Shown here one piece after another: positions 1 through 64,000 of a stretch of DNA of 64,000 bases. A program made the position numbers and the translations under genes. The stretch spans positions 1-64,000 of the forward strand of contig PBKW01000011.1 of NCBI GenBank assembly GCA_002721615.1. The letters are read 5' to 3'. Within the stretch, counting starts at the first letter, position 1. The number at the start of each line of letters is the position of its first letter. Source of the stretch: Chloroflexota bacterium (GTDB lineage Bacteria; Chloroflexota; Dehalococcoidia; Lucifugimonadales; Lucifugimonadaceae). The notes under the pieces were generated by a model, which made no database searches, was not told the origin of the DNA, and saw only the letters and a program-made list of their open reading frames with translations.

Positions 1-187
1 CCATGAAAACCCTGGGGTAGGACCTACTAGTAAAAATATTATAGAAGAGAATATGGTCTTTACAGTAGAACCAGGTATTTATATAGAAAATTGGGGTGGA
101 GTAAGAATAGAAGACATAGTATTAATTAAAAATGGAAAAACAAAAATATTAAGTAATGCAAAAAAAAATAAAATCTTAGATAAATAA
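1..187 (+). CDS. Xaa-Pro peptidase (M24 family), 3' end only
   Basis: Reading from base 2 gives about 61 residues of the C-terminal catalytic core of an M24 'pita-bread' metallopeptidase. H-E-x-P-G-V-G-P, then M-V-F-T-V-E-P-G-I-Y, then G-G-V-R-I-E-D are visible; in this family the His and the two Glu of these blocks bind the metal pair. Family knowledge suggests an aminopeptidase P or Xaa-Pro dipeptidase that removes N-terminal residues preceding proline in the cytoplasm. The 5' part lies outside the window, so pepP and pepQ cannot be told apart. The stop lies 10 nt before efp, a common neighbour pairing in bacteria and probably one operon. Confidence 0.9.
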   Translation, partial: HENPGVGPTSKNIIEENMVFTVEPGIYIENWGGVRIEDIVLIKNGKTKILSNAKKNKILDK

Positions 188-197
188 AGAGGAAGAA

Positions 198-761
198 ATG
201 ACAATAAGTTCTAGTGAAATAAAAAGAAACATGACTATTATGATAGATAATGAAATATTTCAAATACTTGAATGGCAACATAGAAAACCTCCCAAAGCTC
301 CACCTACGTTGACTTTAAAAGTTAAAAACATAAAAACTGGTAACGTTTTTGAAAAAAAATTACAAGGTAATAGGCCATTAACTTTAGCTAGAACTGATAA
401 AAGACCTTTTCAATATCTTTATAGCGATTCTACTTCTCATACATTTATGAATAATGAAACCTTCGAGCAAATAAATATTGAGCCTTCAATTTTAGGTAAT
501 GCATTAGATTTCATTGTCGAAGGAGACATTATAGAAGTAATTTCATTTCAAGAAAAACCTATAAGTATAGATCTTCCTATTTCTGTAATTCTCGAGGTAG
601 TAGATACTGAACAAGCAGTACGTGGTGATACTGCAACCAATGTAACTAAAAATGCTACTCTAAATACTGGTTTAAAAGTTCAAGTACCTCTGTTTATAGA
701 ATCAGGAGGAAAAATTAAAATTGACACTCGTACAGGTCAATATATTGAAAGATCAAATTAA
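198..761 (+). CDS. efp: Elongation factor P with unusual Pro-rich loop
   Basis: This 187-residue protein is the usual EF-P length and has the KOW-like N domain, the central OB domain (F-M-N-N-E-T-F-E-Q near residues 82-90) and a C-terminal OB domain (T-L-N-T-G-L-K-V-Q-V-P-L). EF-P binds the ribosomal E site and rescues ribosomes stalled on polyproline. The start ATG has an AGAGGA ribosome-binding site. The P-site loop reads K30-P-P-K33-A-P-P36, where the widespread form is K-P-G-K-G: the tip lysine is kept but both flanking glycines are replaced. I see no EF-P lysine-modification gene nearby. The protein is clearly EF-P; the effect of the loop change is unknown. Confidence 0.97.
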   Translation: MTISSSEIKRNMTIMIDNEIFQILEWQHRKPPKAPPTLTLKVKNIKTGNVFEKKLQGNRPLTLARTDKRPFQYLYSDSTSHTFMNNETFEQINIEPSILGNALDFIVEGDIIEVISFQEKPISIDLPISVILEVVDTEQAVRGDTATNVTKNATLNTGLKVQVPLFIESGGKIKIDTRTGQYIERSN

Positions 762-765
762 TTTA

Positions 766-2010
766 ATGATTTTCAAAGAAGAAAGTAACTATTCAAACAT
801 TAAAGCTACTTTTACTGTAGGTGAGTTATCAGAATATATAAAGAATACTTTAGAAAAAACTTCTCATTTAAGAAATCTTGAAGTAATAGGGGAAATATCT
901 AACCATTACCAATCTTCAAGCGGCCATAACTATTTCTCATTAAAAGACGAAAAAGCTGTAATTCGATGTGTGATGTTTAAAGAAACTTCAGGAATAGAAT
1001 ATTTAGAAAATGGGCAATTAATCAATGCTCATGGTTATATTTCTTTTTACAAAACCAGAGGAGAGCTTCAAGTATATGTAAATAAAGTTGAGCCAGAAGG
1101 TATTGGCTCTCTGCAAAAGAGCTTTGAACTTTTGAAAACCAAACTAGAATCAGAAGGTTTATTTGATATTTCTAGAAAAAGAAGTTTACCCAAATATCCA
1201 AAATTTATTGGAATTGTAACATCAAAGAAAGGTTCTGTTTTACATGACATTTTAAATATCATAAAACGTAGATACCCTATGATAAAAATTAAAATCTCAG
1301 ACACAAAAGTTCAAGGTAAAGAAGCTTCAGCATCAATAGTAAAATCAATAAAAATTTTAGAATCTCAAAAGGATATTGAGTTAATTATTTTAGCGAGAGG
1401 AGGAGGATCTTTGGAAGATCTTTGGCCTTTTAATGAGGAAATAGTTGCGAAATCTATATTTGCTTGTAAAGTTCCTGTAGTCAGCGCAATAGGTCATGAA
1501 ACCGACTTTACTATTTCTGATCTTGTTTCAGACTTACGTGCTCCTACTCCTTCAGCTGCTGCGGAAATAATTACACCTGACATAGTTGAATTAAAAAATT
1601 GGATTTCTCAAAAATTAAATGAACTCTACCAAAATATTGATTTTTTAATTTCAAAAAAACAATCTAATCTAGAAATTACTTTTGATCGTCTTTTGTATAA
1701 AAAACCTGATATTTCATTTTCTGAGAACACTATCATTCAATATTCAAATTCTATAAAAAATTCTTTTTTAAAAAATTATGAAAAATTATTACTAACCATT
1801 AATTCTCTTGAAAACTCTTTAAGAACACTAGATCCTAATAATGTATTAAGTAGAGGATATTCAATAATTTCCAATAAGAAGAATCATGAAATAATCACAA
1901 AAACTAACCAATTAAAAGTAGGAGATTTACTTTCGATTATAATTAAAAACGGTGAAATAGAAGCAAAAACAACTAATTTAAAAAAAAATGTAAGGATTGA
2001 TGATGAGTGA
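766..2010 (+). CDS. xseA: Exodeoxyribonuclease VII large subunit
   Basis: XseA is the catalytic subunit of ExoVII, which with XseB degrades single-stranded DNA in both directions during repair. The sequence has the N-terminal OB fold (F-T-V-G-E-L, then V-I-G-E-I-S-N-H and N-Y-F-S-L-K-D) and the catalytic core with G-I-V-T-S-K-K-G, A-R-G-G-G-S-L-E-D-L-W-P-F-N and A-I-G-H-E-T-D-F-T. The C-terminal part ends in the usual L-S-R-G-Y block. I chose ATG 766, which gives 414 residues. A longer TTG start at 721 would lie inside efp and adds no conserved sequence. The gene follows efp by 4 nt and overlaps xseB, so the three are probably co-transcribed. Confidence 0.95.
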   Translation: MIFKEESNYSNIKATFTVGELSEYIKNTLEKTSHLRNLEVIGEISNHYQSSSGHNYFSLKDEKAVIRCVMFKETSGIEYLENGQLINAHGYISFYKTRGELQVYVNKVEPEGIGSLQKSFELLKTKLESEGLFDISRKRSLPKYPKFIGIVTSKKGSVLHDILNIIKRRYPMIKIKISDTKVQGKEASASIVKSIKILESQKDIELIILARGGGSLEDLWPFNEEIVAKSIFACKVPVVSAIGHETDFTISDLVSDLRAPTPSAAAEIITPDIVELKNWISQKLNELYQNIDFLISKKQSNLEITFDRLLYKKPDISFSENTIIQYSNSIKNSFLKNYEKLLLTINSLENSLRTLDPNNVLSRGYSIISNKKNHEIITKTNQLKVGDLLSIIIKNGEIEAKTTNLKKNVRIDDE

Positions 2011-2197
2011 AAAAAATAATTTTGAATTATTATTAGAAAAACTAGAAATCATTGTAAGAAAATTAGAAGAAGGTGATCTTTCCTTAGAAGAATCTAAAGA
2101 ATTATTTCTTGAAGGAGTAAGTATTTCTAAAAAATGTAAAGAAATACTCTCCGAAACAAAATTGGAGATAGAAGATATTACTAAAGATTTAGATTAA
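2003..2197 (+). CDS. xseB: Exodeoxyribonuclease VII small subunit
   Basis: This 64-residue helical protein has the XseB pattern F-E-x-x-L-x-x-L-E-x-I-V-x-x-L-E-x-G-D-L-S-L-E-E-S. It forms the multi-copy helical sheath around XseA. The gene overlaps the end of xseA, as is typical. Three in-frame starts lie at 1997 (TTG), 2000 and 2003 (ATG). I chose 2003 because an AAGG element at 1992-1995 lies 7 nt upstream of it; 2000 is almost as good. The stop is 17 nt from the convergent clpP stop and I see no terminator there. Confidence 0.93.
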   Translation: MSEKNNFELLLEKLEIIVRKLEEGDLSLEESKELFLEGVSISKKCKEILSETKLEIEDITKDLD

Positions 2198-2214
2198 TAA
2201 TTCTATTTAAATAC

Positions 2215-2838
2215 TTACTTCTTTGAAGATTTCTTAGTTTCAGATTTAGGTTTTTCAAGAATTTCATCAATTAATCCATATTCCACAGCTTGTTTTGCAG
2301 TCATCCAAGAATCTCTATCAGAATCTTTAATAATCTTAGATTCAGACTGACCAGTGTGATTAGAAATAATTTTAGTTAAACCATCTTTTACTCTTAATAC
2401 TTCTTTAGCAGCTATTTCAATATCAGAGGCTTGACCTTGAGCTCCACTTATAGGTTGATGCATATGAATAGTTGAATTAGGTAATGCAAACCTTTTCCCT
2501 TTAGTCCCAGCAGTTAAAAGAACAGTACCAAAACTAGCACATAAACCTACGCTAATAGTTGAAACATCACATGGAATATGTTGCATAGTGTCATAGATAG
2601 CTAAACCAGCATAAACACCGCCTCCAGGTGAATTTATATATAAATTAATATCTTTAGTTGCATCTTCTCTTGCTAAATAGAGCATTTGGGCAACAATTAA
2701 ATTAGAAATTTGATCATTGATAGGAGTACCTAAAAAAATAATTCTTTCTTTTAAAAGTAATGAGAATATATCAAAAGCTCTTTCTCCTCTAGCACCATTT
2801 TCTATAACTGTAGGTATAATATTTTCTATATCATTCAT
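2215..2838 (-). CDS. clpP: ATP-dependent Clp protease proteolytic subunit
   Basis: ClpP forms the 14-subunit barrel that degrades proteins unfolded by ClpX, ClpA or ClpC. The Ser-His-Asp triad is visible: Ser102 in G-L-C-A-S-F-G, His127 in I-H-M-H-Q-P and an Asp near 176 in D-R-D. The oligomer and binding regions (Y-I-N-S-P-G-G, A-I-Y-D-T-M) are intact. The start is the ATG at 2838, preceded by GGAG with 6 nt spacing; an in-frame TTG four codons earlier overlaps that ribosome-binding site. The C-terminus is a charged Lys/Ser tail. It is the last gene of the lrp-bioY-aspS-tig-clpP run, and the tig-clpP pairing is classical. No clpX follows. Confidence 0.97.
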
Positions 2839-2885
2839 ATTTATCTCCAAATTTTTAATTGAATAATTATTTATATGATTATTAA

Positions 2886-4190
2886 TTATTTCTTTTGTTT
2901 ATCTTTAGATTTTACCACTCTATCTTTAGCCAATTTCAAAATTTTATCCATAATTAATCTATCTTTAATAGATTGTCTAATATTTTGTTCAACTTGATCT
3001 TTAGATATATTGTTGTTTTTATTGTTATTTTCTTCCCACCTTTTTATCTCTTCTATAACCTCTTTTTCCTCAACTTTTATATTTTCTTTGATAGAAATTT
3101 CATTAATTATCAGAGACCTAAAAATATTTTTTTCTGCAACTTCACGAGATTCCTCTAACAATCCTTCATAAGTTTTTTCTGAATTTTTTAAATACTCATC
3201 AAAATCTAGTTTTCTAGATTCAATATACTCTTTTTGTCTTTTGACAATATTTTCAGATTCTTGATCAACCAAAATTGGAGCTACAACAAATTTTGAATCA
3301 TCCATAACTTGATTAATAAAATCTTCAATAATTCTATTGTTCCATTCATTTTCAGCGTTTAATTTTAAATTTTCTCTGACTTTTTCCTTTAATTCCTTAA
3401 CACTTTCTAGTCCTTCTCCTAAACTTTTCGCAAAATCATCATTTAATTCAGGTAATGCCTTTTCTTTAATTTCATGAACCAATACTTTAAATTCTCCAGA
3501 CTTATTTCTTAATTTTTCATCCGGAAAATTTTCAGGAAATTTTAAATTAAATTTTTTTTCATCTCCAATATTCATTTTTATCAATTTCTCAGAAAATCCC
3601 GGAATAGATTCAACATGATCTTTACCATAATCAACTATAAATTCCATCTTATTTTGACTAGTAATAGTTTTTTCATCTGAATTAATTTCAAAATCTATTA
3701 TTAACGAATCCCCTCTTTTAACACTCCTTTCTACTGGAATCCAAGTTAATTGAGATTCTCTTACTTGATCAATCACATTATTAATTTCTTTTACCCCAAT
3801 TTTATTTTTTGATTGAACAATTTTAAATTTTTCATATGAAGATAAATTAACAATTGGAACCAGAGCAACTTTAGCAAGAATTTTTAATTTTGGATCAAGT
3901 GATTCAACGGAAACTACAGGAGTAGCCACTATTTCTATTTTCTCTTTATCAACTGCTTTGAAAACTACCTCAGGTATTAAAGTATCTAAAGATTCTTGAA
4001 CCAATCTTTGTTTTCCTAATGAATTTTCTAAAACTGATCTAGGAACTTTTCCTTTCCTAAATCCAGGAAAATTCATCTTCTTACTCATTCTATTGCAAGC
4101 AATCTGGATATGACTTTCCATATCTTCATCATTTACCTCAATAGTTAAGTTTATTTGTTGTTGATCGGTTTTTTCAGTAGATATTTTCAT
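2886..4190 (-). CDS. tig: Trigger factor chaperone
   Basis: At 434 residues this is a full-length trigger factor, the ribosome-bound chaperone that meets nascent chains. The ribosome-binding signature G-F-R-K-G-K-V-P is near residues 43-50. It is followed by the PPIase-like FKBP domain (about 150-235, with R-G-D-S-L-I-I-D-F and N-F-P-D-E-K) and the long helical C-terminal arms, rich in Lys and Glu. The ATG at 4190 lacks a clear Shine-Dalgarno. It lies 48 nt downstream of aspS and is read toward clpP. Poly-Asn/Lys stretches near 390-400 reflect base composition. Confidence 0.96.
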
Positions 4191-4238
4191 TTTTCATACT
4201 TCATAAATTAATCTGAATATAGAAAGAAATAATATCAC

Positions 4239-6029
4239 TCATTCTTTATTATGAATATCCAAATTCAATTCTGTGAGTTGTTGATTAGAAATTAATGATG
4301 GAGTATCAAATAAAGGATCAAATGCTGTTTGAGTTTTAGGAAAAGTAATTACTTCCCTTATTGAACTTTCTCCAACTAACATTGCTACTAACCTATCTAA
4401 ACCTAGTCCCATACCTCCATGTGGAGGGGCGCCATATTCAAAAGATTCCAATATTGTTGAAAATCTTTCTGAAACTTCACTAGATGAATATCCAATAATA
4501 TTAAATACCTTCTCTTGGATTTCCCTATTGTGAATTCTTATACTTCCTGAGCCTAATTCTACCCCATTACAAACTAAATCAAACAATTGTCCAATAATGT
4601 CTCCTGGATTTGAATCTAAATATTTTATGTGTTCATCTTTAGGGGAAGTAAAAACATGGTGCATAGCATCCCATTTTTCTTCATCAAGATTCCACTCAAA
4701 TAACGGAAAATCCACTATAAAGGCAAATGAAAATGAATCTGTTTTTATTAAATTCAAATCTTCAGCAATTTTGTTTCTTAATAAACTTAAAGATTGATTT
4801 ACAATTTTTTTAGACCCAGCACAAATTAATAAAAGATCATCTTCTTCACATTTACTAATTAATATACTTTCCTTTAATTTCTCTATATTTACAAATTTAC
4901 TAAATGCTGATTTAATATCTTGAACTTCTAAATCATTATTCTTTTTATTTGTTCTAGTTAAAGTAAAAACTCCTGGACCTCCATTTTCTACAATTAACTG
5001 GTTCAATTCTGAGATTTGAGAACGTGAATAAGAAAAACAACCTGGAGCCACCAAACCTTTAATAATTCCATTAGAATCAATTGTTTTATTGAAAACTCCA
5101 AAATCAGAATTAGAAAAAACATCTGTTAAGTCAACCAACTTTAAATCAAACCTCAAATCTGGTTTATCTGTTCCATAAACATCCATAGACTCTTTAAAAC
5201 TTATTCTAGGAAATTTTTCAGGAATCTCTGCATTAGGGGAAATTTTTCTTATAAGATACTTATATAAATCTTCAACTAAATTTAAAACATCATCTTGCTC
5301 TACAAAACTCATTTCAAAATCAAGTTGAGTATGCTCAGGTTGCCTGTCAGCTCTTAAATCTTCATCTCTAAAACATCTAGCAATTTGAAAATATCGTTCA
5401 AAACCAGAGACCATTAATACTTGCTTCATTTGCTGTGGTGATTGAGGAAGTGCATAAAAATTTCCCTGATGAACTCTACTAGGAACAACATAGTCTCTAG
5501 CTCCCTCTGGGGTACTCTTGATAAGGATAGGTGTCTCTATTTGAACAAAATCTTTCTCATGAAGAAAATCCCAAATTGCTTTAGTTACAATATGCCTAGT
5601 TTTAATATTTTTTTGCATTTTAGGCTTTCTTAAATCCAAATATCTGTATTTCAATCTTAAATTTTCATCAATATTTATATCTTCATTTACTTCAAAAGGA
5701 GGAGTTTTGGATTTATTTAAGATTTTTATTTCTGTGGCAATGACTTCAATTTTTCCTGTTAGTAAATTTGGATTTTCAGCACCTTTGATTCTTTTTTTTA
5801 CACTTCCTTTAACTTCAATAACCCATTCAGACCTTAAAGATAATGCAATCTTATGCGAATCTACAGATTTGCTAGGATCAAAAACTATTTGAATAATACC
5901 TTTTGAATCCCTCAAATCAATAAAAATGAGAGAGCCATGATCTCTCCTCTTATGAACCCAGCCAGCAAAACGAAAAATTTTTCCTTCATCTTTCTCTCTG
6001 ACTTCTCCACAACCAATATCCTTATACAA
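4239..6029 (-). CDS. aspS: Aspartyl-tRNA synthetase, probably non-discriminating
   Basis: This is a bacterial-type class IIb AspRS of 596 residues: an N-terminal OB anticodon-binding domain, motif 2 (C-F-R-D-E-D-L-R-A-D-R-Q-P-E-H-T-Q-L-D), a GAD insertion domain (about 280-420) and motif 3 (G-M-G-L-G-L-D-R-L-V-A-M). His31 lies in R-R-D-H-G-S-L, where the tRNA-Asp-specific E. coli enzyme has Leu, and G83 lies in the K-G-A-E-N-P-N segment. In Pseudomonas such His/Gly residues mark enzymes that also charge tRNA-Asn for the GatCAB amidation route. The start is TTG at 6029, with GGAG about 10 nt upstream. The spacing to bioY is 18 nt. Confidence 0.96.
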   Translation of the reverse strand: MYKDIGCGEVREKDEGKIFRFAGWVHKRRDHGSLIFIDLRDSKGIIQIVFDPSKSVDSHKIALSLRSEWVIEVKGSVKKRIKGAENPNLLTGKIEVIATEIKILNKSKTPPFEVNEDINIDENLRLKYRYLDLRKPKMQKNIKTRHIVTKAIWDFLHEKDFVQIETPILIKSTPEGARDYVVPSRVHQGNFYALPQSPQQMKQVLMVSGFERYFQIARCFRDEDLRADRQPEHTQLDFEMSFVEQDDVLNLVEDLYKYLIRKISPNAEIPEKFPRISFKESMDVYGTDKPDLRFDLKLVDLTDVFSNSDFGVFNKTIDSNGIIKGLVAPGCFSYSRSQISELNQLIVENGGPGVFTLTRTNKKNNDLEVQDIKSAFSKFVNIEKLKESILISKCEEDDLLLICAGSKKIVNQSLSLLRNKIAEDLNLIKTDSFSFAFIVDFPLFEWNLDEEKWDAMHHVFTSPKDEHIKYLDSNPGDIIGQLFDLVCNGVELGSGSIRIHNREIQEKVFNIIGYSSSEVSERFSTILESFEYGAPPHGGMGLGLDRLVAMLVGESSIREVITFPKTQTAFDPLFDTPSLISNQQLTELNLDIHNKE

Positions 6030-6047
6030 TTTATTGACGCTCCATAA

Positions 6048-6707
6048 TTACTTTAATTTTCTAGAATCAACTACCTGCCACAATAAACCTGTTATTAATG
6101 CAGCAAAAACCATTTTCAATAAATCACCAATTATGTAAGGATAAACTGCTTGAGATAAAAGTTGATCACTTTTAGGCCAACTAAAGTCAAAAAATGACAT
6201 TCCAATACTTAACCAAATTACTGCAGGAATATATATTGCAATATTTCCTATCAACATTGCCCATAGTGCTTTACTTCTAATCCAACCTCTTTGAGATAAA
6301 AATCCGATTATAGGCACAGCAAGGAAAAACCCTACTATATATCCTCCAGTAGCACCAAAAAAATAACTAAAACCACCATTCCCACTTTGAAAAATAGGAG
6401 CCCCCATAATTCCCAAAAATACATATGAAAAAATAGTAATTAAACCAAGCCTCCATCCCAAAACACTTCCCATCATTAACACTCCAAATGTTTGCATAGT
6501 AACTGGAACTGGATTATCTGGGAGAAAAAATTTTATCTGAGCTAAAATCGTCTCAAAAATTAAAAAAGCAATAATAACTAATAGCTTTGATTTCCATCCA
6601 ATATTAGTAAAAATTGATTCTAATAAAGAATTCTGTTTTTCTCCTAATATAGAAAGATTATTTTTCAAACCTAAATGTGTAGAATGTTCAATTGAAGATT
6701 GTTCCAT
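6048..6707 (-). CDS. bioY: BioY, biotin ECF transporter substrate-binding subunit
   Basis: This 219-residue membrane protein has six hydrophobic segments after a soluble 40-residue N-terminus. It shows the BioY blocks P-V-P-V-T-M-Q-T-F-G-V-L, G-A-x-G-G-Y-I-V-G-F and P-Y-I-I-G-D-L-L-K. BioY captures biotin and works alone or with the shared EcfA/A'/T energy module; no ecf genes are in the window. Its presence suggests biotin scavenging, which fits the need for biotin by acetyl-CoA carboxylase (accDA in this window). The ATG has a good AGGAG site. It lies between the Lrp-type regulator (12 nt away) and aspS. No BirA operator is recognisable. Confidence 0.93.
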   Translation of the reverse strand: MEQSSIEHSTHLGLKNNLSILGEKQNSLLESIFTNIGWKSKLLVIIAFLIFETILAQIKFFLPDNPVPVTMQTFGVLMMGSVLGWRLGLITIFSYVFLGIMGAPIFQSGNGGFSYFFGATGGYIVGFFLAVPIIGFLSQRGWIRSKALWAMLIGNIAIYIPAVIWLSIGMSFFDFSWPKSDQLLSQAVYPYIIGDLLKMVFAALITGLLWQVVDSRKLK

Positions 6708-6719
6708 TATTTTCTCCTA

Positions 6720-7160
6720 TTAATCTATGGGACCATGTCCTCTTTTTACAACTTTCAGATTAACAAATGTTTCAGTTCTACGCACACCTGCTATGGTACC
6801 TACGCTATCTCTGATAAATTTCCCTAATTCTTCAGTGGATTCCACAGCAGCCCACAAAAATATATCATAAGTTCCCGTAGTTTGTGCAACCCATGTAGCT
6901 TGATCTAAGTTCGAGACATGGTTAGTAATTATTCCAATTTTATCTGGATCTGTTTGGATTCCGATTAGAGCTTCAGAATTTAAACCTATACTATGAGGAT
7001 TAGGAACAGCAAAAATTCTGATAACATTATCAGCTGTCATTTTCTTCAATCTTCTTCTTACTGTCCCTTCACTAACTTTCAAAGTCCTTGCCATGTTAGC
7101 ATTAGAAACTCTCCCATTTTTCTTTAACATTGAAAGAATTTTATAATCTAGATCATCCAT
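6720..7160 (-). CDS. Lrp/AsnC family transcriptional regulator
   Basis: This 146-residue protein has the AsnC/Lrp architecture: an N-terminal winged helix (D-x-x-I-L-x-x-L-K-K-N-G-R, then A-R-T-L-K-V-S-E-G-T-V-R-R-R-L) and a C-terminal RAM ligand-binding domain (G-T-Y-D-I-F-L-W, then T-E-T-F-V-N-L-K-V-V-K). Such proteins form octamers that respond to small ligands, often amino acids. A strong GGAAGG ribosome-binding site precedes the ATG. It is the first gene of the run through clpP and is divergent from the A-type Fe-S gene; the 202-nt gap between them holds a palindrome that could be its operator. Target and ligand are unknown. Confidence 0.92.
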   Translation of the reverse strand: MDDLDYKILSMLKKNGRVSNANMARTLKVSEGTVRRRLKKMTADNVIRIFAVPNPHSIGLNSEALIGIQTDPDKIGIITNHVSNLDQATWVAQTTGTYDIFLWAAVESTEELGKFIRDSVGTIAGVRRTETFVNLKVVKRGHGPID

Positions 7161-7292
7161 TAATCACCTTCCTTTAAAAATATATTCAAGAATATTTATT
7201 TCGAAATCAGTAACAACTTCTAACAATAAAATAGTTTTTCGTTAACCAGTATAAGATAAGCAGTATTTAATAACAAAAAAGCACACTATTTA

Positions 7293-7321
7293 ATGAAAAT
7301 TTTTCATGTATAATCTATAAT
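7293..7321 (+). promoter_or_regulatory. Palindrome and -10 boxes in divergent lrp / Fe-S gap
   Basis: The 202-nt gap between the Lrp-type regulator and the Fe-S protein contains a perfect inverted repeat, ATGAAAA-T-TTTTCAT, at 7293-7307. It is followed at once by TATAAT at 7309-7314 and a second TATAAT at 7316-7321. The -35 match is poor, as in activated promoters. The palindrome lies in the -35/spacer zone, where a dimeric regulator could act. AT-rich palindromes also arise by chance, so the regulatory role is inferred. Confidence 0.4.
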
Positions 7322-7362
7322 ATTAAGATCATAAATACTTTAATACTTAACTGGAGTTACAA

Positions 7363-7785
7363 ATGGAAAAAGAGTCTACTGTCCTTATAGATATGACTGA
7401 GACAGCTACTTCAAAAATTAAAGAAGTAATTGAAGAACAAGAACTTAACAATTCCTATTTAAGAATCCAAATGACTTCTAATGAACATGGTTCGCCTGGA
7501 TATGCTTTTGGTTTAGAAGACAAACCTAGTCAAGATGACACTATTGTAGACCTTGGTGATTTTAAAGCTTTAATAGATCCCGGAACATTACCTCTTATCA
7601 CTGGTTCTAACATTGATTATGTAGAGGGTCTTCATCGCTCTGGATTTATAATTACTAACCCTAACCTACCTTCAGGTGGAGGTTGCGGAGGTGGAGGTTG
7701 TGGCTGTGGAAGTGGAGGTTGTGGAGGTGGAGGTGGAGGTTGTGGTTGCGGAGGTGGAGGTGAAGGTTGTGGTTGCGGAAATTAA
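7363..7785 (+). CDS. A-type (HesB/IscA-like) Fe-S protein with Gly/Cys-rich tail
   Basis: Residues 8-100 match the A-type Fe-S carrier fold (M-T-E-T-A-T-S-K-I-K-E-V, G-Y-A-F-G-L-E-D, V-D-Y-V-E-G-L-H-R-S-G-F-I-I-T-N-P-N). The first cluster cysteine of classical IscA/ErpA, expected around 'N-E-H-G-S-P-G-Y', is absent. The usual C-terminal C-G-C-G is expanded into about 36 residues made almost only of Gly and Cys, with eight Cys in C-G-C-G units. It may hold clusters or metal through the tail, but this is inference. A GGAG site precedes the ATG. A 7Fe ferredoxin follows 45 nt downstream, which supports an Fe-S role. The family is clear; the function of this variant is not. Confidence 0.85.
   Translation: MEKESTVLIDMTETATSKIKEVIEEQELNNSYLRIQMTSNEHGSPGYAFGLEDKPSQDDTIVDLGDFKALIDPGTLPLITGSNIDYVEGLHRSGFIITNPNLPSGGGCGGGGCGCGSGGCGGGGGGCGCGGGGEGCGCGN
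7675..7782 (+). repeat. GGAGGT/TGTGG repeat coding for the Gly/Cys tail
   Basis: This is a low-complexity tract built from reiterated gga-ggt-gga and ggt-tgt-gg units. It is in frame with the A-type Fe-S gene and unusually G-rich for this AT-rich genome. The G-richness on one strand is imposed by Gly codons but could also allow slippage and length variation or G-quadruplex formation. Confidence 0.85.
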
Positions 7786-7830
7786 ATTCTTGATTATTAT
7801 CTAGTTAAAAAAGATTAATGTTGAGGAAAA

Positions 7831-8097
7831 ATGACTTATATCATTACTTCTGCTTGTAAAGATTTACTTGATGGCTCTTGCGTTGATGTTTGTCCTGTAG
7901 ATTGCATATACTCCAAAAAAGGAGACAATCAGTTATTTATCAATCCTGAAGAATGCATTGATTGTGCTGCATGTGAACCTGTATGTCCTGTAAATGCAAT
8001 TTACCCAGAAGAAGAAGTTCCTGAGAAGGAATTAAGTTCTGTAGATTTAAGCAAAAACTACGATTATGACAACTCTGAGCCTGGATTAAACACCTAA
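7831..8097 (+). CDS. fdxA: 7Fe ferredoxin ([3Fe-4S][4Fe-4S])
   Basis: This is an 88-residue soluble electron carrier. Its cysteines match Azotobacter ferredoxin I: C9, C17 and C52 would bind the 3Fe cluster, C21, C42, C45 and C48 the 4Fe cluster, and C25 corresponds to the extra free cysteine. The start M-T-Y-I-I-T and the P-V-D-C-I-Y and E-E-C-I-D-C blocks are typical of FdxA. The C-terminal 30 residues are acidic and variable. A GAGG-like site precedes the ATG. It lies between the A-type Fe-S protein and the aldolase homologue, probably in one operon. The redox partner is unknown. Confidence 0.95.
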   Translation: MTYIITSACKDLLDGSCVDVCPVDCIYSKKGDNQLFINPEECIDCAACEPVCPVNAIYPEEEVPEKELSSVDLSKNYDYDNSEPGLNT

Positions 8098-8101
8098 TTA
8101 T

Positions 8102-9001
8102 ATGATTACTAATTCAATTCAAGGTATTCATTTCATGATGCCTACGCCATTCAATAAAAAATCAAATATTGATTTAGAATCTATAGATAATCTTGTTAAA
8201 TTATCTATAGAAAGCAATTGTCAAGGAATTGTAATCATGGGAGTAATGGGAGAGGCTCATAGATTAACAGAAGAAGAAAGAAATTCTGTAATTAGTCATG
8301 TTTCAAAAAAAGTAACCAATAAAATTCCTATAACTGTAGGAGTAAGCGGAGAAAGTATTGAAATAGTTTCCAAAAGAATCAAAGAATCAAATGATTTTGG
8401 CGCTAATTACTTACTTTGTTCTCCACCTAAAATGGCAAAAACTAATGAAAGAATTTTATTAAAATTCTTTAAAGAAATCTCTAAAGATCATAACTTACCT
8501 ATAGTTCTACAAGACTTACCACAAGAAACTGGAGTGAATTTAACTCCTGAGTTTATCAATAAAATTACTATTGAAGTTCCACAAATAAAATTTATTAAAT
8601 TAGAAGATCCTCCAACTCCTAAAAAAATTTCCGAGATATTATCAAAAACATCTAATCAAATAGGAATTTTTGGAGGTTTAGGAGGAGCATTTCTTATTGA
8701 AGAATTGATGAGAGGTGCTATTGGAACAATGACGGGATTTGCTTATCCTGAAATTCTAGTAAAAACATATGAAGAATTTAAAAACAACAATATTAAGGAT
8801 GCAAAATCATTATTTTTTAAATGGCTACCATTAATTAGATATGAGAATCAACAAGGTATAAGTTTGAGTATCCGAAAACATATTTTATTCAGAAGAGGAA
8901 TAATAAGCACACCTGATACTAGGTTGCCTACTCCATCAATAGATAAGAAAACTGAAAAAGAATTAGAATCTCTTTTAAGAGAATTTTCATTCAATAATTA
9001 A
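8102..9001 (+). CDS. DapA/NAL superfamily class I aldolase homologue
   Basis: This 299-residue TIM barrel of the dihydrodipicolinate synthase superfamily has the substrate loop G-V-M-G-E-A (G-x-x-G-E) and the Schiff-base lysine in F-I-K-L-E-D-P. The near-universal catalytic tyrosine (Y-N-x-P) is replaced: the block reads L-Q-D-L-P-Q-E-T-G. It is therefore unlikely to be the lysine-pathway enzyme. A keto-acid aldolase or lyase acting on sugar acids is a reasonable guess given the two dehydratases in the window. It starts 4 nt after fdxA with no ribosome-binding site, so coupled translation is likely. Its last 11 nt overlap the end of the convergent rimI. Confidence 0.85.
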   Translation: MITNSIQGIHFMMPTPFNKKSNIDLESIDNLVKLSIESNCQGIVIMGVMGEAHRLTEEERNSVISHVSKKVTNKIPITVGVSGESIEIVSKRIKESNDFGANYLLCSPPKMAKTNERILLKFFKEISKDHNLPIVLQDLPQETGVNLTPEFINKITIEVPQIKFIKLEDPPTPKKISEILSKTSNQIGIFGGLGGAFLIEELMRGAIGTMTGFAYPEILVKTYEEFKNNNIKDAKSLFFKWLPLIRYENQQGISLSIRKHILFRRGIISTPDTRLPTPSIDKKTEKELESLLREFSFNN

Positions 9002-9500
9002 TCTTAAGACTCATTAAAATAGCATCATCACCATCATGTAAATAGTACTTTCTTCTATACCCATTTTCTTTAAAACCTAGTTGTTTATATAAACTTATTG
9101 CTTTAAAGTTCTTTTTCCCAACTTCTAAATTAATCATTTTCACTTTCTTATTAGAATTAACATAATCAATTAATTCATTTATTAGTAAATTCCCCACTCC
9201 TAATCTTCTGAAATTTTGTAAAACTGCTACGGAAACAATCTCTGAAAATTCTTTATGAAACCAAACACCAGCATAACCAACAATAATTTTATTATTTAGT
9301 AAAACCTTTTTATGTTCATGAAAATTTCTAATTTTATCTGGTATATCATAGGCAATAAAATAAATTGAATTTTTTTTTCTTAATTCTTTTAAAAAATTAG
9401 TTTCCTTCCATCCTACTGGGAAAGATTGACTTTCTATAAATTTTAATATTTCAGAATATTGAAAATTAGCTATTTGAGTTTTGAATTCGACAGATTTCAT
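8991..9500 (-). CDS. rimI: GNAT N-acetyltransferase, RimI-like
   Basis: This 169-residue GNAT protein has the acetyl-CoA-binding motif R-R-L-G-V-G-N-L-L (R-x-x-G-x-G/A) and the RimI-like block L-E-V-G-K-K-N-F-K-A-I-S-L-Y-K-Q-L-G-F, followed by R-R-K-Y-Y. RimI acetylates the N-terminus of ribosomal protein S18. The N-terminal 70 residues are less typical, so another GNAT substrate is possible. tsaD is in the window but not adjacent. The gene is divergent from the ABC exporter and overlaps the aldolase homologue tail to tail. Confidence 0.75.
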   Translation of the reverse strand: MKSVEFKTQIANFQYSEILKFIESQSFPVGWKETNFLKELRKKNSIYFIAYDIPDKIRNFHEHKKVLLNNKIIVGYAGVWFHKEFSEIVSVAVLQNFRRLGVGNLLINELIDYVNSNKKVKMINLEVGKKNFKAISLYKQLGFKENGYRRKYYLHDGDDAILMSLKINY

Positions 9501-9599
9501 ATAAAAATACTAAATTTTTGAAAATTTACACAAAAAAGTATGGTAAAGAATATAATTTATAATTTATTATAACTTCTCAGATATATATAAAAAAATAAA

Positions 9600-11462
9600 A
9601 TGCATTTCCCAAAACCTCATTTACCTAATCCTCATATAGCTGAAAGAATAGCTCATGCAAAACAATTATTACATATAGGAGATAATCTATCTCATTTATC
9701 ACATAAAAAAGAATTCGAAGTTCTAAAACGAATCACTAAGATGTGTCTTAGATATAAAAAATACATTTCTCTAGGAGTATTTGGAGTATTTGGAATTGTA
9801 GCCTCACAATTATATTTACCCTTTTTACTAGGAAATGGAATAGATAAATCAATCGAAATAATATCATCTGGATCTTCAAAACTTAATGATCTGTATATAG
9901 TTGGGTTTCTGATAATCATTACTAGTATGGTAAGAGGCTTATTTGGGTTTTTAATTCAATATTATGGTGAAAAAATTGGAAATAATATCACAACAAATTT
10001 GAGAAGTAATTTTCATAAAAAATTACAATCATTATCATTCTCTTTTCATGACAAAATTCATTCAGGGAATTTAATGTCTAGAGGAATACTTGATATTGAG
10101 GGAGTCGGATTATTTGTAAGAACTGGGTTTTTAAGAACTTTAGAAATCTTTCTACTAATGTTTTTTGGAGGAATTCTTTTAGTATCTGTTGATTGGAAAA
10201 TTGGATTATTAAGTCTTATTTTCATAATTCCTACAGCATCATTAGCTACTACTACACGTTTACGTCTAAGAAAAATTTGGACCAAAATTCAACAATTTTA
10301 TTCTGATCTAAATACTAAGTTACAAGAAAACTTAATTGGAGTAAGGGTAGTTCGAGCATTTGGAGGTCAAAACCATGAAATTAAAAAATTTCGTTCATCT
10401 CATAAAAATGTAACAAATTTAACTATCGAATCAATAGAAGTTTCTGCATTAGGACAAGCTTTAATTGGCTTCTTTTTTCTCATTACTTGGTCTTTGATTA
10501 TATGGGTATCTGGCATTCAAGTGATTTCAGGCTCTTTAACATTAGGAGAAATGACACAATCATTAGTTTATCTAGGGATGCTACAAAGACCCGTAAGAAT
10601 GATTGGAATGATGGTTAACGCTTACGCTAGAGCTACTTCATGTGGTCTAAGATTATTTGAAATATTAGATAAAAAACCTAATATTAAATCTCCAAATGAA
10701 GCTAAATCTTTAGATAAAATACATAAAATTGAAGCAAAAAATATTGTATTCAAATTTGACCATGAAAGTGAAAAAAACATACTTAATAAGATCTCATTTA
10801 AAACGAGTAAAAACCAAATATTAGGAATTATTGGTCCTCCTGGATCTGGAAAATCATCTCTAGCTCAGCTTATTCCAAGATTTTACGATATAGAAGATGG
10901 ATCCTTAACTATTAATGATATTGATATTAAAAATATAGATATTATTGAATTGAGGAAACAAGTGGGCATAATTTCTCAAAACACATTTCTATTCAATATG
11001 ACAATTAAAGAAAACATTTCATATGGAGTCCCTAACTCAGAAATGGATGAAATCATTAAATGTGCTCAAATTGCAGAGATACATGATTTTATAGAAACTC
11101 TTCCTGAAAAATATGAAACAACAGTAGGAGAATTTGGAGTTTCCTTATCTGGAGGACAAAAACAAAGAATTTCTATAGCCAGAACATTATTAAAGAAACC
11201 ATCTTTAGTAATTTTTGATGATTCACTGAGCGCATTAGATTCAATTACAGATCAAAAAATTCGTGAACATCTAAAAACATCTATTTCATCTCAAATCACA
11301 ATTATCATTTCTCATCGAATTGATTCTTTAGAACACGCAAATGAAATCATTGTGCTTGATAAAGGAAAAATTTCTCAAAGAGGAACTCCATCAGAATTAT
11401 TAAAAGAAGATGGGATCTATAAAACCATATCTGATATACAACATCCAAAATATGAAAAATAA
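9600..11462 (+). CDS. ABC exporter half with degenerate catalytic site
   Basis: This 620-residue type IV ABC exporter half has a His-rich soluble N-terminus (about 1-55), six membrane helices (about 55-345) and an ATPase domain with Walker A G-P-P-G-S-G-K-S near residue 413, Q-loop, signature L-S-G-G-Q and H-loop S-H-R. After Walker B the catalytic Glu is replaced by Asp (I-F-D-D-S). With its partner 11 nt downstream this gives one consensus and one degenerate ATP site, as in TM287/288 or BmrCD. Export of lipids, peptides or drugs is possible; the substrate cannot be read from sequence. Confidence 0.92.
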   Translation: MHFPKPHLPNPHIAERIAHAKQLLHIGDNLSHLSHKKEFEVLKRITKMCLRYKKYISLGVFGVFGIVASQLYLPFLLGNGIDKSIEIISSGSSKLNDLYIVGFLIIITSMVRGLFGFLIQYYGEKIGNNITTNLRSNFHKKLQSLSFSFHDKIHSGNLMSRGILDIEGVGLFVRTGFLRTLEIFLLMFFGGILLVSVDWKIGLLSLIFIIPTASLATTTRLRLRKIWTKIQQFYSDLNTKLQENLIGVRVVRAFGGQNHEIKKFRSSHKNVTNLTIESIEVSALGQALIGFFFLITWSLIIWVSGIQVISGSLTLGEMTQSLVYLGMLQRPVRMIGMMVNAYARATSCGLRLFEILDKKPNIKSPNEAKSLDKIHKIEAKNIVFKFDHESEKNILNKISFKTSKNQILGIIGPPGSGKSSLAQLIPRFYDIEDGSLTINDIDIKNIDIIELRKQVGIISQNTFLFNMTIKENISYGVPNSEMDEIIKCAQIAEIHDFIETLPEKYETTVGEFGVSLSGGQKQRISIARTLLKKPSLVIFDDSLSALDSITDQKIREHLKTSISSQITIIISHRIDSLEHANEIIVLDKGKISQRGTPSELLKEDGIYKTISDIQHPKYEK

Positions 11463-11473
11463 AAACTTTTAAA

Positions 11474-13285
11474 ATGATCAGTATTAATAAAACATCAAAA
11501 AAAGTAAAAAAAACAGAATTCCTTGAAGATAACTTAGAGGTAATTTCTTCATACGATCAAGAAGTTTTAAATAAATTTATTACATACTTAAAACCATATA
11601 AAAGGAAAGTTCTTGCTGGTCTTGTTGCTGTATTATTATTTGCGGGTGTTGTGGTAGCTATTCCAGTATTAGTTAAAATCACAATTGATAATGCTATTTC
11701 TGAAAAAAACTCTCTAGCTTTAAATTTAATGTTTGTAGTTTTAATAATTGCTTCATTAATTCATATGTTTTCAAATTATTTCCAACAAAAACTTTTGGGG
11801 AAAATTGGAGAAAATGTAATTTATGATATCAGAACAAAAATGTTTAATCATTTACAAAAACTTTCTATGTCTTTTGCTGATAAAACTAAATATGGAGGCT
11901 TGATGTCAAGGGTTCAAGGAGATGTCGGAGCTCTTCAGGAACTTTTCCAAGCAGGAATACATGCTATTGCAGATATACTCACTTTGATATGTGTTGCAAT
12001 AATTTTAATCACTTTAAATTGGATCATGGGATTAATGATTTTAATCGTTCTTCCAATTTTAATTTTAGTAAAAATATTTTGGCTACCAATGGCCAGAAGA
12101 GCATTTCTTGATGCAAGTAAAGCTAGATCTATAGTTTCAGGAGTATTAAATGAACACCTTAATGGTGTAAGAGTTACACAATCATTAAATAGAGAAATAA
12201 AAAATCAAGAAATATTTGATGAAAAAATAGCTGACAGCCTATATAAACAAGATAAAGCTGCTAAATATGGATCTGGAATTATGCCTCCAGTTGAAACTTT
12301 AACAGGATTATCTATGGCAATAATCATAATTATTGGAGGGTATCTAGTAATAAATGAATCTATAGAGATAGGAATAATGGTTGCATCATTACTGTACATA
12401 CAACGCCTATTTGATCCTATTAGAACTCTTACAATGCATTATAGCGTTGTGCAAAGAGCAATGGCTTCAGGTCATAGAATTTTTGAACTATTAGAACTAC
12501 CTATTGAAATCAAAGATGAACCAAATTCGAAACCATTAAAAATCGAAAAAGGTAAAATTGAACTTAAGAATGTGAGTTTTGGTTATGAAAGTAATAATCA
12601 AATTTTAAGTGATATAAATTTATCAATAAAAGAAAATGAAACAATAGGTCTTGTAGGACCAACAGGATCTGGAAAAACAAGTATTGCTGCCTTAATTAAC
12701 AGATTTTATGATATATGGGATGGAGAGATTTTAATTGATAATCAAGATATTAGAAAAGTTAGCCAAGATTCCTTAGGATTAAATATAAGCATGGTTCTCC
12801 AAGATCCTGTAATATTTTCGGGCACTGTTCTAGAAAACATTAGATATAGAACTAATGCATCAGATGAAGAAATTATTGAAGCAAGTAAAACTGTAGGTGC
12901 AGATGAATTCATTAACAGATTACCAGATACATATTCTACGCACTTATATGAAGGAGGCTCAAATTTATCTATTGGAGAAAAACAATTAATTAGTTTTGCA
13001 AGAGCCCTAGTATGTGATTCTAAAATTTTTATCTTAGATGAAGCTACTGCATATATTGACAGTTATACAGAATTGAAAATACAAAATGCTCTTAATAAAG
13101 TTTTAGAAAACAGAACAGGTATTATTATTGCTCATAGATTATCAACAATAAGAAATGCAGATAAAATTGTCGTGTTAGATAAAGGTAAAATTTTAGAAAT
13201 TGGGCCCCACGATGAGTTAATGAAAAATAAAGGATTATATTCAAATTTATGGGCAAAACATCAATCTTCTTTTGACGATTTATAA
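11474..13285 (+). CDS. ABC exporter half, partner subunit
   Basis: This 603-residue membrane-ATPase fusion pairs with the gene just upstream. It has six membrane helices (about 45-335), Walker A G-P-T-G-S-G-K-T and a canonical Walker B with catalytic Glu (F-I-L-D-E-A-T). Its signature is non-canonical, L-S-I-G-E, where L-S-G-G-Q is normal. The two halves are complementary: this Walker A/B plus the partner's L-S-G-G-Q form the active site. The H-loop is in A-H-R-L-S-T-I. The 3' end is 8 nt from the convergent ruvB stop. Confidence 0.92.
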   Translation: MISINKTSKKVKKTEFLEDNLEVISSYDQEVLNKFITYLKPYKRKVLAGLVAVLLFAGVVVAIPVLVKITIDNAISEKNSLALNLMFVVLIIASLIHMFSNYFQQKLLGKIGENVIYDIRTKMFNHLQKLSMSFADKTKYGGLMSRVQGDVGALQELFQAGIHAIADILTLICVAIILITLNWIMGLMILIVLPILILVKIFWLPMARRAFLDASKARSIVSGVLNEHLNGVRVTQSLNREIKNQEIFDEKIADSLYKQDKAAKYGSGIMPPVETLTGLSMAIIIIIGGYLVINESIEIGIMVASLLYIQRLFDPIRTLTMHYSVVQRAMASGHRIFELLELPIEIKDEPNSKPLKIEKGKIELKNVSFGYESNNQILSDINLSIKENETIGLVGPTGSGKTSIAALINRFYDIWDGEILIDNQDIRKVSQDSLGLNISMVLQDPVIFSGTVLENIRYRTNASDEEIIEASKTVGADEFINRLPDTYSTHLYEGGSNLSIGEKQLISFARALVCDSKIFILDEATAYIDSYTELKIQNALNKVLENRTGIIIAHRLSTIRNADKIVVLDKGKILEIGPHDELMKNKGLYSNLWAKHQSSFDDL

Positions 13286-13293
13286 ATAAAAAA

Positions 13294-14340
13294 TCAAAAA
13301 AGCTGGGCCTGGTCAGATTTTTTGTTACTAATATTTAAATATGAATAAGCTTTTTCGGTTGCTTTTCTACCTGAAGGAGTCCTAACAACAAATCCTATCT
13401 TAAGAAGAAAAGGCTCTACGACATCTATTAATGTCTGAGATTCTTCATTTATCGTAGCCGCCAAAGCTTCTATGCCTGCTGGGCCACCTTTATAATTGAC
13501 TAACAAAGTTTTCAAATATTCTCGATCTAGCCTATCTAGGCCCAACTCATCTACACCTTCTGATTCTAAAGCTTTCTGAGAAATATTTTTATCAATATTT
13601 CCTTTTTCATGTACTTCAGAATAGTCTCGAACTCTTCTTAGTAATCTATTAGCAATTCTAGGAGTACCTCTAGATCTATTTGCTATTTCATATGATCCTT
13701 CTTCGGTTATCTTGATTCCTAATAATTCTGATGATCTTTTTATTACATGACTAAGTTCTTCATGAGAATAATAATCAACATGGTAAGTTAAACCAAATCT
13801 GTCTCTAAGAGGAGAAGATAACATTCCTGCTCTTGTAGTAGCCCCCACTAAAGTAAATCTCTGTAATGGAAAAGAAAGAGTCTTTGCAAATGTTCCTGAT
13901 CCAGTTATAAAATCCACTTTAAAATCTTCCATAGCAGAATACATATATTCTTCTACACCTTTTGATATACGGTGTATTTCATCAATAAAAAGTACATCTC
14001 CAAAATTAAGATTAGACAATAATCCAACCATATCAGCTGGCCTTTCTAAGCTAGGGCCAGAAGTATGGATTATTTTGTAACCAGATTCTGTTGCTATAAC
14101 ATGCGCAAGAGTAGTTTTTCCTAATCCAGGGGGTCCATGAAAAAGCACATGCTCCAAAGGTTCCTTTCTATTTTTAGCAGCTTTCATAGCCGTTTGCAGA
14201 CTATTTACAACAGATTTTTGACCAACATATTCTAATAAATTTTTTGGTCTCAAATTTATAGATTGATAAAGTTCTTCTATATCATTTTGATTTTCTAAAT
14301 CTTGTGTATCCAAATTTTTTATTATTTCTTCTCTTGACAA
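13294..14340 (-). CDS. ruvB: Holliday junction branch migration ATPase RuvB
   Basis: RuvB is the hexameric AAA+ motor that drives branch migration with RuvA. The sequence has Walker A G-P-P-G-L-G-K-T, Walker B L-F-I-D-E-I-H-R, sensor/arginine-finger blocks G-A-T-T-R-A-G-M and L-R-D-R-F-G, and the C-terminal winged helix ending G-F-V-V-R-T-P-S-G-R. At 348 residues it is of normal length. The start is TTG at 14340 with a GGTAAG element upstream; no ATG is available before the conserved domain. It is the third gene of the ruvC-ruvA-ruvB operon, 11 nt after ruvA. Confidence 0.97.
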   Translation of the reverse strand: MSREEIIKNLDTQDLENQNDIEELYQSINLRPKNLLEYVGQKSVVNSLQTAMKAAKNRKEPLEHVLFHGPPGLGKTTLAHVIATESGYKIIHTSGPSLERPADMVGLLSNLNFGDVLFIDEIHRISKGVEEYMYSAMEDFKVDFITGSGTFAKTLSFPLQRFTLVGATTRAGMLSSPLRDRFGLTYHVDYYSHEELSHVIKRSSELLGIKITEEGSYEIANRSRGTPRIANRLLRRVRDYSEVHEKGNIDKNISQKALESEGVDELGLDRLDREYLKTLLVNYKGGPAGIEALAATINEESQTLIDVVEPFLLKIGFVVRTPSGRKATEKAYSYLNISNKKSDQAQLF

Positions 14341-14351
14341 AACTTACCCAA

Positions 14352-15005
14352 CTAATTACTAATATCTTGTTTTTTCTTAAATATTTCTCTTATTAAACCT
14401 TCTAAATCATTTTCTAAATCAGAATTATTTTCCATAACTTCATTTATACTACTAATGGCTTCTTGTTCTTTATACCCTAGATTAACAAGAATAGTAGAAG
14501 CCTCTTTCCTTAAATTTAATTTTTCATCTATATCAGTATCATCTGATTTATGTATACTACTTTCTATTAAAGCAGAAGTAGAATCACCTACTTTTCCTTT
14601 AAGAGTCGCAACAATTTTCTGAGCAGCTCTTGAACCTATGCCAGGCATTTGAGTAAGTGTATGCACATCTTCAGTTTCTATAGCTCTAGCAATCAAGTGA
14701 ATAGGAAAAATCAATGCTCTCACAGCTTTTTGAGGACCTACACCCTCTACTTGAATAATTTGTTCAAAAAAATTCTTCTCCTGAATAGAATTAAATCCTA
14801 CTAGTGTTGGTTTTGGACTTCTTTCAGTAGCATGATAATAAATCTCTAATTCTATTTCGTCATTTATTTCTAATTGTTTTAAGTGAAGAGATTCAAAAAC
14901 AAAAACAGGTAATAGTACTTCATAACCTATTCCATTAACAAGAATTTCCAATTTAGAATTACTTAGTGGTAATTTTCTTAAAGAACCCTTCAAATAACTA
15001 ATCAA
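14352..15005 (-). CDS. ruvA: Holliday junction DNA helicase subunit RuvA
   Basis: RuvA forms the tetramer that holds the four-way junction and recruits RuvB. The 217-residue protein has the OB fold (M-I-S-Y-L-K-G-S-L, then G-I-G-Y-E-V), tandem helix-hairpin-helix motifs (V-E-G-V-G-P-Q-K-A and M-P-G-I-G-S-R-A-A-Q-K-I) and the C-terminal RuvB-binding domain (L-V-N-L-G-Y-K-E-Q-E-A). The start is TTG at 15005, well supported by an AAGGAAGG site 6 nt upstream. It lies between ruvC (12 nt) and ruvB. Confidence 0.96.
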   Translation of the reverse strand: MISYLKGSLRKLPLSNSKLEILVNGIGYEVLLPVFVFESLHLKQLEINDEIELEIYYHATERSPKPTLVGFNSIQEKNFFEQIIQVEGVGPQKAVRALIFPIHLIARAIETEDVHTLTQMPGIGSRAAQKIVATLKGKVGDSTSALIESSIHKSDDTDIDEKLNLRKEASTILVNLGYKEQEAISSINEVMENNSDLENDLEGLIREIFKKKQDISN

Positions 15006-15017
15006 TTAAAACCTTCC

Positions 15018-15512
15018 TTATTTATAGGATACATTATTAAACATCATTGAATAACATATCGCTGCAGCATAGGCATCAGCTACATGTTCATTAAGACTAT
15101 CAAAATTTAAATTTAATAATCTTGATACTGATCTTTGAATTTGAATTTTATCAGCTCTACCAGATCCAGTTATAATATTTTTTATCTGAGTAGGTTGATA
15201 ATGAAATACAGGTATATGAAACTGTGAAGCCACTAAACAAACTACACCTCTTGCATGTCCCATTATTATAGCCGTTTTCAAATTTCTATATCTTGAATGA
15301 AGATCTTCTACCGCCATTATTTTAGGTTTATATTCAATAACAACCTCTCTAATATCGTCAAAAATAGATTTTAGTCTTGTCTCCAAATTATCTGATATTA
15401 CTGTTTTAGCAACTCCACCTTCTAAAGGTTTAAATTTATCTCTGTTAAAATCTAGAATTCCATATCCTGTGCTTGATAAACCTGGATCTATTCCTATTAC
15501 TCGATTCTTCAT
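15018..15512 (-). CDS. ruvC: Holliday junction resolvase RuvC
   Basis: This 164-residue RNase H-fold endonuclease cuts Holliday junctions after branch migration. The acidic catalytic residues are visible: Asp7 in G-I-D-P-G, Glu in A-V-E-D-L-H near 70, and the Asp pair in E-H-V-A-D-A-Y near the C-terminus. It is the first gene of the ruvCAB operon and divergent from rpmF across a 269-nt AT-rich gap. I find no convincing promoter for the ruv direction there; the weak matches are not reported as a feature. Confidence 0.96.
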   Translation of the reverse strand: MKNRVIGIDPGLSSTGYGILDFNRDKFKPLEGGVAKTVISDNLETRLKSIFDDIREVVIEYKPKIMAVEDLHSRYRNLKTAIIMGHARGVVCLVASQFHIPVFHYQPTQIKNIITGSGRADKIQIQRSVSRLLNLNFDSLNEHVADAYAAAICYSMMFNNVSYK

Positions 15513-15715
15513 TTACTGCCTACAATAGTGAAATAATTCTATATTTATTCTATTTATTAAATAAAGATATCTAAATACTAACTAAATCTTTAAATAAAAA
15601 TCTACATAACAAAGTCACTTTTACCAATTAAACAAATTTAAGAGAGGAAAATACAAAAAAAACCAATTATTCTATCTTTATTCATGTATCTGTAATATAA
15701 AGAGTTAAAATTTAC

Positions 15716-15744
15716 TTGAAAAAAAAATCATTTAGGACGATAAT
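15716..15744 (+). promoter_or_regulatory. Promoter of the rpmF-fabD-nusB-acpP operon
   Basis: TTGAAA at 15716-15721 and GATAAT at 15739-15744 are separated by exactly 17 nt, a near-consensus sigma-70 pair. Transcription would start near 15751, leaving a 30-nt leader with a small inverted repeat (TTCGT...ACGAA, about 15748-15763) before rpmF. The rest of the 269-nt ruvC/rpmF gap (15513-15781) is AT-rich and shows nothing else recognisable. Confidence 0.65.
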
Positions 15745-15781
15745 TCCTTCGTATTAACACGAAATCAATAAAAAATTTATT

Positions 15782-15994
15782 ATGGCACCATTACCAAAAA
15801 AGAAACATTCTAGATCTAGAACTAGAAAAAAAAGAGCCCATCAAGGATTAAATAGGATTAGTTTAATAAAATGTCCTGCATGTCCAGAAAAAACATTGCC
15901 TCACAGGGCTTGTACTCATTGTGGGCATTATAGAGGAAGATACATTGGTGTAATAAATAGTGTAGATACTAACTCTAATCAAACTCAATCATAA
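15782..15994 (+). CDS. rpmF: 50S ribosomal protein L32
   Basis: This 70-residue basic protein starts M-A-P-L-P-K-K-K-H-S-R-S-R and has a zinc-ribbon pair, C-P-A-C and C-T-H-C, so it is the zinc-binding (C+) form of L32, a component of the large ribosomal subunit. rpmF commonly precedes fatty-acid synthesis genes, and here fabD starts 2 nt after its stop. No plsX or fabH is between them. The C-terminal tail past residue 57 is variable. Confidence 0.96.
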   Translation: MAPLPKKKHSRSRTRKKRAHQGLNRISLIKCPACPEKTLPHRACTHCGHYRGRYIGVINSVDTNSNQTQS

Positions 15995-15996
15995 AT

Positions 15997-16938
15997 ATGA
16001 CTAATCAAACTTCTTTAAAATCAGATCCAGTATTACTATTTCCAGGCCAAGGATCTCAATTCGTAGGAATGGGAAAAGATCTCATAGAAAAAAGTAGAGC
16101 AGCTAAAGATGTTTATACTCAAGTAAATGATGCTCTTGGCAGAGATTTAACTAAAATAATTTTTAATGGTCCAGAAAAAGAACTTAATGAAACTAGAAAT
16201 GCTCAACCAGCAATTACTGCTACTTCATTAGCATGTTTGGCTTACTTAAATGAGATAACAGAAAATTCATTTAAAATTAACTATACTGCGGGGCACAGCC
16301 TTGGAGAATACACTTCATTGGCTGCTTCTGGAGCTCTAACAATAGATGAAACTATTAAACTGGTAGTAGAAAGAGGAAGGTTAATGCAAATCGCATGTGA
16401 CAAAAACCCAGGTGGCATGGTTGCCATAATTGGAATTGATGAAATTACAGTAGAAGAAGTATGTAGGGAAACAGGTACATACACTTCCAACATTAACTCT
16501 AGTTCTCAAATTGTTATAAGCGGTAATCATATGAGTTTAGCTAGAGCGATAGACCTTCTGAATGCTAGAGGAGCTAAAAGAGTTGTCAATTTACCAGTTT
16601 CTGGCGCTTTTCATTCTGAACTTATGCAACCTGCTGTAGATGGGTTAACTGAAATGCTAGATTCATTAAATTTCTCTGATCCACAGTTCCCCATCATTAG
16701 CAATGTAAAAGCAAAACCTATTGAGAAAGGGGAAGAATTAAAAGAAGAATTAATTAATCAGATGAAATCATGTGTACAATGGTCTAAAACTTTAGATTAT
16801 CTAATAGATGAAGGGTGTAATACATTTCTTGAAATAGGTCCAGGTAAAATTTTAACAAATCTTATCAAAAGAATTCCTGGAGAATTTGAGCTTATTAATA
16901 TAAGTGATTATGAATCTGCCAATAAAATAAAAAAATAA
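15997..16938 (+). CDS. fabD: Malonyl-CoA:ACP transacylase
   Basis: FabD moves malonyl from CoA to acyl carrier protein, feeding fatty-acid elongation. The sequence has the oxyanion-loop motif F-P-G-Q-G-S-Q near residue 15, the nucleophile serine in G-H-S-L-G-E-Y-T near 93, and the catalytic His in G-A-F-H-S-E-L near 205. At 313 residues it is of normal length. It is translated 2 nt after rpmF and is followed by nusB and acpP, its acceptor substrate. fabF, fabG and fabH are not in the window. Confidence 0.97.
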   Translation: MTNQTSLKSDPVLLFPGQGSQFVGMGKDLIEKSRAAKDVYTQVNDALGRDLTKIIFNGPEKELNETRNAQPAITATSLACLAYLNEITENSFKINYTAGHSLGEYTSLAASGALTIDETIKLVVERGRLMQIACDKNPGGMVAIIGIDEITVEEVCRETGTYTSNINSSSQIVISGNHMSLARAIDLLNARGAKRVVNLPVSGAFHSELMQPAVDGLTEMLDSLNFSDPQFPIISNVKAKPIEKGEELKEELINQMKSCVQWSKTLDYLIDEGCNTFLEIGPGKILTNLIKRIPGEFELINISDYESANKIKK

Positions 16939-16942
16939 ATTT

Positions 16943-17524
16943 ATGACTTCAATTTCTCAAGAAACAATTAAAAAACTTCCTGAAAATACTCAAGTTGAGA
17001 AAAATGAAGATAGTGATGATTTAAACATTATGGTAGAGGGACAATTCGATGATTATTCTGTGTCTCAAATCGAAGAAAACAACTTGGGATTTCCAAATAA
17101 TAAAGAACAAATTGATAGGGTTATCACTCTTCAATCTTTATTTGAAATAGATTTAAATGGAAATGATTATGATAAAGTTATTCGAAGAATTTCTAAGAAT
17201 TATTCTGTAGAATCTGTAAATCTTGAAATTATTTTAAATAATATAAATAAAATAAAAGAAAATAAAAACAAGCTAGATAAGAAAATCCATTCTCTTGCTA
17301 CAGAATATCCTACTTTTCAGATTGCAGTAATTGATAGAAATATTTTAAGATTAGGTCTTATAGAAATAGCTGAATCATTTCATGAAAAAAATATTACAAA
17401 GTCATTAGTAGAAAATTTTTCAAAATTGGCATTTATTTTCGGAGGAGAAAATTCAGATAAATTTATAAAAGGAGTATTGAAAAGTTTCATTTTAGAAAAA
17501 AGTAGATCTCAAAAAAAGGAGTAA
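16943..17524 (+). CDS. nusB: NusB antitermination factor with N-terminal extension
   Basis: Residues about 62-190 match NusB: L-Q-S-L-F-E-I-D, then [18 protein letters not shown], then [12 protein letters not shown] and K-F-I-K-G-V-L. NusB with S10 (NusE) supports rRNA transcription antitermination. The first 60 residues are an acidic, probably disordered extension not seen in standard 130-150-residue NusB. The fit in the first half is loose, but the C-terminal half is convincing. It sits 4 nt after fabD and 2 nt before acpP. Confidence 0.85.
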
Positions 17525-17526
17525 CT

Positions 17527-17784
17527 ATGGCAACAGTAAATGAAAGATTAACAGATATTATAGTTGAAACACTTTCTGTAGAAGAATCAGAAGTCGTCCC
17601 TGACGCATCTTTTGTAGATGATTTAGGAGCAGATTCTTTAGACGTAGTCGAAATGATTATGGCTATTGAAACTGAATTTTCATCAGACTCTGAATCATTA
17701 GAAATTAACGATGAGGAAGCCGAAAAAATCATTAAAGTATCTGATGCACTTGCATTTCTTGAAAACAAAGGAATTACTGACTAA
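17527..17784 (+). CDS. acpP: Acyl carrier protein
   Basis: This is an 85-residue acidic four-helix protein with the phosphopantetheine serine Ser37 in G-A-D-S-L-D-V-V-E. It carries growing acyl chains in fatty-acid synthesis. Helix 2 is followed by [18 protein letters not shown], about five residues longer than the usual E-F-x-x-E-I-P-D-E-E-A-E-K, so the loop before helix 3 is expanded. A GGAG site precedes the ATG. It follows nusB directly and shares the operon with fabD. Confidence 0.96.
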
Positions 17785-17796
17785 AAATCCTAATGG

Positions 17797-18381
17797 ATGT
17801 CATTTAAAGATTTTATCTCAAAAATAAATTACTTAGATTCCTCTATAAAAACTTGTACCTTGTGTGATCTCCACAAAACGAGGAATTTGTCGGTTCCAGG
17901 AAGTGGAACTGGTTTTTCAGGTTTAATGATGGTTGGAGAAGGACCTGGTTTCAACGAAGATAAAGAAGGGCTGCCATTCGTTGGAAGGGCAGGAAAATTA
18001 TTAGATAAATTACTTTCAGAAATATCAATCACACGGAAAGATATTTTTATTACTAATATAGTAAAATGCCGACCGCCTAATAATAGAGATCCTTTACCAA
18101 ATGAATTAGAATTTTGCTCACCTTATTTAGAAAAACAGATAAAAATTTTTAACCCTAGAGTAATAGTAACATTAGGAAGATTTTCTTTATCGTATTTCTT
18201 GCCTAATAAAACAATATCATCCGTCAGAGGTCAGCAAATAGAATTGGATGGGAGAATAATTTATCCAGTTTACCACCCGGCAGCTGGTTTAAGAAATTCA
18301 AAATTTTCAGAAATACTAAGAAAAGATTTGCATCTAATACCATCTTTACTTGTTTCCTCTTTAGAAAATAAAAAATGCTAA
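17797..18381 (+). CDS. Type 4 uracil-DNA glycosylase (Fe-S)
   Basis: This 194-residue family 4 UDG has four cluster cysteines, C20-x2-C23 and C91-x15-C107, the active-site block G-E-G-P-G-F-N-E-D, N-I-V-K-C-R-P-P, and the C-terminal Y-H-P-A-A. It removes uracil from DNA, guarding against cytosine deamination. It is commonly annotated udg. It starts 12 nt after acpP and probably shares its transcript. No rnf or other Fe-S assembly gene is adjacent. Confidence 0.92.
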   Translation: MSFKDFISKINYLDSSIKTCTLCDLHKTRNLSVPGSGTGFSGLMMVGEGPGFNEDKEGLPFVGRAGKLLDKLLSEISITRKDIFITNIVKCRPPNNRDPLPNELEFCSPYLEKQIKIFNPRVIVTLGRFSLSYFLPNKTISSVRGQQIELDGRIIYPVYHPAAGLRNSKFSEILRKDLHLIPSLLVSSLENKKC

Positions 18382-18456
18382 AAATGATTTCCTGTACTAA
18401 TTGACCTCATAAGCTAAATATTCTAGAGTCAAAATAAACACATATTAAACTATATT

Positions 18457-20673
18457 TTGTCGCTAAAAAATAAACCCGTCTCAAAACGAAAAATTATTAC
18501 AAAAAAGAAAACTCAAACAATTTTTCTATTATTAGCATTATTAATTATTGCTGTAATTAATTTCTTTTATTGGGAACTAGTTTTGAAATTATTTGGATGG
18601 GGTACCATAATCATTATTTCTTTTTTATTAGTTAGCATTTGGACAATATTATTTCAAAATAAAAAATTTACTAAATATTGGAGATATTGGGTTTTTGGAA
18701 TATTTCTTTCTTTAACATCAATAGGATTTTTAGGTTTATTTAATGCCCCTGTAGATTTAGAATCATCAAGTGTTTTCACAAAAGATCAACAAGATAATTT
18801 CCTAACAACAAAACAAATAGGAGATACTCTGGGAGGTAATTTGGGAAACTTTATATCTCGTAAACCACAGCAATGGGAACATTGGAATAATATTTTTGCT
18901 TTAAGAATTTTAGGCATTCTTAGAAATATGATTCTTTTATTGATAGGTTTTTCGATTTGTTGGCCTAAAAAAATGCTAATAACTTTAAAGAAAATTTCAA
19001 CCTACACAAAATTTATATATGTACAAATCAGAAAATGGTACATTTTTATATCCAACTTAAAAAAATCTAAATCTTTAAAGGACCCAGATCCTCAAATAGA
19101 AAAAAATCTTGAAATGTTAGGAGACAAAGTTGAAAAAACAGAACTTTTAAATGATGAAATTCAATTGCAATCTCCAAAAGTTGAACCTCAAATAACAGCT
19201 ACTTTGAATAACGATATAGAAAAATGGATTCTTCCAAATATAGAAATTTTAAATGAATCTCATTTGAGCCCATTATCGAATGAAGAAATGGAAAACACTA
19301 AAAAATTAATAGTATCAACTTTAAGAGAGCATGGAGTTGAAGTTACAGTAGGACAAGTAAAACCAGGTCCAACTGTAACAATGTATGGATTAGAACCTGG
19401 ATATGGAAAAAAATCTAAACCCAAATCTTCATCATCTAATAAAGATCAAATTGAAAATCAAGAATCTTTAGGAACGAGAGTAAGAGTTGACACGATATTA
19501 TCTAGAGAAAAAGATTTAGCTTTAGCCCTAGCAAGTCCAAATTTAAGATTTCAAGCACCTGTACCTGGAACATCATTAGTTGGAATAGAGGTACCAAACA
19601 ATAGTCCTAGTCTAGTAAATCTAAGGACTACTATGGAAACAAAAGAATTTAGCAAATTCAATAAAAATAATCCTCTACCTTTAGCATTAGGAATAGGAAG
19701 TAATGGAGATCCAGTATATTGTGATCTAACTAAAATGCCTCATTTTCTAGTAGCAGGAGCTACTGGATCAGGGAAAAGTGTATGTATAAACTCAATGATT
19801 AGTGGATTATTACTAGTAAGAGATCCTTCGGAACTAAGGTTAATAATGATAGATCCAAAAAGAGTAGAACTCACTCCATACTCTGGAATTCCTCATCTAT
19901 ACACTGATCCAATAGTAGACGCGGCCAAAGCTGTCTCAATTTTAAAACTAGTTATTGACCAAATGATGGATAGATTCAAGACTCTAGAATCATTGGATTG
20001 TAAGAATATTGCTACATTTAATGAAAAATCAAAAGAAAAATTACCATATTTAGTGATTATTGTTGATGAACTTGCAGATTTAATGCTAAGTGCTGCTGGA
20101 GAAGTTGAGAAATCATTAGTTCGAATAGCTCAACTAGGAAGAGCAACTGGAATACATCTTATTGTAGCAACCCAACGTCCTTCTGTTGATGTAGTTACTG
20201 GTTTAATAAAAGCTAATTTTCCAAGTAGAATTTCATTTAGTGTAACTAGTCAAATTGACTCGAGAACAGTTATTGATAGCCCTGGGGCAGAAAAACTATT
20301 AGGTAGAGGAGATATGCTATTTCTACCCGTAGACCAGCCAAAACCAATTAGAGTTCAAGGAGGATTACTCTCTGAATCAGAAATAAATTCAATTATTTCT
20401 CATTGGAAAAATCAATCTTCAATAGAACTTCCACAATTAAACCCAGACACAAATAATGAAAGTGCACCATTAGAATTTTCCAAAAATACCGATTCTCTAT
20501 TTCAACAAGCAGTAGAACTAGCTATAAGTCAAAAAAAACTTTCTACATCTCTACTTCAAAGAAGATTAAGAATAGGTTATCCTAGAGCGGCTAGATTAAT
20601 GGATGAATTAGAAGAAGAAGGAATTGTAGGACCAGGAGATTCAGGAAAACCTAGGGATGTATTAAAACACTAA
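18457..20673 (+). CDS. ftsK: FtsK/SpoIIIE-type DNA translocase
   Basis: This 738-residue protein has four or five N-terminal membrane helices (about 22-185), a short linker, the alpha-beta motor with Walker A G-A-T-G-S-G-K-S near residue 436 and Walker B L-V-I-I-V-D-E-L-A-D, and a C-terminal gamma winged helix (S-L-L-Q-R-R-L-R-I-G-Y-P-R-A-A-R) that reads polar DNA sequences. It pumps chromosome termini through the closing septum. The linker is much shorter than in E. coli FtsK. The start is TTG at 18457, without a clear ribosome-binding site, so the exact start is uncertain. Confidence 0.94.
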   Translation: MSLKNKPVSKRKIITKKKTQTIFLLLALLIIAVINFFYWELVLKLFGWGTIIIISFLLVSIWTILFQNKKFTKYWRYWVFGIFLSLTSIGFLGLFNAPVDLESSSVFTKDQQDNFLTTKQIGDTLGGNLGNFISRKPQQWEHWNNIFALRILGILRNMILLLIGFSICWPKKMLITLKKISTYTKFIYVQIRKWYIFISNLKKSKSLKDPDPQIEKNLEMLGDKVEKTELLNDEIQLQSPKVEPQITATLNNDIEKWILPNIEILNESHLSPLSNEEMENTKKLIVSTLREHGVEVTVGQVKPGPTVTMYGLEPGYGKKSKPKSSSSNKDQIENQESLGTRVRVDTILSREKDLALALASPNLRFQAPVPGTSLVGIEVPNNSPSLVNLRTTMETKEFSKFNKNNPLPLALGIGSNGDPVYCDLTKMPHFLVAGATGSGKSVCINSMISGLLLVRDPSELRLIMIDPKRVELTPYSGIPHLYTDPIVDAAKAVSILKLVIDQMMDRFKTLESLDCKNIATFNEKSKEKLPYLVIIVDELADLMLSAAGEVEKSLVRIAQLGRATGIHLIVATQRPSVDVVTGLIKANFPSRISFSVTSQIDSRTVIDSPGAEKLLGRGDMLFLPVDQPKPIRVQGGLLSESEINSIISHWKNQSSIELPQLNPDTNNESAPLEFSKNTDSLFQQAVELAISQKKLSTSLLQRRLRIGYPRAARLMDELEEEGIVGPGDSGKPRDVLKH

Positions 20674-20690
20674 AATATCATAATATTTTA
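20671..20690 (+). promoter_or_regulatory. AT-only hairpin between ftsK stop and accDA start
   Basis: A perfect inverted repeat, TAAAATAT-CATA-ATATTTTA, begins with the ftsK stop codon and ends 2 nt before the accDA ATG, filling the whole gap. It could sequester the initiation region or mark an mRNA processing site. It is short and AT-only, so chance is a real alternative. Confidence 0.35.
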
Positions 20691-20692
20691 TC

Positions 20693-22453
20693 ATGTCTGA
20701 GAATTCATCAAAGAATCAAAATAAATACTCAGATCCAAATGTAGAAATCACAGATTGCTTAGCATGTGGAAATGAAATATTTGGAACTAAGTTATTTGTC
20801 CGTTACAAAGTATGTTATAAATGTAACTTTCATTTCCATATTGATGCAAGAGAAAGACTAATATCTTTAATAGACAGAGGAACTTTTAAAGAGTATTTTA
20901 ATGATATTACCTCACTGAATCCATTGGAAAAAAATTCAGCTTCTCAATACAAATCTCGTATAAAAAAAGATAAACAAAGAACGGGACTTAGTGAGGCAAT
21001 TGTGACAGGAACATGCAATATAGGAGGTACGCCTACGGTGATCATGGTTCTAGATTTTGGATTTTTAGGAGGTAGCATGGGATTAGTGGTAGGAGAAAAA
21101 ATTGCATTATCTCTAGAATTAGCAGAAAAACGAAGACTCCCTGTTTTATGTGTCATTACTAGTGGTGGATCAAGAATTCAAGAGGGAGTTTTATCTTTGA
21201 TGCAAATGGCAAAAACTGTCGTGGCATTAGATAATCTACATAAAAAAGGCCTTCCAATAATATCTATCTTAGGTAACCCATCTACAGGACAAGTAATTGC
21301 AAGTTTCGTTTCTCTTTCTGATATTATTATTGCAGAACCGGGAGCTCATATAGGTTATGCCCCTTATAGAAGTATTAAAGAGGTTAGTGGTGAGATTGAA
21401 CCCTCTAAATACACATCAGAAATTTATCAAAAACATGGATTGATAGATAGAGTAGTATCAAGACAAAATATTAATAGAGAAATATCAACCTTGCTTGATC
21501 TTTTAAGTCCAAAATTTAACTTAGAAATACTAAAAACTACTAATATACCTGAAACTACTCTTTTACCCTTAAAACCTTGGGAAATGGTCCAATTAGCAAG
21601 AAATATAAATAGACCCCAATCTAGATATTATATATCAGAAATTTTTGCGAACTTTATAGAGCTTCATGGTGATAGATTAATGTCTGATGATCCTTCAGTA
21701 ATAATAGGGATCGCAAGACTAGCTGGAGAATCAATTATGATAATTGCTCAACAGAAAACTATTGAAAAAACAAATAACTCTTCAAAAAAAACATATCAAA
21801 AAGTCAAAATTAAGCCTGAAGGATTTAGAAAAGCAAAAAGAGCTATAGAATTTGCTGAAAGATTTGGATTACCTATTATAAGCCTAGTTGATTCATTAGG
21901 GCCTGAATTAAGCCTACAAGCTGAATATAAAGGTCTTGCAAACTCTATATCTGAATTAATCTCATCTATGACAAAAGTCGAAGTAGCTACTATTTCTGTA
22001 ATAATAGGTGAAGGTGGAAGCGAAACGGGACTATCTTTTTCAGTATCTGATAGAACATTAATGATGCAAAATGCAATATTTACACCAATTAGCCCTGAAG
22101 ATGCTGCTAGATCACAATTAAAAGATTCACGAAAGGCAAAAGATATTGTTTCTACACTAAAATTAACCTCCACTGATTGCCTAGAAATGGGAATAGTTGA
22201 CTATATAGTTCCAGAACCATCAGGAGGGGCACATGCTTCTCCACAAGAAGCTGCAAGATTATTAAAGATAGAAATAATGAAAGAGTTAGGTACCATTAAA
22301 AAAATCTACCCTAGGACTCTCAGTAGAAGAAGAAGAAAGAAATTTAGACAAATGGGAGAATATAGTAATAAATTTAGATCTACTCTAAGATCAGAATTAA
22401 AAATTTGGCAATCAGCTTTCGCAGCTGGAGTAAAAGCTCTAAAAAATAATTAA
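20693..22453 (+). CDS. accDA: Fused acetyl-CoA carboxylase carboxyltransferase (AccD-AccA)
   Basis: This 586-residue protein joins both carboxyltransferase subunits in one chain. Residues 1-285 are the beta part, with the zinc ribbon C22, C25, C41, C44 and blocks G-L-S-E-A-I-V, S-G-G-S-R-I-Q-E-G and G-Y-A-P. Residues about 295-586 are the alpha part, with I-F-A-N-F-I-E-L-H-G-D-R, P-E-G-F-R-K-A-K-R and I-G-E-G-G-S-E-T-G. It transfers carboxyl from carboxybiotin to acetyl-CoA to make malonyl-CoA, the substrate of FabD upstream. accB and accC must lie elsewhere. It overlaps the convergent HAD gene by 4 nt. Confidence 0.95.
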   Translation: MSENSSKNQNKYSDPNVEITDCLACGNEIFGTKLFVRYKVCYKCNFHFHIDARERLISLIDRGTFKEYFNDITSLNPLEKNSASQYKSRIKKDKQRTGLSEAIVTGTCNIGGTPTVIMVLDFGFLGGSMGLVVGEKIALSLELAEKRRLPVLCVITSGGSRIQEGVLSLMQMAKTVVALDNLHKKGLPIISILGNPSTGQVIASFVSLSDIIIAEPGAHIGYAPYRSIKEVSGEIEPSKYTSEIYQKHGLIDRVVSRQNINREISTLLDLLSPKFNLEILKTTNIPETTLLPLKPWEMVQLARNINRPQSRYYISEIFANFIELHGDRLMSDDPSVIIGIARLAGESIMIIAQQKTIEKTNNSSKKTYQKVKIKPEGFRKAKRAIEFAERFGLPIISLVDSLGPELSLQAEYKGLANSISELISSMTKVEVATISVIIGEGGSETGLSFSVSDRTLMMQNAIFTPISPEDAARSQLKDSRKAKDIVSTLKLTSTDCLEMGIVDYIVPEPSGGAHASPQEAARLLKIEIMKELGTIKKIYPRTLSRRRRKKFRQMGEYSNKFRSTLRSELKIWQSAFAAGVKALKNN

Positions 22454-23184
22454 TGAGAAAATTTCAATAATGCTTCTTCAACTCCATCACTATTAACATC
22501 TTTAACAACATATCGAGCTACATTCTTCAGTTCAATCGGAGCATTCTCCATGGCAACTCCAATACCTGATTCTTTTAACATATCTAAATCATTATAACTA
22601 TCACCAATTGCCATAACTTTAGATTTATTTAATGAATAAAATCTACAAAAATTATTAACAGCAACACCTTTACTAACATGAGAATGATTAAAATTCACAT
22701 AGTATTTTTCCCTATTAGAGTCACTAGAAACATTAACTCTCAATCCTAATTCTCTTGAATACTCTGCACTAAAAGATTGTGCTTCTTTAAATCCATCTAA
22801 ACAAATAACTATAGTCGAAATATCAAAGGAATCTATATCTATCAAAGTATAAAATGTCTTATCATTAGTAGTAGCAATAAATTTTAATTTCTCCTGCAAA
22901 ATTCTTGTAAATAATTTTTTTACCAAATCTTCTTCTATATTTACCGATATAATAGTCTTTCCATTTTTATTATCTATTACACGAGCTCCATTATCAGAAA
23001 ATTGTAAATATTGTAGAGACAATTCATTAGCAAATTTTTTTACTTCTCTAGATTCTCTACCAGAAATTATAGATACCGGGATTTTTTGTGCAAATTTTTT
23101 TACCAAATTTTTTACACTAAAAGATATTTCATCATTTTGATTAATTAGTGTTCCATCAAGGTCTAATAGTAATCCCTGAATCAT
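22450..23184 (-). CDS. Cof-type HAD-superfamily phosphatase
   Basis: This 244-residue HAD hydrolase has motif I D-L-D-G-T-L near residue 8, motif II S-I-I-S-G-R, a C2 cap domain (about 80-180), motif III K-G-V-A and motif IV G-D-S-Y-N-D-L-D-M. The Cof/IIB subfamily dephosphorylates sugar phosphates, nucleotides or cofactor intermediates; the substrate is not predictable. Its neighbour across the divergent gap is the thi operon, and some Cof proteins act on thiamine intermediates, but that link is only a suggestion. Confidence 0.88.
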   Translation of the reverse strand: MIQGLLLDLDGTLINQNDEISFSVKNLVKKFAQKIPVSIISGRESREVKKFANELSLQYLQFSDNGARVIDNKNGKTIISVNIEEDLVKKLFTRILQEKLKFIATTNDKTFYTLIDIDSFDISTIVICLDGFKEAQSFSAEYSRELGLRVNVSSDSNREKYYVNFNHSHVSKGVAVNNFCRFYSLNKSKVMAIGDSYNDLDMLKESGIGVAMENAPIELKNVARYVVKDVNSDGVEEALLKFSH

Positions 23185-23290
23185 AATATATTTCCTTCTG
23201 ATAATTACAAATTTTTTGTCTTATGATATTTTAATATCCATTACAATATAAAGTATAAATATATAAATACGAAAAAAGTTGGTTTTATTT

Positions 23291-24055
23291 ATGGATGATT
23301 TTCTGATCATTGACAATAAAAAGTTTCGCTCTAGATTATTAACAGGTACAGGAAGACATAAAAACGTCAAAGAATTGATTAAAAGTATTGAAAATTCAAA
23401 AACTGAAATCATTACAGTTGCAATAAGAAGGATTAATTTAGAAGATAAAAAAGAGGAAAATATTCTAGAAATAATTAAATCAAAACATCTTACAATCTTA
23501 CCTAACACAGCAGGATGTGCTACTACAAAAGATGCTGTATTTACTGCAGAGTTGGCCAGAGAATTAACTGAATCTGATTGGATAAAACTAGAAGTTATCC
23601 CCGACTCAAAATACCTCTTACCTGATCCTATAGGAACTTTAAAAGCGGCAGAGGAACTTGTAAAAAAAGGGTTCAAAGTCTTACCTTATATTTCGGCTGA
23701 TCCTGTATTAGCACTAGAATTAGAAAAAATAGGATGTGTGACAGTAATGCCATTAGGCTCTCCAATAGGATCTGGACAAGGAATTCATACGTTAGAATCT
23801 ATAAAAATTATTATCGATCAATCAAAAATACCTGTAATAGTAGATGCTGGAATAGGTGTTCCCTCTGATGCTGCTCTAGTTATGGAAGCAGGTGCTGATG
23901 CTGTTTTGATTAATACTGCTATTGCACAAGCTGAAAACCCTGGAATCATGGCATCGGCATTCAGATTGGGTGTAAAATCAGGTAGACAAGCTTTTCTTGG
24001 GGGAAGAATACCTAAAAAAAATATTGCTATAGCTAGTTCTCCTCCAAAAAAATAG
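23291..24055 (+). CDS. thiG: Thiazole synthase
   Basis: ThiG builds the thiazole phosphate of thiamine from deoxyxylulose phosphate, dehydroglycine and ThiS thiocarboxylate. Visible features are S-R-L-L-T-G-T-G at the N-terminus, the L-P-N-T-A-G block, K-L-E-V-I-P-D-S-K-Y-L-L-P-D (catalytic lysine region), G-S-P-I-G-S-G-Q-G and D-A-G-I-G-V-P-S-D. The start ATG 23291 was chosen over an in-frame TTG at 23279. No TPP riboswitch signature is visible in the 106-nt upstream gap. thiE and thiS follow on the same strand. Confidence 0.95.
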   Translation: MDDFLIIDNKKFRSRLLTGTGRHKNVKELIKSIENSKTEIITVAIRRINLEDKKEENILEIIKSKHLTILPNTAGCATTKDAVFTAELARELTESDWIKLEVIPDSKYLLPDPIGTLKAAEELVKKGFKVLPYISADPVLALELEKIGCVTVMPLGSPIGSGQGIHTLESIKIIIDQSKIPVIVDAGIGVPSDAALVMEAGADAVLINTAIAQAENPGIMASAFRLGVKSGRQAFLGGRIPKKNIAIASSPPKK

Positions 24056-24072
24056 TCAACTATTTTAAAAAA

Positions 24073-24702
24073 ATGTTAAAACAAAAAAATCTTCCAAATA
24101 AAATTTTGTGTTTAATCACAGACACAAAAATTAAAAATCAAGAGGAAACTTTAAATATAATAGAAAATTCTGTCTCCAATGGATTCAACATGATTCAATT
24201 AAGGGAAAAACATATGTCTTCTCTAGATCTATTAAATTTCGGGAGAAAAATTAAAAAAATTATCAATAACAGAGCATTGTTCATAATCAATGATCGCGTA
24301 GATATAGCTATAGCATTAAAAAGTGATGGGATACATTTCGGAGAAAATTCTATTCCAATAGAATTAGTAAAAAATCTTATAGGAAAAAAATTTCTTATTG
24401 GAAAGTCTATTCATCAAGTTAATTCAAGTTTAATAGAATATGATTCAATAATTAATTATTGGATTTTAGGTTCAATTTATAAAACTTTAAGTCATCCGAA
24501 TAGTAAACCAATAGGATTGAGTCCAATTTTAGAATTAAAAAAAATCAGTAAAACACCTATAATTGGAATAGGAGGAATTGATGATAAGAATTCAAAAAAT
24601 GTCATTAAAAAAGGATGCTCTGGAGTAGCAGTGAAAAGATTCATACTAGAATCACAAAAAATTAATGAAGACACAAAACTTATTTTGGAATCCATAGCTT
24701 GA
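24073..24702 (+). CDS. thiE: Thiamine phosphate synthase
   Basis: ThiE joins the thiazole and pyrimidine moieties into thiamine phosphate. The 209-residue TIM barrel shows Q-L-R-E-K near residue 42, N-D-R-V-D-I-A near 77, G-I-H-F-G-E near 90, G-K-S-I-H and the phosphate-binding G-I-G-G-I-D-D-K-N. Together with thiG and thiS it makes a small thiazole/coupling cluster. thiC and thiD are not in the window. It is 17 nt after thiG and ends 2 nt before the thiS ATG. Confidence 0.93.
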   Translation: MLKQKNLPNKILCLITDTKIKNQEETLNIIENSVSNGFNMIQLREKHMSSLDLLNFGRKIKKIINNRALFIINDRVDIAIALKSDGIHFGENSIPIELVKNLIGKKFLIGKSIHQVNSSLIEYDSIINYWILGSIYKTLSHPNSKPIGLSPILELKKISKTPIIGIGGIDDKNSKNVIKKGCSGVAVKRFILESQKINEDTKLILESIA

Positions 24703-24704
24703 AT

Positions 24705-24911
24705 ATGAAAATTTTATTTCTAAATGGAGTGAAAATATCTATAGAAAAAGAAATAGATATTACTACTTTTCTTGAAAAACAAAACTTATCTCAAAAAAAA
24801 ATTGCCATTGCAATAAATGGTTTCATAATTCCTAAAAAAGACTATCAAAAAACCATTATTAATGAAGGAGATAAAATAGAAATAGTGCATGCTGTAGGAG
24901 GAGGAATCTAA
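24705..24911 (+). CDS. thiS: ThiS sulfur carrier protein
   Basis: This 68-residue ubiquitin-fold sulfur carrier ends V-G-G-G-I. In ThiS the C-terminal Gly-Gly is adenylated and thiocarboxylated before giving sulfur to ThiG. Here an isoleucine follows the glycines, so this copy would need trimming or would use the carboxylate differently. I chose ATG 24705; a TTG two codons earlier overlaps the thiE stop. It lies last in thiGES, though the dehydratase gene follows 26 nt later. Confidence 0.88.
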   Translation: MKILFLNGVKISIEKEIDITTFLEKQNLSQKKIAIAINGFIIPKKDYQKTIINEGDKIEIVHAVGGGI

Positions 24912-24937
24912 TTTTAAATGACTATAATTTAAATTTT

Positions 24938-26110
24938 GTGATAGAAAACATCTCTTCTTACCATGTTGTAATGAATTCATCTCCAAGTTATTGGGAAGAG
25001 ACAGAATCTCATAAAATCATAAGAACTACTAACAGGTTTGAATTAAGAGAAGGTTGGCAAACAGTTTATGCAAGAAAACCAGAATGTTTATTAGTAAAAA
25101 TTACATTAAATAATGGCCTTACAGGTTGGGGGGAAGCAAATGTTCCAATAGGCCCTGAAATAGTAAAATTAATAATCTCCAATATTATTACTCCTCTAGT
25201 CAAGAAAGAAAAATTTCTCAACCCTAATCAAATGTGGCAATTTTTATATGATATTCAAAGAGGTAGAGGCTATCATTCGGGATACTATATTGATGCTTTA
25301 GCTGCATTAGATATCGCAGTTTGGGATGCACTTTCAAAATTTCATGAAATTCCACTAGGTAAACTTTTGAGAAAAAAATCTCTTACTAAAATACCCATAT
25401 ATTTATCTGGTTTAAGACAAAAAAATTTAGAAGAAAAAATTTCTCATCTTAAACAATGGGAAAACAATGGTTTAAAAGGAGTCAAATTATTCCTTCCTTC
25501 TAATAATACTGAAATAGAAAATGAGATCTCAAAAATACAAAGTAAAGTACCCGAAATAAATAATTGGATGATAGATCTTCTATGGATGTCAGAATTAAAA
25601 TCAACTATTAAATTAAAGAAAAATTTAGAAAAATTTAACATAAATTTTTTAGAATGTCCTTTACAACCTGAAAATATTGAAGAGCATAAAACTCTAGTAT
25701 CTAAGCCTGGAGTTCCTATTGCTCTAGGAGAACATTTTAGAACTCATTATCAAATATTGCCATGGTTAAAGGAACAAGCTTTAGATGTTCTCCAACCAGA
25801 TATCGGAAGGACAGGAATTTCCAATGCTTTAACTCAATTAAAAATCTGCAAAAAATATAATATTCCAGTAACTCCTCACATGGGAATGGGAAGTCCGATT
25901 TTTCAAGCGGCCACTCTACATTTTTCTTCTATATGTGAAAGTAATTACTTACAAGAATTTCAAGCTGGATTGGCTAACAATCTACATGAATTAGTTAAAA
26001 CTTTCTGGTCATATAGAGAAGGATATATTTATATGCCTAAAAAATTCGGATTAGGAGTTGAAGTTGATGAGCAAAAAATCCTTGAATATTCAGTAAACAA
26101 GAATTTGTAA
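24938..26110 (+). CDS. Enolase-superfamily (mandelate racemase-like) dehydratase
   Basis: This 390-residue protein has the N-terminal capping domain (L-T-G-W-G-E-A) and TIM barrel of the MR/muconate-lactonizing group. Likely Mg ligands are D in W-M-I-D-L-L-W, E in F-L-E-C-P-L and E in A-L-G-E-H; the likely general base is H in T-P-H-M-G-M-G paired with D in Q-P-D-I-G. The K-x-K position reads G-V-K-L-F, so only one lysine is kept. Acid-sugar dehydration is the likely chemistry, and the exact substrate is unknown. The GTG start at 24938 is uncertain; ATG 24971 is an alternative. The HpcH/HpaI-type aldolase downstream suggests a two-step pathway. Confidence 0.85.
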   Translation: MIENISSYHVVMNSSPSYWEETESHKIIRTTNRFELREGWQTVYARKPECLLVKITLNNGLTGWGEANVPIGPEIVKLIISNIITPLVKKEKFLNPNQMWQFLYDIQRGRGYHSGYYIDALAALDIAVWDALSKFHEIPLGKLLRKKSLTKIPIYLSGLRQKNLEEKISHLKQWENNGLKGVKLFLPSNNTEIENEISKIQSKVPEINNWMIDLLWMSELKSTIKLKKNLEKFNINFLECPLQPENIEEHKTLVSKPGVPIALGEHFRTHYQILPWLKEQALDVLQPDIGRTGISNALTQLKICKKYNIPVTPHMGMGSPIFQAATLHFSSICESNYLQEFQAGLANNLHELVKTFWSYREGYIYMPKKFGLGVEVDEQKILEYSVNKNL

Positions 26111-26116
26111 GTAAAG

Positions 26117-26138
26117 AATTATAAAATATTTTATAATT
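26117..26138 (+). promoter_or_regulatory. 22-bp perfect AT palindrome before the aldolase gene
   Basis: The gap between the dehydratase and aldolase genes holds a perfect, uninterrupted 22-bp palindrome made only of A and T, ending 5 nt before the aldolase ATG. As RNA it would give a roughly 9-bp stem; as DNA it could bind a dimer. No Shine-Dalgarno is present beside it. Base composition makes such repeats more likely by chance. Confidence 0.4.
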
Positions 26139-26143
26139 AAAAA

Positions 26144-26845
26144 ATGAATGATAATCAAATAATTTATTTAAATAAAATAGGCAAAAATGTTAAAGTTTTA
26201 AACCTCAAAACCCCATCTATTGAATCAGTCGAATATGCAAAAATTAAAGGTTTTAATGCAATACACTTAGATGCTGAACATGGCTCTTTTAATGTGGTTT
26301 CTATAGAAAACCTTTGTCGACTTGCGATAGGAATGGGTTTAACTGTAACTGCAAGAGTCCAGAAAATATCTAATCAAAATATTAATCTATTCTTAGATAG
26401 AGGTGTTCAAGGAATAGTAGGTCCTCATGTTGAAACATATTCAGAAGGACTTCTTCTAGCAGAAAGTTGTCGCTATCCACCTATAGGAAATAGATCTTGG
26501 GGTGGAGGAAGAGGAACAGAATTTAATCAATTAGACATTCTAAACAACAAATATGGTGGAAAATTAAAATTTTCTGAATGGGCTAATATTAATATGATAG
26601 TAACTGCTCAAATAGAATCAAAAATGGCCATAGATAATTTAGATGAAATTTTAACAATTAAAGGTATTGATAGAATAGCATTTGGTCCCCATGATTTAGC
26701 TGCTTCACTAGGGCACCCAGGAAATCCAGACCATCAAGTAGTTCAAGAGGCACACAATGAAATTGAAAGAAAAACTAGAGAGTCAGGAAAAAAACTGTGG
26801 AGTGATAATATGATAAATTTCTTCCCTGATATTTTCACACTATAA
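26144..26845 (+). CDS. HpcH/HpaI family class II aldolase
   Basis: This 233-residue metal-dependent aldolase has H-L-D-A-E-H-G-S-F (catalytic His region), T-A-R-V, G-V-Q-G-I-V-G-P-H-V, a metal-binding Glu in A-Q-I-E-S and the A-F-G-P-H-D-L-A-A-S-L-G block. Family members split 2-keto-3-deoxy acids into pyruvate and an aldehyde. It follows the enolase-superfamily dehydratase, so the pair could dehydrate a sugar acid and cleave the product. The substrate is not known. It is slightly shorter at the C-terminus than typical 250-270-residue relatives. Confidence 0.88.
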   Translation: MNDNQIIYLNKIGKNVKVLNLKTPSIESVEYAKIKGFNAIHLDAEHGSFNVVSIENLCRLAIGMGLTVTARVQKISNQNINLFLDRGVQGIVGPHVETYSEGLLLAESCRYPPIGNRSWGGGRGTEFNQLDILNNKYGGKLKFSEWANINMIVTAQIESKMAIDNLDEILTIKGIDRIAFGPHDLAASLGHPGNPDHQVVQEAHNEIERKTRESGKKLWSDNMINFFPDIFTL

Positions 26846-26863
26846 AAAATAGGAGATTTAACT

Positions 26864-27328
26864 ATGAAAAATGATATTATAAGTAACTTCAATATTTCTA
26901 AAGAAGATATTCTTCGCGAATTGGAAATTGATAAAAATAATCACCTTATCATTACGAAATTTTTTATATATCATATCGATTCTAAAAATAAAGAAGCACA
27001 GATTTCATCTATAAAAATCTCCTCTATAGATGGATATAACCTTTCAATGAAAAATAAAAATTCTTCACAATTCTACTGGTCAATATTGGGAATAGTCAGT
27101 GCGGTAGGATTTTGGCAATTATCATCAAATATTTTAATAGCTACAATTGGAGGAATATTTATAACATTAATTTCCATTCTTTTAGCCATAGATTATTGGT
27201 TTACACCAGAAAACTTTTTATTAAAACTTTTTTCTGGAACAGATATTATTTCAATAAAAATTCATAAAGAAGTTCTTGGAAAATGTAAAGAAATTCTAAG
27301 CTATCTAAATGAAACATCTATTAATTAA
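26864..27328 (+). CDS. Unknown small membrane protein
   Basis: I do not recognise this 154-residue protein. Residues about 1-68 are soluble, with alternating hydrophobic pattern reminiscent of a bacterial PH-like strand set (L-I-I-T-K-F-F-I-Y-H-I-D, then A-Q-I-S-S-I-K-I-S-S-I). Two membrane helices follow (about 70-86 and 88-110), then a soluble segment ending in a helix. A good AGGAG site precedes the ATG. It follows the aldolase by 18 nt and ends 4 nt from the convergent tsaD. Association with the dehydratase/aldolase pair may be only positional. Confidence 0.7.
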   Translation: MKNDIISNFNISKEDILRELEIDKNNHLIITKFFIYHIDSKNKEAQISSIKISSIDGYNLSMKNKNSSQFYWSILGIVSAVGFWQLSSNILIATIGGIFITLISILLAIDYWFTPENFLLKLFSGTDIISIKIHKEVLGKCKEILSYLNETSIN

Positions 27329-27332
27329 AAAG

Positions 27333-28352
27333 TTACCAAGATTTATTAGGTATAGGCTCAAGAAATAATGATTTTGAAATTTTCTCTCTAATTTTAAAAA
27401 ATGTACATGAGGCAATCATAGCACCATTATCTGTACACAATATTTTTGGAGGGATAAAAACTGGCAAAGGTGAAGAATCTTTCAAAACATCCCTCAAAAT
27501 TGTATTAGCCGCTACTCCTCCACTTAATATTATTCCTTTACATTTCTCTCGGATAGAAATATCTATTGTTTTCTTAGCTAATACCTCAACCATAGAATTT
27601 TGAAAAGAATTAGCTATTTTATTAACTGTGAACTCAAAATTATCAAGTTTAAAATCTTCATATAAATTATTCAATTCTTTATCAGCTAGGTTTTTCAATG
27701 CGGTCTTCATTCCGCTAAAACTAAAATCATCAGTTCCTTTCATATAGGCTTTGGGGAATAAAAATTCTTCGTTAGATTTAGCTGCAACTTTCTCTATTTC
27801 AGGTCCTCCAGGAAACCCTAATCCTAAAACTCTAGCAGCTTTATCAAATGCTTCCCCAGCTGCATCATCTCTTGTTCTTCCTAATAATTCATAATCATTA
27901 TAGCCATTCATTTTCACTAAATCCGTATGCCCTCCTGATACAATTAAGCACATTATTGGAAAGGAAATTTCATTAATATTTTCATTATCAATCCAAGAAG
28001 CAAAAACATGCCCCTCTAAATGGTTTACTCCGACTAAAGGAATTCCTAAACTGGAAGATAAACCATTAGCGAAATTTACACCAACAATTAAAGAACCTGC
28101 TAAACCAGGGCCATCTGTAACACCTAACATATCTATATCGGACCAATCCAATTTAGAATTAATCAAAGATTTTTTTACAGCATTAGAAATATTCTTCATA
28201 TGCTGCCTTGAAGCAAGTTCTGGAATAATTCCTCCATATTCACTATGAATATCAGTTTGTTTTTCTATCACATTTGATATAAGAGTAGTGCCATCAGCAA
28301 CTATCCCTACTGCAGTTTCGTCACAAGATGTTTCAATTCCTAAAATAATCAT
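27333..28352 (-). CDS. tsaD: tRNA threonylcarbamoyladenosine transferase TsaD
   Basis: TsaD transfers threonylcarbamoyl to A37 of ANN-decoding tRNAs, working with TsaB, TsaC and TsaE. It starts M-I-I-L-G-I-E-T-S-C-D-E-T, has the metal-binding H111-L-E-G-H115 and the ASKHA nucleotide fold blocks (S-G-G-H-T-D, G-G-P, S-G-G-V-A-A-N, C-T-D-N-G-A-M-I-A). At 339 residues it is complete. tsaB and tsaE are not adjacent and rimI, a frequent partner, is 18 kb away. It is divergent from the zinc-ribbon/cta genes. Confidence 0.97.
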   Translation of the reverse strand: MIILGIETSCDETAVGIVADGTTLISNVIEKQTDIHSEYGGIIPELASRQHMKNISNAVKKSLINSKLDWSDIDMLGVTDGPGLAGSLIVGVNFANGLSSSLGIPLVGVNHLEGHVFASWIDNENINEISFPIMCLIVSGGHTDLVKMNGYNDYELLGRTRDDAAGEAFDKAARVLGLGFPGGPEIEKVAAKSNEEFLFPKAYMKGTDDFSFSGMKTALKNLADKELNNLYEDFKLDNFEFTVNKIANSFQNSMVEVLAKKTIDISIREKCKGIILSGGVAANTILRDVLKDSSPLPVFIPPKILCTDNGAMIASCTFFKIREKISKSLFLEPIPNKSW

Positions 28353-28375
28353 ACTTAATTAAATATAAATTCCTC

Positions 28376-28403
28376 TTTACAAAAAAAAAGATTCCCTTAT
28401 TAT
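28376..28403 (+). promoter_or_regulatory. Candidate promoter for the zinc-ribbon/cta genes
   Basis: TTTACA (28376-28381) and TATTAT (28398-28403) are 16 nt apart in the divergent tsaD/zinc-ribbon gap. This is a reasonable sigma-70 match, and the only -35/-10 pair I could pick out for the plus-strand genes starting at 28461. Confidence 0.35.
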
Positions 28404-28460
28404 AAATAAATACTAGATAAGTAGAAATATAAATCATAAATAATGATTGAGGGGATGGAG

Positions 28461-28682
28461 ATGTCTGAAACTTTTCCAAAATGCAATTCTTGTTCTAAAG
28501 GTGAATTAGTTCCTTTATCCGATTTCGGAGGTCAAGGAGCAGCAATACACTATAAAGCTTGGGTTTGTACTAGTCCAGAATGTGGCTTTAACTTAAAAAT
28601 TAGAAATGGTGAAGTTCACATTAATGAGCCTATATTAGAAGGACATTTAAGAGAACAAAGAAGAGAAAAATATAATAATTAA
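28461..28682 (+). CDS. Small zinc-ribbon protein of unknown function
   Basis: This is a 73-residue protein. Cysteines C-x2-C (C-N-S-C) and C-x4-C (C-T-S-P-E-C) flank a conserved-looking core, L-V-P-L-S-D-F-G-G-Q-G-A-A-I-H-Y-K-A-W-V-C, consistent with a single zinc ribbon. The start ATG at 28461 is chosen because GAGGGG lies 6 nt upstream; ATGs at 28443 and 28455 are in frame. The C-terminus is charged. It lies ahead of the heme A genes with a 70-nt gap, so co-transcription is possible but not proven. I do not know its role. Confidence 0.75.
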   Translation: MSETFPKCNSCSKGELVPLSDFGGQGAAIHYKAWVCTSPECGFNLKIRNGEVHINEPILEGHLREQRREKYNN

Positions 28683-28752
28683 TACACATTTCTAATTTCT
28701 AATAATAAAAAAATATTATAATTAAATAACACTAAAATGGTTTTATTTTAAT

Positions 28753-29685
28753 TTGCAAAAAACTACTAATAAAATAGAGTTGTTTAGTAATCCAATACTA
28801 AGTTTTTTACTTCTTACAAGTATAGCTTTTTGTTTATTCCAAATCTCTCTAGGAGGATTTGTAAGAGTTTCAGGTTCTGGGTTAGGTTGTCCAGACTGGC
28901 CTTTATGTTACGGGAAAATTATCCCTCCTATGAATTATGAGACTTTAATTGAGTGGGGGCATAGAACAAGTGGAGTCATTTTAGGATTATTAATTTTAAT
29001 TTCAACAATCTTTGCATGGATAAAAAATAAAAGAAACTATTTTCTATTATTCACTATCACCACTACACTATTTACAGTTATTGTAGTAGGAATGATTGGA
29101 GGATTAGTAGTTCTATCAGAATTGAATCCTATTTTAAGAACTATCCATTTATTTTTTGCTCAATTAGTAATTTTACTTTTAGGAATTTCTCTAGTAATAG
29201 TTAACTCACAATCAATTTCTTATACTGTAATTAAAAAATCCTTAACCAATAAATATTCTATATTTTTGATAATTTCTTCAATAGGAATAATCATTACATT
29301 ATTATCAGGATCTTTTGCAGTATGGAAAGGAGCAGGTACTATTTGTAGCTCATGGCCTTTATGCACTAGCTCATCTATATTTCCCAATAATCAGTTGGAA
29401 TTAATTCATATGATTCATAGAGTATTATCATTAATCACAACAATATTCAGTTTTTGGACTTGCATTTACATCTTGCAAAACTTAAAAAACACTTTAATAA
29501 AAACTCTTTCTTCAATATCAATATTTGTGATTCTGAGTCAAATATTTTTAGGGGCTAGTAATCCATGGACAAATTTTGAGATTTGGGCTAGAGTTTCTCA
29601 TTTAGGAATGGCTTCATTATTATGGACATTGTTTATAATTATTCTTAGCTTCACCTTAATATCTGAAATAGAAAAGAAAAATTAA
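28753..29685 (+). CDS. ctaA: Heme A synthase (CtaA)
   Basis: This is a 310-residue, eight-helix membrane protein. It has the first-half heme/substrate block G-G-F-V-R-V-S-G-S-G-L-G-C-P-D-W-P-L-C with two cysteines and W-G-H-R-T-S-G, and the second-half counterparts I-C-S-S-W-P-L-C and H-M-I-H-R-V. CtaA oxidises heme O to heme A for cytochrome c oxidase. It is followed 15 nt later by ctaB. The start is TTG at 28753, without a clear ribosome-binding site. Its presence implies aerobic respiration with an aa3- or ba3-type oxidase whose genes lie elsewhere. Confidence 0.93.
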   Translation: MQKTTNKIELFSNPILSFLLLTSIAFCLFQISLGGFVRVSGSGLGCPDWPLCYGKIIPPMNYETLIEWGHRTSGVILGLLILISTIFAWIKNKRNYFLLFTITTTLFTVIVVGMIGGLVVLSELNPILRTIHLFFAQLVILLLGISLVIVNSQSISYTVIKKSLTNKYSIFLIISSIGIIITLLSGSFAVWKGAGTICSSWPLCTSSSIFPNNQLELIHMIHRVLSLITTIFSFWTCIYILQNLKNTLIKTLSSISIFVILSQIFLGASNPWTNFEIWARVSHLGMASLLWTLFIIILSFTLISEIEKKN

Positions 29686-29700
29686 ATAAAATATTCTAAA

Positions 29701-30588
29701 TTGACTAAAGAAAATTTCTTAAAAACATCAAAAGATTATATTTCGTTAACAAAACCCAAAGTAATACTACTTCTGGTAGTAACAGCTATTTCAGGAATGT
29801 TTCTAGCTAATGGAAGTACTCCTTCTATAATTTTAATGTTAGTAATTATTCTAGGAGGCACATTAGCATCTGGAGGAGCAGGTGCTATAAATCATTTTAT
29901 TGATAAAGATGTAGATCAAATGATGAAAAGAACTAGCAACAGACCTGTAGCTAGTAGCAGAGTATCTCCAAAAAATGCCCTATCTTTTGGCATCATTCTT
30001 ACATTACTTAGTTTTATTGTTCTTTATTTTGGTTCTAATTTATTAACAGCTATACTAGCAATTTCAGGAAATATTTTTTATGTTTTTATTTATTCATTGT
30101 GGTTAAAGAAAACAACATCTCATAATATAGTTATTGGAGGAATTGCTGGATGCTTTCCGCCACTAGTAGGTTGGGCTGCAGTCACAGGAACATTATCACT
30201 TCCTGCATGGTATCTTTTTGCAATTATTTTTTTCTGGACTCCCCCACATTTTTGGGCTCTTGCTATGCTAATGGACGAAGATTATAAAGAAGCTAATATA
30301 CCTATGCTTCCAACAATTGTAGGTTTCCAAAAAACCCAAATAATGATATTAACTCATACTATTATTCTTATATCTCTAACTTTAATATTAACAATTGTTA
30401 GTTCTAATTTAGGATTAATATATCTCTCTGGGACTATCATATTAGGAGCTCTATATATGAACCTAACAATAAGATTAATGAAAAATTATTCCACAAAGAG
30501 AAATCTTGGGTTATATAAATTTTCTTTGCTCTACTTATTTCTTTTATGTTTCTTAATTATTATAGATAGTTCTAATTTAGTTGGATAA
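29701..30588 (+). CDS. ctaB: Protoheme IX farnesyltransferase (heme O synthase)
   Basis: This 295-residue UbiA-superfamily prenyltransferase has about nine membrane helices. The Mg/diphosphate motif N-H-F-I-D-K-D-V-D-x-x-M-x-R-T-x-x-R-P is near residue 62 and the second Asp cluster, M-D-E-D-Y, near 197. It farnesylates heme B to heme O, the substrate of CtaA encoded just upstream. The start is TTG at 29701. It ends 19 nt from the convergent rplT with no terminator hairpin. Confidence 0.95.
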   Translation: MTKENFLKTSKDYISLTKPKVILLLVVTAISGMFLANGSTPSIILMLVIILGGTLASGGAGAINHFIDKDVDQMMKRTSNRPVASSRVSPKNALSFGIILTLLSFIVLYFGSNLLTAILAISGNIFYVFIYSLWLKKTTSHNIVIGGIAGCFPPLVGWAAVTGTLSLPAWYLFAIIFFWTPPHFWALAMLMDEDYKEANIPMLPTIVGFQKTQIMILTHTIILISLTLILTIVSSNLGLIYLSGTIILGALYMNLTIRLMKNYSTKRNLGLYKFSLLYLFLLCFLIIIDSSNLVG

Positions 30589-30607
30589 AAGCTAAATTTT
30601 CATTAAT

Positions 30608-30964
30608 TCAAGATAATGAAGACTTAGCAAAATCAACAATTTCTTTAAAAGTATCAGGATCATTAACAGCTATATTAGCTAAAGATTTTCTATCTAAGGT
30701 TACATCAGATAACTTCAAACCATGAATTAACTTTCCATAAGTTATTCCATTTAATCTAGCAGCTGCATTAATCCTTAATATTGCTAATGATCTTTGTTCT
30801 CTTTTTTTATTTTTTCTATGAATAGTACTGTAAGAAAGAGCATGAATTAATGATTCCTGGGCAACTCGAAATCTTCTATTTCTAGATCCACGATGGCCTT
30901 TAACTTGATTAAGTACTTTCTTATGTCTTCTCCTATTAGTGTTTCCACCTTTAACTCTAGTCAA
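30608..30964 (-). CDS. rplT: 50S ribosomal protein L20
   Basis: This 118-residue protein starts M-T-R-V-K-G-G-N-T-N-R-R-R-H-K-K-V-L and contains the L-W-I-x-R-I-like region R-S-L-A-I-L-R-I-N-A-A-A-R, both typical of L20, which organises early 50S assembly. The start is TTG, with a strong AGGAG 5 nt upstream. It is third in infC-rpmI-rplT, where L20 is often the autoregulator. Confidence 0.96.
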   Translation of the reverse strand: MTRVKGGNTNRRRHKKVLNQVKGHRGSRNRRFRVAQESLIHALSYSTIHRKNKKREQRSLAILRINAAARLNGITYGKLIHGLKLSDVTLDRKSLANIAVNDPDTFKEIVDFAKSSLS

Positions 30965-30973
30965 ATAAAACTC

Positions 30974-31162
30974 CTAAATTAATCTTTTAATTTTTTTACC
31001 TATTGCATCTGATAAGCCTATTTTAGAAGCAAATAATCTTTTGTTTCTTTTTGATTTTTTTCTTCTTAGATGACTTTTCATTCCTTTAGTTCTTAATAAT
31101 TTTCCAGTAGAACTTTTATGAAACCTCTTTTTAGCTCCACTATGTGTTTTCATTTTTGGCAT
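30974..31162 (-). CDS. rpmI: 50S ribosomal protein L35
   Basis: This 62-residue very basic protein, M-P-K-M-K-T-H-S-G-A-K-K-R-F, is unmistakably L35 of the large subunit. It starts 2 nt after the infC stop and ends 9 nt before rplT, so the three are one transcript. Confidence 0.97.
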   Translation of the reverse strand: MPKMKTHSGAKKRFHKSSTGKLLRTKGMKSHLRRKKSKRNKRLFASKIGLSDAIGKKIKRLI

Positions 31163-31164
31163 TT

Positions 31165-31725
31165 TTAACCTTTTACCTTCCCTATCGGGGCTAATACTAT
31201 GGATAATGACCTTCCTTCCAGAGATGGGACTTTATCAACTATAGATATATCTTGTAATTCATCCGCTATTTTTTTTAACAAGTTAACTGCTAAATCTGGA
31301 TAAGCCATCTCTCTACCTCTAAAAAAAACTGCAATTCTGACTTTAAAACCAGAAGAAATGAAAGATCTAATTTTTTTCTGTTTTGCTTTCATATCATGAT
31401 CACCTATTCTCATTCTCAATCTTACATCCTTCATTAAAATTTTAGATTGAGATTTTTTCGCTTCTTTAGCTTTTTTAGATTGAATAAATTTAAATTTTCC
31501 ATAATCTAATATCCTACACACTGGTGGATTATGATTAGGAGCTACTTCAACCAAATCAAGACCTTGTTCTTCTGCCAATTTAATAGCATCTCTAACATCG
31601 AGTAACTGAGAGTCAGAATCTTTACGTCCAATAATTACCCTTACAGATTTAGACCTTATTTCTCTGTTAACTCTATATTTTTTTAAATTTTCTTTTTTAG
31701 GTCTGTAATTAGTAGATTTCTGCAA
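31165..31725 (-). CDS. infC: Translation initiation factor IF-3
   Basis: This is a 186-residue IF-3. The N domain has Y-R-V-N-R-E-I-R-S-K-S-V-R-V-I-I-G and the linker G-x-D-L-V-E-V-A-P-N; the C domain has K-D-V-R-L-R-M-R-I-G-D-H-D and V-F-F-R-G-R-E-M. IF-3 binds 30S subunits and rejects non-standard start codons. Its own start is TTG 31725, with an in-frame stop three codons upstream, which fits the common pattern of rare start codons in infC. A strong GGGAGGT lies about 35 nt upstream, too far to serve this start. Confidence 0.95.
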   Translation of the reverse strand: MQKSTNYRPKKENLKKYRVNREIRSKSVRVIIGRKDSDSQLLDVRDAIKLAEEQGLDLVEVAPNHNPPVCRILDYGKFKFIQSKKAKEAKKSQSKILMKDVRLRMRIGDHDMKAKQKKIRSFISSGFKVRIAVFFRGREMAYPDLAVNLLKKIADELQDISIVDKVPSLEGRSLSIVLAPIGKVKG

Positions 31726-31779
31726 ATTTAATTACCAACCTTATAAGTATATCTATTATTACCTCCCACAAATCGTGAA

Positions 31780-31808
31780 ATTCTAGCATTAATATATTAT
31801 TTTCTCAA
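31780..31808 (-). promoter_or_regulatory. Promoter of infC-rpmI-rplT
   Basis: On the minus strand TTGAGA (31803-31808) and TAGAAT (31780-31785) are 17 nt apart. The transcript would begin near 31773 and carry a leader of about 48 nt containing GGGAGGT before the infC TTG. That leader is a plausible site for autoregulation, but no fold was computed. Confidence 0.6.
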
Positions 31809-31852
31809 TTATTATTCTAATTAACAAATATTTTTCATCTTTAAAAATAGAA

Positions 31853-31864
31853 TATGCTAGCATA
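31853..31864 (+). promoter_or_regulatory. 12-bp palindrome abutting the ftsH start
   Basis: The perfect palindrome TATGCTAGCATA ends 2 nt before the ATG at 31867. If its first half (TATGCT) is a -10 box, ftsH mRNA would be almost leaderless. It could instead be an operator. No good -35 match is seen. Confidence 0.3.
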
Positions 31865-31866
31865 GA

Positions 31867-33840
31867 ATGATATCATATATCGAAAACTATATTGAATATA
31901 AAAATCTAACGTTTTTTGATACTAAGCCAATGAATAATATTTTTAAGAAAAATCTTTTTATTTATACTTTAATCGTAGCTTCAGTTTTAGCTGCTTTTTT
32001 CATATTTTTTGATGATTCATTTAAATCTACTGAAGAAATTTCTATAACTCAGGTCATTGAGTTATCTAAAAACCCTCCTCTAGGACAAAAAGTTTTTATA
32101 CAAGTTCGAGGAGATACCTTAAAAGTTGAAAGTAATGGAAAATCATACAAATCAAGAAAAGAAAATGGTTCTAGTGTGTATGAAATTCTCAATACTGCTA
32201 AAGTAGACCCTGCTAATGTTGAAGTTGAAGTAAGGGGTGCTGGAGGCTTCAGTAACTTTTTATCAATTGCTTTAAGTTTTCTCCCATTAATATTATTTGC
32301 AGGAATTTTAATCTTTATGATGAAACAAGCTCAAGGAGGCACCAACAATGCTTTGGGTTTCGGAAGGAGTAAGGCTAGGATGTTTACTGGTGCAAAAGCA
32401 ACAGTAACTTTTGATGATGTGGCTGGAGTAGAAGAAGCTAAAGAAGAATTACAGGAAGTTGTAGAATTTTTGAAAGCCCCTGAAAGATTTTTAGCACTTG
32501 GAGCTAGAATCCCTAGAGGTGTTTTATTAGTAGGCCCTCCTGGCACTGGAAAAACTTTAATGGCAAGAGCAGTAGCAGGAGAAGCAGAAGTACCTTTTTT
32601 CTCTATAAGTGGCTCAGAATTCGTTGAGATGTTTGTTGGAGTTGGAGCATCAAGAGTAAGAGATTTATTTGATAAAGCTAAAAAACATTCCCCTTGTATA
32701 ATATTTGTAGATGAAATAGATGCTGTTGGAAGACACAGGGGAGCAGGTTTAGGTGGTGGACATGATGAAAGAGAACAAACTTTGAATCAAATACTGGTAG
32801 AGATGGATGGTTTTGATACTTCAACCAATATAATAGTAATTGCAGCAACAAATAGACCTGATATATTAGATCCTGCCCTATTAAGGCCTGGAAGATTTGA
32901 CAGAAGAGTAGTTCTAGATAACCCAGATATTAAAGGAAGATCAGCTATACTTGAAGTTCATTCTCAAGGTAAACCATTAGAAAAAAATGTAAAATTAGAA
33001 TCTATAGCTAAACAAACACCTGGATTCAGTGGTGCAGATCTTGCAAATTTAGTCAACGAAGCCGCAATACTTTCAGCTAGAAGAAAACTCAAAAAAATCA
33101 ACATAAACACATTGTTAGAGTCAATAGATAGAGTAATTGCCGGTCCAGCAAGAAATAGTAGAATAATTACAGAAAAAGAACGTGTTTTAACAGCATTCCA
33201 TGAAGCAGGACATGCTTTGGTTGCTAACTATATTCCATCTGCTGATCCTGTTCACAAAGTATCAATAATTTCTAGAGGTCAAATGGGAGGATATACAAGA
33301 TATCTACCAGATGAAGATAGATACTTGCAAACAGCAGATCAATTTGAAGCAATGATAGCTACTGCAATGGGAGGAAGAGTTGCTGAAAAAATCCAATTTG
33401 GAGAAATTACAACCGGAGCTAGCAATGATATAGAAACAGCAACTAGAGTTGCTAATCAAATGGTAACTAAATATGGTATGAGTGAAAAATTAGGATTAAG
33501 ATCATTTGGTAAAACCCAAGAAGCTGTTTTCCTAGGCAAAGAAGTTAATGAACAAAGAGATTACAGTTCAAAAACTCAAGAAATTATAGATAAAGAAATT
33601 GATAAGTTGCTTGAAAAAGGAAAACAAAGTGCTGAATCAATACTTTTAAAACATAAAAAACAATTAGAATTATTAGCAAACTTTCTTCTTGAAAATGAAA
33701 CCATCGATGGAGAAGAGATGGCGAAATTATTAAAAGGAGAAACAATTAAAAATAAAAATCCTAAATCTAATAAAGCACCAGAGGAAACGTTTGGCAAGGA
33801 TAAATTGCCTAACACTAAACCAGAACCTCAAATAAGTTAA
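31867..33840 (+). CDS. ftsH: Membrane ATP-dependent zinc metalloprotease FtsH
   Basis: This 657-residue AAA protease has a first membrane helix (about 30-48), an extracytoplasmic domain to about 135, and a second helix near 140. The AAA domain has Walker A G-P-P-G-T-G-K-T near 223 and Walker B I-I-F-V-D-E-I-D, the SRH is [10 protein letters not shown], and the zinc site is H-E-A-G-H near 449. It degrades damaged membrane proteins and short-lived regulators. ATG 31867 gives a 21-residue extension before ATG 31930; neither has a ribosome-binding site, so the start is uncertain. Confidence 0.95.
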
Positions 33841-33850
33841 TACTTTAAAA

Positions 33851-34561
33851 ATGAACCCAGAAAATATACCTATTATCTGGAAACTAAATGATGTGTTTTT
33901 TATTTTATTAATCCTGATAATTGTGACTTTTATTAGTTTATTTTTAGCAAATTTTACAAATATTTTAGTAATATCATTGATTTTCTATCCTGCTACAATA
34001 ATTCCAATATTTTATTTAAATTTTTCGAAATATAAGATGAATTTAAACCTTTCACTAAAATCATTAGGATTTATCAATCCATCAAAAAATCTAAAAGTAA
34101 AATCAATAATTCTTCAAAATATTTCGCCCTATATCCTAGCTACATACGCATGGATAGTAGGATTAATATTCGCTGGAATTTGGATTTTTTTGATTAATTA
34201 TTTTTCTATAAGTTTATTTTATCCACCAGTTTTAGAAGAATCTATTCCAGAATTTCCTAGTAATTCTTTTATAATTTTTTGCTGTATTGCAATGTTGATA
34301 GCGCCTATATCTGAAGAAATATTATTTAGAGGTTTTCTATTGAAAAAAATTTCGTCAAGATACGGGCCAAAAAAATCTATATTAATAACAAGTATAATTT
34401 TCGCATTATTTCATCTAGATTTAGGATCTATAATTCCTGTTTTCATTTTAGGAATATCTATTGGATGGGTAAAAAATAAAACAGGCTCTTTACTCCCATG
34501 TATTGGAATACATATAATTCAAAATAGTCTTGCAGTTATACTAAGTATTTCAAATATCTAA
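33851..34561 (+). CDS. CPBP-family intramembrane metalloprotease
   Basis: This 236-residue polytopic membrane protein carries the CPBP (CAAX protease/bacteriocin-processing, Abi) motifs: E155-E156-x-x-x-R160 in P-I-S-E-E-I-L-F-R-G, F-x-x-x-H in A-L-F-H-L-D, and H-x-x-x-N in H-I-I-Q-N. These residues form the metal-dependent active site in Rce1-like proteases. The natural substrate is unknown. It lies 10 nt after ftsH and 10 nt before trpA, so it is probably co-expressed with a second membrane protease. Confidence 0.88.
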   Translation: MNPENIPIIWKLNDVFFILLILIIVTFISLFLANFTNILVISLIFYPATIIPIFYLNFSKYKMNLNLSLKSLGFINPSKNLKVKSIILQNISPYILATYAWIVGLIFAGIWIFLINYFSISLFYPPVLEESIPEFPSNSFIIFCCIAMLIAPISEEILFRGFLLKKISSRYGPKKSILITSIIFALFHLDLGSIIPVFILGISIGWVKNKTGSLLPCIGIHIIQNSLAVILSISNI

Positions 34562-34571
34562 AGGATAAAAT

Positions 34572-35369
34572 ATGAAAAGTAAAATTACTAATATTATTAA
34601 AGAACAAAATAAAAAAGGTAGAATCGCTTTAATTCCATTCATCACTGCTGGTTATCCTTCAGTAGAAGGATTCATTAACGTAGTTAAAGGTTTAGTAGAC
34701 GGAGGATCAGATGTAATAGAAATTGGAATGCCATTCAGTGATCCCATTGCAGAAGGTCCTACAATTCAAAAAAGTAGCCATATTGCTATAGAAAATGGGG
34801 TTAATATAAAAAAATCTTTAGATCTAGTTCAAAAAATCAGATCTTCTGGAATCAATATACCTATTGTTATGATGGGTTATATTAACCCTATACTTAGTAT
34901 AGGTGTATCTAATTTCGCAAAATTAGCAACCAATGTTGGAGTAAATGGTTTAATAATTGCTGATATCCCTAATGAAGAACTAAAACAAATCCAAATCTCT
35001 TCAGAAAAAAATTCTTTAGATACTATTCCTTTAATTTCTTTAAACAGCTCAAAAAAAAGGATTGAATTAGGATGCAAATATGCTCAAGGATTTATATACT
35101 GCATAAGTATACTAGGAGTTACAGGATCACGTTCATCTGTTTCTTTAGACGTAAAAGAAAAAGTTAAAATGGTAAAAAACTTTACTAATATTCCTGTAGG
35201 AGTAGGATTTGGAGTATCAAAACCTTCTCATGTAAAAAATATTAAAGAATATGCTGATGCTGTAATCGTGGGAAGTGCGTTAATAGATGAAATAGCGAAA
35301 ACAAAAAATCAACCTGGAAATACTGCAAAAAAATTTATATCTAATCTATACAAAGAAACATTTAAATAA
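34572..35369 (+). CDS. trpA: Tryptophan synthase alpha subunit
   Basis: This 265-residue TIM barrel cleaves indole-3-glycerol phosphate to indole. The catalytic Glu lies in V-I-E-I-G-M-P-F-S-D-P near residue 50, and the catalytic Asp lies in V-E-A-D-like I-I-A-D-I-P-N-E-E near 137. The phosphate-binding G-V-G-F-G-V-S and V-I-V-G-S-A are present. An AAGGA site precedes the ATG. No trpB, trpC or trpD is here, so the trp genes are dispersed; aroH and DAHP synthase next to it share the chorismate pathway. Confidence 0.96.
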   Translation: MKSKITNIIKEQNKKGRIALIPFITAGYPSVEGFINVVKGLVDGGSDVIEIGMPFSDPIAEGPTIQKSSHIAIENGVNIKKSLDLVQKIRSSGINIPIVMMGYINPILSIGVSNFAKLATNVGVNGLIIADIPNEELKQIQISSEKNSLDTIPLISLNSSKKRIELGCKYAQGFIYCISILGVTGSRSSVSLDVKEKVKMVKNFTNIPVGVGFGVSKPSHVKNIKEYADAVIVGSALIDEIAKTKNQPGNTAKKFISNLYKETFK

Positions 35370-35383
35370 TTAAAAAGTAACCC

Positions 35384-35785
35384 ATGTCTAATAAAAATGA
35401 ATTAAAAGCCACAACTATCAGAGGAGTTAGAGGAGCTACTACAGTAAAAGAAAATAATGCTTCTAGTATTAAAGATGCTACTAAAGAATTATTAACTGAA
35501 ATGTTAAAAGTTAATCAAATAAATACCGATGATATTGCAGCTACTTTTTTTACTACAACTAAAGATTTATTTGAGGAATTTCCTGCAGTTGCAGCAAGAG
35601 AAATGGGCTGGAAAACTGTACCTTTACTATGTAGTCATGAAATGGAGGTTCCAAACGGACTAAAAAAATGTATCAGGATTTTAATACTTTGGAATACAGA
35701 AAAATCTCAAAATAAAATACAGCATCCTTATTTAAGAAAAGCAGTAAATTTAAGAAATAGTGATAGCAAATTTGATGCTACATAA
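35384..35785 (+). CDS. aroH: Chorismate mutase, AroH type
   Basis: This 133-residue protein matches the monofunctional AroH trimeric family of Bacillus: T-I-R-G-V-R-G-A-T-T-V near residue 12, F-F-T-T-T-K-D-L near 60, A-A-R-E-M-G-W near 72, and L-C-S-H-E-M-E-V-P. It converts chorismate to prephenate for Phe and Tyr. It lies between trpA and DAHP synthase, making a short aromatic amino acid cluster. The last 20 residues are variable. Confidence 0.94.
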   Translation: MSNKNELKATTIRGVRGATTVKENNASSIKDATKELLTEMLKVNQINTDDIAATFFTTTKDLFEEFPAVAAREMGWKTVPLLCSHEMEVPNGLKKCIRILILWNTEKSQNKIQHPYLRKAVNLRNSDSKFDAT

Positions 35786-35847
35786 TAATATTTCATCATT
35801 TAAATTCTTTTGCTAAATAATTAATTCAGATATAAATTAGTAACACT

Positions 35848-36906
35848 ATGCATAAAACGTACGATATTAATATAAAAAACTATAAAAACTTAGAGCCCCC
35901 AAAAGAATTTTTGGAAGAACTTCCAATTACTAATGAAATCTCTGAAAAGGTGAAAAGTTCAAGAGAAATTATAGAAAATATTATATCTGGAAAAGATAAG
36001 AGGCTTTTGATAATTACGGGACCTTGCTCTATTCATGATGAAAAAGCAGGAATAGAATATGCAAAAAAATTGGTGAATCTGAATAAACAAATAGATAAAA
36101 ATATTTATCTAGTTATGAGAGCATATTTTGAGAAACCTAGAACTACTGTTGGCTGGAAAGGATTAATCAATGATCCTGATCTAAATGGAACATTTGATAT
36201 GTCAAAAGGTTTGAGGAAAGCAAGAAAATTTTTATTGGATATTCTAGAACTAGGAGTGCCTGCAGGTAGTGAGTTTTTAGATCCTTTTACACCTCAATAT
36301 TTAGCTGATTTAATATCTTGGGGAGCTATTGGAGCAAGGACTACTGAAAGTCAAACTCATAGAGAAATGGCAAGTGGGTTAAGTATGCCTATAGGATTTA
36401 AAAATGGAACAGGAGGTAGTATTCAAATAGCTGTAGACGCTATGTATGCTGCTCAATCTTCACATTCTTTTCTGGGAATAGATTCAAACGGAAAAGCTTG
36501 TATATTAAATACTAAAGGAAATAAATCAAGTCATATAATTCTAAGAGGCAGTTCTAAAAGTACTAATTATGATGCTAAGTCAATTAATGAAGCTATGACT
36601 TTAATAAAAAATATTAATTTAACTCCATCAATATTAGTAGACTGCTCTCATGCAAATTGCTTTAAAGATCACAAAAAACAAAGAATCGCTTTCAAAGAAG
36701 TTCTAAAACAAAGAGTAATTAACAAGAACTCTAAAATAGTAGGAATCATGTTAGAAAGTCATATTAATGAAGGAAATCAAAAATTATCTGATAATCTATC
36801 AGAACTTCAATATGGAGTTTCTATTACTGATCCATGTATTAACTGGAAAGAAACAGAAGAATTATTATTTGAAGCAAATTCATTAATAGAAAATCAGAAA
36901 AGTTGA
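35848..36906 (+). CDS. DAHP synthase, class I alpha (AroF/G/H type)
   Basis: This 352-residue enzyme joins phosphoenolpyruvate and erythrose 4-phosphate in the first step of the shikimate pathway. Typical blocks are G-P-C-S-I-H-D near residue 55, R-A-Y-F-E-K-P-R-T-T-V-G-W-K-G-L near 92, G-A-R-T-T-E-S-Q and D-C-S-H-A-N near 260. The class is normally feedback-regulated by one aromatic amino acid, and which one is not readable here. It follows aroH by 62 nt and precedes ribF. Confidence 0.95.
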   Translation: MHKTYDINIKNYKNLEPPKEFLEELPITNEISEKVKSSREIIENIISGKDKRLLIITGPCSIHDEKAGIEYAKKLVNLNKQIDKNIYLVMRAYFEKPRTTVGWKGLINDPDLNGTFDMSKGLRKARKFLLDILELGVPAGSEFLDPFTPQYLADLISWGAIGARTTESQTHREMASGLSMPIGFKNGTGGSIQIAVDAMYAAQSSHSFLGIDSNGKACILNTKGNKSSHIILRGSSKSTNYDAKSINEAMTLIKNINLTPSILVDCSHANCFKDHKKQRIAFKEVLKQRVINKNSKIVGIMLESHINEGNQKLSDNLSELQYGVSITDPCINWKETEELLFEANSLIENQKS

Positions 36907-36911
36907 AATAA

Positions 36912-36932
36912 TTTTCATGATTTACATGAAAA
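36912..36932 (+). promoter_or_regulatory. Perfect hairpin directly before ribF
   Basis: TTTTCATG (36912-36919), a 5-nt loop and CATGAAAA (36925-36932) form a perfect 8-bp inverted repeat that abuts the ribF ATG and occupies almost the whole gap after DAHP synthase. No U-tract follows, so it is not a standard terminator. It could mask the ribF start. No FMN riboswitch would fit in this 26-nt gap. Confidence 0.45.
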
Positions 36933-37853
36933 ATGGAAATAACTGAACTACCTAAAATAAAAACACCTACTCTAGTAACAATAGGCACTTTTGATGGAGT
37001 TCATTTAGGACACATCTCCATATTTAATAGAATAAAAAATATTAGAGAAAATTCTTACAAAAAATCAGAAATATTAGCTCTAACATTCCCAAAATCTCCA
37101 AAACAAATTATAAGCCCTGAAAAAAAATATACTCTGATTTGCCCTTTGGCAGAACGTGTTCAATTAATTAAAGATCATGGAATTGATCATGTGATACCCC
37201 TTAATTTTGATAATCATCTAAGATATCTAACTGCTTCAAATTTTTTTAATCAATTAAAAAATAATGTAAATATTAAAGCATTTGTTATAGGGAATGGTAC
37301 CAGTATAGGTAATGATCAAATAAAGGATGAAAAAAAATTACGAATGATTACCAGTGAATTAGGAATAGAGTTATTTGTTTTACCAAATATTACTTTAAAA
37401 AATAAAAAAATTTCAAGCTCACAAATAAAAAAAATAATTTCCAATGGAAATATAGAAAACATAGAAGAAAATTTAGGAAGAAAATTTACTTTAACAGGAA
37501 AGGTAATTAGAGGAAAACAAAGAGGAAAAAAATTAGGATATCCTACAGCAAACTTAGATATTCCCACTAACCAATGTATACCTAAGGATGGAATATATTA
37601 CACAAAATCACTCATAGATTCTTATGAAAAAATTTCAGTTACAAGTATTGGGGAAAATCCTACTTTCGAATCTGGAAACATTCCTAAAATGATAGAGACA
37701 TATATTTTAGATTTTAATGAAAATATTTATCATAAAAATATAACTATAAAATTTTTGTCATTTCTAAGACCTCAAATAAAATATCAAAGTATTCCTTCTT
37801 TAATAGAACAAATGAAAATTGACGTTTCAAATGTCAAAAATCAAATTAATTGA
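36933..37853 (+). CDS. ribF: Bifunctional riboflavin kinase/FAD synthetase
   Basis: This is a 306-residue protein. The N-terminal nucleotidyltransferase has G-T-F-D-G-V-H-L-G-H near residue 20 and the C-terminal kinase has L-T-G-K-V-I-R-G-K-Q-R-G-K-K-L-G-Y-P-T-A-N-L near 190. It makes FMN and then FAD from riboflavin. The kinase part continues to I-K-Y-Q-S-I-P-S-L-I-E-Q-M and is complete. A perfect hairpin abuts its ATG. tyrS follows after 12 nt. Confidence 0.95.
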   Translation: MEITELPKIKTPTLVTIGTFDGVHLGHISIFNRIKNIRENSYKKSEILALTFPKSPKQIISPEKKYTLICPLAERVQLIKDHGIDHVIPLNFDNHLRYLTASNFFNQLKNNVNIKAFVIGNGTSIGNDQIKDEKKLRMITSELGIELFVLPNITLKNKKISSSQIKKIISNGNIENIEENLGRKFTLTGKVIRGKQRGKKLGYPTANLDIPTNQCIPKDGIYYTKSLIDSYEKISVTSIGENPTFESGNIPKMIETYILDFNENIYHKNITIKFLSFLRPQIKYQSIPSLIEQMKIDVSNVKNQIN

Positions 37854-37865
37854 TATTCTATTTAA

Positions 37866-39170
37866 ATGAACTCAAAAATGAATTTTATTCAAGAACTAAA
37901 TTGGCGCGGATTAATTTCAGATAAAACGCCTAGATTAAATCATCTTATTTCCAAAGAAAAGATTTCAGGTTATACAGGTTTCGATCCTACGTCACAAAGT
38001 CTACATATTGGAAGCTTAATACCAATAATTGGATTAATCCATCTTCAAAGAACGGGTCACCAACCAATAGCCCTTATTGGAGGAGGAACTGGAATGATAG
38101 GAGATCCTAGTGGAAAGTCAAAAGAAAGAAATATTCTAAGTAGAGATATCATAAAAGATAATATCTCAGGAATAAAATTACAACTAGAACAATTTCTTGA
38201 TTTTAAATCAAAAACTAACCCAGCTTTAATTATTGATAACTACGATTGGCTCTCAAACATAGATTTAATATATTTCTTGAGAAATACGGGGAAGCATTTC
38301 ACCATTAATTACATGTTAAAAAAGGAATCTGTAAAATCAAGAATCTCTAGAGAAGATGGAATATCTTTTACCGAATTTAGTTATATGATTTTACAAGCAT
38401 ATGATTATTTACATTTATACGATAAATTTGGATGCAAATTACAGTTAGGAGGTAGTGATCAATGGGGAAATATTCTCTCAGGTGTGGATTTAATCAATAA
38501 ATTATATAAAAGAGATTTGAATAATTCTGAACCACTAGCTCATGGCCTAACATATCCATTGATAACGAATTCTTCTGGAGAAAAATTCGGGAAAAGTGAA
38601 GTAGAAGCACCTACATTAGATCCAAATCAAACATCTGCATATAAACTTTATCAATTCTTCTTTAATGTTAATGACAAAGATGTTATTCAATATTTAAAAT
38701 ATTTCACTTTACTAGACCAAAACGAAATAGAAAATTATAAAATATCCTTAGAAGAATCCCCTAAAAAAAGAGAATCCCAAATCAAATTAGCAGAACAAAT
38801 CACAATTATGATCCATTCTAATTCAGGACTTGAAGAGGCGAAAAAAATCACAAAAGCATTATTTGAAGGAAAGTTTTCAAAACTTAGTTTGAAAGAATTA
38901 AAAGATGCTCTTGAAGGAGCTCCTTCAACTAAAATCAATAGAAATAAATTCAATTCATCCTACTCTATTCAAGATTTATGTGTAGAACAAGGAATCTGCT
39001 CTTCTTTTTCAGAGACTAAAAGACTAATCAAACAGGGAGCATTATATATTAATGAATCAAAAGTAGAAGATTTTAAAGAGGAATTAAATGAATCTCACAC
39101 AATTAAAGGTGAATTAATAATTGTAAAAAGAGGTTCTAAAAATTTTCATGTAGTAGAAATAGAAAACTAA
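37866..39170 (+). CDS. tyrS: Tyrosyl-tRNA synthetase
   Basis: This is a class I synthetase of 434 residues. The HIGH motif reads H-I-G-S-L near residue 47, the KMSKS equivalent is K-F-G-K-S near 241, tyrosine-pocket blocks include Y-T-G-F-D-P-T and Q-L-G-G-S-D-Q-W-G-N-I, and a C-terminal S4 domain follows (S-E-T-K-R-L-I-K-Q-G-A-L-Y-I-N). It is the bacterial TyrRS type with K-F-G-K-S. The tail overlaps the convergent aminotransferase by 4 nt. Only 12 nt precede it, so there is no T-box leader. Confidence 0.97.
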   Translation: MNSKMNFIQELNWRGLISDKTPRLNHLISKEKISGYTGFDPTSQSLHIGSLIPIIGLIHLQRTGHQPIALIGGGTGMIGDPSGKSKERNILSRDIIKDNISGIKLQLEQFLDFKSKTNPALIIDNYDWLSNIDLIYFLRNTGKHFTINYMLKKESVKSRISREDGISFTEFSYMILQAYDYLHLYDKFGCKLQLGGSDQWGNILSGVDLINKLYKRDLNNSEPLAHGLTYPLITNSSGEKFGKSEVEAPTLDPNQTSAYKLYQFFFNVNDKDVIQYLKYFTLLDQNEIENYKISLEESPKKRESQIKLAEQITIMIHSNSGLEEAKKITKALFEGKFSKLSLKELKDALEGAPSTKINRNKFNSSYSIQDLCVEQGICSSFSETKRLIKQGALYINESKVEDFKEELNESHTIKGELIIVKRGSKNFHVVEIEN

Positions 39171-40360
39171 GATATTACAGAAACAATTGATTCTGATAAA
39201 CGATCAATATTATTACTATTAATTCCTGCAATATTTATCCTTCCTGAATCAACAATATAAATTGCATAATTTTCTCTTAATTCTTTTACTTGTTCTAGAT
39301 TTAAACCTGACATACTAAACATTCCTCTCTGAGATTTTATAAAAGAAAAATCTTTTTTAGAATTAAATTTCTGAAGCTTAAGAACTAAATCATTTCTCAT
39401 ATTTTTCATTCTATTTCTAATTTGATTTAATTCCTTTTCCCATTCTTTTCTCATAGTAGAATCACTTAAAATCAACTTGACTATATCTCCTCCATGAGAT
39501 GGAGGATTTGAATAATTAGATCTAATACATACTTTCATTTGACTGATTACATTCTCTAATAAAATATTTTCAGAACATAAGACTGTCAATGCTCCAACTC
39601 TTTCACTATAAAGACCAAAATTTTTTGAAAAACTAGAACAAATTATTGATTCTTGATTTTTTTGAACAATTTTTCTAAGACCTTCAGAATCTTCATTTAT
39701 ACCATCCCCAAATCCTTGATAAGCAAAATCAATTAAAGGAATTGCCTTTTTATCTAATAGTAAGTCTGAAATTGTTTCCCACTGACTCTGATTAAGATCC
39801 ACTCCGGTAGGATTATGACAACATCCATGTAATAAAACCACATCTCCTCTTTTGATTCTACTTAAATCATTAAGCATATTATTAAAATCCAATCCATTCT
39901 CCTCAAAATTAAAGTAAGAATATTCATTAAAATTTAAATTGGAAGCATTAGTAATTTGCTTATGATTCGGCCAAGAAGGTTTACTGATCCAAAAAACAGA
40001 ATCTTTATGAAATTTAGAAAAGTAATCCATAACAACCCTTAAAGCACCTGTTCCTCCAGGAGTATGGATAGTTTTCGCAGTATTTCCTCTTTGTTTAGTT
40101 ATTATTTTTCCTAAAACTAAATTCTTAACTAATAGTCCAAATTCTTCATCTCCTATTATTGGCTTATAAGACTTTGTTGAGGCATTATTAAGAAGTAATT
40201 TTTCAGCATTTCTAACTACATCAAAAGTTGGTGTCTCTCCATAAGAATCTTGATAAACTCCTACTGAAAGATTAATTTTATTTAACCTCTGATCTAAATT
40301 AAATTTTTCAGTGAGACCCAAAATAGGGTCAGGGTCAGCTGATTTTATATTTTCAAACAA
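39167..40360 (-). CDS. Aspartate/aromatic aminotransferase (AspC/TyrB type)
   Basis: This PLP-dependent fold-type I aminotransferase has A-D-P-D-P-I-L-G-L-T-E-K-F, L-S-V-G-V-Y, G-G-T-G-A-L-R near residue 100, L-L-H-G-C-C-H-N-P-T-G-V-D, the PLP lysine in S-S-F-S-K-N-F-G-L-Y near 245 and an arginine in M-F-S-M-S-G-L. The proposed start is TTG at 40360, giving 397 residues and the family-typical M-F-E-N-I, with AGGA 8 nt upstream. An ATG at 40381 would overlap the upstream gene by 29 nt. It could make Asp, Phe or Tyr. Confidence 0.9.
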   Translation of the reverse strand: MFENIKSADPDPILGLTEKFNLDQRLNKINLSVGVYQDSYGETPTFDVVRNAEKLLLNNASTKSYKPIIGDEEFGLLVKNLVLGKIITKQRGNTAKTIHTPGGTGALRVVMDYFSKFHKDSVFWISKPSWPNHKQITNASNLNFNEYSYFNFEENGLDFNNMLNDLSRIKRGDVVLLHGCCHNPTGVDLNQSQWETISDLLLDKKAIPLIDFAYQGFGDGINEDSEGLRKIVQKNQESIICSSFSKNFGLYSERVGALTVLCSENILLENVISQMKVCIRSNYSNPPSHGGDIVKLILSDSTMRKEWEKELNQIRNRMKNMRNDLVLKLQKFNSKKDFSFIKSQRGMFSMSGLNLEQVKELRENYAIYIVDSGRINIAGINSNNIDRLSESIVSVIS

Positions 40361-41612
40361 TTTTAAATTCCTTATTATCATTTACTTCAGAATCAAGGTT
40401 TTGAATTACCAATCCTGAGTGAAGTTTTGGGTGAAAAAAAGTTGATTTAGGAGGAAGCTTTTCACGATTCATCACTAAATCTTCAAACTTATTTTTATTT
40501 AGAGGCTTCATAATAAAACCAAAATCAATTTCTTTATTTTTTACCGATTGTTGAATTGAAAAAAAATCATGCTGATAATCAATCACTTGATTCAATCTCT
40601 CGTCATCAAATATATTTTTTAAAATATAATCATTTAACAATTTATATTGATTATCATACATATTTTTACTTTTAAATGTGTAAATTAAAGAATCATTTTC
40701 ATTAATAACCAAAATATTAAAATCATTTTCACTTTTATTAAAATCATTTATATCACCTTTCATTACATTCTCCGCATTAACAGTCAAAAAGTTTTTTAAA
40801 AGGTTTTTTTCTTCGTTTGAAAGTCCAAAAACAACCCTATGATAACCAAGCATCAAAACTCCTGGATCATCCAATGAAAACAATGTCATCAGTCTAAAAT
40901 TAGATGATTCATTAGATTCTTTAGACTTAGAGAATTTTTCCTGATAATTTATAGAAGTTTCATACCTATGATGGCCATCAGCAAGCATCAATTTTTTATT
41001 CATCATATGTTTTTTAATTTCATTTATTTGTTTTAAATCTTTTACTTTCCATAGCTTTAATTTACTTTCATTAAAATTGATAGTCAATTTGGGGTTATTT
41101 GTTTTATAACTTTCAATAATTCTTTTTATTTTTCCTGATTCATCATTATACAAAGACATCAAAGGGCTAAAATTACATTTAGTTTCCTTCATTAAAGATA
41201 ATCTATCCTCTTTAGGACCAGATCTGGTATTTTCATGGGGTAAAATATAACCATTTTCTAAATCCTCTAATTTTACTAAAACTGTAATTCCTGTCCTAGA
41301 ATAATTATGATTTTGAAATGAAAATTCTTCCTCAGTTAAATAAAAATTGAATGAGTCATCATATACTAAAATGTTGTTTAAGAACCAATCATTTAAAAAA
41401 TTTGCTGCTCTAATGTATTTATTAGAATTTTCTGTGTCTTCCTGAAATTCTTTCCCAAATTCCAATCTGATTAAATTAAATTGAGATCTAGAATATAATT
41501 CATTTTGTAAATTTGGAGAAATCACATCAAATGGAGGACAAATATTCAACGATAAATCACCAGATTTATCGGGGTTATACATCAAACCTTTAAAATTCCT
41601 AATATCTACCAC
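40353..41612 (-). CDS. DUF1015 family protein
   Basis: This 419-residue protein of the DUF1015 family starts with R-N-F-K-G-L-M-Y-N and P-P-F-D-V-I-S and has a well-conserved A-D-G-H-H-R-Y-E-T block near residue 215. The biochemical role is not established to my knowledge; some genomes place it near serine/glycine or amino acid genes. Here it is followed by an aminotransferase with an 8-nt overlap, so the two are probably translated together. The start is GTG at 41612 with GGGAG 7 nt upstream. Confidence 0.88.
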   Translation of the reverse strand: MVDIRNFKGLMYNPDKSGDLSLNICPPFDVISPNLQNELYSRSQFNLIRLEFGKEFQEDTENSNKYIRAANFLNDWFLNNILVYDDSFNFYLTEEEFSFQNHNYSRTGITVLVKLEDLENGYILPHENTRSGPKEDRLSLMKETKCNFSPLMSLYNDESGKIKRIIESYKTNNPKLTINFNESKLKLWKVKDLKQINEIKKHMMNKKLMLADGHHRYETSINYQEKFSKSKESNESSNFRLMTLFSLDDPGVLMLGYHRVVFGLSNEEKNLLKNFLTVNAENVMKGDINDFNKSENDFNILVINENDSLIYTFKSKNMYDNQYKLLNDYILKNIFDDERLNQVIDYQHDFFSIQQSVKNKEIDFGFIMKPLNKNKFEDLVMNREKLPPKSTFFHPKLHSGLVIQNLDSEVNDNKEFKIV

Positions 41613-41705
41613 GGATTTCTCCCAAATAGGTTACAATTATAGTAATCATAATACATTCACAATCCAAAAACGCAATTAAAATCTAATTTTTAAAGTATCT
41701 TTTAT

Positions 41706-43730
41706 ATGGTAAACAATAAAGATTTTAACATCTTGAATTCAATATCAAGATTGAAAGATAAATTGAATGACGCCAATTACAAATATTATATTCTTGAAAA
41801 GCCTTCGATAAGTGACACAGAGTACGATCGTATCTTTCAAGAACTGATTAAACTCGAAGAACAAAATCCTTCTCTAGTTACATTAGATTCTCCTACACAA
41901 AGAATAGGAATAAGTCCATCTTCCAACTTTCAAAATGTCGAACACATTTCTCCTCTATTAAGTTTGAGCAATGTTTTCAACAAAGAACAAATGGAAAAGT
42001 GGTATACAAGAATTTGTAACCAATTAAATTCTCAATCTGTAGAACTAATTTGTGAATTAAAAATTGATGGCCTTGCTATCTCTTTAAGGTACGAAGAAGG
42101 AATTTTTGTACAAGGTTCTACTAGAGGAGATGGTAATATCGGAGAGGATATTACTAATAATTTAAAAACAATAAAATCAATTCCTCTAAAACTATTAGAT
42201 AAATCACCTCCTGAGATAATAGAAGTAAGAGGTGAAGTATATTTTCCCAGATCATCATTTAATGAATTTAATAAAGAACGGAAAAAATTAAATTTAGAAG
42301 AATATAGCAATACTAGAAACGCAGCTTCTGGAGCGCTAAGACAATTAGATCCCAATGAAACTTCCAAGAGACCTTTAAATTATTTCATGTATTCAATTGG
42401 ATATAATTCAAATAATCTACCATCTAGCCAAAGACTAATATTGAAACAATTAAATAGTTGGGGTTTCAGAGTTAATCCTTGGAATTATATTTGTAAAACA
42501 ACAAATGATATTGAAAAATCTTATATCAAAGCAATAAATGATAGAAATAATTTAAATTATGGCACAGATGGGATAGTTATTAAAATCAATGATCTAAATT
42601 TCCAATCAATTTTAGGTACAACTGCAAGAGATCCCAAATGGGCCACAGCATATAAATTTCCTACTATTACTACGACTACAATATTAAAAAAAATATCTGT
42701 AAATGTCGGTAGAACTGGAGTTTTAACACCCTTCGCAGAATTAGAACCAGTAAAACTTGAAGGTGTAACCATTAGATCAGCTAGTCTTCATAATATAGAT
42801 TATATTCATAAAAAAAATATCAGAGAAGGAGATCTAGTAGAAATTCAACGGTCAGGAGATGTGATTCCTCAAATAAACAAAGTTGCAAAAAATAATTCAA
42901 GATCTGAGAATTCTTTAAAATATGAGATGCCCTTAAAATGCCCATCATGTTTGAAAGATGTGGAAAAAGCCGAAAATGATCCTCACACTAGATGTATAAA
43001 CTCTAGTTGCCCTGACCAATTTCAAAGATTAGTAGAACACTTTGTATCAAAATCAGCAATGAATATTGAAGGTCTAGGAAAAGGAATTATAGAAACATTA
43101 ATAGAAAACAATCTTCTGAAAACATTACCTGATATATTTCAACTAAATTCACAAGAACTCAAATCACTTCCGAAATTTGGAGAAAAAAGCGTAGAGAAAC
43201 TCTTAAAATCAATAAATAATGCTAAAAAAACAACAATGCCTTCATTTCTTTTTTCTTTAGGAATTTCTCATATTGGAATAGAAGTTTCAGAAATAATTAC
43301 TGATTACTATCAATCTATTGATAACTTAGTGAATTGTAAAAAAGAAGAATTAACAAAATTAAAAGGAATAGGAGAAAAAATTGCTGAAAGTTTAATATCC
43401 TGGATATCATCAGAAAATAACGTCAATTTAATATTTAACCTGATTGATGCAGGAGTTGAACCTAAAACATTACAAAAAAACACGAAATTTTTCTTTTCTG
43501 AATTAATTTTCGTAATTACTGGAACATTAGAAAATTTTTCGAGAAATGAAATCACCTCTCTAATAAAAGAATTAGGTGGAAAAACTTCCTCAAATGTTTC
43601 TACCCAAACATCATTTTTAATTGCAGGAGAAAACCCGGGATCAAAACTTCAACAAGCTTTAAACTTTAATATACCAATAATCAGTGAATCAGAATTTATA
43701 GATATGAAAAATAATCATGAGCTTTTTTAA
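41706..43730 (+). CDS. ligA: NAD+-dependent DNA ligase
   Basis: This 674-residue protein has the full LigA layout: Ia domain, adenylation domain with the lysine nucleophile K119 in E-L-K-I-D-G-L-A, OB fold (V-G-R-T-G-V-L-T-P), four-Cys zinc finger (C-P-S-C, then C-I-N-S-S-C-P), helix-hairpin-helix repeats (L-P-K-F-G-E-K-S, L-K-G-I-G-E-K-I) and a C-terminal BRCT domain (F-V-I-T-G-T-L). It seals nicks in replication and repair. The 3' end overlaps pth by 14 nt. Confidence 0.97.
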   Translation: MVNNKDFNILNSISRLKDKLNDANYKYYILEKPSISDTEYDRIFQELIKLEEQNPSLVTLDSPTQRIGISPSSNFQNVEHISPLLSLSNVFNKEQMEKWYTRICNQLNSQSVELICELKIDGLAISLRYEEGIFVQGSTRGDGNIGEDITNNLKTIKSIPLKLLDKSPPEIIEVRGEVYFPRSSFNEFNKERKKLNLEEYSNTRNAASGALRQLDPNETSKRPLNYFMYSIGYNSNNLPSSQRLILKQLNSWGFRVNPWNYICKTTNDIEKSYIKAINDRNNLNYGTDGIVIKINDLNFQSILGTTARDPKWATAYKFPTITTTTILKKISVNVGRTGVLTPFAELEPVKLEGVTIRSASLHNIDYIHKKNIREGDLVEIQRSGDVIPQINKVAKNNSRSENSLKYEMPLKCPSCLKDVEKAENDPHTRCINSSCPDQFQRLVEHFVSKSAMNIEGLGKGIIETLIENNLLKTLPDIFQLNSQELKSLPKFGEKSVEKLLKSINNAKKTTMPSFLFSLGISHIGIEVSEIITDYYQSIDNLVNCKKEELTKLKGIGEKIAESLISWISSENNVNLIFNLIDAGVEPKTLQKNTKFFFSELIFVITGTLENFSRNEITSLIKELGGKTSSNVSTQTSFLIAGENPGSKLQQALNFNIPIISESEFIDMKNNHELF

Positions 43731-44328
43731 TAAAATATTTGGTAAAAATAACTTTTCAAACAATGACGAAATTTTCAACTGGATAATTGTTGGATTAGGA
43801 AATCCAGGAAAAGAATATGAGGATACACGTCATAATATAGGGTTTCAAGCAATAAATTTCATTGCTGAAAAAAATAATCTCACTTTTACTCATAGATACA
43901 ATTCATCAACAGCAAAACTAAAAATAAATAATAATAATATTTTTTTATGCAAACCCCTTAATTTTATGAATAGAAGTGGAACACCAATAAAACATATTTT
44001 AAATAAATATCAAATAAATAATGAAAACTTGATTGTTATTTCAGATGATATTAATTTACCTTTAGGAAAAATACGGATTAGAAAAGGTGGATCCTCAGGG
44101 GGTCACAATGGACTTAAATCTATCATTAAACACTTAAACACTGACAATTTTATTAGAATAAGAATAGGAATAGAAAATCCGGGAAAAACTCCTACTACAG
44201 ATTATGTTTTGGGAAAATTTAAAAAATCAGAAAAAAATATTTTAGAAGAAACAATATTGAAAGTAGAAGATGTTTCAGAATCTTTGATAATTAATGGAAT
44301 TCAAAAAACTATGCAAAACTTCAATTAG
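43717..44328 (+). CDS. pth: Peptidyl-tRNA hydrolase
   Basis: Pth frees tRNA from prematurely released peptidyl-tRNA. After an N-terminal extension of about 20 residues the conserved core begins: I-V-G-L-G-N-P-G-K-E-Y-E-D-T-R-H-N-I-G-F with the catalytic His, then K-P-L-N-F-M-N-R-S-G, D-D-I-N-L-P-L-G and G-G-S-S-G-G-H-N-G-L-K-S. It is 203 residues. The start overlaps ligA by 14 nt, which suggests coupled translation. It ends 2 nt before the convergent serS stop. Confidence 0.95.
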   Translation: MSFFNKIFGKNNFSNNDEIFNWIIVGLGNPGKEYEDTRHNIGFQAINFIAEKNNLTFTHRYNSSTAKLKINNNNIFLCKPLNFMNRSGTPIKHILNKYQINNENLIVISDDINLPLGKIRIRKGGSSGGHNGLKSIIKHLNTDNFIRIRIGIENPGKTPTTDYVLGKFKKSEKNILEETILKVEDVSESLIINGIQKTMQNFN

Positions 44329-44330
44329 CT

Positions 44331-45578
44331 TTAATCAATTTTTTCAAATCCTGTATATTTCTGTAATACTTTAGGGACTAAAATTGAACCATCATCTTGA
44401 AGATTATTTTCTAATATTGCTATCAAAATTCTCGGAATCGCCAAAGCAGATCCATTCAAGGTATGAGGAAAAATTATTTCTCCTGCATTTTTATATCTAG
44501 TTCTTGTTCTTCTAGATTGAAAATCTGTACAAGTTGAGATGGATGAAACTTCTAACCAATCTTCAGAGCCTTGAGCCCAAACTTCTATATCTATAGTTTT
44601 AGCAGACTGAAATCCTAGATCACCAGTGCATAATTCCACAGATCTATATATTAGCCCTAGCTCATCACATAATAATTGAATCTCATTGACCATTTCATCA
44701 AAAGCATTTCGAGAACTTTCTGGTAATTCAAATCGAAATAATTCAACTTTTTCAAATTGATGTACTCTTTTTATCCCTCTAGTTTCTCTTCCTGCAGCAG
44801 CTTTTTCTCGTCTGAAACACTGAGAATGAGAGACAAATTTTAATGGTAATTCCTCTTTTATGATATCTCCAAAATATAGACTATTCAATGCAACCTCAGA
44901 GGTAGGAATTAACCAAAGATCTTCTTCAATATCTTTATAAAGTAGCTCAGAAAATTTCGGCAAATTTCCTGAGCCTACCATTACTTCTTCTTTAACTAAA
45001 AAAGGAGGGGCAATTTCAAGATATCCATTCTGATTATGTTTCTCCAACATCCATGCGACTAAGCTTCTCTGAAGAATTGCTCCTTTACCTTTTAAAACAT
45101 ACCATCTAGACCCAGCTAATTTTACTCCTTGCTCCATATCCAAAATCCCCAACTTAGGTGCTATGTCCCAATGAGGAATAGTTGTTTTAATATTTTTTAC
45201 ATCCTCTTTAGTGAAAATTACTTTATTATCAGTTTCGTCATTGCCATTTAGAACTTCTTCTAAAGGAACGTTTGGGATTACTAACATCAATCGATTTAAC
45301 TCGGATTCTATATCATCTAGTTTTGAATTAATATTATTTAATTTATCTGAGATCTCTCTCATTTTGTTGATATGCTCCAAAGATGGTTTTTCTTTAGACA
45401 CTCCTATTCTCTTATTTTCAGAATTACGAAAACTTCTTAATTGGTCAGATTTTTGAATTAAATCTTTCCTCTCAGAATCTAATTGTTTTATATCATCTAA
45501 AGGAATTACTTCACCTCTTGATTCTAATCTCTCTAATATATTTTCAGAATTTGAAATTAATTTATTTAAATCAATCAT
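44331..45578 (-). CDS. serS: Seryl-tRNA synthetase
   Basis: This is a 415-residue class II SerRS. The N-terminal long coiled-coil arm (about 30-110) reaches the tRNA-Ser variable arm, and the catalytic core follows with T-S-E-V-A-L-N-S-L-Y, motif 2 F-R-R-E-K-A-A-A-G-R-E-T-R-G and motif 3 N-G-S-A-L-A-I-P-R. It would charge the tRNA-Ser(UGA) found at 52.5 kb. Its ATG overlaps the lysS end by 8 nt, so serS depends on the lysS transcript. Confidence 0.97.
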   Translation of the reverse strand: MIDLNKLISNSENILERLESRGEVIPLDDIKQLDSERKDLIQKSDQLRSFRNSENKRIGVSKEKPSLEHINKMREISDKLNNINSKLDDIESELNRLMLVIPNVPLEEVLNGNDETDNKVIFTKEDVKNIKTTIPHWDIAPKLGILDMEQGVKLAGSRWYVLKGKGAILQRSLVAWMLEKHNQNGYLEIAPPFLVKEEVMVGSGNLPKFSELLYKDIEEDLWLIPTSEVALNSLYFGDIIKEELPLKFVSHSQCFRREKAAAGRETRGIKRVHQFEKVELFRFELPESSRNAFDEMVNEIQLLCDELGLIYRSVELCTGDLGFQSAKTIDIEVWAQGSEDWLEVSSISTCTDFQSRRTRTRYKNAGEIIFPHTLNGSALAIPRILIAILENNLQDDGSILVPKVLQKYTGFEKID

Positions 45579-47094
45579 CGTTTTTATTTTGTAAGGTTTT
45601 TAATTGAGGGAAAATTAACACATCTCTTATTGATTTAGCTCCAGAAATTATCATCGCTAATCGATCAATTCCTAATCCTAAACCTCCCGTGGGAGGCATA
45701 CCGTGTTCTATAGCTATCAAAAAATCTTCTTCTAGCCTATCTAATTCATCATCTCCAGATTCCTTGCGTAAATTTTCTTGATCTTCAAATCTTTTTCTTT
45801 GGTCAATAGGATCATTTAATTCAGTGAATGCATTAGCTAATTCTCCACCACAAACAAATGCCTCAAATCTTTCAACAATATTATCCTCACCTTCTTTCTT
45901 TTTTGCTAAAGGGGACATTTCCACAGGGTAATCTATAAGAAAACATGGTTGCCTCAAATTAGGTTCTACTGAATATGAAATTACTTTATCCAACATTCTG
46001 CCCCAATTTGACCCTTGTTCTACGTGAATTCCTCTAGATTTCATTTCTTTCTCTAATTCTTGAGGTGATCTACATTTAAGATAATCTATACCAGAATATT
46101 TTTTTATAGCATCTCTTAAATTCAATCTCTCCCAAGGAGGAGTTAGATCTATCACTTCATCACCAACATTTACTATTTTAGAACCATTCACATCCTCTGA
46201 AACATTAGCTACCATTTCTTCTACCATTTTCATTACATCATTATAATCAGAATAAGCTTCATAACTCTCTAAAGTTGTAAATTCAGGATTATGAAGATGG
46301 TCAATTCCTTCATTTCTGAAAATTCTTCCTAACTCAAACACTTTATCTATCCCAGCAACGATTAACTTTTTTAAATTCAATTCAGTAGCTATTCTAAGAT
46401 AGAGAACTCTATCCAAAGCATTATGTTTTGTTATAAATGGTTTAGCCATTGCTCCTGCTGCTACAGGAACTAATATTGGAGTTTCTACTTCTATAAAACT
46501 TTTTCTTTCCAAAAATTTTCTAATTGATGCAATAATTTTAGGTTTTACTAAAGCAACTTCTTTTGAAGAATCGTTAGAAATAAAATCTAAATAACGTTGT
46601 CTGTACCTTTTTTCAGTATCCTGCAATCCTGACCATTTATCTGGCAATGGCCTAATTGATTTACACAACACATCTATTTTCTTAGCTTCTATAGTAGGCT
46701 CTCCTCTTCTAGTACGAAAGACAACACCTTCAATTCCAACAAAATCTCCTATATCAATAAATTTTAAACTTTCAAAATGTTTATCACTTAATAAATCTGA
46801 TCTTAGAGCAATTTGTATAGATCCATCACCATCTTTTAAATCAACAAAAACAATTTTTCCTTGACCTCTGTAAGCTATTATCCTTCCAGCAACAATTACA
46901 GATTCTGTTTTAATATTCTCTCCTTGGAAATTTAACTCTAGGTCTTCTAGCATGTCTATAGCTTCAAGAGTGGAATGAGTTTTATGAAATTTAGAAGGAT
47001 AAGGATTTATACCTAAATTTCTAAGAGATTCTAAATTAGCTTTCCTAGCTTCAATTAATCTATTTTCATCTTGTTCAATATTATTATTTTTCAT
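45571..47094 (-). CDS. lysS: Lysyl-tRNA synthetase, class II
   Basis: This is a class IIb LysRS of 507 residues: an OB anticodon-binding domain (I-V-A-G-R-I-I-A-Y-R-G-Q-G-K-I), motif 1 (S-F-I-E-V-E-T-P-I-L), motif 2 (G-R-I-F-R-N-E-G-I-D-H-L-H-N-P-E-F-T) and motif 3 (G-G-L-G-L-G-I-D-R-L). It is first in a two-gene lysS-serS operon. A TTTACA/TATAAA pair upstream is its likely promoter. Confidence 0.97.
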   Translation of the reverse strand: MKNNNIEQDENRLIEARKANLESLRNLGINPYPSKFHKTHSTLEAIDMLEDLELNFQGENIKTESVIVAGRIIAYRGQGKIVFVDLKDGDGSIQIALRSDLLSDKHFESLKFIDIGDFVGIEGVVFRTRRGEPTIEAKKIDVLCKSIRPLPDKWSGLQDTEKRYRQRYLDFISNDSSKEVALVKPKIIASIRKFLERKSFIEVETPILVPVAAGAMAKPFITKHNALDRVLYLRIATELNLKKLIVAGIDKVFELGRIFRNEGIDHLHNPEFTTLESYEAYSDYNDVMKMVEEMVANVSEDVNGSKIVNVGDEVIDLTPPWERLNLRDAIKKYSGIDYLKCRSPQELEKEMKSRGIHVEQGSNWGRMLDKVISYSVEPNLRQPCFLIDYPVEMSPLAKKKEGEDNIVERFEAFVCGGELANAFTELNDPIDQRKRFEDQENLRKESGDDELDRLEEDFLIAIEHGMPPTGGLGLGIDRLAMIISGAKSIRDVLIFPQLKTLQNKNDD

Positions 47095-47170
47095 TTTTCT
47101 ATCTAAAAAACATTATTTATTTGTAAAACTAAATTAATTTTAAATATTTTATATTGAAATTTAATCTTTT

Positions 47171-47200
47171 TTTATACCTGAATTAATAAAAATCTGTAAA
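47171..47200 (-). promoter_or_regulatory. Promoter of lysS-serS
   Basis: On the minus strand TTTACA (47195-47200) and TATAAA (47171-47176) are 18 nt apart, with transcription expected near 47163 and a leader of about 70 nt. The surrounding 200-nt gap (47095-47294) is AT-rich and I see no other element except the degraded 5' end of rsmD at its right edge. Confidence 0.5.
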
Positions 47201-47294
47201 ATCGCTTAATTATTATATTGAAATACATATCAATTCACATAAATAATGTAACACAGTAATAACAAATAACTGGAAAAATATTCGAGTGTGAACA

Positions 47295-47810
47295 ATTTTT
47301 AAAAATAAAAATAAGTCCTTAAGGCCTACAACATCAAAAGTAAAATCAGCAATATTTTCTCTTATAGGCCCTGAAGGAGTGAAGAATCAAAAAATCCTCG
47401 ATTTATACGCAGGAACTGGAAATTTAGGCATTGAATGTCTTAATAGAGGAGCAAAATTCAGTGTATTTGTTGAAAAAAATATAAAAACCTTCAAAATGTT
47501 AAAAAAAAAGTTGGAAGAAAAACAATTTCAAAATTCTAGTAAAGTGTTTTGCCTAGATGCAATTAAAGCTGTAAAAAAAATAGAAGGCCCATTCGATATT
47601 ATATTTGCTGATCCTCCTTACAATTATAAAAATATATCTGAAGTATTAATCCTCGCAGAAAAAAATAATTTATTTCACGATCAATCTTTAATTTTTTATG
47701 AACATTCTAAAAATCAAAAACCCTTAAAAAATATAGGTAATCTTTCAAATATAAAATCAAAAAATTATGGTGATTCATCTATCACAATATTTAAATTAGA
47801 GGGGGTTTAA
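47295..47810 (+). CDS. rsmD: 16S rRNA (guanine-N2)-methyltransferase RsmD, abnormal 5' end
   Basis: The SAM-dependent methyltransferase that modifies G966 of 16S rRNA is recognised by R-P-T-T-S-K-V-K-S-A-I-F-S-L, the SAM motif D-L-Y-A-G-T-G-N-L-G-I-E and the catalytic A-D-P-P-Y. The conserved R-P-T-T block (from 47322) lies upstream of the first GTG in frame (47379), so the gene must extend further left. There no ATG, GTG or TTG exists before an in-frame TGA at 47289. ATT at 47295, with GAGTG 6 nt upstream, would give 171 residues lacking only about six expected residues. It may use a rare start or be slightly damaged. coaD follows directly, as is usual. Confidence 0.75.
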   Translation: MFKNKNKSLRPTTSKVKSAIFSLIGPEGVKNQKILDLYAGTGNLGIECLNRGAKFSVFVEKNIKTFKMLKKKLEEKQFQNSSKVFCLDAIKAVKKIEGPFDIIFADPPYNYKNISEVLILAEKNNLFHDQSLIFYEHSKNQKPLKNIGNLSNIKSKNYGDSSITIFKLEGV

Positions 47811-48299
47811 TTGGTAAAAGCTATTTTTCCAGGTACTTTTGATCCAATAACAAAAGGACATTTTGACATCATTCAACGAGGATCTCAAATATTCGATGAA
47901 ATTACAATTGGAGTTTATAAAGAATCTAATAAAAATTTAATGTTTGATACAAATGAAAGAATAGAACTTATAGAGGATTCTGTTAAAACAATATCTAATT
48001 CTAATGTAAAGATCATGCCTTATTCAGGTTTAACTGTAAAATTTGCTGAAAAGGTTGGAGCATCTGTAATTATTAGAGGATTAAGAATAGGTAATGACTT
48101 CGAATATGAAAGAGAAATGGCTCTGATGAATAGACAAATAAACCCTGATATAGAACTAGTATGCTTAATATCCAGCATTAATCATCAGTTTATAAGTTCA
48201 AGTAGAGTTAAAGAAATAAGTATGTTAGGAGGAGATGTAAGCAATCTAGTAACAGAAAAAGTCCAAAAATCAATTAATAAAAAACTAACAGATATTTAA
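47811..48299 (+). CDS. coaD: Phosphopantetheine adenylyltransferase
   Basis: CoaD makes dephospho-CoA, the fourth step of CoA synthesis. The 162-residue protein has F-P-G-T-F-D-P-I-T-K-G-H near residue 6, the R-G-L-R-I-G-N-D-F-E-Y-E block near 88 and I-S-S-S-R-V-K-E near 127. The start is TTG at 47811, immediately after the rsmD stop, with a GGGGG site about 6 nt upstream. rsmD-coaD is a common gene pair. Confidence 0.96.
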   Translation: MVKAIFPGTFDPITKGHFDIIQRGSQIFDEITIGVYKESNKNLMFDTNERIELIEDSVKTISNSNVKIMPYSGLTVKFAEKVGASVIIRGLRIGNDFEYEREMALMNRQINPDIELVCLISSINHQFISSSRVKEISMLGGDVSNLVTEKVQKSINKKLTDI

Positions 48300-48317
48300 A
48301 CAAAATTAGGAGGTCAT

Positions 48318-48926
48318 ATGACTGTAAAAGAAAATTTAGATAAATTAGAAAACTATTTAGTTTCTCACAAAGTTAAAGGTACTAACAGATCTTTAATAAA
48401 TATTGAAGAATGTGTTGAAATAATTAAATCAATTAATTCTATGATTCCAAATTCATTAGATGAATCTGAAATAATTGTGAGACAGAAAGAATCTATCATT
48501 GAACAAGCTGAAGAAGAAGCTAGTAGAAAAAGAATATATGCTGATTCAGAAGCTGAAAAAATTAGAAGAAATGCTGAAGAAAAAGCAGAAGAAATAATAA
48601 TGAAAGCTAATGAACAAGCTGAAAAATTAGTTCAAAAAGAAGAAATCATTACAAAAGCTCATGAACAATCTGAAAGAATTATATTAGATTCAGAAGAAGA
48701 ATCAAAATCTATAGCAGAAAAAGCAGAATTATCAAAACAAGATACTGAAAGAAAAGCTACTAATATTTTAAATGAAGCTCAAGATCATTCTATGAAAACC
48801 AGAAATGGTGCAGATGCATATGCACGTGAAGTTTTATTTTCTCTTGAAGAAAGAATTTCTACTACACTAGGTCAGGTAAGAAAAGGAATAGAAATGCTTG
48901 ATGAAAGTGAAGTTGAAGTTAACTAA
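48318..48926 (+). CDS. Coiled-coil protein of unknown function next to coaD
   Basis: This 202-residue protein is dominated by an Ala/Glu/Lys-rich coiled coil (about 60-165). A compact C-terminal motif, G-A-D-A-Y-A-R-E-V-L-F-S-L-E-E-R, is followed by T-L-G-Q-V-R-K-G-I. The general look recalls DivIVA/SepIVA-like or F0-b-like stalk proteins, and a scaffold role in cell division or envelope is only a guess. It has the best ribosome-binding site in the window, AGGAGGT at 48308-48314, so it may be highly translated. It follows coaD by 18 nt and precedes polA, from which it is separated by two hairpins. Confidence 0.8.
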   Translation: MTVKENLDKLENYLVSHKVKGTNRSLINIEECVEIIKSINSMIPNSLDESEIIVRQKESIIEQAEEEASRKRIYADSEAEKIRRNAEEKAEEIIMKANEQAEKLVQKEEIITKAHEQSERIILDSEEESKSIAEKAELSKQDTERKATNILNEAQDHSMKTRNGADAYAREVLFSLEERISTTLGQVRKGIEMLDESEVEVN

Positions 48927-48941
48927 TTTCTTTAATTAGTT
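48921..48941 (+). terminator. Hairpin at the end of the coiled-coil gene
   Basis: AACTAATT (48921-48928) and AATTAGTT (48934-48941) pair perfectly around a TCTTT loop, and the left arm includes the stop codon. Only a short T run follows, so termination would be weak; an mRNA-stability role is equally possible. Confidence 0.35.
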
Positions 48942-48950
48942 TCTAGAATA

Positions 48951-48975
48951 TATAATTCTAATAAAAAGAATTATA
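48951..48975 (+). promoter_or_regulatory. Hairpin directly upstream of polA
   Basis: TATAATTC (48951-48958) and GAATTATA (48968-48975) form an 8-bp inverted repeat with a 9-nt loop, ending 4 nt before the polA ATG. Its first six bases are also a perfect -10 hexamer, so it may overlap a promoter. The AT-only stem is weak. Confidence 0.35.
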
Positions 48976-48979
48976 AAAA

Positions 48980-51736
48980 ATGGAAACTAAGAGTATAAAA
49001 AACAAATTACTTATTATTGATGGTCATGCAATGATCTTCAGAGCATGGTTTTCAATACCTGAAAGACTTTCCTCAAAAGGTATAAACACTTCTATAATAT
49101 TCGGATTTCTATCAAGTCTCTTCAAATTAATTTCAGTCCATCAACCTACTCATTTAATTATTACTCTAGATCCTAAAGGACCAACATTCAGACATGAATT
49201 ATATCCTGAATATAAAGCAAACAGAGATCCTGCGCCACCAGAATTTAAAAAACAAATTCCCCTACTAGAAAAAGTTCTAAAATCTATGAGGATCCCAATT
49301 TATTCAATAGAAAAATATGAAGCTGATGATTTAATTGGCACTATAACCTCAGTCAGTTCTAAAGATAATTTTGAAAATATCATAGTAACTGGAGACAAAG
49401 ATTTATTTCAATTAATAAATGACAACACTCATATTTGGTATTCCAGTCCAAACCCCAGATCTATGGATAGAAACATAGATAAAATTACATTTTCTAAAGA
49501 AAAAGATTTTGAAGGATTAACACCGAAAAGTATCCCTGATTATAAAGGTCTTGCTGGAGATGCATCTGACAATATTAAAGGCATACCTGGAATTGGGAAG
49601 AAGGCTGCAAATACACTTTTAAGAAAATATCAAAATTTAGAAGATATATATAAGAATATCACCCACATTGAAAATTTAAATATTCGTGGTGCTAAAAGAA
49701 TTCAATCTTTGCTTATTGAGTATAAGGAAGAAGCATTTAAATCAAGAGAGTTAGCTACTATTTTCAGAAAAATTCCAAATTTTTTTAATCTAACAGAATC
49801 AAAATTCGGATCTTTTAACAGAGAAGAAGTAATCAAAGAATTAACTGCACTAGAATTAATTTCTTTGGTTAATAGAATTCCATCAAAAAATGTTGAAAAT
49901 AGTAAAATATTTAAAATTGATCTGAAAAATTCACTTGAATATATTACGGTAAACACAGACAAAAAAATACATTCAATAATTAATGATATTAAATCTAAAG
50001 GAATATTCAGTTTTGATACTGAAACATCTTCTATAAAACCTTTTGACTCTAATTTAGTAGGGATTTCAATATCTATTAAACCTAATTCTGCTTGGTATTT
50101 ACCTATAAATCATGAGGAAAATAACAATATTTCTCCAGAGAACCTAAAGTTAGTAAAAGAAATTTTTCAAGATCAAACAATTGAAAAAATCGCACACAAT
50201 TCTAATTTTGATATGTCAGTTTTAATTAATAACGGATTTGAAATAAATAAAGTCACATTTGACACTATGATAGCAGCGAATTTACTTGGCAAAAGATCTA
50301 TTAGTTTAAGTAATCTTTGTCTTGAAGAATTTAATCAAGAAATGACTCCAATAGAAAATTTAATTGGTAAAGGAAAGGACCAAATATCATTCTCTAGCGT
50401 TCCAATTAAAGATGCAACTTTATATTCCTGCGCTGACTCTGATATTACTTTGAAACTAAAAAACGTTTTTGAAAAAGAGTTAGAAAAAAATGGGTTGTTA
50501 GATGTAATGAATAATATTGAAATGCCTCTAGTACCAGTGATTGTAAAAATGCAAAAAGCAGGCGTATCAGTAAATATAGAGAAATTAAATATATTATCAA
50601 AATTATTAAATGAAAAAATTAATTTTTTAGAACAAAAAACAAAAACAATATTAGGAGAAGAAATAAATCTTAGATCAAGCCAACAATTAGGAAAAATTCT
50701 TATTGAAAACCTAGGAGTACCTCCAACTAAAAAAACTAAAACTGGTTATACTATGGACGCTAATACTCTTGAGGAAATATTAAACAACAAATCTATTGAA
50801 AAAAAAGCTAGAGAACTAATAAAAATTGTTCTAGATCATAGAGAATTTTCAAAAATCAAATCAACTTATGCAGATAGTATCCCTGAATTAATCAACAAAA
50901 AAACTGGAAGAATTCATACTTATTTTAATCAGGCTGGCACTTCAACAGGACGCTTATCTAGCACAAATCCCAATTTACAAAATATTCCAGTAAGAACAAA
51001 AATAGGAAATGAAGTCAGAAAAGCTTTTGAATCAAATAATAAAAATAATCATTTGTTATTATCAGCAGATTATTCTCAAATAGAGTTAAAAATACTAGCT
51101 CATTTATCAAAAGAACCTAGTCTACTACAAGCATTCAGAAATAATGAGGATATACATGATGCAACTGCAAAAATAATGTATGAAACAAATTCCGTTTCAA
51201 AAGAACAAAGACGAATAGCTAAGATTTTAAATTTTGGAGTTATCTATGGATTGAGCCCCCATGGCGTATCTAGGCAAACAGATTTATCAAGAGAAGATGG
51301 GAAAAAATTTATAGATTTATATTTTGGTAAATATCCAGGAATAAAAAACTATATAGATCAAGTAATTGACTTTGCAAAGATAAATAAATACGTAGAAACT
51401 ATTACTGGTAGAAGAAGACTTCTTCCTGAAATAACTTCCCCTAATTTTCATTCTCGTACAGCTTCTGAAAGAATGGCAATAAATATGCCAATTCAGGGTA
51501 GTTCCGCGGATATCATTAAGATTGCAATGATTAAAATAGATGAAGAAATAAAAAGTCTTAATTTAAAATCTAAAATGATCATACAAGTACATGATGAATT
51601 GATCTTTGAAGCTCCTAAGAATGAATTAAATCGTTTAAAAGAAATTCTAACAAAAATCATGCCCAATTCTTTAAACCTTAGTGTTCCATTAACTATTGAT
51701 ATAAATATTGCAAAATCTTGGGGAGAATTAAAGTAA
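48980..51736 (+). CDS. polA: DNA polymerase I
   Basis: This 918-residue Pol I has all three domains. The 5'-3' nuclease (1-290) has E-A-D-D-L-I-G-T and G-D-K-D-L. The 3'-5' exonuclease has F-S-F-D-T-E-T, A-H-N-S-N-F-D and Y-S-C-A-D-S-D, so the D-E, D and Y-x3-D metal-binding set is present and proofreading is probably active. The polymerase domain has S-A-D-Y-S-Q-I-E-L-K, R-R-I-A-K-I-L-N-F-G-V-I-Y-G and Q-V-H-D-E-L. It fills gaps and removes RNA primers. It abuts the convergent nucleotidyltransferase with no gap. Confidence 0.97.
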   Translation: METKSIKNKLLIIDGHAMIFRAWFSIPERLSSKGINTSIIFGFLSSLFKLISVHQPTHLIITLDPKGPTFRHELYPEYKANRDPAPPEFKKQIPLLEKVLKSMRIPIYSIEKYEADDLIGTITSVSSKDNFENIIVTGDKDLFQLINDNTHIWYSSPNPRSMDRNIDKITFSKEKDFEGLTPKSIPDYKGLAGDASDNIKGIPGIGKKAANTLLRKYQNLEDIYKNITHIENLNIRGAKRIQSLLIEYKEEAFKSRELATIFRKIPNFFNLTESKFGSFNREEVIKELTALELISLVNRIPSKNVENSKIFKIDLKNSLEYITVNTDKKIHSIINDIKSKGIFSFDTETSSIKPFDSNLVGISISIKPNSAWYLPINHEENNNISPENLKLVKEIFQDQTIEKIAHNSNFDMSVLINNGFEINKVTFDTMIAANLLGKRSISLSNLCLEEFNQEMTPIENLIGKGKDQISFSSVPIKDATLYSCADSDITLKLKNVFEKELEKNGLLDVMNNIEMPLVPVIVKMQKAGVSVNIEKLNILSKLLNEKINFLEQKTKTILGEEINLRSSQQLGKILIENLGVPPTKKTKTGYTMDANTLEEILNNKSIEKKARELIKIVLDHREFSKIKSTYADSIPELINKKTGRIHTYFNQAGTSTGRLSSTNPNLQNIPVRTKIGNEVRKAFESNNKNNHLLLSADYSQIELKILAHLSKEPSLLQAFRNNEDIHDATAKIMYETNSVSKEQRRIAKILNFGVIYGLSPHGVSRQTDLSREDGKKFIDLYFGKYPGIKNYIDQVIDFAKINKYVETITGRRRLLPEITSPNFHSRTASERMAINMPIQGSSADIIKIAMIKIDEEIKSLNLKSKMIIQVHDELIFEAPKNELNRLKEILTKIMPNSLNLSVPLTIDINIAKSWGELK

Positions 51737-52426
51737 CTAAAAATAAGTTTTTATAAATTCTTCACAATCATCTAAATCTTTCATAGTATCTATAGAAATC
51801 CAATTTTGAGTAGTTCTAAATGCCTTAAGTTGATTTAATTTAGCTAATTTTGGAAAAGTTTCTACTTCATGATCTCCTTTTTCAGGTAAATAATTGAAAA
51901 AATCAGGACCAGAGATATAAATACCCCCATTAATCCAAAATGGTAATTTCGTTTTCTCAGAAAATTCAATGACATTATCATTCTCGTCAACCTTGACTAT
52001 CCCAGATTGAGATCGATATGGAACTGACATTAAAGTAACTAAAACAGAATTTTCAAAATGAAATTTCATCATTTTATCTAAAGATAGATCTGTTAACACA
52101 TCTCCATTAGTAATCACTAAATTTTCACGATGTAAATTGAATTTATTAATAGCATTTTTTATCGCTCCTCCTCTTCCTAAAGGAGAGTCTTCATGAGAAT
52201 ATTTTATTTTTAGACCATCTAAATCTACATTGCCAAAATATTCTTTAAATGAATAATTTTTGTACCCCGTTAAAAATATTATTTCTTCTAATCCATATTT
52301 TTTTAACCATTCGATCTGATAATAAACAATTGGCTTATTAAGAATTTGAACCATAGGCTTAGGAATCATCTCTGTTTTTGGCCATAATCTCTTTCCTTCT
52401 CCACCAACTAGAATCAAAGCTTTCAT
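51737..52426 (-). CDS. Sugar-phosphate nucleotidyltransferase
   Basis: This 229-residue protein begins M-K-A-L-I-L-V-G-G-E-G-K-R-L-W-P, the nucleotide-binding loop of NDP-sugar pyrophosphorylases, followed by K-P-M-V-Q-I-L-N-K-P-I. L-G-R-G-G-A-I, V-I-T-N-G-D-V-L and N-G-G-I-Y-I complete the fold. It lacks the C-terminal beta-helix, so it is the short type, like mannose-1-phosphate guanylyltransferase or MurNAc-1-P uridylyltransferase. The sugar is not known. The ATG at 52426 was chosen over a TTG seven codons upstream. It lies next to the tRNA-Ser promoter in a divergent gap. Confidence 0.87.
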   Translation of the reverse strand: MKALILVGGEGKRLWPKTEMIPKPMVQILNKPIVYYQIEWLKKYGLEEIIFLTGYKNYSFKEYFGNVDLDGLKIKYSHEDSPLGRGGAIKNAINKFNLHRENLVITNGDVLTDLSLDKMMKFHFENSVLVTLMSVPYRSQSGIVKVDENDNVIEFSEKTKLPFWINGGIYISGPDFFNYLPEKGDHEVETFPKLAKLNQLKAFRTTQNWISIDTMKDLDDCEEFIKTYF

Positions 52427-52499
52427 TTTAAATATTTTTCCTTTCAATAAAAAATTATGAACAAATTATTTAAATCTATTAGTAATATAATATTTATAT

Positions 52500-52528
52500 T
52501 AGACAATTATTAATACTGAAAATATAAT
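52500..52528 (+). promoter_or_regulatory. Promoter of the tRNA-Ser gene
   Basis: TAGACA (52500-52505) and a perfect TATAAT (52523-52528) are separated by 17 nt. The expected start lies near 52535, about 15 nt before the mature tRNA, which coincides with the first base of the repeat that pairs with the trailer. Confidence 0.7.
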
Positions 52529-52534
52529 TTTCTA

Positions 52535-52647
52535 GTTAATCAAACAAAAGGACGGATGGCTGAGTGGTTTAAGGCGGCGGTCTTGAAAACCGTTGTGCGT
52601 TATGCGTACCGGGGGTTCGAATCCCTCTCCGTCCGCCATTGATTAAC
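52535..52647 (+). repeat. Inverted repeat flanking the tRNA-Ser gene
   Basis: GTTAATCAA (52535-52543) lies 6 nt before the mature 5' end and TTGATTAAC (52639-52647) starts immediately after the encoded CCA. They are perfect reverse complements of 9 bp, so leader and trailer can pair and extend the acceptor stem across a 6-nt bulge. Confidence 0.8.
52550..52638 (+). tRNA. tRNA-Ser(UGA)
   Basis: The 89-nt gene folds as a type II tRNA. The 7-bp acceptor stem is GGACGGA with TCCGTCC, the anticodon loop is CTTGAAA giving anticodon TGA (reads UCA and related Ser codons), a long variable arm is present and the T arm contains GGTTCGAATCC. Discriminator G is followed by a genomically encoded CCA. It is the only tRNA gene I find in the window. 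Confidence 0.96.
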
Positions 52648-52732
52648 GTAATAATTTTAAAATCCTGTGATTCAACAAAAAAATGTATATTAAAATCACA
52701 ATTCAAAACTATCAAAAAATAATAGGAAAAAA

Positions 52733-53896
52733 ATGGACTTAAAAATCAAATCTATTAAAGCATATCCAGTTTGGATAGGTCATCGTAATCAACTTTTAGT
52801 AAAAATAGAAACTAATAAAGATATTTATGGTTGGGGAGAATCTGGATTATCTAGTAGAGAATTAGCGGTAAAATCTATATTATTACATTTCGAAAATTTC
52901 CTTAAAGGAAAAGATCCTTTCAAAATAGGAAGAATATGGCAAGAAATTTACAGAAGTCAATATTTTGAAGGTGGCAGAGTTATAACGGCAGCTATGTCAG
53001 CAATAGATATTGCACTTCATGATATTAAAGCAAAAGCTTTAAATGTTCCTGTTTATGAATTGATAGGAGGTAAACAAAGGGATTTTGTGCCTGCATTTGC
53101 ATCTACTGCTGTTCCCCCCGGGGAAAGAATGATTGACTTGTCGAAAGAGTTAATAGAAAAAGACTGGAAGTGCATAAGACTATCTCCTTCTCAAAAGCCA
53201 GATCATTCAGAAATAATCTATGAACCAAGAGAAGCTTTATCTGAAACTGCAGAGTGGTTAACAAAAGCAAGAGCAGAATTAGGAAATGAAATTGTCTTAG
53301 GAGTAGATATGCACCATAGGCTTAACGTAGCAGAGGCTGCTTCCTTTTGTAACAAAATGCCACCTGGAACCATAGATTTTCTAGAAGAACCTATAAGAGA
53401 TGAAAACCCAACCTCTTATCAATCGCTTAGAAGAATGACATCTATTCCTTTTGCAATTGGAGAAGAGTTTGCTTCAAAATGGCAATTTTTACCCTACATA
53501 GAAAATGATATCACTCAATTTGCTAGGCTTGATATTTGTAATGTTGGAGGATTCACAGAATCTTTAAAAGTAGCTGGATGGTGTGAAGCACATTATATAG
53601 ATTTAATGCCACACAACCCTCTAGGTCCTATATGTACTGCAGCCTCAGTACATTTAGGGGCAGCAATTCCAAATTTTTCTTGGTTGGAAGCAAGAAACAC
53701 ACCTAGTGAAAAACTTGGAAGTGATAATGATGATATCTTTACACAACAAGTTAAACTCAAAGGAGCTATGTATCCAGTGCCTTCTACCCCTGGACTAGGC
53801 GTAGATGTAAACGAAGAAATTATTAAAGAACTAGAATTCAAATATTGGGAAGCTACACATCTTCAGAGAACAGATGGATCAATAACAAACTGGTAA
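52733..53896 (+). CDS. Enolase-superfamily dehydratase, galactonate dehydratase-like
   Basis: This 387-residue protein has an N-terminal cap (Y-G-W-G-E-S) and barrel. Likely metal ligands are D in G-V-D-M-H-H (with the D-x-H base/acid arrangement), E in F-L-E-E-P-I and E in A-I-G-E-E-F, and a His in M-P-H-N-P-L-G-P. This pattern is that of the D-galactonate/mannonate dehydratase branch, which yields 2-keto-3-deoxy acids. The exact sugar acid is uncertain. An AGGA site precedes the ATG. fabI follows 10 nt later, so they probably share a transcript. Confidence 0.87.
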   Translation: MDLKIKSIKAYPVWIGHRNQLLVKIETNKDIYGWGESGLSSRELAVKSILLHFENFLKGKDPFKIGRIWQEIYRSQYFEGGRVITAAMSAIDIALHDIKAKALNVPVYELIGGKQRDFVPAFASTAVPPGERMIDLSKELIEKDWKCIRLSPSQKPDHSEIIYEPREALSETAEWLTKARAELGNEIVLGVDMHHRLNVAEAASFCNKMPPGTIDFLEEPIRDENPTSYQSLRRMTSIPFAIGEEFASKWQFLPYIENDITQFARLDICNVGGFTESLKVAGWCEAHYIDLMPHNPLGPICTAASVHLGAAIPNFSWLEARNTPSEKLGSDNDDIFTQQVKLKGAMYPVPSTPGLGVDVNEEIIKELEFKYWEATHLQRTDGSITNW

Positions 53897-53906
53897 AAGG
53901 AGAAAA

Positions 53907-54671
53907 ATGGATTTTACAAATAAAAGAGGAATAATATTTGGAGTAGCAAATTCTAGAAGTATCGCATGGACAATATCAAAATCTCTAAGCGAAAATGGAG
54001 CCAGTCTAGCTTTTACATATCAAAATGAAAGATTGAAAGCTCCAGTTTCTAAAGCAGTAAAAGATATGAACCCAATAGAATTGCTTGAATGTGATGCTTT
54101 AGATGAGAATCAAATAGAAGAAGTTTTTAAAAAAGTTTCTAAATCTGGACCTATTGATTTCGTTGTGCATAGTATCGCTTTTGCACAAAGAGAAGATCTC
54201 GGAGGAAATTTCTCTGAAACAAGCTTAGATGGTTTCAGAACTGCTCTTGAAGTAAGTGCCTATACATTAATCCCTATTGCAAAACACGCTGCTAATTATA
54301 TTAATAAGGATGGTGGGTCAATATTAACAATATCATTTGAAGCAGCAAATAAAGTTTACCCTGGATACAATATTATGGGGACTGCAAAAGCAGCATTAGA
54401 AAACTCTATGAAACAATTAGCTTATGAATATGGAGAGAAAAAAATTCGAGTGAATGCAGTTTCTGCAGGACCACTTCCTACTTTAGCTGCAAGAAGTATT
54501 CCTGGATTTAACGATATGAGAAATATTCATGCTAATAAATCTCCACTTAAAAGAAATATTACTCATGAAGAAGTAGCCAATACTTGTTTATTTCTATTAA
54601 GTAACCTTTCTACTGGTATAACAGGAGCTGTAATACCAGTAGATGCCGGATATGGAATAATGGGTTTATAA
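53907..54671 (+). CDS. fabI: Enoyl-ACP reductase (NADH), FabI
   Basis: This 254-residue short-chain dehydrogenase has I-I-F-G-V-A-N-S-R-S-I-A-W near residue 9, V-V-H-S-I-A-F-A near 90 and the FabI catalytic pair in Y-N-I-M-G-T-A-K-A-A-L-E (Y-x6-K). It reduces enoyl-ACP in the last step of each fatty-acid elongation cycle. It belongs functionally with fabD, acpP and accDA at 16-22 kb although it is 32 kb away. A GGAG site precedes the ATG. The MFS reading frame opens 1-2 nt after its stop. Confidence 0.95.
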   Translation: MDFTNKRGIIFGVANSRSIAWTISKSLSENGASLAFTYQNERLKAPVSKAVKDMNPIELLECDALDENQIEEVFKKVSKSGPIDFVVHSIAFAQREDLGGNFSETSLDGFRTALEVSAYTLIPIAKHAANYINKDGGSILTISFEAANKVYPGYNIMGTAKAALENSMKQLAYEYGEKKIRVNAVSAGPLPTLAARSIPGFNDMRNIHANKSPLKRNITHEEVANTCLFLLSNLSTGITGAVIPVDAGYGIMGL

Positions 54672-54672
54672 A

Positions 54673-55980
54673 ATCAAAACAACATTAAAAAAAGAATCAA
54701 ATAAAAATAATCAAAGATCGAGTATATTCTATGGTTGGTGGATAGTAGGCGCAGGATCAGCCATTCAAGGATATACATCTTTAGTCTTTTGGAGAGGATT
54801 TACAGCCTTTTTTGACCCCATTGTAGAAACTTTTGGATGGAGTAGAGGTGCAACTGCTGGAGCATTATCTTTACAAAGAACTGAAGGAGGAATGATATCT
54901 CCTTTTGTTGGTATTCTTCTAGAAAAATTTGGCCCTCGAAAGGTAATGTTTTTTGGTGTTTTTGTGACAGGCTTAAGTTTTATTCTTATGAGTAAAATTA
55001 CAACATTATGGCATTTTTATGCCACTATAAGCTTGTTAACAATAGGTATGTCTTTTGGCACTTTTATAGTTTTAGTAGCTACTGTTGGAGATTGGTTCAA
55101 TCGTAAAAGAAAATTAGCATTATCTATTCTCATGTCAGCTTCAGGAGCAGGAGGATTTGCTGTTCCATTATTAGTTACATCGATAGAAAATTTTGGTTGG
55201 CGAGATGTGATTTTTGGAGTAGGAATTGGTTTCTGGTTAATAGGTTTTATCTCTGCTTCATTTATGAGACATCATCCTGAACAGTATGGTCTCTCTCCAG
55301 ATGGAAATAAATTAATTGATGACAAAAATGAAGATCCCAAAATATTAAGAAATAAAAATGAATTTTCAGTAAAAAAAATATTAAAAACAAGGTTTTTTTG
55401 GCAATTCTCTTTAGTTTTAGCTTTTGCTCAACTTGTAACATCAACAAATTTATTGCATATGCCTGCATTAACAAATTTCGGAGTGTCGATTTATGTAGCA
55501 GGATTATCTATAGCCGGTTTAGCTCTTGGAGATTTAGTTGGAAGATTATCTATAGGAGTAATAGGGGAAAAAATTTCTTCAAAAAAAATGATGATCTTAT
55601 CTTTCTCTTTATTAACAATTGGAGCATTTTCGCTTGCTTTAGTTAATTTTCAAATTGGGAATCTTGTATTCGATAGTAAGTATCTTGTACCTACTTTTGC
55701 ATTATGTTGGGGTTTAGGATTCGGATCATCAATTCCTTTAAGATTAGCTATATTAGGAGATTATTTTGGAAGAAAAAATTATGGAACTATTGTTGGGCTC
55801 ACCAGTACAATTGGTGCTATATTTAGTGCTATTGGTCCAATTTTTGCAGGTTTAGCTTTTGACTTCACTGGAAGCTACAGGTTTGCATTCTTCTTTTTAG
55901 GTATAACCATATTTCTTGCACTTCCACTAATTTTCTCCCTTCAAAGTATTGAAACTGTAAAAAAAATTCTTAGAGATTGA
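54673..55980 (+). CDS. MFS transporter with no canonical start codon
   Basis: This MFS carrier has about 12 membrane helices, including the first-half G-x-L-x-D/E-x-x-G-x-R-like G-I-L-L-E-K-F-G-P-R-K and a central cytoplasmic loop near residue 225. The first ATG in frame (54892) would delete helix 1, whose sequence F-Y-G-W-W-I-V-G-A-G is plainly encoded upstream from about 54730. The frame is open from 54661, but it contains no ATG, GTG or TTG before 54892. I extend the gene to ATC 54673, 2 nt after the fabI stop (435 residues). Oxalate/monocarboxylate-type substrates are plausible, and uptake of the acid used by the dehydratase is a guess. Confidence 0.75.
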   Translation: MKTTLKKESNKNNQRSSIFYGWWIVGAGSAIQGYTSLVFWRGFTAFFDPIVETFGWSRGATAGALSLQRTEGGMISPFVGILLEKFGPRKVMFFGVFVTGLSFILMSKITTLWHFYATISLLTIGMSFGTFIVLVATVGDWFNRKRKLALSILMSASGAGGFAVPLLVTSIENFGWRDVIFGVGIGFWLIGFISASFMRHHPEQYGLSPDGNKLIDDKNEDPKILRNKNEFSVKKILKTRFFWQFSLVLAFAQLVTSTNLLHMPALTNFGVSIYVAGLSIAGLALGDLVGRLSIGVIGEKISSKKMMILSFSLLTIGAFSLALVNFQIGNLVFDSKYLVPTFALCWGLGFGSSIPLRLAILGDYFGRKNYGTIVGLTSTIGAIFSAIGPIFAGLAFDFTGSYRFAFFFLGITIFLALPLIFSLQSIETVKKILRD

Positions 55981-57096
55981 TTACTTTGGAAAAACTGAAA
56001 TTGGATTCCTCAATGAAAAATCTAAACTTACATGTTCTCCCTCATCTAAAGAATCAATTCTATTAAAATTATCAACATGCAAAAAATCTCCCGATTTCAA
56101 TTCAACACAGTAAATCAAATTATTTCCAGAAAATTCCTTTCTTACTATTGTGCCATGTGTCTCAGAATTACTTTTCTTGATAGTAAGATCTTCGGGTCTT
56201 AAAGATGCTATTATTGATGATCCCTCATTAAAAGTTGAATTACCAGATTGAATTTTCTCTATTGAAATTTTACCAATTTCAGTATTTATATGTCTTTTCT
56301 GAACTATACCTTGAATTAATCTCGTTTCTGAAATCATCCTAGATACCTCCAAAGAGGCAGGAAAACGATAAAGTTTTTCAGGTTCAGATATTTGAATTAA
56401 TTTTCCATCTACTAAAACACCCACACGATCAGATAAAACCATAGCTTCTTCTCTATCATGAGTCACAAGAATTGCTGTTATTCCAGAAGATTTGATAATA
56501 TCTCTAACTTCTCGACTCAAAGATGATCTAAGTTGACGATCGAGGTTACTAAATGGTTCGTCCATTAAAATAGCTACAGGATTAGGTGCTAAAGCTCTTC
56601 CTAAAGCTACTCTCTGTTGTTGCCCACCAGATAACTGATGAGGATATCTATTATCCTGTTTTTTTAAACCAATCAGATCTAAAATGTAATTTTCACGTTT
56701 CTTTTTATAATTTTTATTTCCGACTATTCCAAAAGATATATTTTGCCTTACAGTAAGATGAGGAAAAAGTGCGTAATCTTGAAATATAAATCCTATTTTC
56801 CTCTTCTCAGGAGGTAAATGAGTCCAACTAGTAGATGCTAAGATTCCATTTATTCTAATGTAGCCTTCTTGAATTATTTCAAAACCAGCCAATGATCTTA
56901 ATAAAGTAGTTTTTCCAGAACCACTATGTCCTAAAATTGTTACGAATTCACCTGAATTGATTACTAGAGAAAGATCATCTAATACAATCTGATCAAAAGG
57001 AGGATAACTACATTTTAGATTCTCAACTTCTATAAGACCTTTTTCTTTCTCAAAATCAGAATGATATGAACCAATAGTCTTATTATCTTCGAACAT
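55981..57096 (-). CDS. fbpC: Ferric iron ABC transporter ATP-binding protein
   Basis: This 371-residue ATPase has Walker A G-H-S-G-S-G-K-T near residue 56, signature L-S-G-G-Q-Q-Q-R, Walker B A-I-L-M-D-E-P-F and a C-terminal TOBE-like regulatory region (S-L-R-P-E-D-L-T). It belongs to the Fe3+/spermidine/sulfate import family. It overlaps fbpB by 14 nt with an AAGGAG site, so translation is coupled. It abuts the MFS gene tail to tail with no gap. Confidence 0.92.
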   Translation of the reverse strand: MFEDNKTIGSYHSDFEKEKGLIEVENLKCSYPPFDQIVLDDLSLVINSGEFVTILGHSGSGKTTLLRSLAGFEIIQEGYIRINGILASTSWTHLPPEKRKIGFIFQDYALFPHLTVRQNISFGIVGNKNYKKKRENYILDLIGLKKQDNRYPHQLSGGQQQRVALGRALAPNPVAILMDEPFSNLDRQLRSSLSREVRDIIKSSGITAILVTHDREEAMVLSDRVGVLVDGKLIQISEPEKLYRFPASLEVSRMISETRLIQGIVQKRHINTEIGKISIEKIQSGNSTFNEGSSIIASLRPEDLTIKKSNSETHGTIVRKEFSGNNLIYCVELKSGDFLHVDNFNRIDSLDEGEHVSLDFSLRNPISVFPK

Positions 57097-58702
57097 TCAA
57101 ATTCTCCTTAACAGGTTTATCTGAGATAGTATATCCTCTAAAAGCTAGATATGCAGTAAAAGGGCCAGATATCAAAACCAATAACATAGAAGGGAAAGCT
57201 GATTTTGCAAAAAATGCTTCAGACGAATAAGACCATATCGAAGTAGAAAGAGTCTCAAATCCCAAAGGAGCAAGTATCATAGTAGCTGGCAACTCTTTCA
57301 TAGTAAGCATAAAAACTAGTATTCCTCCAGCTAAAACTCCTGAAATAATTATAGGAATCGTGATCTTTAAAGTTGTATACCACATTTTAAAACCTAAACT
57401 TCTCGAGGCTTCTTCAATATGTGGATTTATATGCAACATAGATGATTTTATTGCACCAATCGTGACAGGAAGAAAAAGAATAATATATCCTAAAATCAGT
57501 AATGCGATAGTTTGATATAATGGTGAAATTAATTTTAGTCCTACGAATATTACTCCTAAGGCTATAGCTATTCCAGGTAAACCAAAACCCAAGTAAGAAA
57601 TTTTTTCAGTTAATATACCAATTTTATTATTGTATTTGACGATTAATAAAGAAATCATTAAAGAGCAAAAAACACAAGAAATGGCAGCCAAAAAAGAAAC
57701 TGACATAGAATTCCATACTAGTAACCAATTAAAATTTATTATCTCACCTGCAATTGCGCCTCTTATAAGCCAATAAGTTAATCCATAAAAAGGGAAAAAA
57801 ACTGAAAAAAATATGATAAAAAATATAATAAAAACTGAAAAAATCTTACTCGATAAATTTAATTTAATTAATTTGGCTTTTCTTGACGTTCCAGAAATTC
57901 CAGAAACATAATAATTTTTCGATTTAACTATTAGACCATCTAAAATTAAAATTAAAAAAGCAAATAAAACAAGAACCAATGAAAAAGACGCTGCAACTAC
58001 CCTATTAAATGATGATTCATATTGAGTCATAATTGCCCAAGTAAAAGTCTCATAACGTAATAAAGATACTGCTCCAAAATCACTAAGGGTATAAAGTGCT
58101 ACTAGAATACAACCTGAACTTATTGCTGGTCTTAAAAGTGGAAGAGTAACTAAAATAAAAGTTTTTACCCCATTTTTACCTAAAACATTTGAAGCTTCTT
58201 CTAAATTAGCATCTATTCTATTCAAAGAAGATCTAATAATTAAAAACAAATATGGATAAGACAACAAAGAAAGAAGTATTGTAGATCCCCAGAAACCATA
58301 AATTTCAGGTAATTGATCTACACCAAGAGGTTCAAGCCATCCTTGAATTCTACCTTTAGGACCTAAGAAATCAACAAAAATCATTCCAGCTACATAACTA
58401 GGAAAAACTATAGGTAAAACAGATAAAATTGTAAAAAATTTTTTCCAAGGAATATCAGTTCTCTCAATAATCCAAGATAAAGTTAAAGCAATAATTAATG
58501 AAAGTATAGTTACAGAAAATACAAGAGTTAAAGTTCTTATAATAATCTCATAAATCCTTCTTCTGAAAATTAAATCTAATACATTTCCATCATTTCCTAA
58601 GACTCTAACAACTAGATAAACCAAAGGAATAGAAACTATAAAAATTATAAATAAAGAAAATATACTAAGAAAAGTTTGGCCAATATCAATATTTATTTTC
58701 AT
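57083..58702 (-). CDS. fbpB: Ferric iron ABC transporter permease (fused pair)
   Basis: This 539-residue permease has about 12 helices in two homologous halves, each with an EAA-type loop (L-E-E-A-S-N-V-L-G-K-N-G near 170 and I-E-E-A-S-R-S-L-G-F-K near 430). This doubled layout is the FbpB/SfuB type. It imports ferric iron delivered by FbpA and powered by FbpC. It begins 134 nt after fbpA; a strong hairpin lies in that gap. Confidence 0.92.
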   Translation of the reverse strand: MKINIDIGQTFLSIFSLFIIFIVSIPLVYLVVRVLGNDGNVLDLIFRRRIYEIIIRTLTLVFSVTILSLIIALTLSWIIERTDIPWKKFFTILSVLPIVFPSYVAGMIFVDFLGPKGRIQGWLEPLGVDQLPEIYGFWGSTILLSLLSYPYLFLIIRSSLNRIDANLEEASNVLGKNGVKTFILVTLPLLRPAISSGCILVALYTLSDFGAVSLLRYETFTWAIMTQYESSFNRVVAASFSLVLVLFAFLILILDGLIVKSKNYYVSGISGTSRKAKLIKLNLSSKIFSVFIIFFIIFFSVFFPFYGLTYWLIRGAIAGEIINFNWLLVWNSMSVSFLAAISCVFCSLMISLLIVKYNNKIGILTEKISYLGFGLPGIAIALGVIFVGLKLISPLYQTIALLILGYIILFLPVTIGAIKSSMLHINPHIEEASRSLGFKMWYTTLKITIPIIISGVLAGGILVFMLTMKELPATMILAPLGFETLSTSIWSYSSEAFFAKSAFPSMLLVLISGPFTAYLAFRGYTISDKPVKENLNVRR

Positions 58703-58773
58703 TAATCGATAAAAATTATTTTTATTAATTTAAATATAAATGACATTCTATATTTTTTTACGTTTACTCAAAA

Positions 58774-58803
58774 CACAAACTCCAGTTTAAAACTGGAGTT
58801 GTG
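58774..58803 (-). terminator. Stem-loop between fbpA and fbpB
   Basis: AACTCCAGT (58778-58786) pairs with ACTGGAGTT (58792-58800); with one bulged A the stem extends to 58774 and 58803. On the minus strand a short T-rich stretch follows. It is the most stable hairpin I see in the window and suits a partial terminator or RNA-stabiliser that keeps the binding-protein mRNA in excess over the permease. Confidence 0.55.
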
Positions 58804-58836
58804 CGTATTAAAAAGTGTGTAATGTTGTTTTATTGT

Positions 58837-60042
58837 TTAAGGAAGTGCCCCCACTTTCCTTAGCAATTCTTGAGTATTTTCTAAATCTCCTAAATTAGAA
58901 ATATCTATTTCAGGAGTATTTAAAGTTTCTAAATCAGGTAAAAGCCTAGATTTCTTTACACCATCTACTAAAGGATATTCATAAGTTTGATTAGCAAAAT
59001 AACCTTGAGCAGCAGGAGAAAGCATGAATTTTAGAAATGCCTCTGCTGCATCTTTATTATCAGAAACATCTAGAATTCCTGCACCTGCCACTAAAACAAT
59101 TGATCCTGGGCCACCACCTGGTAAGAAATAATTTCTTGCAGCAAATGTTTCTCCTTCTTCTGCCATGAACCTATGTAAATAATAATGATTTACAAATCCC
59201 ACCTCTACTTCTCCAGCAGCAGTTGCAGCTACTGTAGGTGTATTTTTTGCATATACTTTGGGATTATTAGCCATAATTCCTTCCAGCCACTGTTCGGTTT
59301 TTTGTTCTCCCCATATAATTCTCATTCCAGTAACCATAGCTTGGAATGATCCATTTGTTGGAGCCCATCCAATTTTGTCTTTCCATTTTGAATCAACAAA
59401 ATCATATATATCATCAGGTAATTGTGTAGCAGGATCAGTAATTGCCTCATTGTTATATACAACTACTCTTCCCCTACCTGATATTCCTACCCATTTATTA
59501 TCTGGAGCATTAGCCCAATTAGGACCTAATGAAGTTATTTCATCAGACAATGAAGATAAGATAGTATTTACTGAACCAAGACCACCAGGATCTTGAGCAA
59601 AATAAATATCAGCAGGAGACATTGCGCCTTCTTCCAATAAAGTTGCTGCTAAAGCCCCTGTTTTTCCATACTTTACTTCAACTGGTATTCCAGTAGCTTC
59701 AGAAAATTGCTGAATTACGGGCCCTACCAGTGACTCTCCTCTACCAGAATAAATCACCAAAGTATCATATGTTTTCTCAACAGGTACTTCTACTTCTTTT
59801 TCTACTTCTCTCTCTACTACTTTTACAACTTCAACTGTTTTAGTTTCTCCTTCTTTTTCTACTACCACTTCCTTTTCAACAATTACTTCAACAGGAACTT
59901 CTTTAATTACTTCAACTTCTTTAATTACTTCTTTTTCTACTGGAACTTCTTTTATAATCTCTACAACTTCAGTCTCTGCACTACCACATGAAATAACAAC
60001 TATAGAAAATATAGTAATCATACTTAATAATATTTTATTCAT
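58837..60042 (-). CDS. fbpA: Iron(III)-binding lipoprotein with repeat stalk
   Basis: This 401-residue protein has a signal peptide with lipobox V-I-S-C (Cys19), then a charged V/E/K/P repeat stalk to about residue 90, then the extracellular solute-binding fold (V-I-Y-S-G-R-G-E-S-L-V-G-P, A-T-G-I-P-V-E-V). The iron-ligand tyrosine pair is seen in V-N-H-Y-Y-L-H-R-F. It captures Fe3+ for FbpBC. Relatives without the stalk are about 330 residues. Its promoter lies at 60101-60128 with a palindrome over the start site. Confidence 0.92.
   Translation of the reverse strand: MNKILLSMITIFSIVVISCGSAETEVVEIIKEVPVEKEVIKEVEVIKEVPVEVIVEKEVVVEKEGETKTVEVVKVVEREVEKEVEVPVEKTYDTLVIYSGRGESLVGPVIQQFSEATGIPVEVKYGKTGALAATLLEEGAMSPADIYFAQDPGGLGSVNTILSSLSDEITSLGPNWANAPDNKWVGISGRGRVVVYNNEAITDPATQLPDDIYDFVDSKWKDKIGWAPTNGSFQAMVTGMRIIWGEQKTEQWLEGIMANNPKVYAKNTPTVAATAAGEVEVGFVNHYYLHRFMAEEGETFAARNYFLPGGGPGSIVLVAGAGILDVSDNKDAAEAFLKFMLSPAAQGYFANQTYEYPLVDGVKKSRLLPDLETLNTPEIDISNLGDLENTQELLRKVGALP
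59773..59973 (-). repeat. V/E/K stalk repeat region of fbpA
   Basis: Residues 24-90 are reiterated E-V-x-K-E-V and V-P-V-E-K units, coded by near-repeats of gaa-gtt/aaa-gaa. This likely forms a long helix or extended stalk that lifts the iron-binding domain from the membrane. Confidence 0.85.
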
Positions 60043-60074
60043 TTGTTTTTTACCTATGTTTTTTTATTTAAAAT

Positions 60075-60101
60075 TATTGTTGATTAAATTGATCAACAAT
60101 A
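60075..60101 (-). promoter_or_regulatory. Candidate operator over the fbpA start site
   Basis: A perfect 10-bp inverted repeat, TATTGTTGAT (60075-60084) and ATCAACAATA (60092-60101), spaced by 7 nt, overlaps the -10 edge and expected +1 of the fbpA promoter. This is ideal for repression by a dimeric, probably metal-sensing regulator. It does not match the standard Fur box, and the regulator is not in the window. Confidence 0.55.
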
Positions 60102-60128
60102 TAATATCAAATATTATTCTATAGTCAA
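60101..60128 (-). promoter_or_regulatory. fbpA promoter
   Basis: On the minus strand TTGACT (60123-60128) and TATTAT (60101-60106) are 16 nt apart. A second TTGACT lies 8 nt further upstream (60131-60136), in a tandem TTGACTAT arrangement. The other 60 nt toward the divergent gene at 60203 show nothing else I can name. Confidence 0.5.
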
Positions 60129-60202
60129 ATAGTCAACAAATAAAAGGACACTTAAGATTTGCTCTGATAAACTAGGAAAAAAGAAATTTAACTAAGAATC
60201 CA

Positions 60203-61075
60203 TTGAAAAAAATACTAAATATAACATTAATTATTACCATCGGAACTTTTCTAATCACCCTAATGATGATAGATATTTTTAATTCTAAAAATAATGAAGA
60301 TGAAAAAGTTGTCAAAAATAATACTCAAGAAGAGTTAAAAATAGAGCCTAGTCCTACATTTATACCTACTCCTGAAGCCACAATCACACCTACTCCTACA
60401 CCTATTCCTACATCCACTCCCGAACCACCAAGTATTGGAGGGAAAGCTATGGCTTATCTATCTAGCCTTTATAATATAAAACCAATTAATTTGAAATTAT
60501 TTAAGTACGAAAGAAAACAATGGCCATCATCTGCAATGGGGTGCCCAGAACCAGGAAAATATTACGCCCAAGCAGAAACATCAGGATGGGCTCTTCATTT
60601 CATAGAAAGAAACAATAAAGAATATTTAGTGCATACTGATGAAAATGGAACAAATATCATTGAATGTAAAAAAAATCTTCCAGAAAACACAATAAATATA
60701 GTAAAAATATTGGATTTATCAAAAACAGAAGAAATTACTTTAAAAAGATTGAAAGAAGGAAAGTATTTTGAATTAGAAACATTAAAAGATGAAAATAAAA
60801 TATCCCCTATTATTCAATTTCTTGATATAGACGTAATAGGATCTAAGAATACTCGTGAAGAATGCGAATTCTTAATGGAACTAGAATTTATTACTAAAAA
60901 TTCTACTCAAAAAATAAAATTCATTTGTACAGATGGTTCAAATTTTATGAAAATTTCTCATAAAAATTTACAAGAAGAGATTTTTGGAATTCCTATTCAA
61001 TTAGTAAATCATTTAGGAAAATACGCTTCTCAAGTACCATTTCCAGGAATACCTGAAAAACCAAATTCAAATTAA
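60203..61075 (+). CDS. Membrane-anchored protein with Pro/Thr linker, function unknown
   Basis: This 290-residue protein has an N-terminal hydrophobic anchor (5-26), an acidic stretch, a P-T-P-T-P linker (50-76) and a globular domain whose signature is W107-P-S-S-A-M-G-C-P-E-P-G-K-Y-Y-A-Q, followed by G-W-A-L-H-F and Y-L-V-H-T-D-E-N-G. I recall this domain as typical of Chloroflexota secreted proteins, but it has no firm function. The region after residue 155 is unrecognised. The start is TTG 60203 without an obvious ribosome-binding site. It is divergent from fbpA and may share its regulation. Confidence 0.75.
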   Translation: MKKILNITLIITIGTFLITLMMIDIFNSKNNEDEKVVKNNTQEELKIEPSPTFIPTPEATITPTPTPIPTSTPEPPSIGGKAMAYLSSLYNIKPINLKLFKYERKQWPSSAMGCPEPGKYYAQAETSGWALHFIERNNKEYLVHTDENGTNIIECKKNLPENTINIVKILDLSKTEEITLKRLKEGKYFELETLKDENKISPIIQFLDIDVIGSKNTREECEFLMELEFITKNSTQKIKFICTDGSNFMKISHKNLQEEIFGIPIQLVNHLGKYASQVPFPGIPEKPNSN

Positions 61076-61132
61076 TTTCTTTATATACTTGATTTGAAAT
61101 AGAATATTAGAGAAAATTTCTTTAGAGGAAAT

Positions 61133-63265
61133 ATGCAAACTAATATTCTATTAAAACAACTTAAAGGATATCTTTCTAAAACTAAACTTGATTTTGTTAA
61201 AGAAGCATTATTTTTTGCAGAAAAAAATCACAAAAATCAATTTAGAAAGTCAGGAGATCCATTTATAAATCATCCAATCTCCACTGCACTATACCTAGCG
61301 AACATGAAAATGGATAGTACTACAATTTCAGCAGCTCTTTTACATGATGTAATAGAAGATTGTGGAATAACTAAAGAAGAAATTAATTCAAAATTTGGAT
61401 CTCATGTAGCAAATTTAGTAGATGGTGTAACAAAACTTAAGATTGAAAAAAATAATAGCAAAATAAATATATTAGATACAGAACAATTAAGAGCTGCAAA
61501 TGTTAGAAAAATATTAACTGCTATGTCTGACGACGTTAGAGTAGTATTAATTAAACTGGCAGACAGATTACATAACATGTTAACTTTAGATGCCTTAGAG
61601 CATGAAAATCAAAAAAGAATAGCACAAGAAACTTTGGATATATATGCTCCTTTAGCACACAGATTAGGAATGTGGAATATGAAATGGAGGCTTGAAGATC
61701 AAGCATTTAAATATCTAATGCCAAAAAAATATAAGATGACTTCTAGGCTAATAGCAAGAAAAAGAACTAAAAGAGAATTATATGTAAATAAAGTTATAAA
61801 AGACCTACAAATAAATCTTGAAAAATCAAAAATTTCAGGAAGTATACATGGAAGGCCAAAGCATTTATACAGTATTTTTAAAAAAATAGAAAAATATTCA
61901 CATCAAGGCAAAAAATTTGATGAGATTTATGACTTAATAGCTTTAAGAATTATAGTTAATAATATTTCTGAGTGTTACACAACATTAGGAGTGGTACATA
62001 ATCTATGGAAACCAGTCCCAGGAGAATTCGATGATTATATAGCAAACCCCAAAGACAGTATGTATCAGTCTCTCCACACTACGGTAATGTGTTTTGACGG
62101 ATATCCAGTAGAGATTCAAATTAAAACTGAAGATATGCATTTAACTGCTGAAGAAGGAATCGCTGCTCACTGGGCATATAAAGAAGAAGATAATGAATCA
62201 ATAGATGACAAATATGATTCCAAGATGAATTGGTTTAAACAACTTCTGGATAGACAAGTAGATGTTGAAAAAGATATAGACTATGTAGATTCTATAAAAA
62301 AAGATGTCTTAGGAGATCAAGTATTTATATATACGCCTAAAGGAGAAATAAAAAATCTTCCTGTTGGGGCTACTCCATTAGATTTTGCATATGAAGTACA
62401 TACAGAACTGGGACATGATTGTGTATCTTCATTAATAAATGGTAAAACAGTTTCTTTGGAAACCCCCTTAAAAAATGGAGATACTGTAGAAATAAGAAAA
62501 TCAAAAAATCCTCGTGGGCCAAGATTAGATTGGCTGAATCCAGATTTACAATTTGTTAATACAAGTAAAGCAAAATTGAAGATAAGACAATGGTTCAGAA
62601 AACAAGAAAGAGAATCTAATATATCAAGAGGCACTAGAATCATAAAGAAAGAATCAAATAAATTAGGATTCAAAATAAATTCAAAAGAAATATCTATATT
62701 ACCTGGGTTCGATAATTTTTCAGACTTAGCTGAACAACTTGGATCTGGTGAAATTTCAATTGCTCAATTAGCAAAATCAATAGAAAAAAAATATCTAAAC
62801 ACATCATCAAAAAATGATCAAAACAATTCATCGCCTAATGTAATAGTAATGGGATTTAATAATCTTCCAAATAAAATATCGAAATGCTGTAATCCTACTT
62901 TTGGTCAAGAAATACAAGGATATTTAACAAGAAAAAAAACAGTATCAGTTCATGTATCCAATTGTAATCTTTTAAGATACTCTAGAGAACCAGAAAGAAT
63001 AGTTAATGTTGTTTGGGGGACTAATAGCCAAACATTACAAGTAAAGATACAAGTTGACGCAGATGATAGAATAGGTTTATTAAGAGATATAACTTCTGTA
63101 GTATCTAGTGAAAATATAAATATCAATTTTCTACAATCTACTGATTATGGAAAACTTACTAAAATTCAATTTACTGTTTTTACTAGTGGAATTGAACAGC
63201 TAAGTAGAATATACTCTAGGATCGAAGCTATTTCAGGAGTTAGAAATATACAAAGATTAAATTAA
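61133..63265 (+). CDS. rel: Bifunctional (p)ppGpp synthetase/hydrolase (Rel)
   Basis: This 710-residue Rel has a hydrolase domain with intact H47, H71-D72, E75-D76, D144 and N148. The synthetase has G-R-P-K-H-L-Y-S-I, Y-D-L-I-A-L-R, S-M-Y-Q-S-L-H-T-T-V and V-E-I-Q-I-K-T-E-D-M-H. TGS (P-V-G-A-T-P-L-D-F-A-Y) and ACT domains follow. The loop motif that is R-x-K-D in most bifunctional enzymes is E298-F-D-D301 here, as in monofunctional RelA. It controls the stringent response. A GAGGAA site precedes the ATG. rpsT follows 11 nt later. Confidence 0.95.
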   Translation: MQTNILLKQLKGYLSKTKLDFVKEALFFAEKNHKNQFRKSGDPFINHPISTALYLANMKMDSTTISAALLHDVIEDCGITKEEINSKFGSHVANLVDGVTKLKIEKNNSKINILDTEQLRAANVRKILTAMSDDVRVVLIKLADRLHNMLTLDALEHENQKRIAQETLDIYAPLAHRLGMWNMKWRLEDQAFKYLMPKKYKMTSRLIARKRTKRELYVNKVIKDLQINLEKSKISGSIHGRPKHLYSIFKKIEKYSHQGKKFDEIYDLIALRIIVNNISECYTTLGVVHNLWKPVPGEFDDYIANPKDSMYQSLHTTVMCFDGYPVEIQIKTEDMHLTAEEGIAAHWAYKEEDNESIDDKYDSKMNWFKQLLDRQVDVEKDIDYVDSIKKDVLGDQVFIYTPKGEIKNLPVGATPLDFAYEVHTELGHDCVSSLINGKTVSLETPLKNGDTVEIRKSKNPRGPRLDWLNPDLQFVNTSKAKLKIRQWFRKQERESNISRGTRIIKKESNKLGFKINSKEISILPGFDNFSDLAEQLGSGEISIAQLAKSIEKKYLNTSSKNDQNNSSPNVIVMGFNNLPNKISKCCNPTFGQEIQGYLTRKKTVSVHVSNCNLLRYSREPERIVNVVWGTNSQTLQVKIQVDADDRIGLLRDITSVVSSENININFLQSTDYGKLTKIQFTVFTSGIEQLSRIYSRIEAISGVRNIQRLN

Positions 63266-63276
63266 AACGGTGAATT

Positions 63277-63540
63277 ATGCCCAGTAAAAAAAGTCATAGA
63301 AAACAATTAAAAAATCAAGAATATAATAAAACAATTTCTTCAAAAGCAAGAAATGCAATTAAAGAAGCAAAGAAAGCTATTACAGAAGATCCTTCTTCAG
63401 AAAAAACTACTATAAGTGTAAAAAAGGCAATTCAATCTTTAGATAAAGCTGCCCAAAAAGGAGTAATACACAAAAATAATGCAGGGAGAAGAAAATCCCG
63501 TCTTGTAGCTACATTAGATAGAGCTTCAAATAAAAAATAA
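63277..63540 (+). CDS. rpsT: 30S ribosomal protein S20
   Basis: This is an 87-residue Lys-rich helical protein: M-P-S-K-K-S-H-R-K-Q-L-K-N, then S-K-A-R-N-A-I-K-E-A-K, then L-D-K-A-A-Q-K-G-V-I-H-K-N-N-A-G-R-R-K-S-R-L. These are the S20 hallmarks, and it binds 16S rRNA early in assembly. GGTGA precedes the ATG. It is co-directional with rel and lexA. Confidence 0.96.
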   Translation: MPSKKSHRKQLKNQEYNKTISSKARNAIKEAKKAITEDPSSEKTTISVKKAIQSLDKAAQKGVIHKNNAGRRKSRLVATLDRASNKK

Positions 63541-63560
63541 TTTAATAAGACATCCATTGA

Positions 63561-63589
63561 TTGACTGAAAATATTGTCTTTGCTATTTT
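63561..63589 (+). promoter_or_regulatory. Candidate lexA promoter
   Basis: TTGACT (63561-63566) and TATTTT (63584-63589) are 17 nt apart in the 76-nt rpsT/lexA gap. LexA is expected to regulate itself, but I see no GAAC-N4-GTTC or CTG-N10-CAG box; a loose TTGATT/AATCAA repeat flanks the promoter. Confidence 0.45.
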
Positions 63590-63616
63590 TGAATCAAATA
63601 AAAAAATATTATAAAA

Positions 63617-64000
63617 ATGTTATCTGAAAGACAGCAAGACATACTTAACTTCATCAATCAATTTTTAGTTGATGAAGGTTTTCCTCCTACAATAAGAGAA
63701 ATTCAAAAATCTTGTAATATTAGTTCAACATCAGTTGTTTCCTATAATATTGAAGCCCTGAAAAAGAAAGGCTATTTAGAACATAAATCTAATAAATCTA
63801 GAGGAATAGTAAATAATCAATTAAATAAAGGACAACTTATAAGTATTCCTTTAATAGGTATAATTGCAGCAGGAGAACCATTAGAAATTCCTGAAGACAT
63901 CAACATAGATTATGAAGAAGAAATAGAAATTCCTATAGATTGGTTTCCAAAAAATAAAAATATATTTGCTCTTGAAGTAAAAGGTGATTCTATGACAGGA
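63617..64000 (+). CDS. lexA: LexA repressor, 5' part
   Basis: The first 128 residues of LexA run to the window edge. The winged helix-turn-helix has L-S-E-R-Q-Q-D-I-L, F-P-P-T-I-R-E-I and S-S-T-S-V-V-S-Y-N-I. The S24 peptidase part has I-P-L-I-G-I-I-A-A85-G86, the self-cleavage Ala-Gly bond, and V-K-G-D-S125-M, the serine nucleophile. The lysine of the dyad lies past the window. LexA represses DNA-damage genes until RecA triggers cleavage. It is too short for the ORF list since it is cut at the window end. Confidence 0.95.
   Translation, partial: MLSERQQDILNFINQFLVDEGFPPTIREIQKSCNISSTSVVSYNIEALKKKGYLEHKSNKSRGIVNNQLNKGQLISIPLIGIIAAGEPLEIPEDINIDYEEEIEIPIDWFPKNKNIFALEVKGDSMTG

Follow-up and report, generated by a model that had tools for sequence, protein, structure and literature searches.

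A probable AUU start codon for rsmD in an uncultured Dehalococcoidia bacterium, with candidate AUH starts in other core genes

The rsmD frame and its probable start codon

The rsmD gene of the window (the whole 64,000-nucleotide stretch of DNA analysed, from the 1.46-Mb, 30% GC genome of an uncultured Dehalococcoidia bacterium, G000) appears to be intact, and its translation most likely initiates at the AUU codon at position 47295, giving (M)FKNKNKSLRPTTSK. The coding sequence read from this ATT to a TAA stop (47295-47810, plus strand) encodes 171 residues that match TIGR00095 and PF03602. The frame runs ATT (47280) CGA GTG TGA (47289) ACA ATT (47295) TTT AAA AAT AAA AAT AAG TCC TTA (47319) AGG (47322) CCT ACA ACA. 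A comparison with G007, the nearest relative compared, which is a different species and the one close relative in the rsmD comparison, reveals that both the in-frame TGA closing the frame upstream (47289-47291, plus strand) and the proposed ATT start codon (47295-47297, plus strand) are retained in the aligned DNA, again with no usable ATG, GTG or TTG. An AUU start, which the first-pass annotation had listed as one of several options, is favored because of this conservation without a usable canonical codon and because the same pattern recurs in other genes of the genome.

The positions given earlier for the TGA, the ATT, the GAGTG motif and the conserved RPTT block from 47322 all hold in the sequence, as does the lack of a usable start codon: no in-frame ATG, GTG or TTG is present in rsmD between the TGA at 47289 and a GTG at 47379, which falls within the conserved part of RsmD. 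As the first canonical codon, this GTG causes a mechanical ORF list to shorten rsmD to 143 residues. It was rejected as an internal start since the codon is GTT in G007 and hence not shared; a GTG in SKVK, which occurs in G007 only, was rejected likewise.

From the TGA to the conserved block, ATT 47295 is the sole near-cognate start codon with any Shine-Dalgarno (SD)-like match upstream. This match, GAGTG (47284-47288, plus strand), lies at the 6-nt gap from the ATT that had been annotated, but it is weak, with only GAG matching the anti-SD sequence, and it reads GAGCG in G007. The 3' end of the 16S rRNA is ordinary (GGATCACCTCCTTTT). The weak SD is the main soft spot of the AUU reading; the SD is strong at the candidate AUH starts of holB, folP, recF and smpB. 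If initiation occurs at 47295, the initiator tRNA would read the AUU to give a 171-residue RsmD that lacks the N-terminal R-I/V-x-G-G segment; the yield would be low, and the initiation rate may depend on IF3, as at other non-canonical starts.

A promoter-like TTGAAA-18-AATAAT (47218-47247, plus strand) is a consensus match only, which would leave a leader of approximately 40 nt, and matches of this kind are no commoner than expected from shuffles. No Rfam match to a regulatory RNA is found in 47050-47450, and the conservation of the 95 bp upstream of rsmD is ordinary, at rank 39 of 143 genes. The gene for phosphopantetheine adenylyltransferase, coaD (47811-48299, plus strand; TTG start; PF01467, 1.4e-20), adjoins the 3' end of rsmD, and the divergent neighbor is a lysS-like lysyl-tRNA synthetase gene (45571-47094, minus strand), assigned from its ORF and sequence without a family search.

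Comparison with relatives and the shortened RsmD

The RsmD proteins of the window and G007 are 92% identical. In the four codons just upstream of the ATT, from CGA to ACA, three change meaning in G007, one of them to a stop, whereas from ATT 47295 onward the first ~60 codons differ silently only. Amino-acid constraint in rsmD begins at the proposed start. The extra stop is an in-frame TGA in place of the CGA of the window, which turns "I-R-V" into "I-*-A". The first-pass annotation raised a sequencing error and a recent nonsense mutation, either of which would place the true N-terminus upstream of the TGA, at I-R-V. Both are rejected, unless the two assemblies contain a common error, as G007 shares the TGA and the absence of an ATG, adds the second TGA and carries other residues there. 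The resemblance of I-R-V to an RsmD N-terminus, all that speaks for this explanation, is a coincidence; I-R-V lies too close to LRPT, and its residues are not conserved. Reassignment of TGA, which the first-pass annotation had considered unlikely, was rejected as well, since in G007 the RsmD frame does not extend upstream of the shared TGA.

Scoring covered 51 rsmD sequences. In 48 of them a canonical start codon lies after the upstream stop and before RPT, and only those of G000, G007 and G025 lack one. Judged by these alignments, with matching anatomy in G007 and canonical starts in the 48 others, the missing rsmD start is neither chance nor error. The rsmD of G025 (L003, minus strand) is a separate case, in which AAAGGAG precedes the in-frame codons TTA GTA GTT and no ATG, GTG or TTG is present.

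More distant members of the genus (G002, G003, G004 and G005) can start rsmD at MRPTTSK, with an ATG eight codons downstream of ATT 47295, which counts against the AUU reading; their ATG is downstream of the TGA, not upstream, where the first-pass annotation had looked for an ordinary ATG as a refutation. The ATG is aligned with TTA 47319 (47319-47321, plus strand), which makes this TTA the most obvious candidate if the window gene starts at some other non-standard codon. Such a start has a low probability, as the TTA has no SD upstream, the seven codons preceding it are identical in the window and G007, and UUA is not a start codon in any bacterial table.

In another route, ribosomes would begin at GTG 47288 of the -1 frame (GTG AAC AAT TTT TAA, 47288-47302, plus strand) and, on reaching the UAA, slip +1 (TTT to TTT) to enter the rsmD frame. 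Both the GTG and the TTTTT-AAAAA run are retained in G007, and prfB of this genome uses a +1 slip at a stop. However, this route requires two rare events and has neither a clear SD nor a stimulator, its second codon changes meaning in G007 (AAC to ACC), and rsmD in the relatives has no comparable slip site, which together make it improbable. The likeness to prfB, with its programmed +1 frameshift in RF2, lies in an rsmD frame without a start codon of its own; prfB here keeps CTT-TGA, whereas rsmD has a slip site but no conserved shift site of that type, no stimulator and an unconserved second codon.

It is also unlikely that rsmD is decaying or untranslated, the start codon having been lost before the window and G007 species split. 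The missing normal start would fit such a loss, as would the dispensability of RsmD in E. coli, where the protein is not essential. Yet the 92% protein identity, the mostly silent changes, the intact SAM and DPPY motifs and the lack, in both species, of stops or shifts within the gene argue against decay.

By profile and motif, the product is a genuine RsmD. Its TIGR00095 score of 136.8 bits exceeds the cut-off of 117.5, the PF03602 match is 8.7e-42, and the SAM-binding DLYAGTGNLGIE and FADPPY motifs read from the sequence are intact; it thus has in common with TIGR00095 RsmD (16S rRNA G966 N2-methyltransferase) the methyltransferase domain, the DPPY motif and an above-cut-off score. The TIGR00095 alignment opens at profile position 28, so that the protein is ~20-25 residues shorter at its N-terminus than a typical RsmD. 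The R-I/V-x-G-G segment is absent from the window RsmD and from the other genus members read, and it is found in 10 of the 51 sequences scored; with the catalytic domain intact without it, the protein is a shortened family member. Loss of R-I-x-G-G in the genus is seen at rsmD loci L014, L016, L020 and L071, and rph is similarly shortened in genus relatives, where it begins MRPIKITP (loci L285-L288). Because the genus relatives can start at MRPTTSK, a short N-terminus is normal for the genus, and what is peculiar to the window rsmD is the missing canonical codon.

Start codons of other genes in the genome and the order

After contigs had been joined, G000 and the greater part of G007 were screened for coding frames in which a usable canonical start is missing. 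The screen recovered prfB with its CTT-TGA frameshift site, which serves as a positive control and was set aside as an RF2 frameshift. Three ATT-start cases are clear in both genomes: holB (CTGGAGGTTTAA-ATT-AGTTCTTGG, with GGAGG upstream), recF (GGAGATAAAA-ATT in G000 and GGAGATTTAAA-ATT in G007, with GGAG upstream) and folP (GAGGTGAAAT-ATT, with GAGGTG upstream). In smpB and rph, too, a usable canonical start is probably missing and ATT stands in its place; no copy of either was present among the G007 contigs searched, and they were aligned with other relatives. In smpB the context is GAGGTAACAA-ATT-ACTACTAATCG, with ATG at the same codon in G001-G004, G008 and G009, and in rph ACA-ATT-AGA-GAA corresponds to ACT-ATG-AGA-AAA in G014 and G024.

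Several candidates were rejected, namely adk (GTG start, indel), a minus-strand gene on contig C11 (which has a TTG), dnaE (TTG start), and hisB and rplC (ATG starts). Start codons were also estimated by free EM, but noise made the result unusable, with AAA, AGT and AAC raised beside the true starts. Additionally, an MFS transporter gene of the window (54661-55980) has a stop-to-stop frame with no ATG, GTG or TTG in its first 77 codons; its possible start is an ATC (ATT in G007) just past the stop of the preceding gene, with no clear SD. Further candidate start-less frames belong to a larB-like gene, a GatA-like gene and an amidase gene. In an ABC transporter ATPase gene (G000 contig C6; L079, position 6878 onward), the sequence GGAGG-AATT-CTG-AGT-AAG with no canonical codon nearby suggests a CTG start.

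The candidate AUH starts of holB and recF extend beyond the two species. For holB (G000, contig C10, 110914-111981; loci L194-L200), all seven genus genomes with a copy have ATT or ATC behind GGAGG. In six of them this codon follows GGAGG by 4-6 nt and no ATG, GTG or TTG is present nearby; the copy in G003 has ATT too, plus an ATG 16 codons upstream. Across 30 genomes of the order, the codon at the aligned start position of recF (G000, contig C10, 105107-106294, minus strand; loci L254-L283) is ATT, ATC or ATA in 26 and ATG, GTG or TTG in the other four. GC-rich genomes are included, with ATC, and an SD-like sequence usually lies upstream. A stop within five codons upstream of the start position excludes an upstream start in 14 of the 26 AUH genomes, and in G016 (TAA-ATT) and G022 (TAA-ATC) the stop abuts the start codon; where the open frame extends far upstream, the reading covered 20 codons, and an upstream start is possible. 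The position holds only ATH or NTG, and the preceding codon varies freely, even to stops. As far as the aligned codons tell, this position behaves as a start codon does.

For infC (window 31165-31731, minus strand; relatives' loci L094-L113), 14 of the 18 relatives read have no canonical codon near the start and carry ATA there (ATT in G044), often behind an SD-like sequence. The start in G000 and G007 is TTG, and the rare-codon start therefore seems to have been lost in the window lineage.

Relation to known non-canonical starts

Worked examples of non-canonical starts include the AUU of infC in E. coli and, in Streptomyces, the AUC of infC and the GUC of sigR, and such starts are repressed by IF3 (PMC5472188). 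The rsmD gene adds a probable case to the known AUH starts such as infC. Like infC, which encodes IF3 and starts with AUU in E. coli and AUC in Streptomyces, it belongs to the core genes, and its probable AUH start, with no usable ATG, GTG or TTG, is conserved in a relative. One difference is that autoregulation by the gene's own product is documented for infC; infC of the window species has TTG where relatives have ATA. As with the GTC start of Streptomyces sigR, the proposed rsmD start is conserved between species and was missed by annotation, but sigR has a strong SD (AGGAGGTG) and its repression by IF3 was tested (PMC5472188), whereas the SD at rsmD is weak.

Gene callers restricted to ATG, GTG and TTG shorten or lose such genes in these genomes. 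The candidate AUH starts of recF, order-wide, and of holB, genus-wide, are a more interesting lead than rsmD itself; no report of recF with AUH starts was found in the open-access literature, where the search, which did not extend to subscription journals, returned mitochondrial genome papers only. One tentative possibility, to which we give limited credence, is that the AUH starts in core genes of the order (infC and recF order-wide, holB in the genus and others by lineage) constitute an IF3-linked translational control, and that the window lineage, in which infC has changed from AUA to UUG, has spread AUU starts to more genes, rsmD among them. The tie between the infC change and these AUU starts is a conjecture that rests on two species. 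The retention of AUU, AUC or AUA in recF across both AT-rich and GC-rich genomes suggests selection for a weak start, which opens the idea that a repair gene is controlled through IF3 to direct testing.
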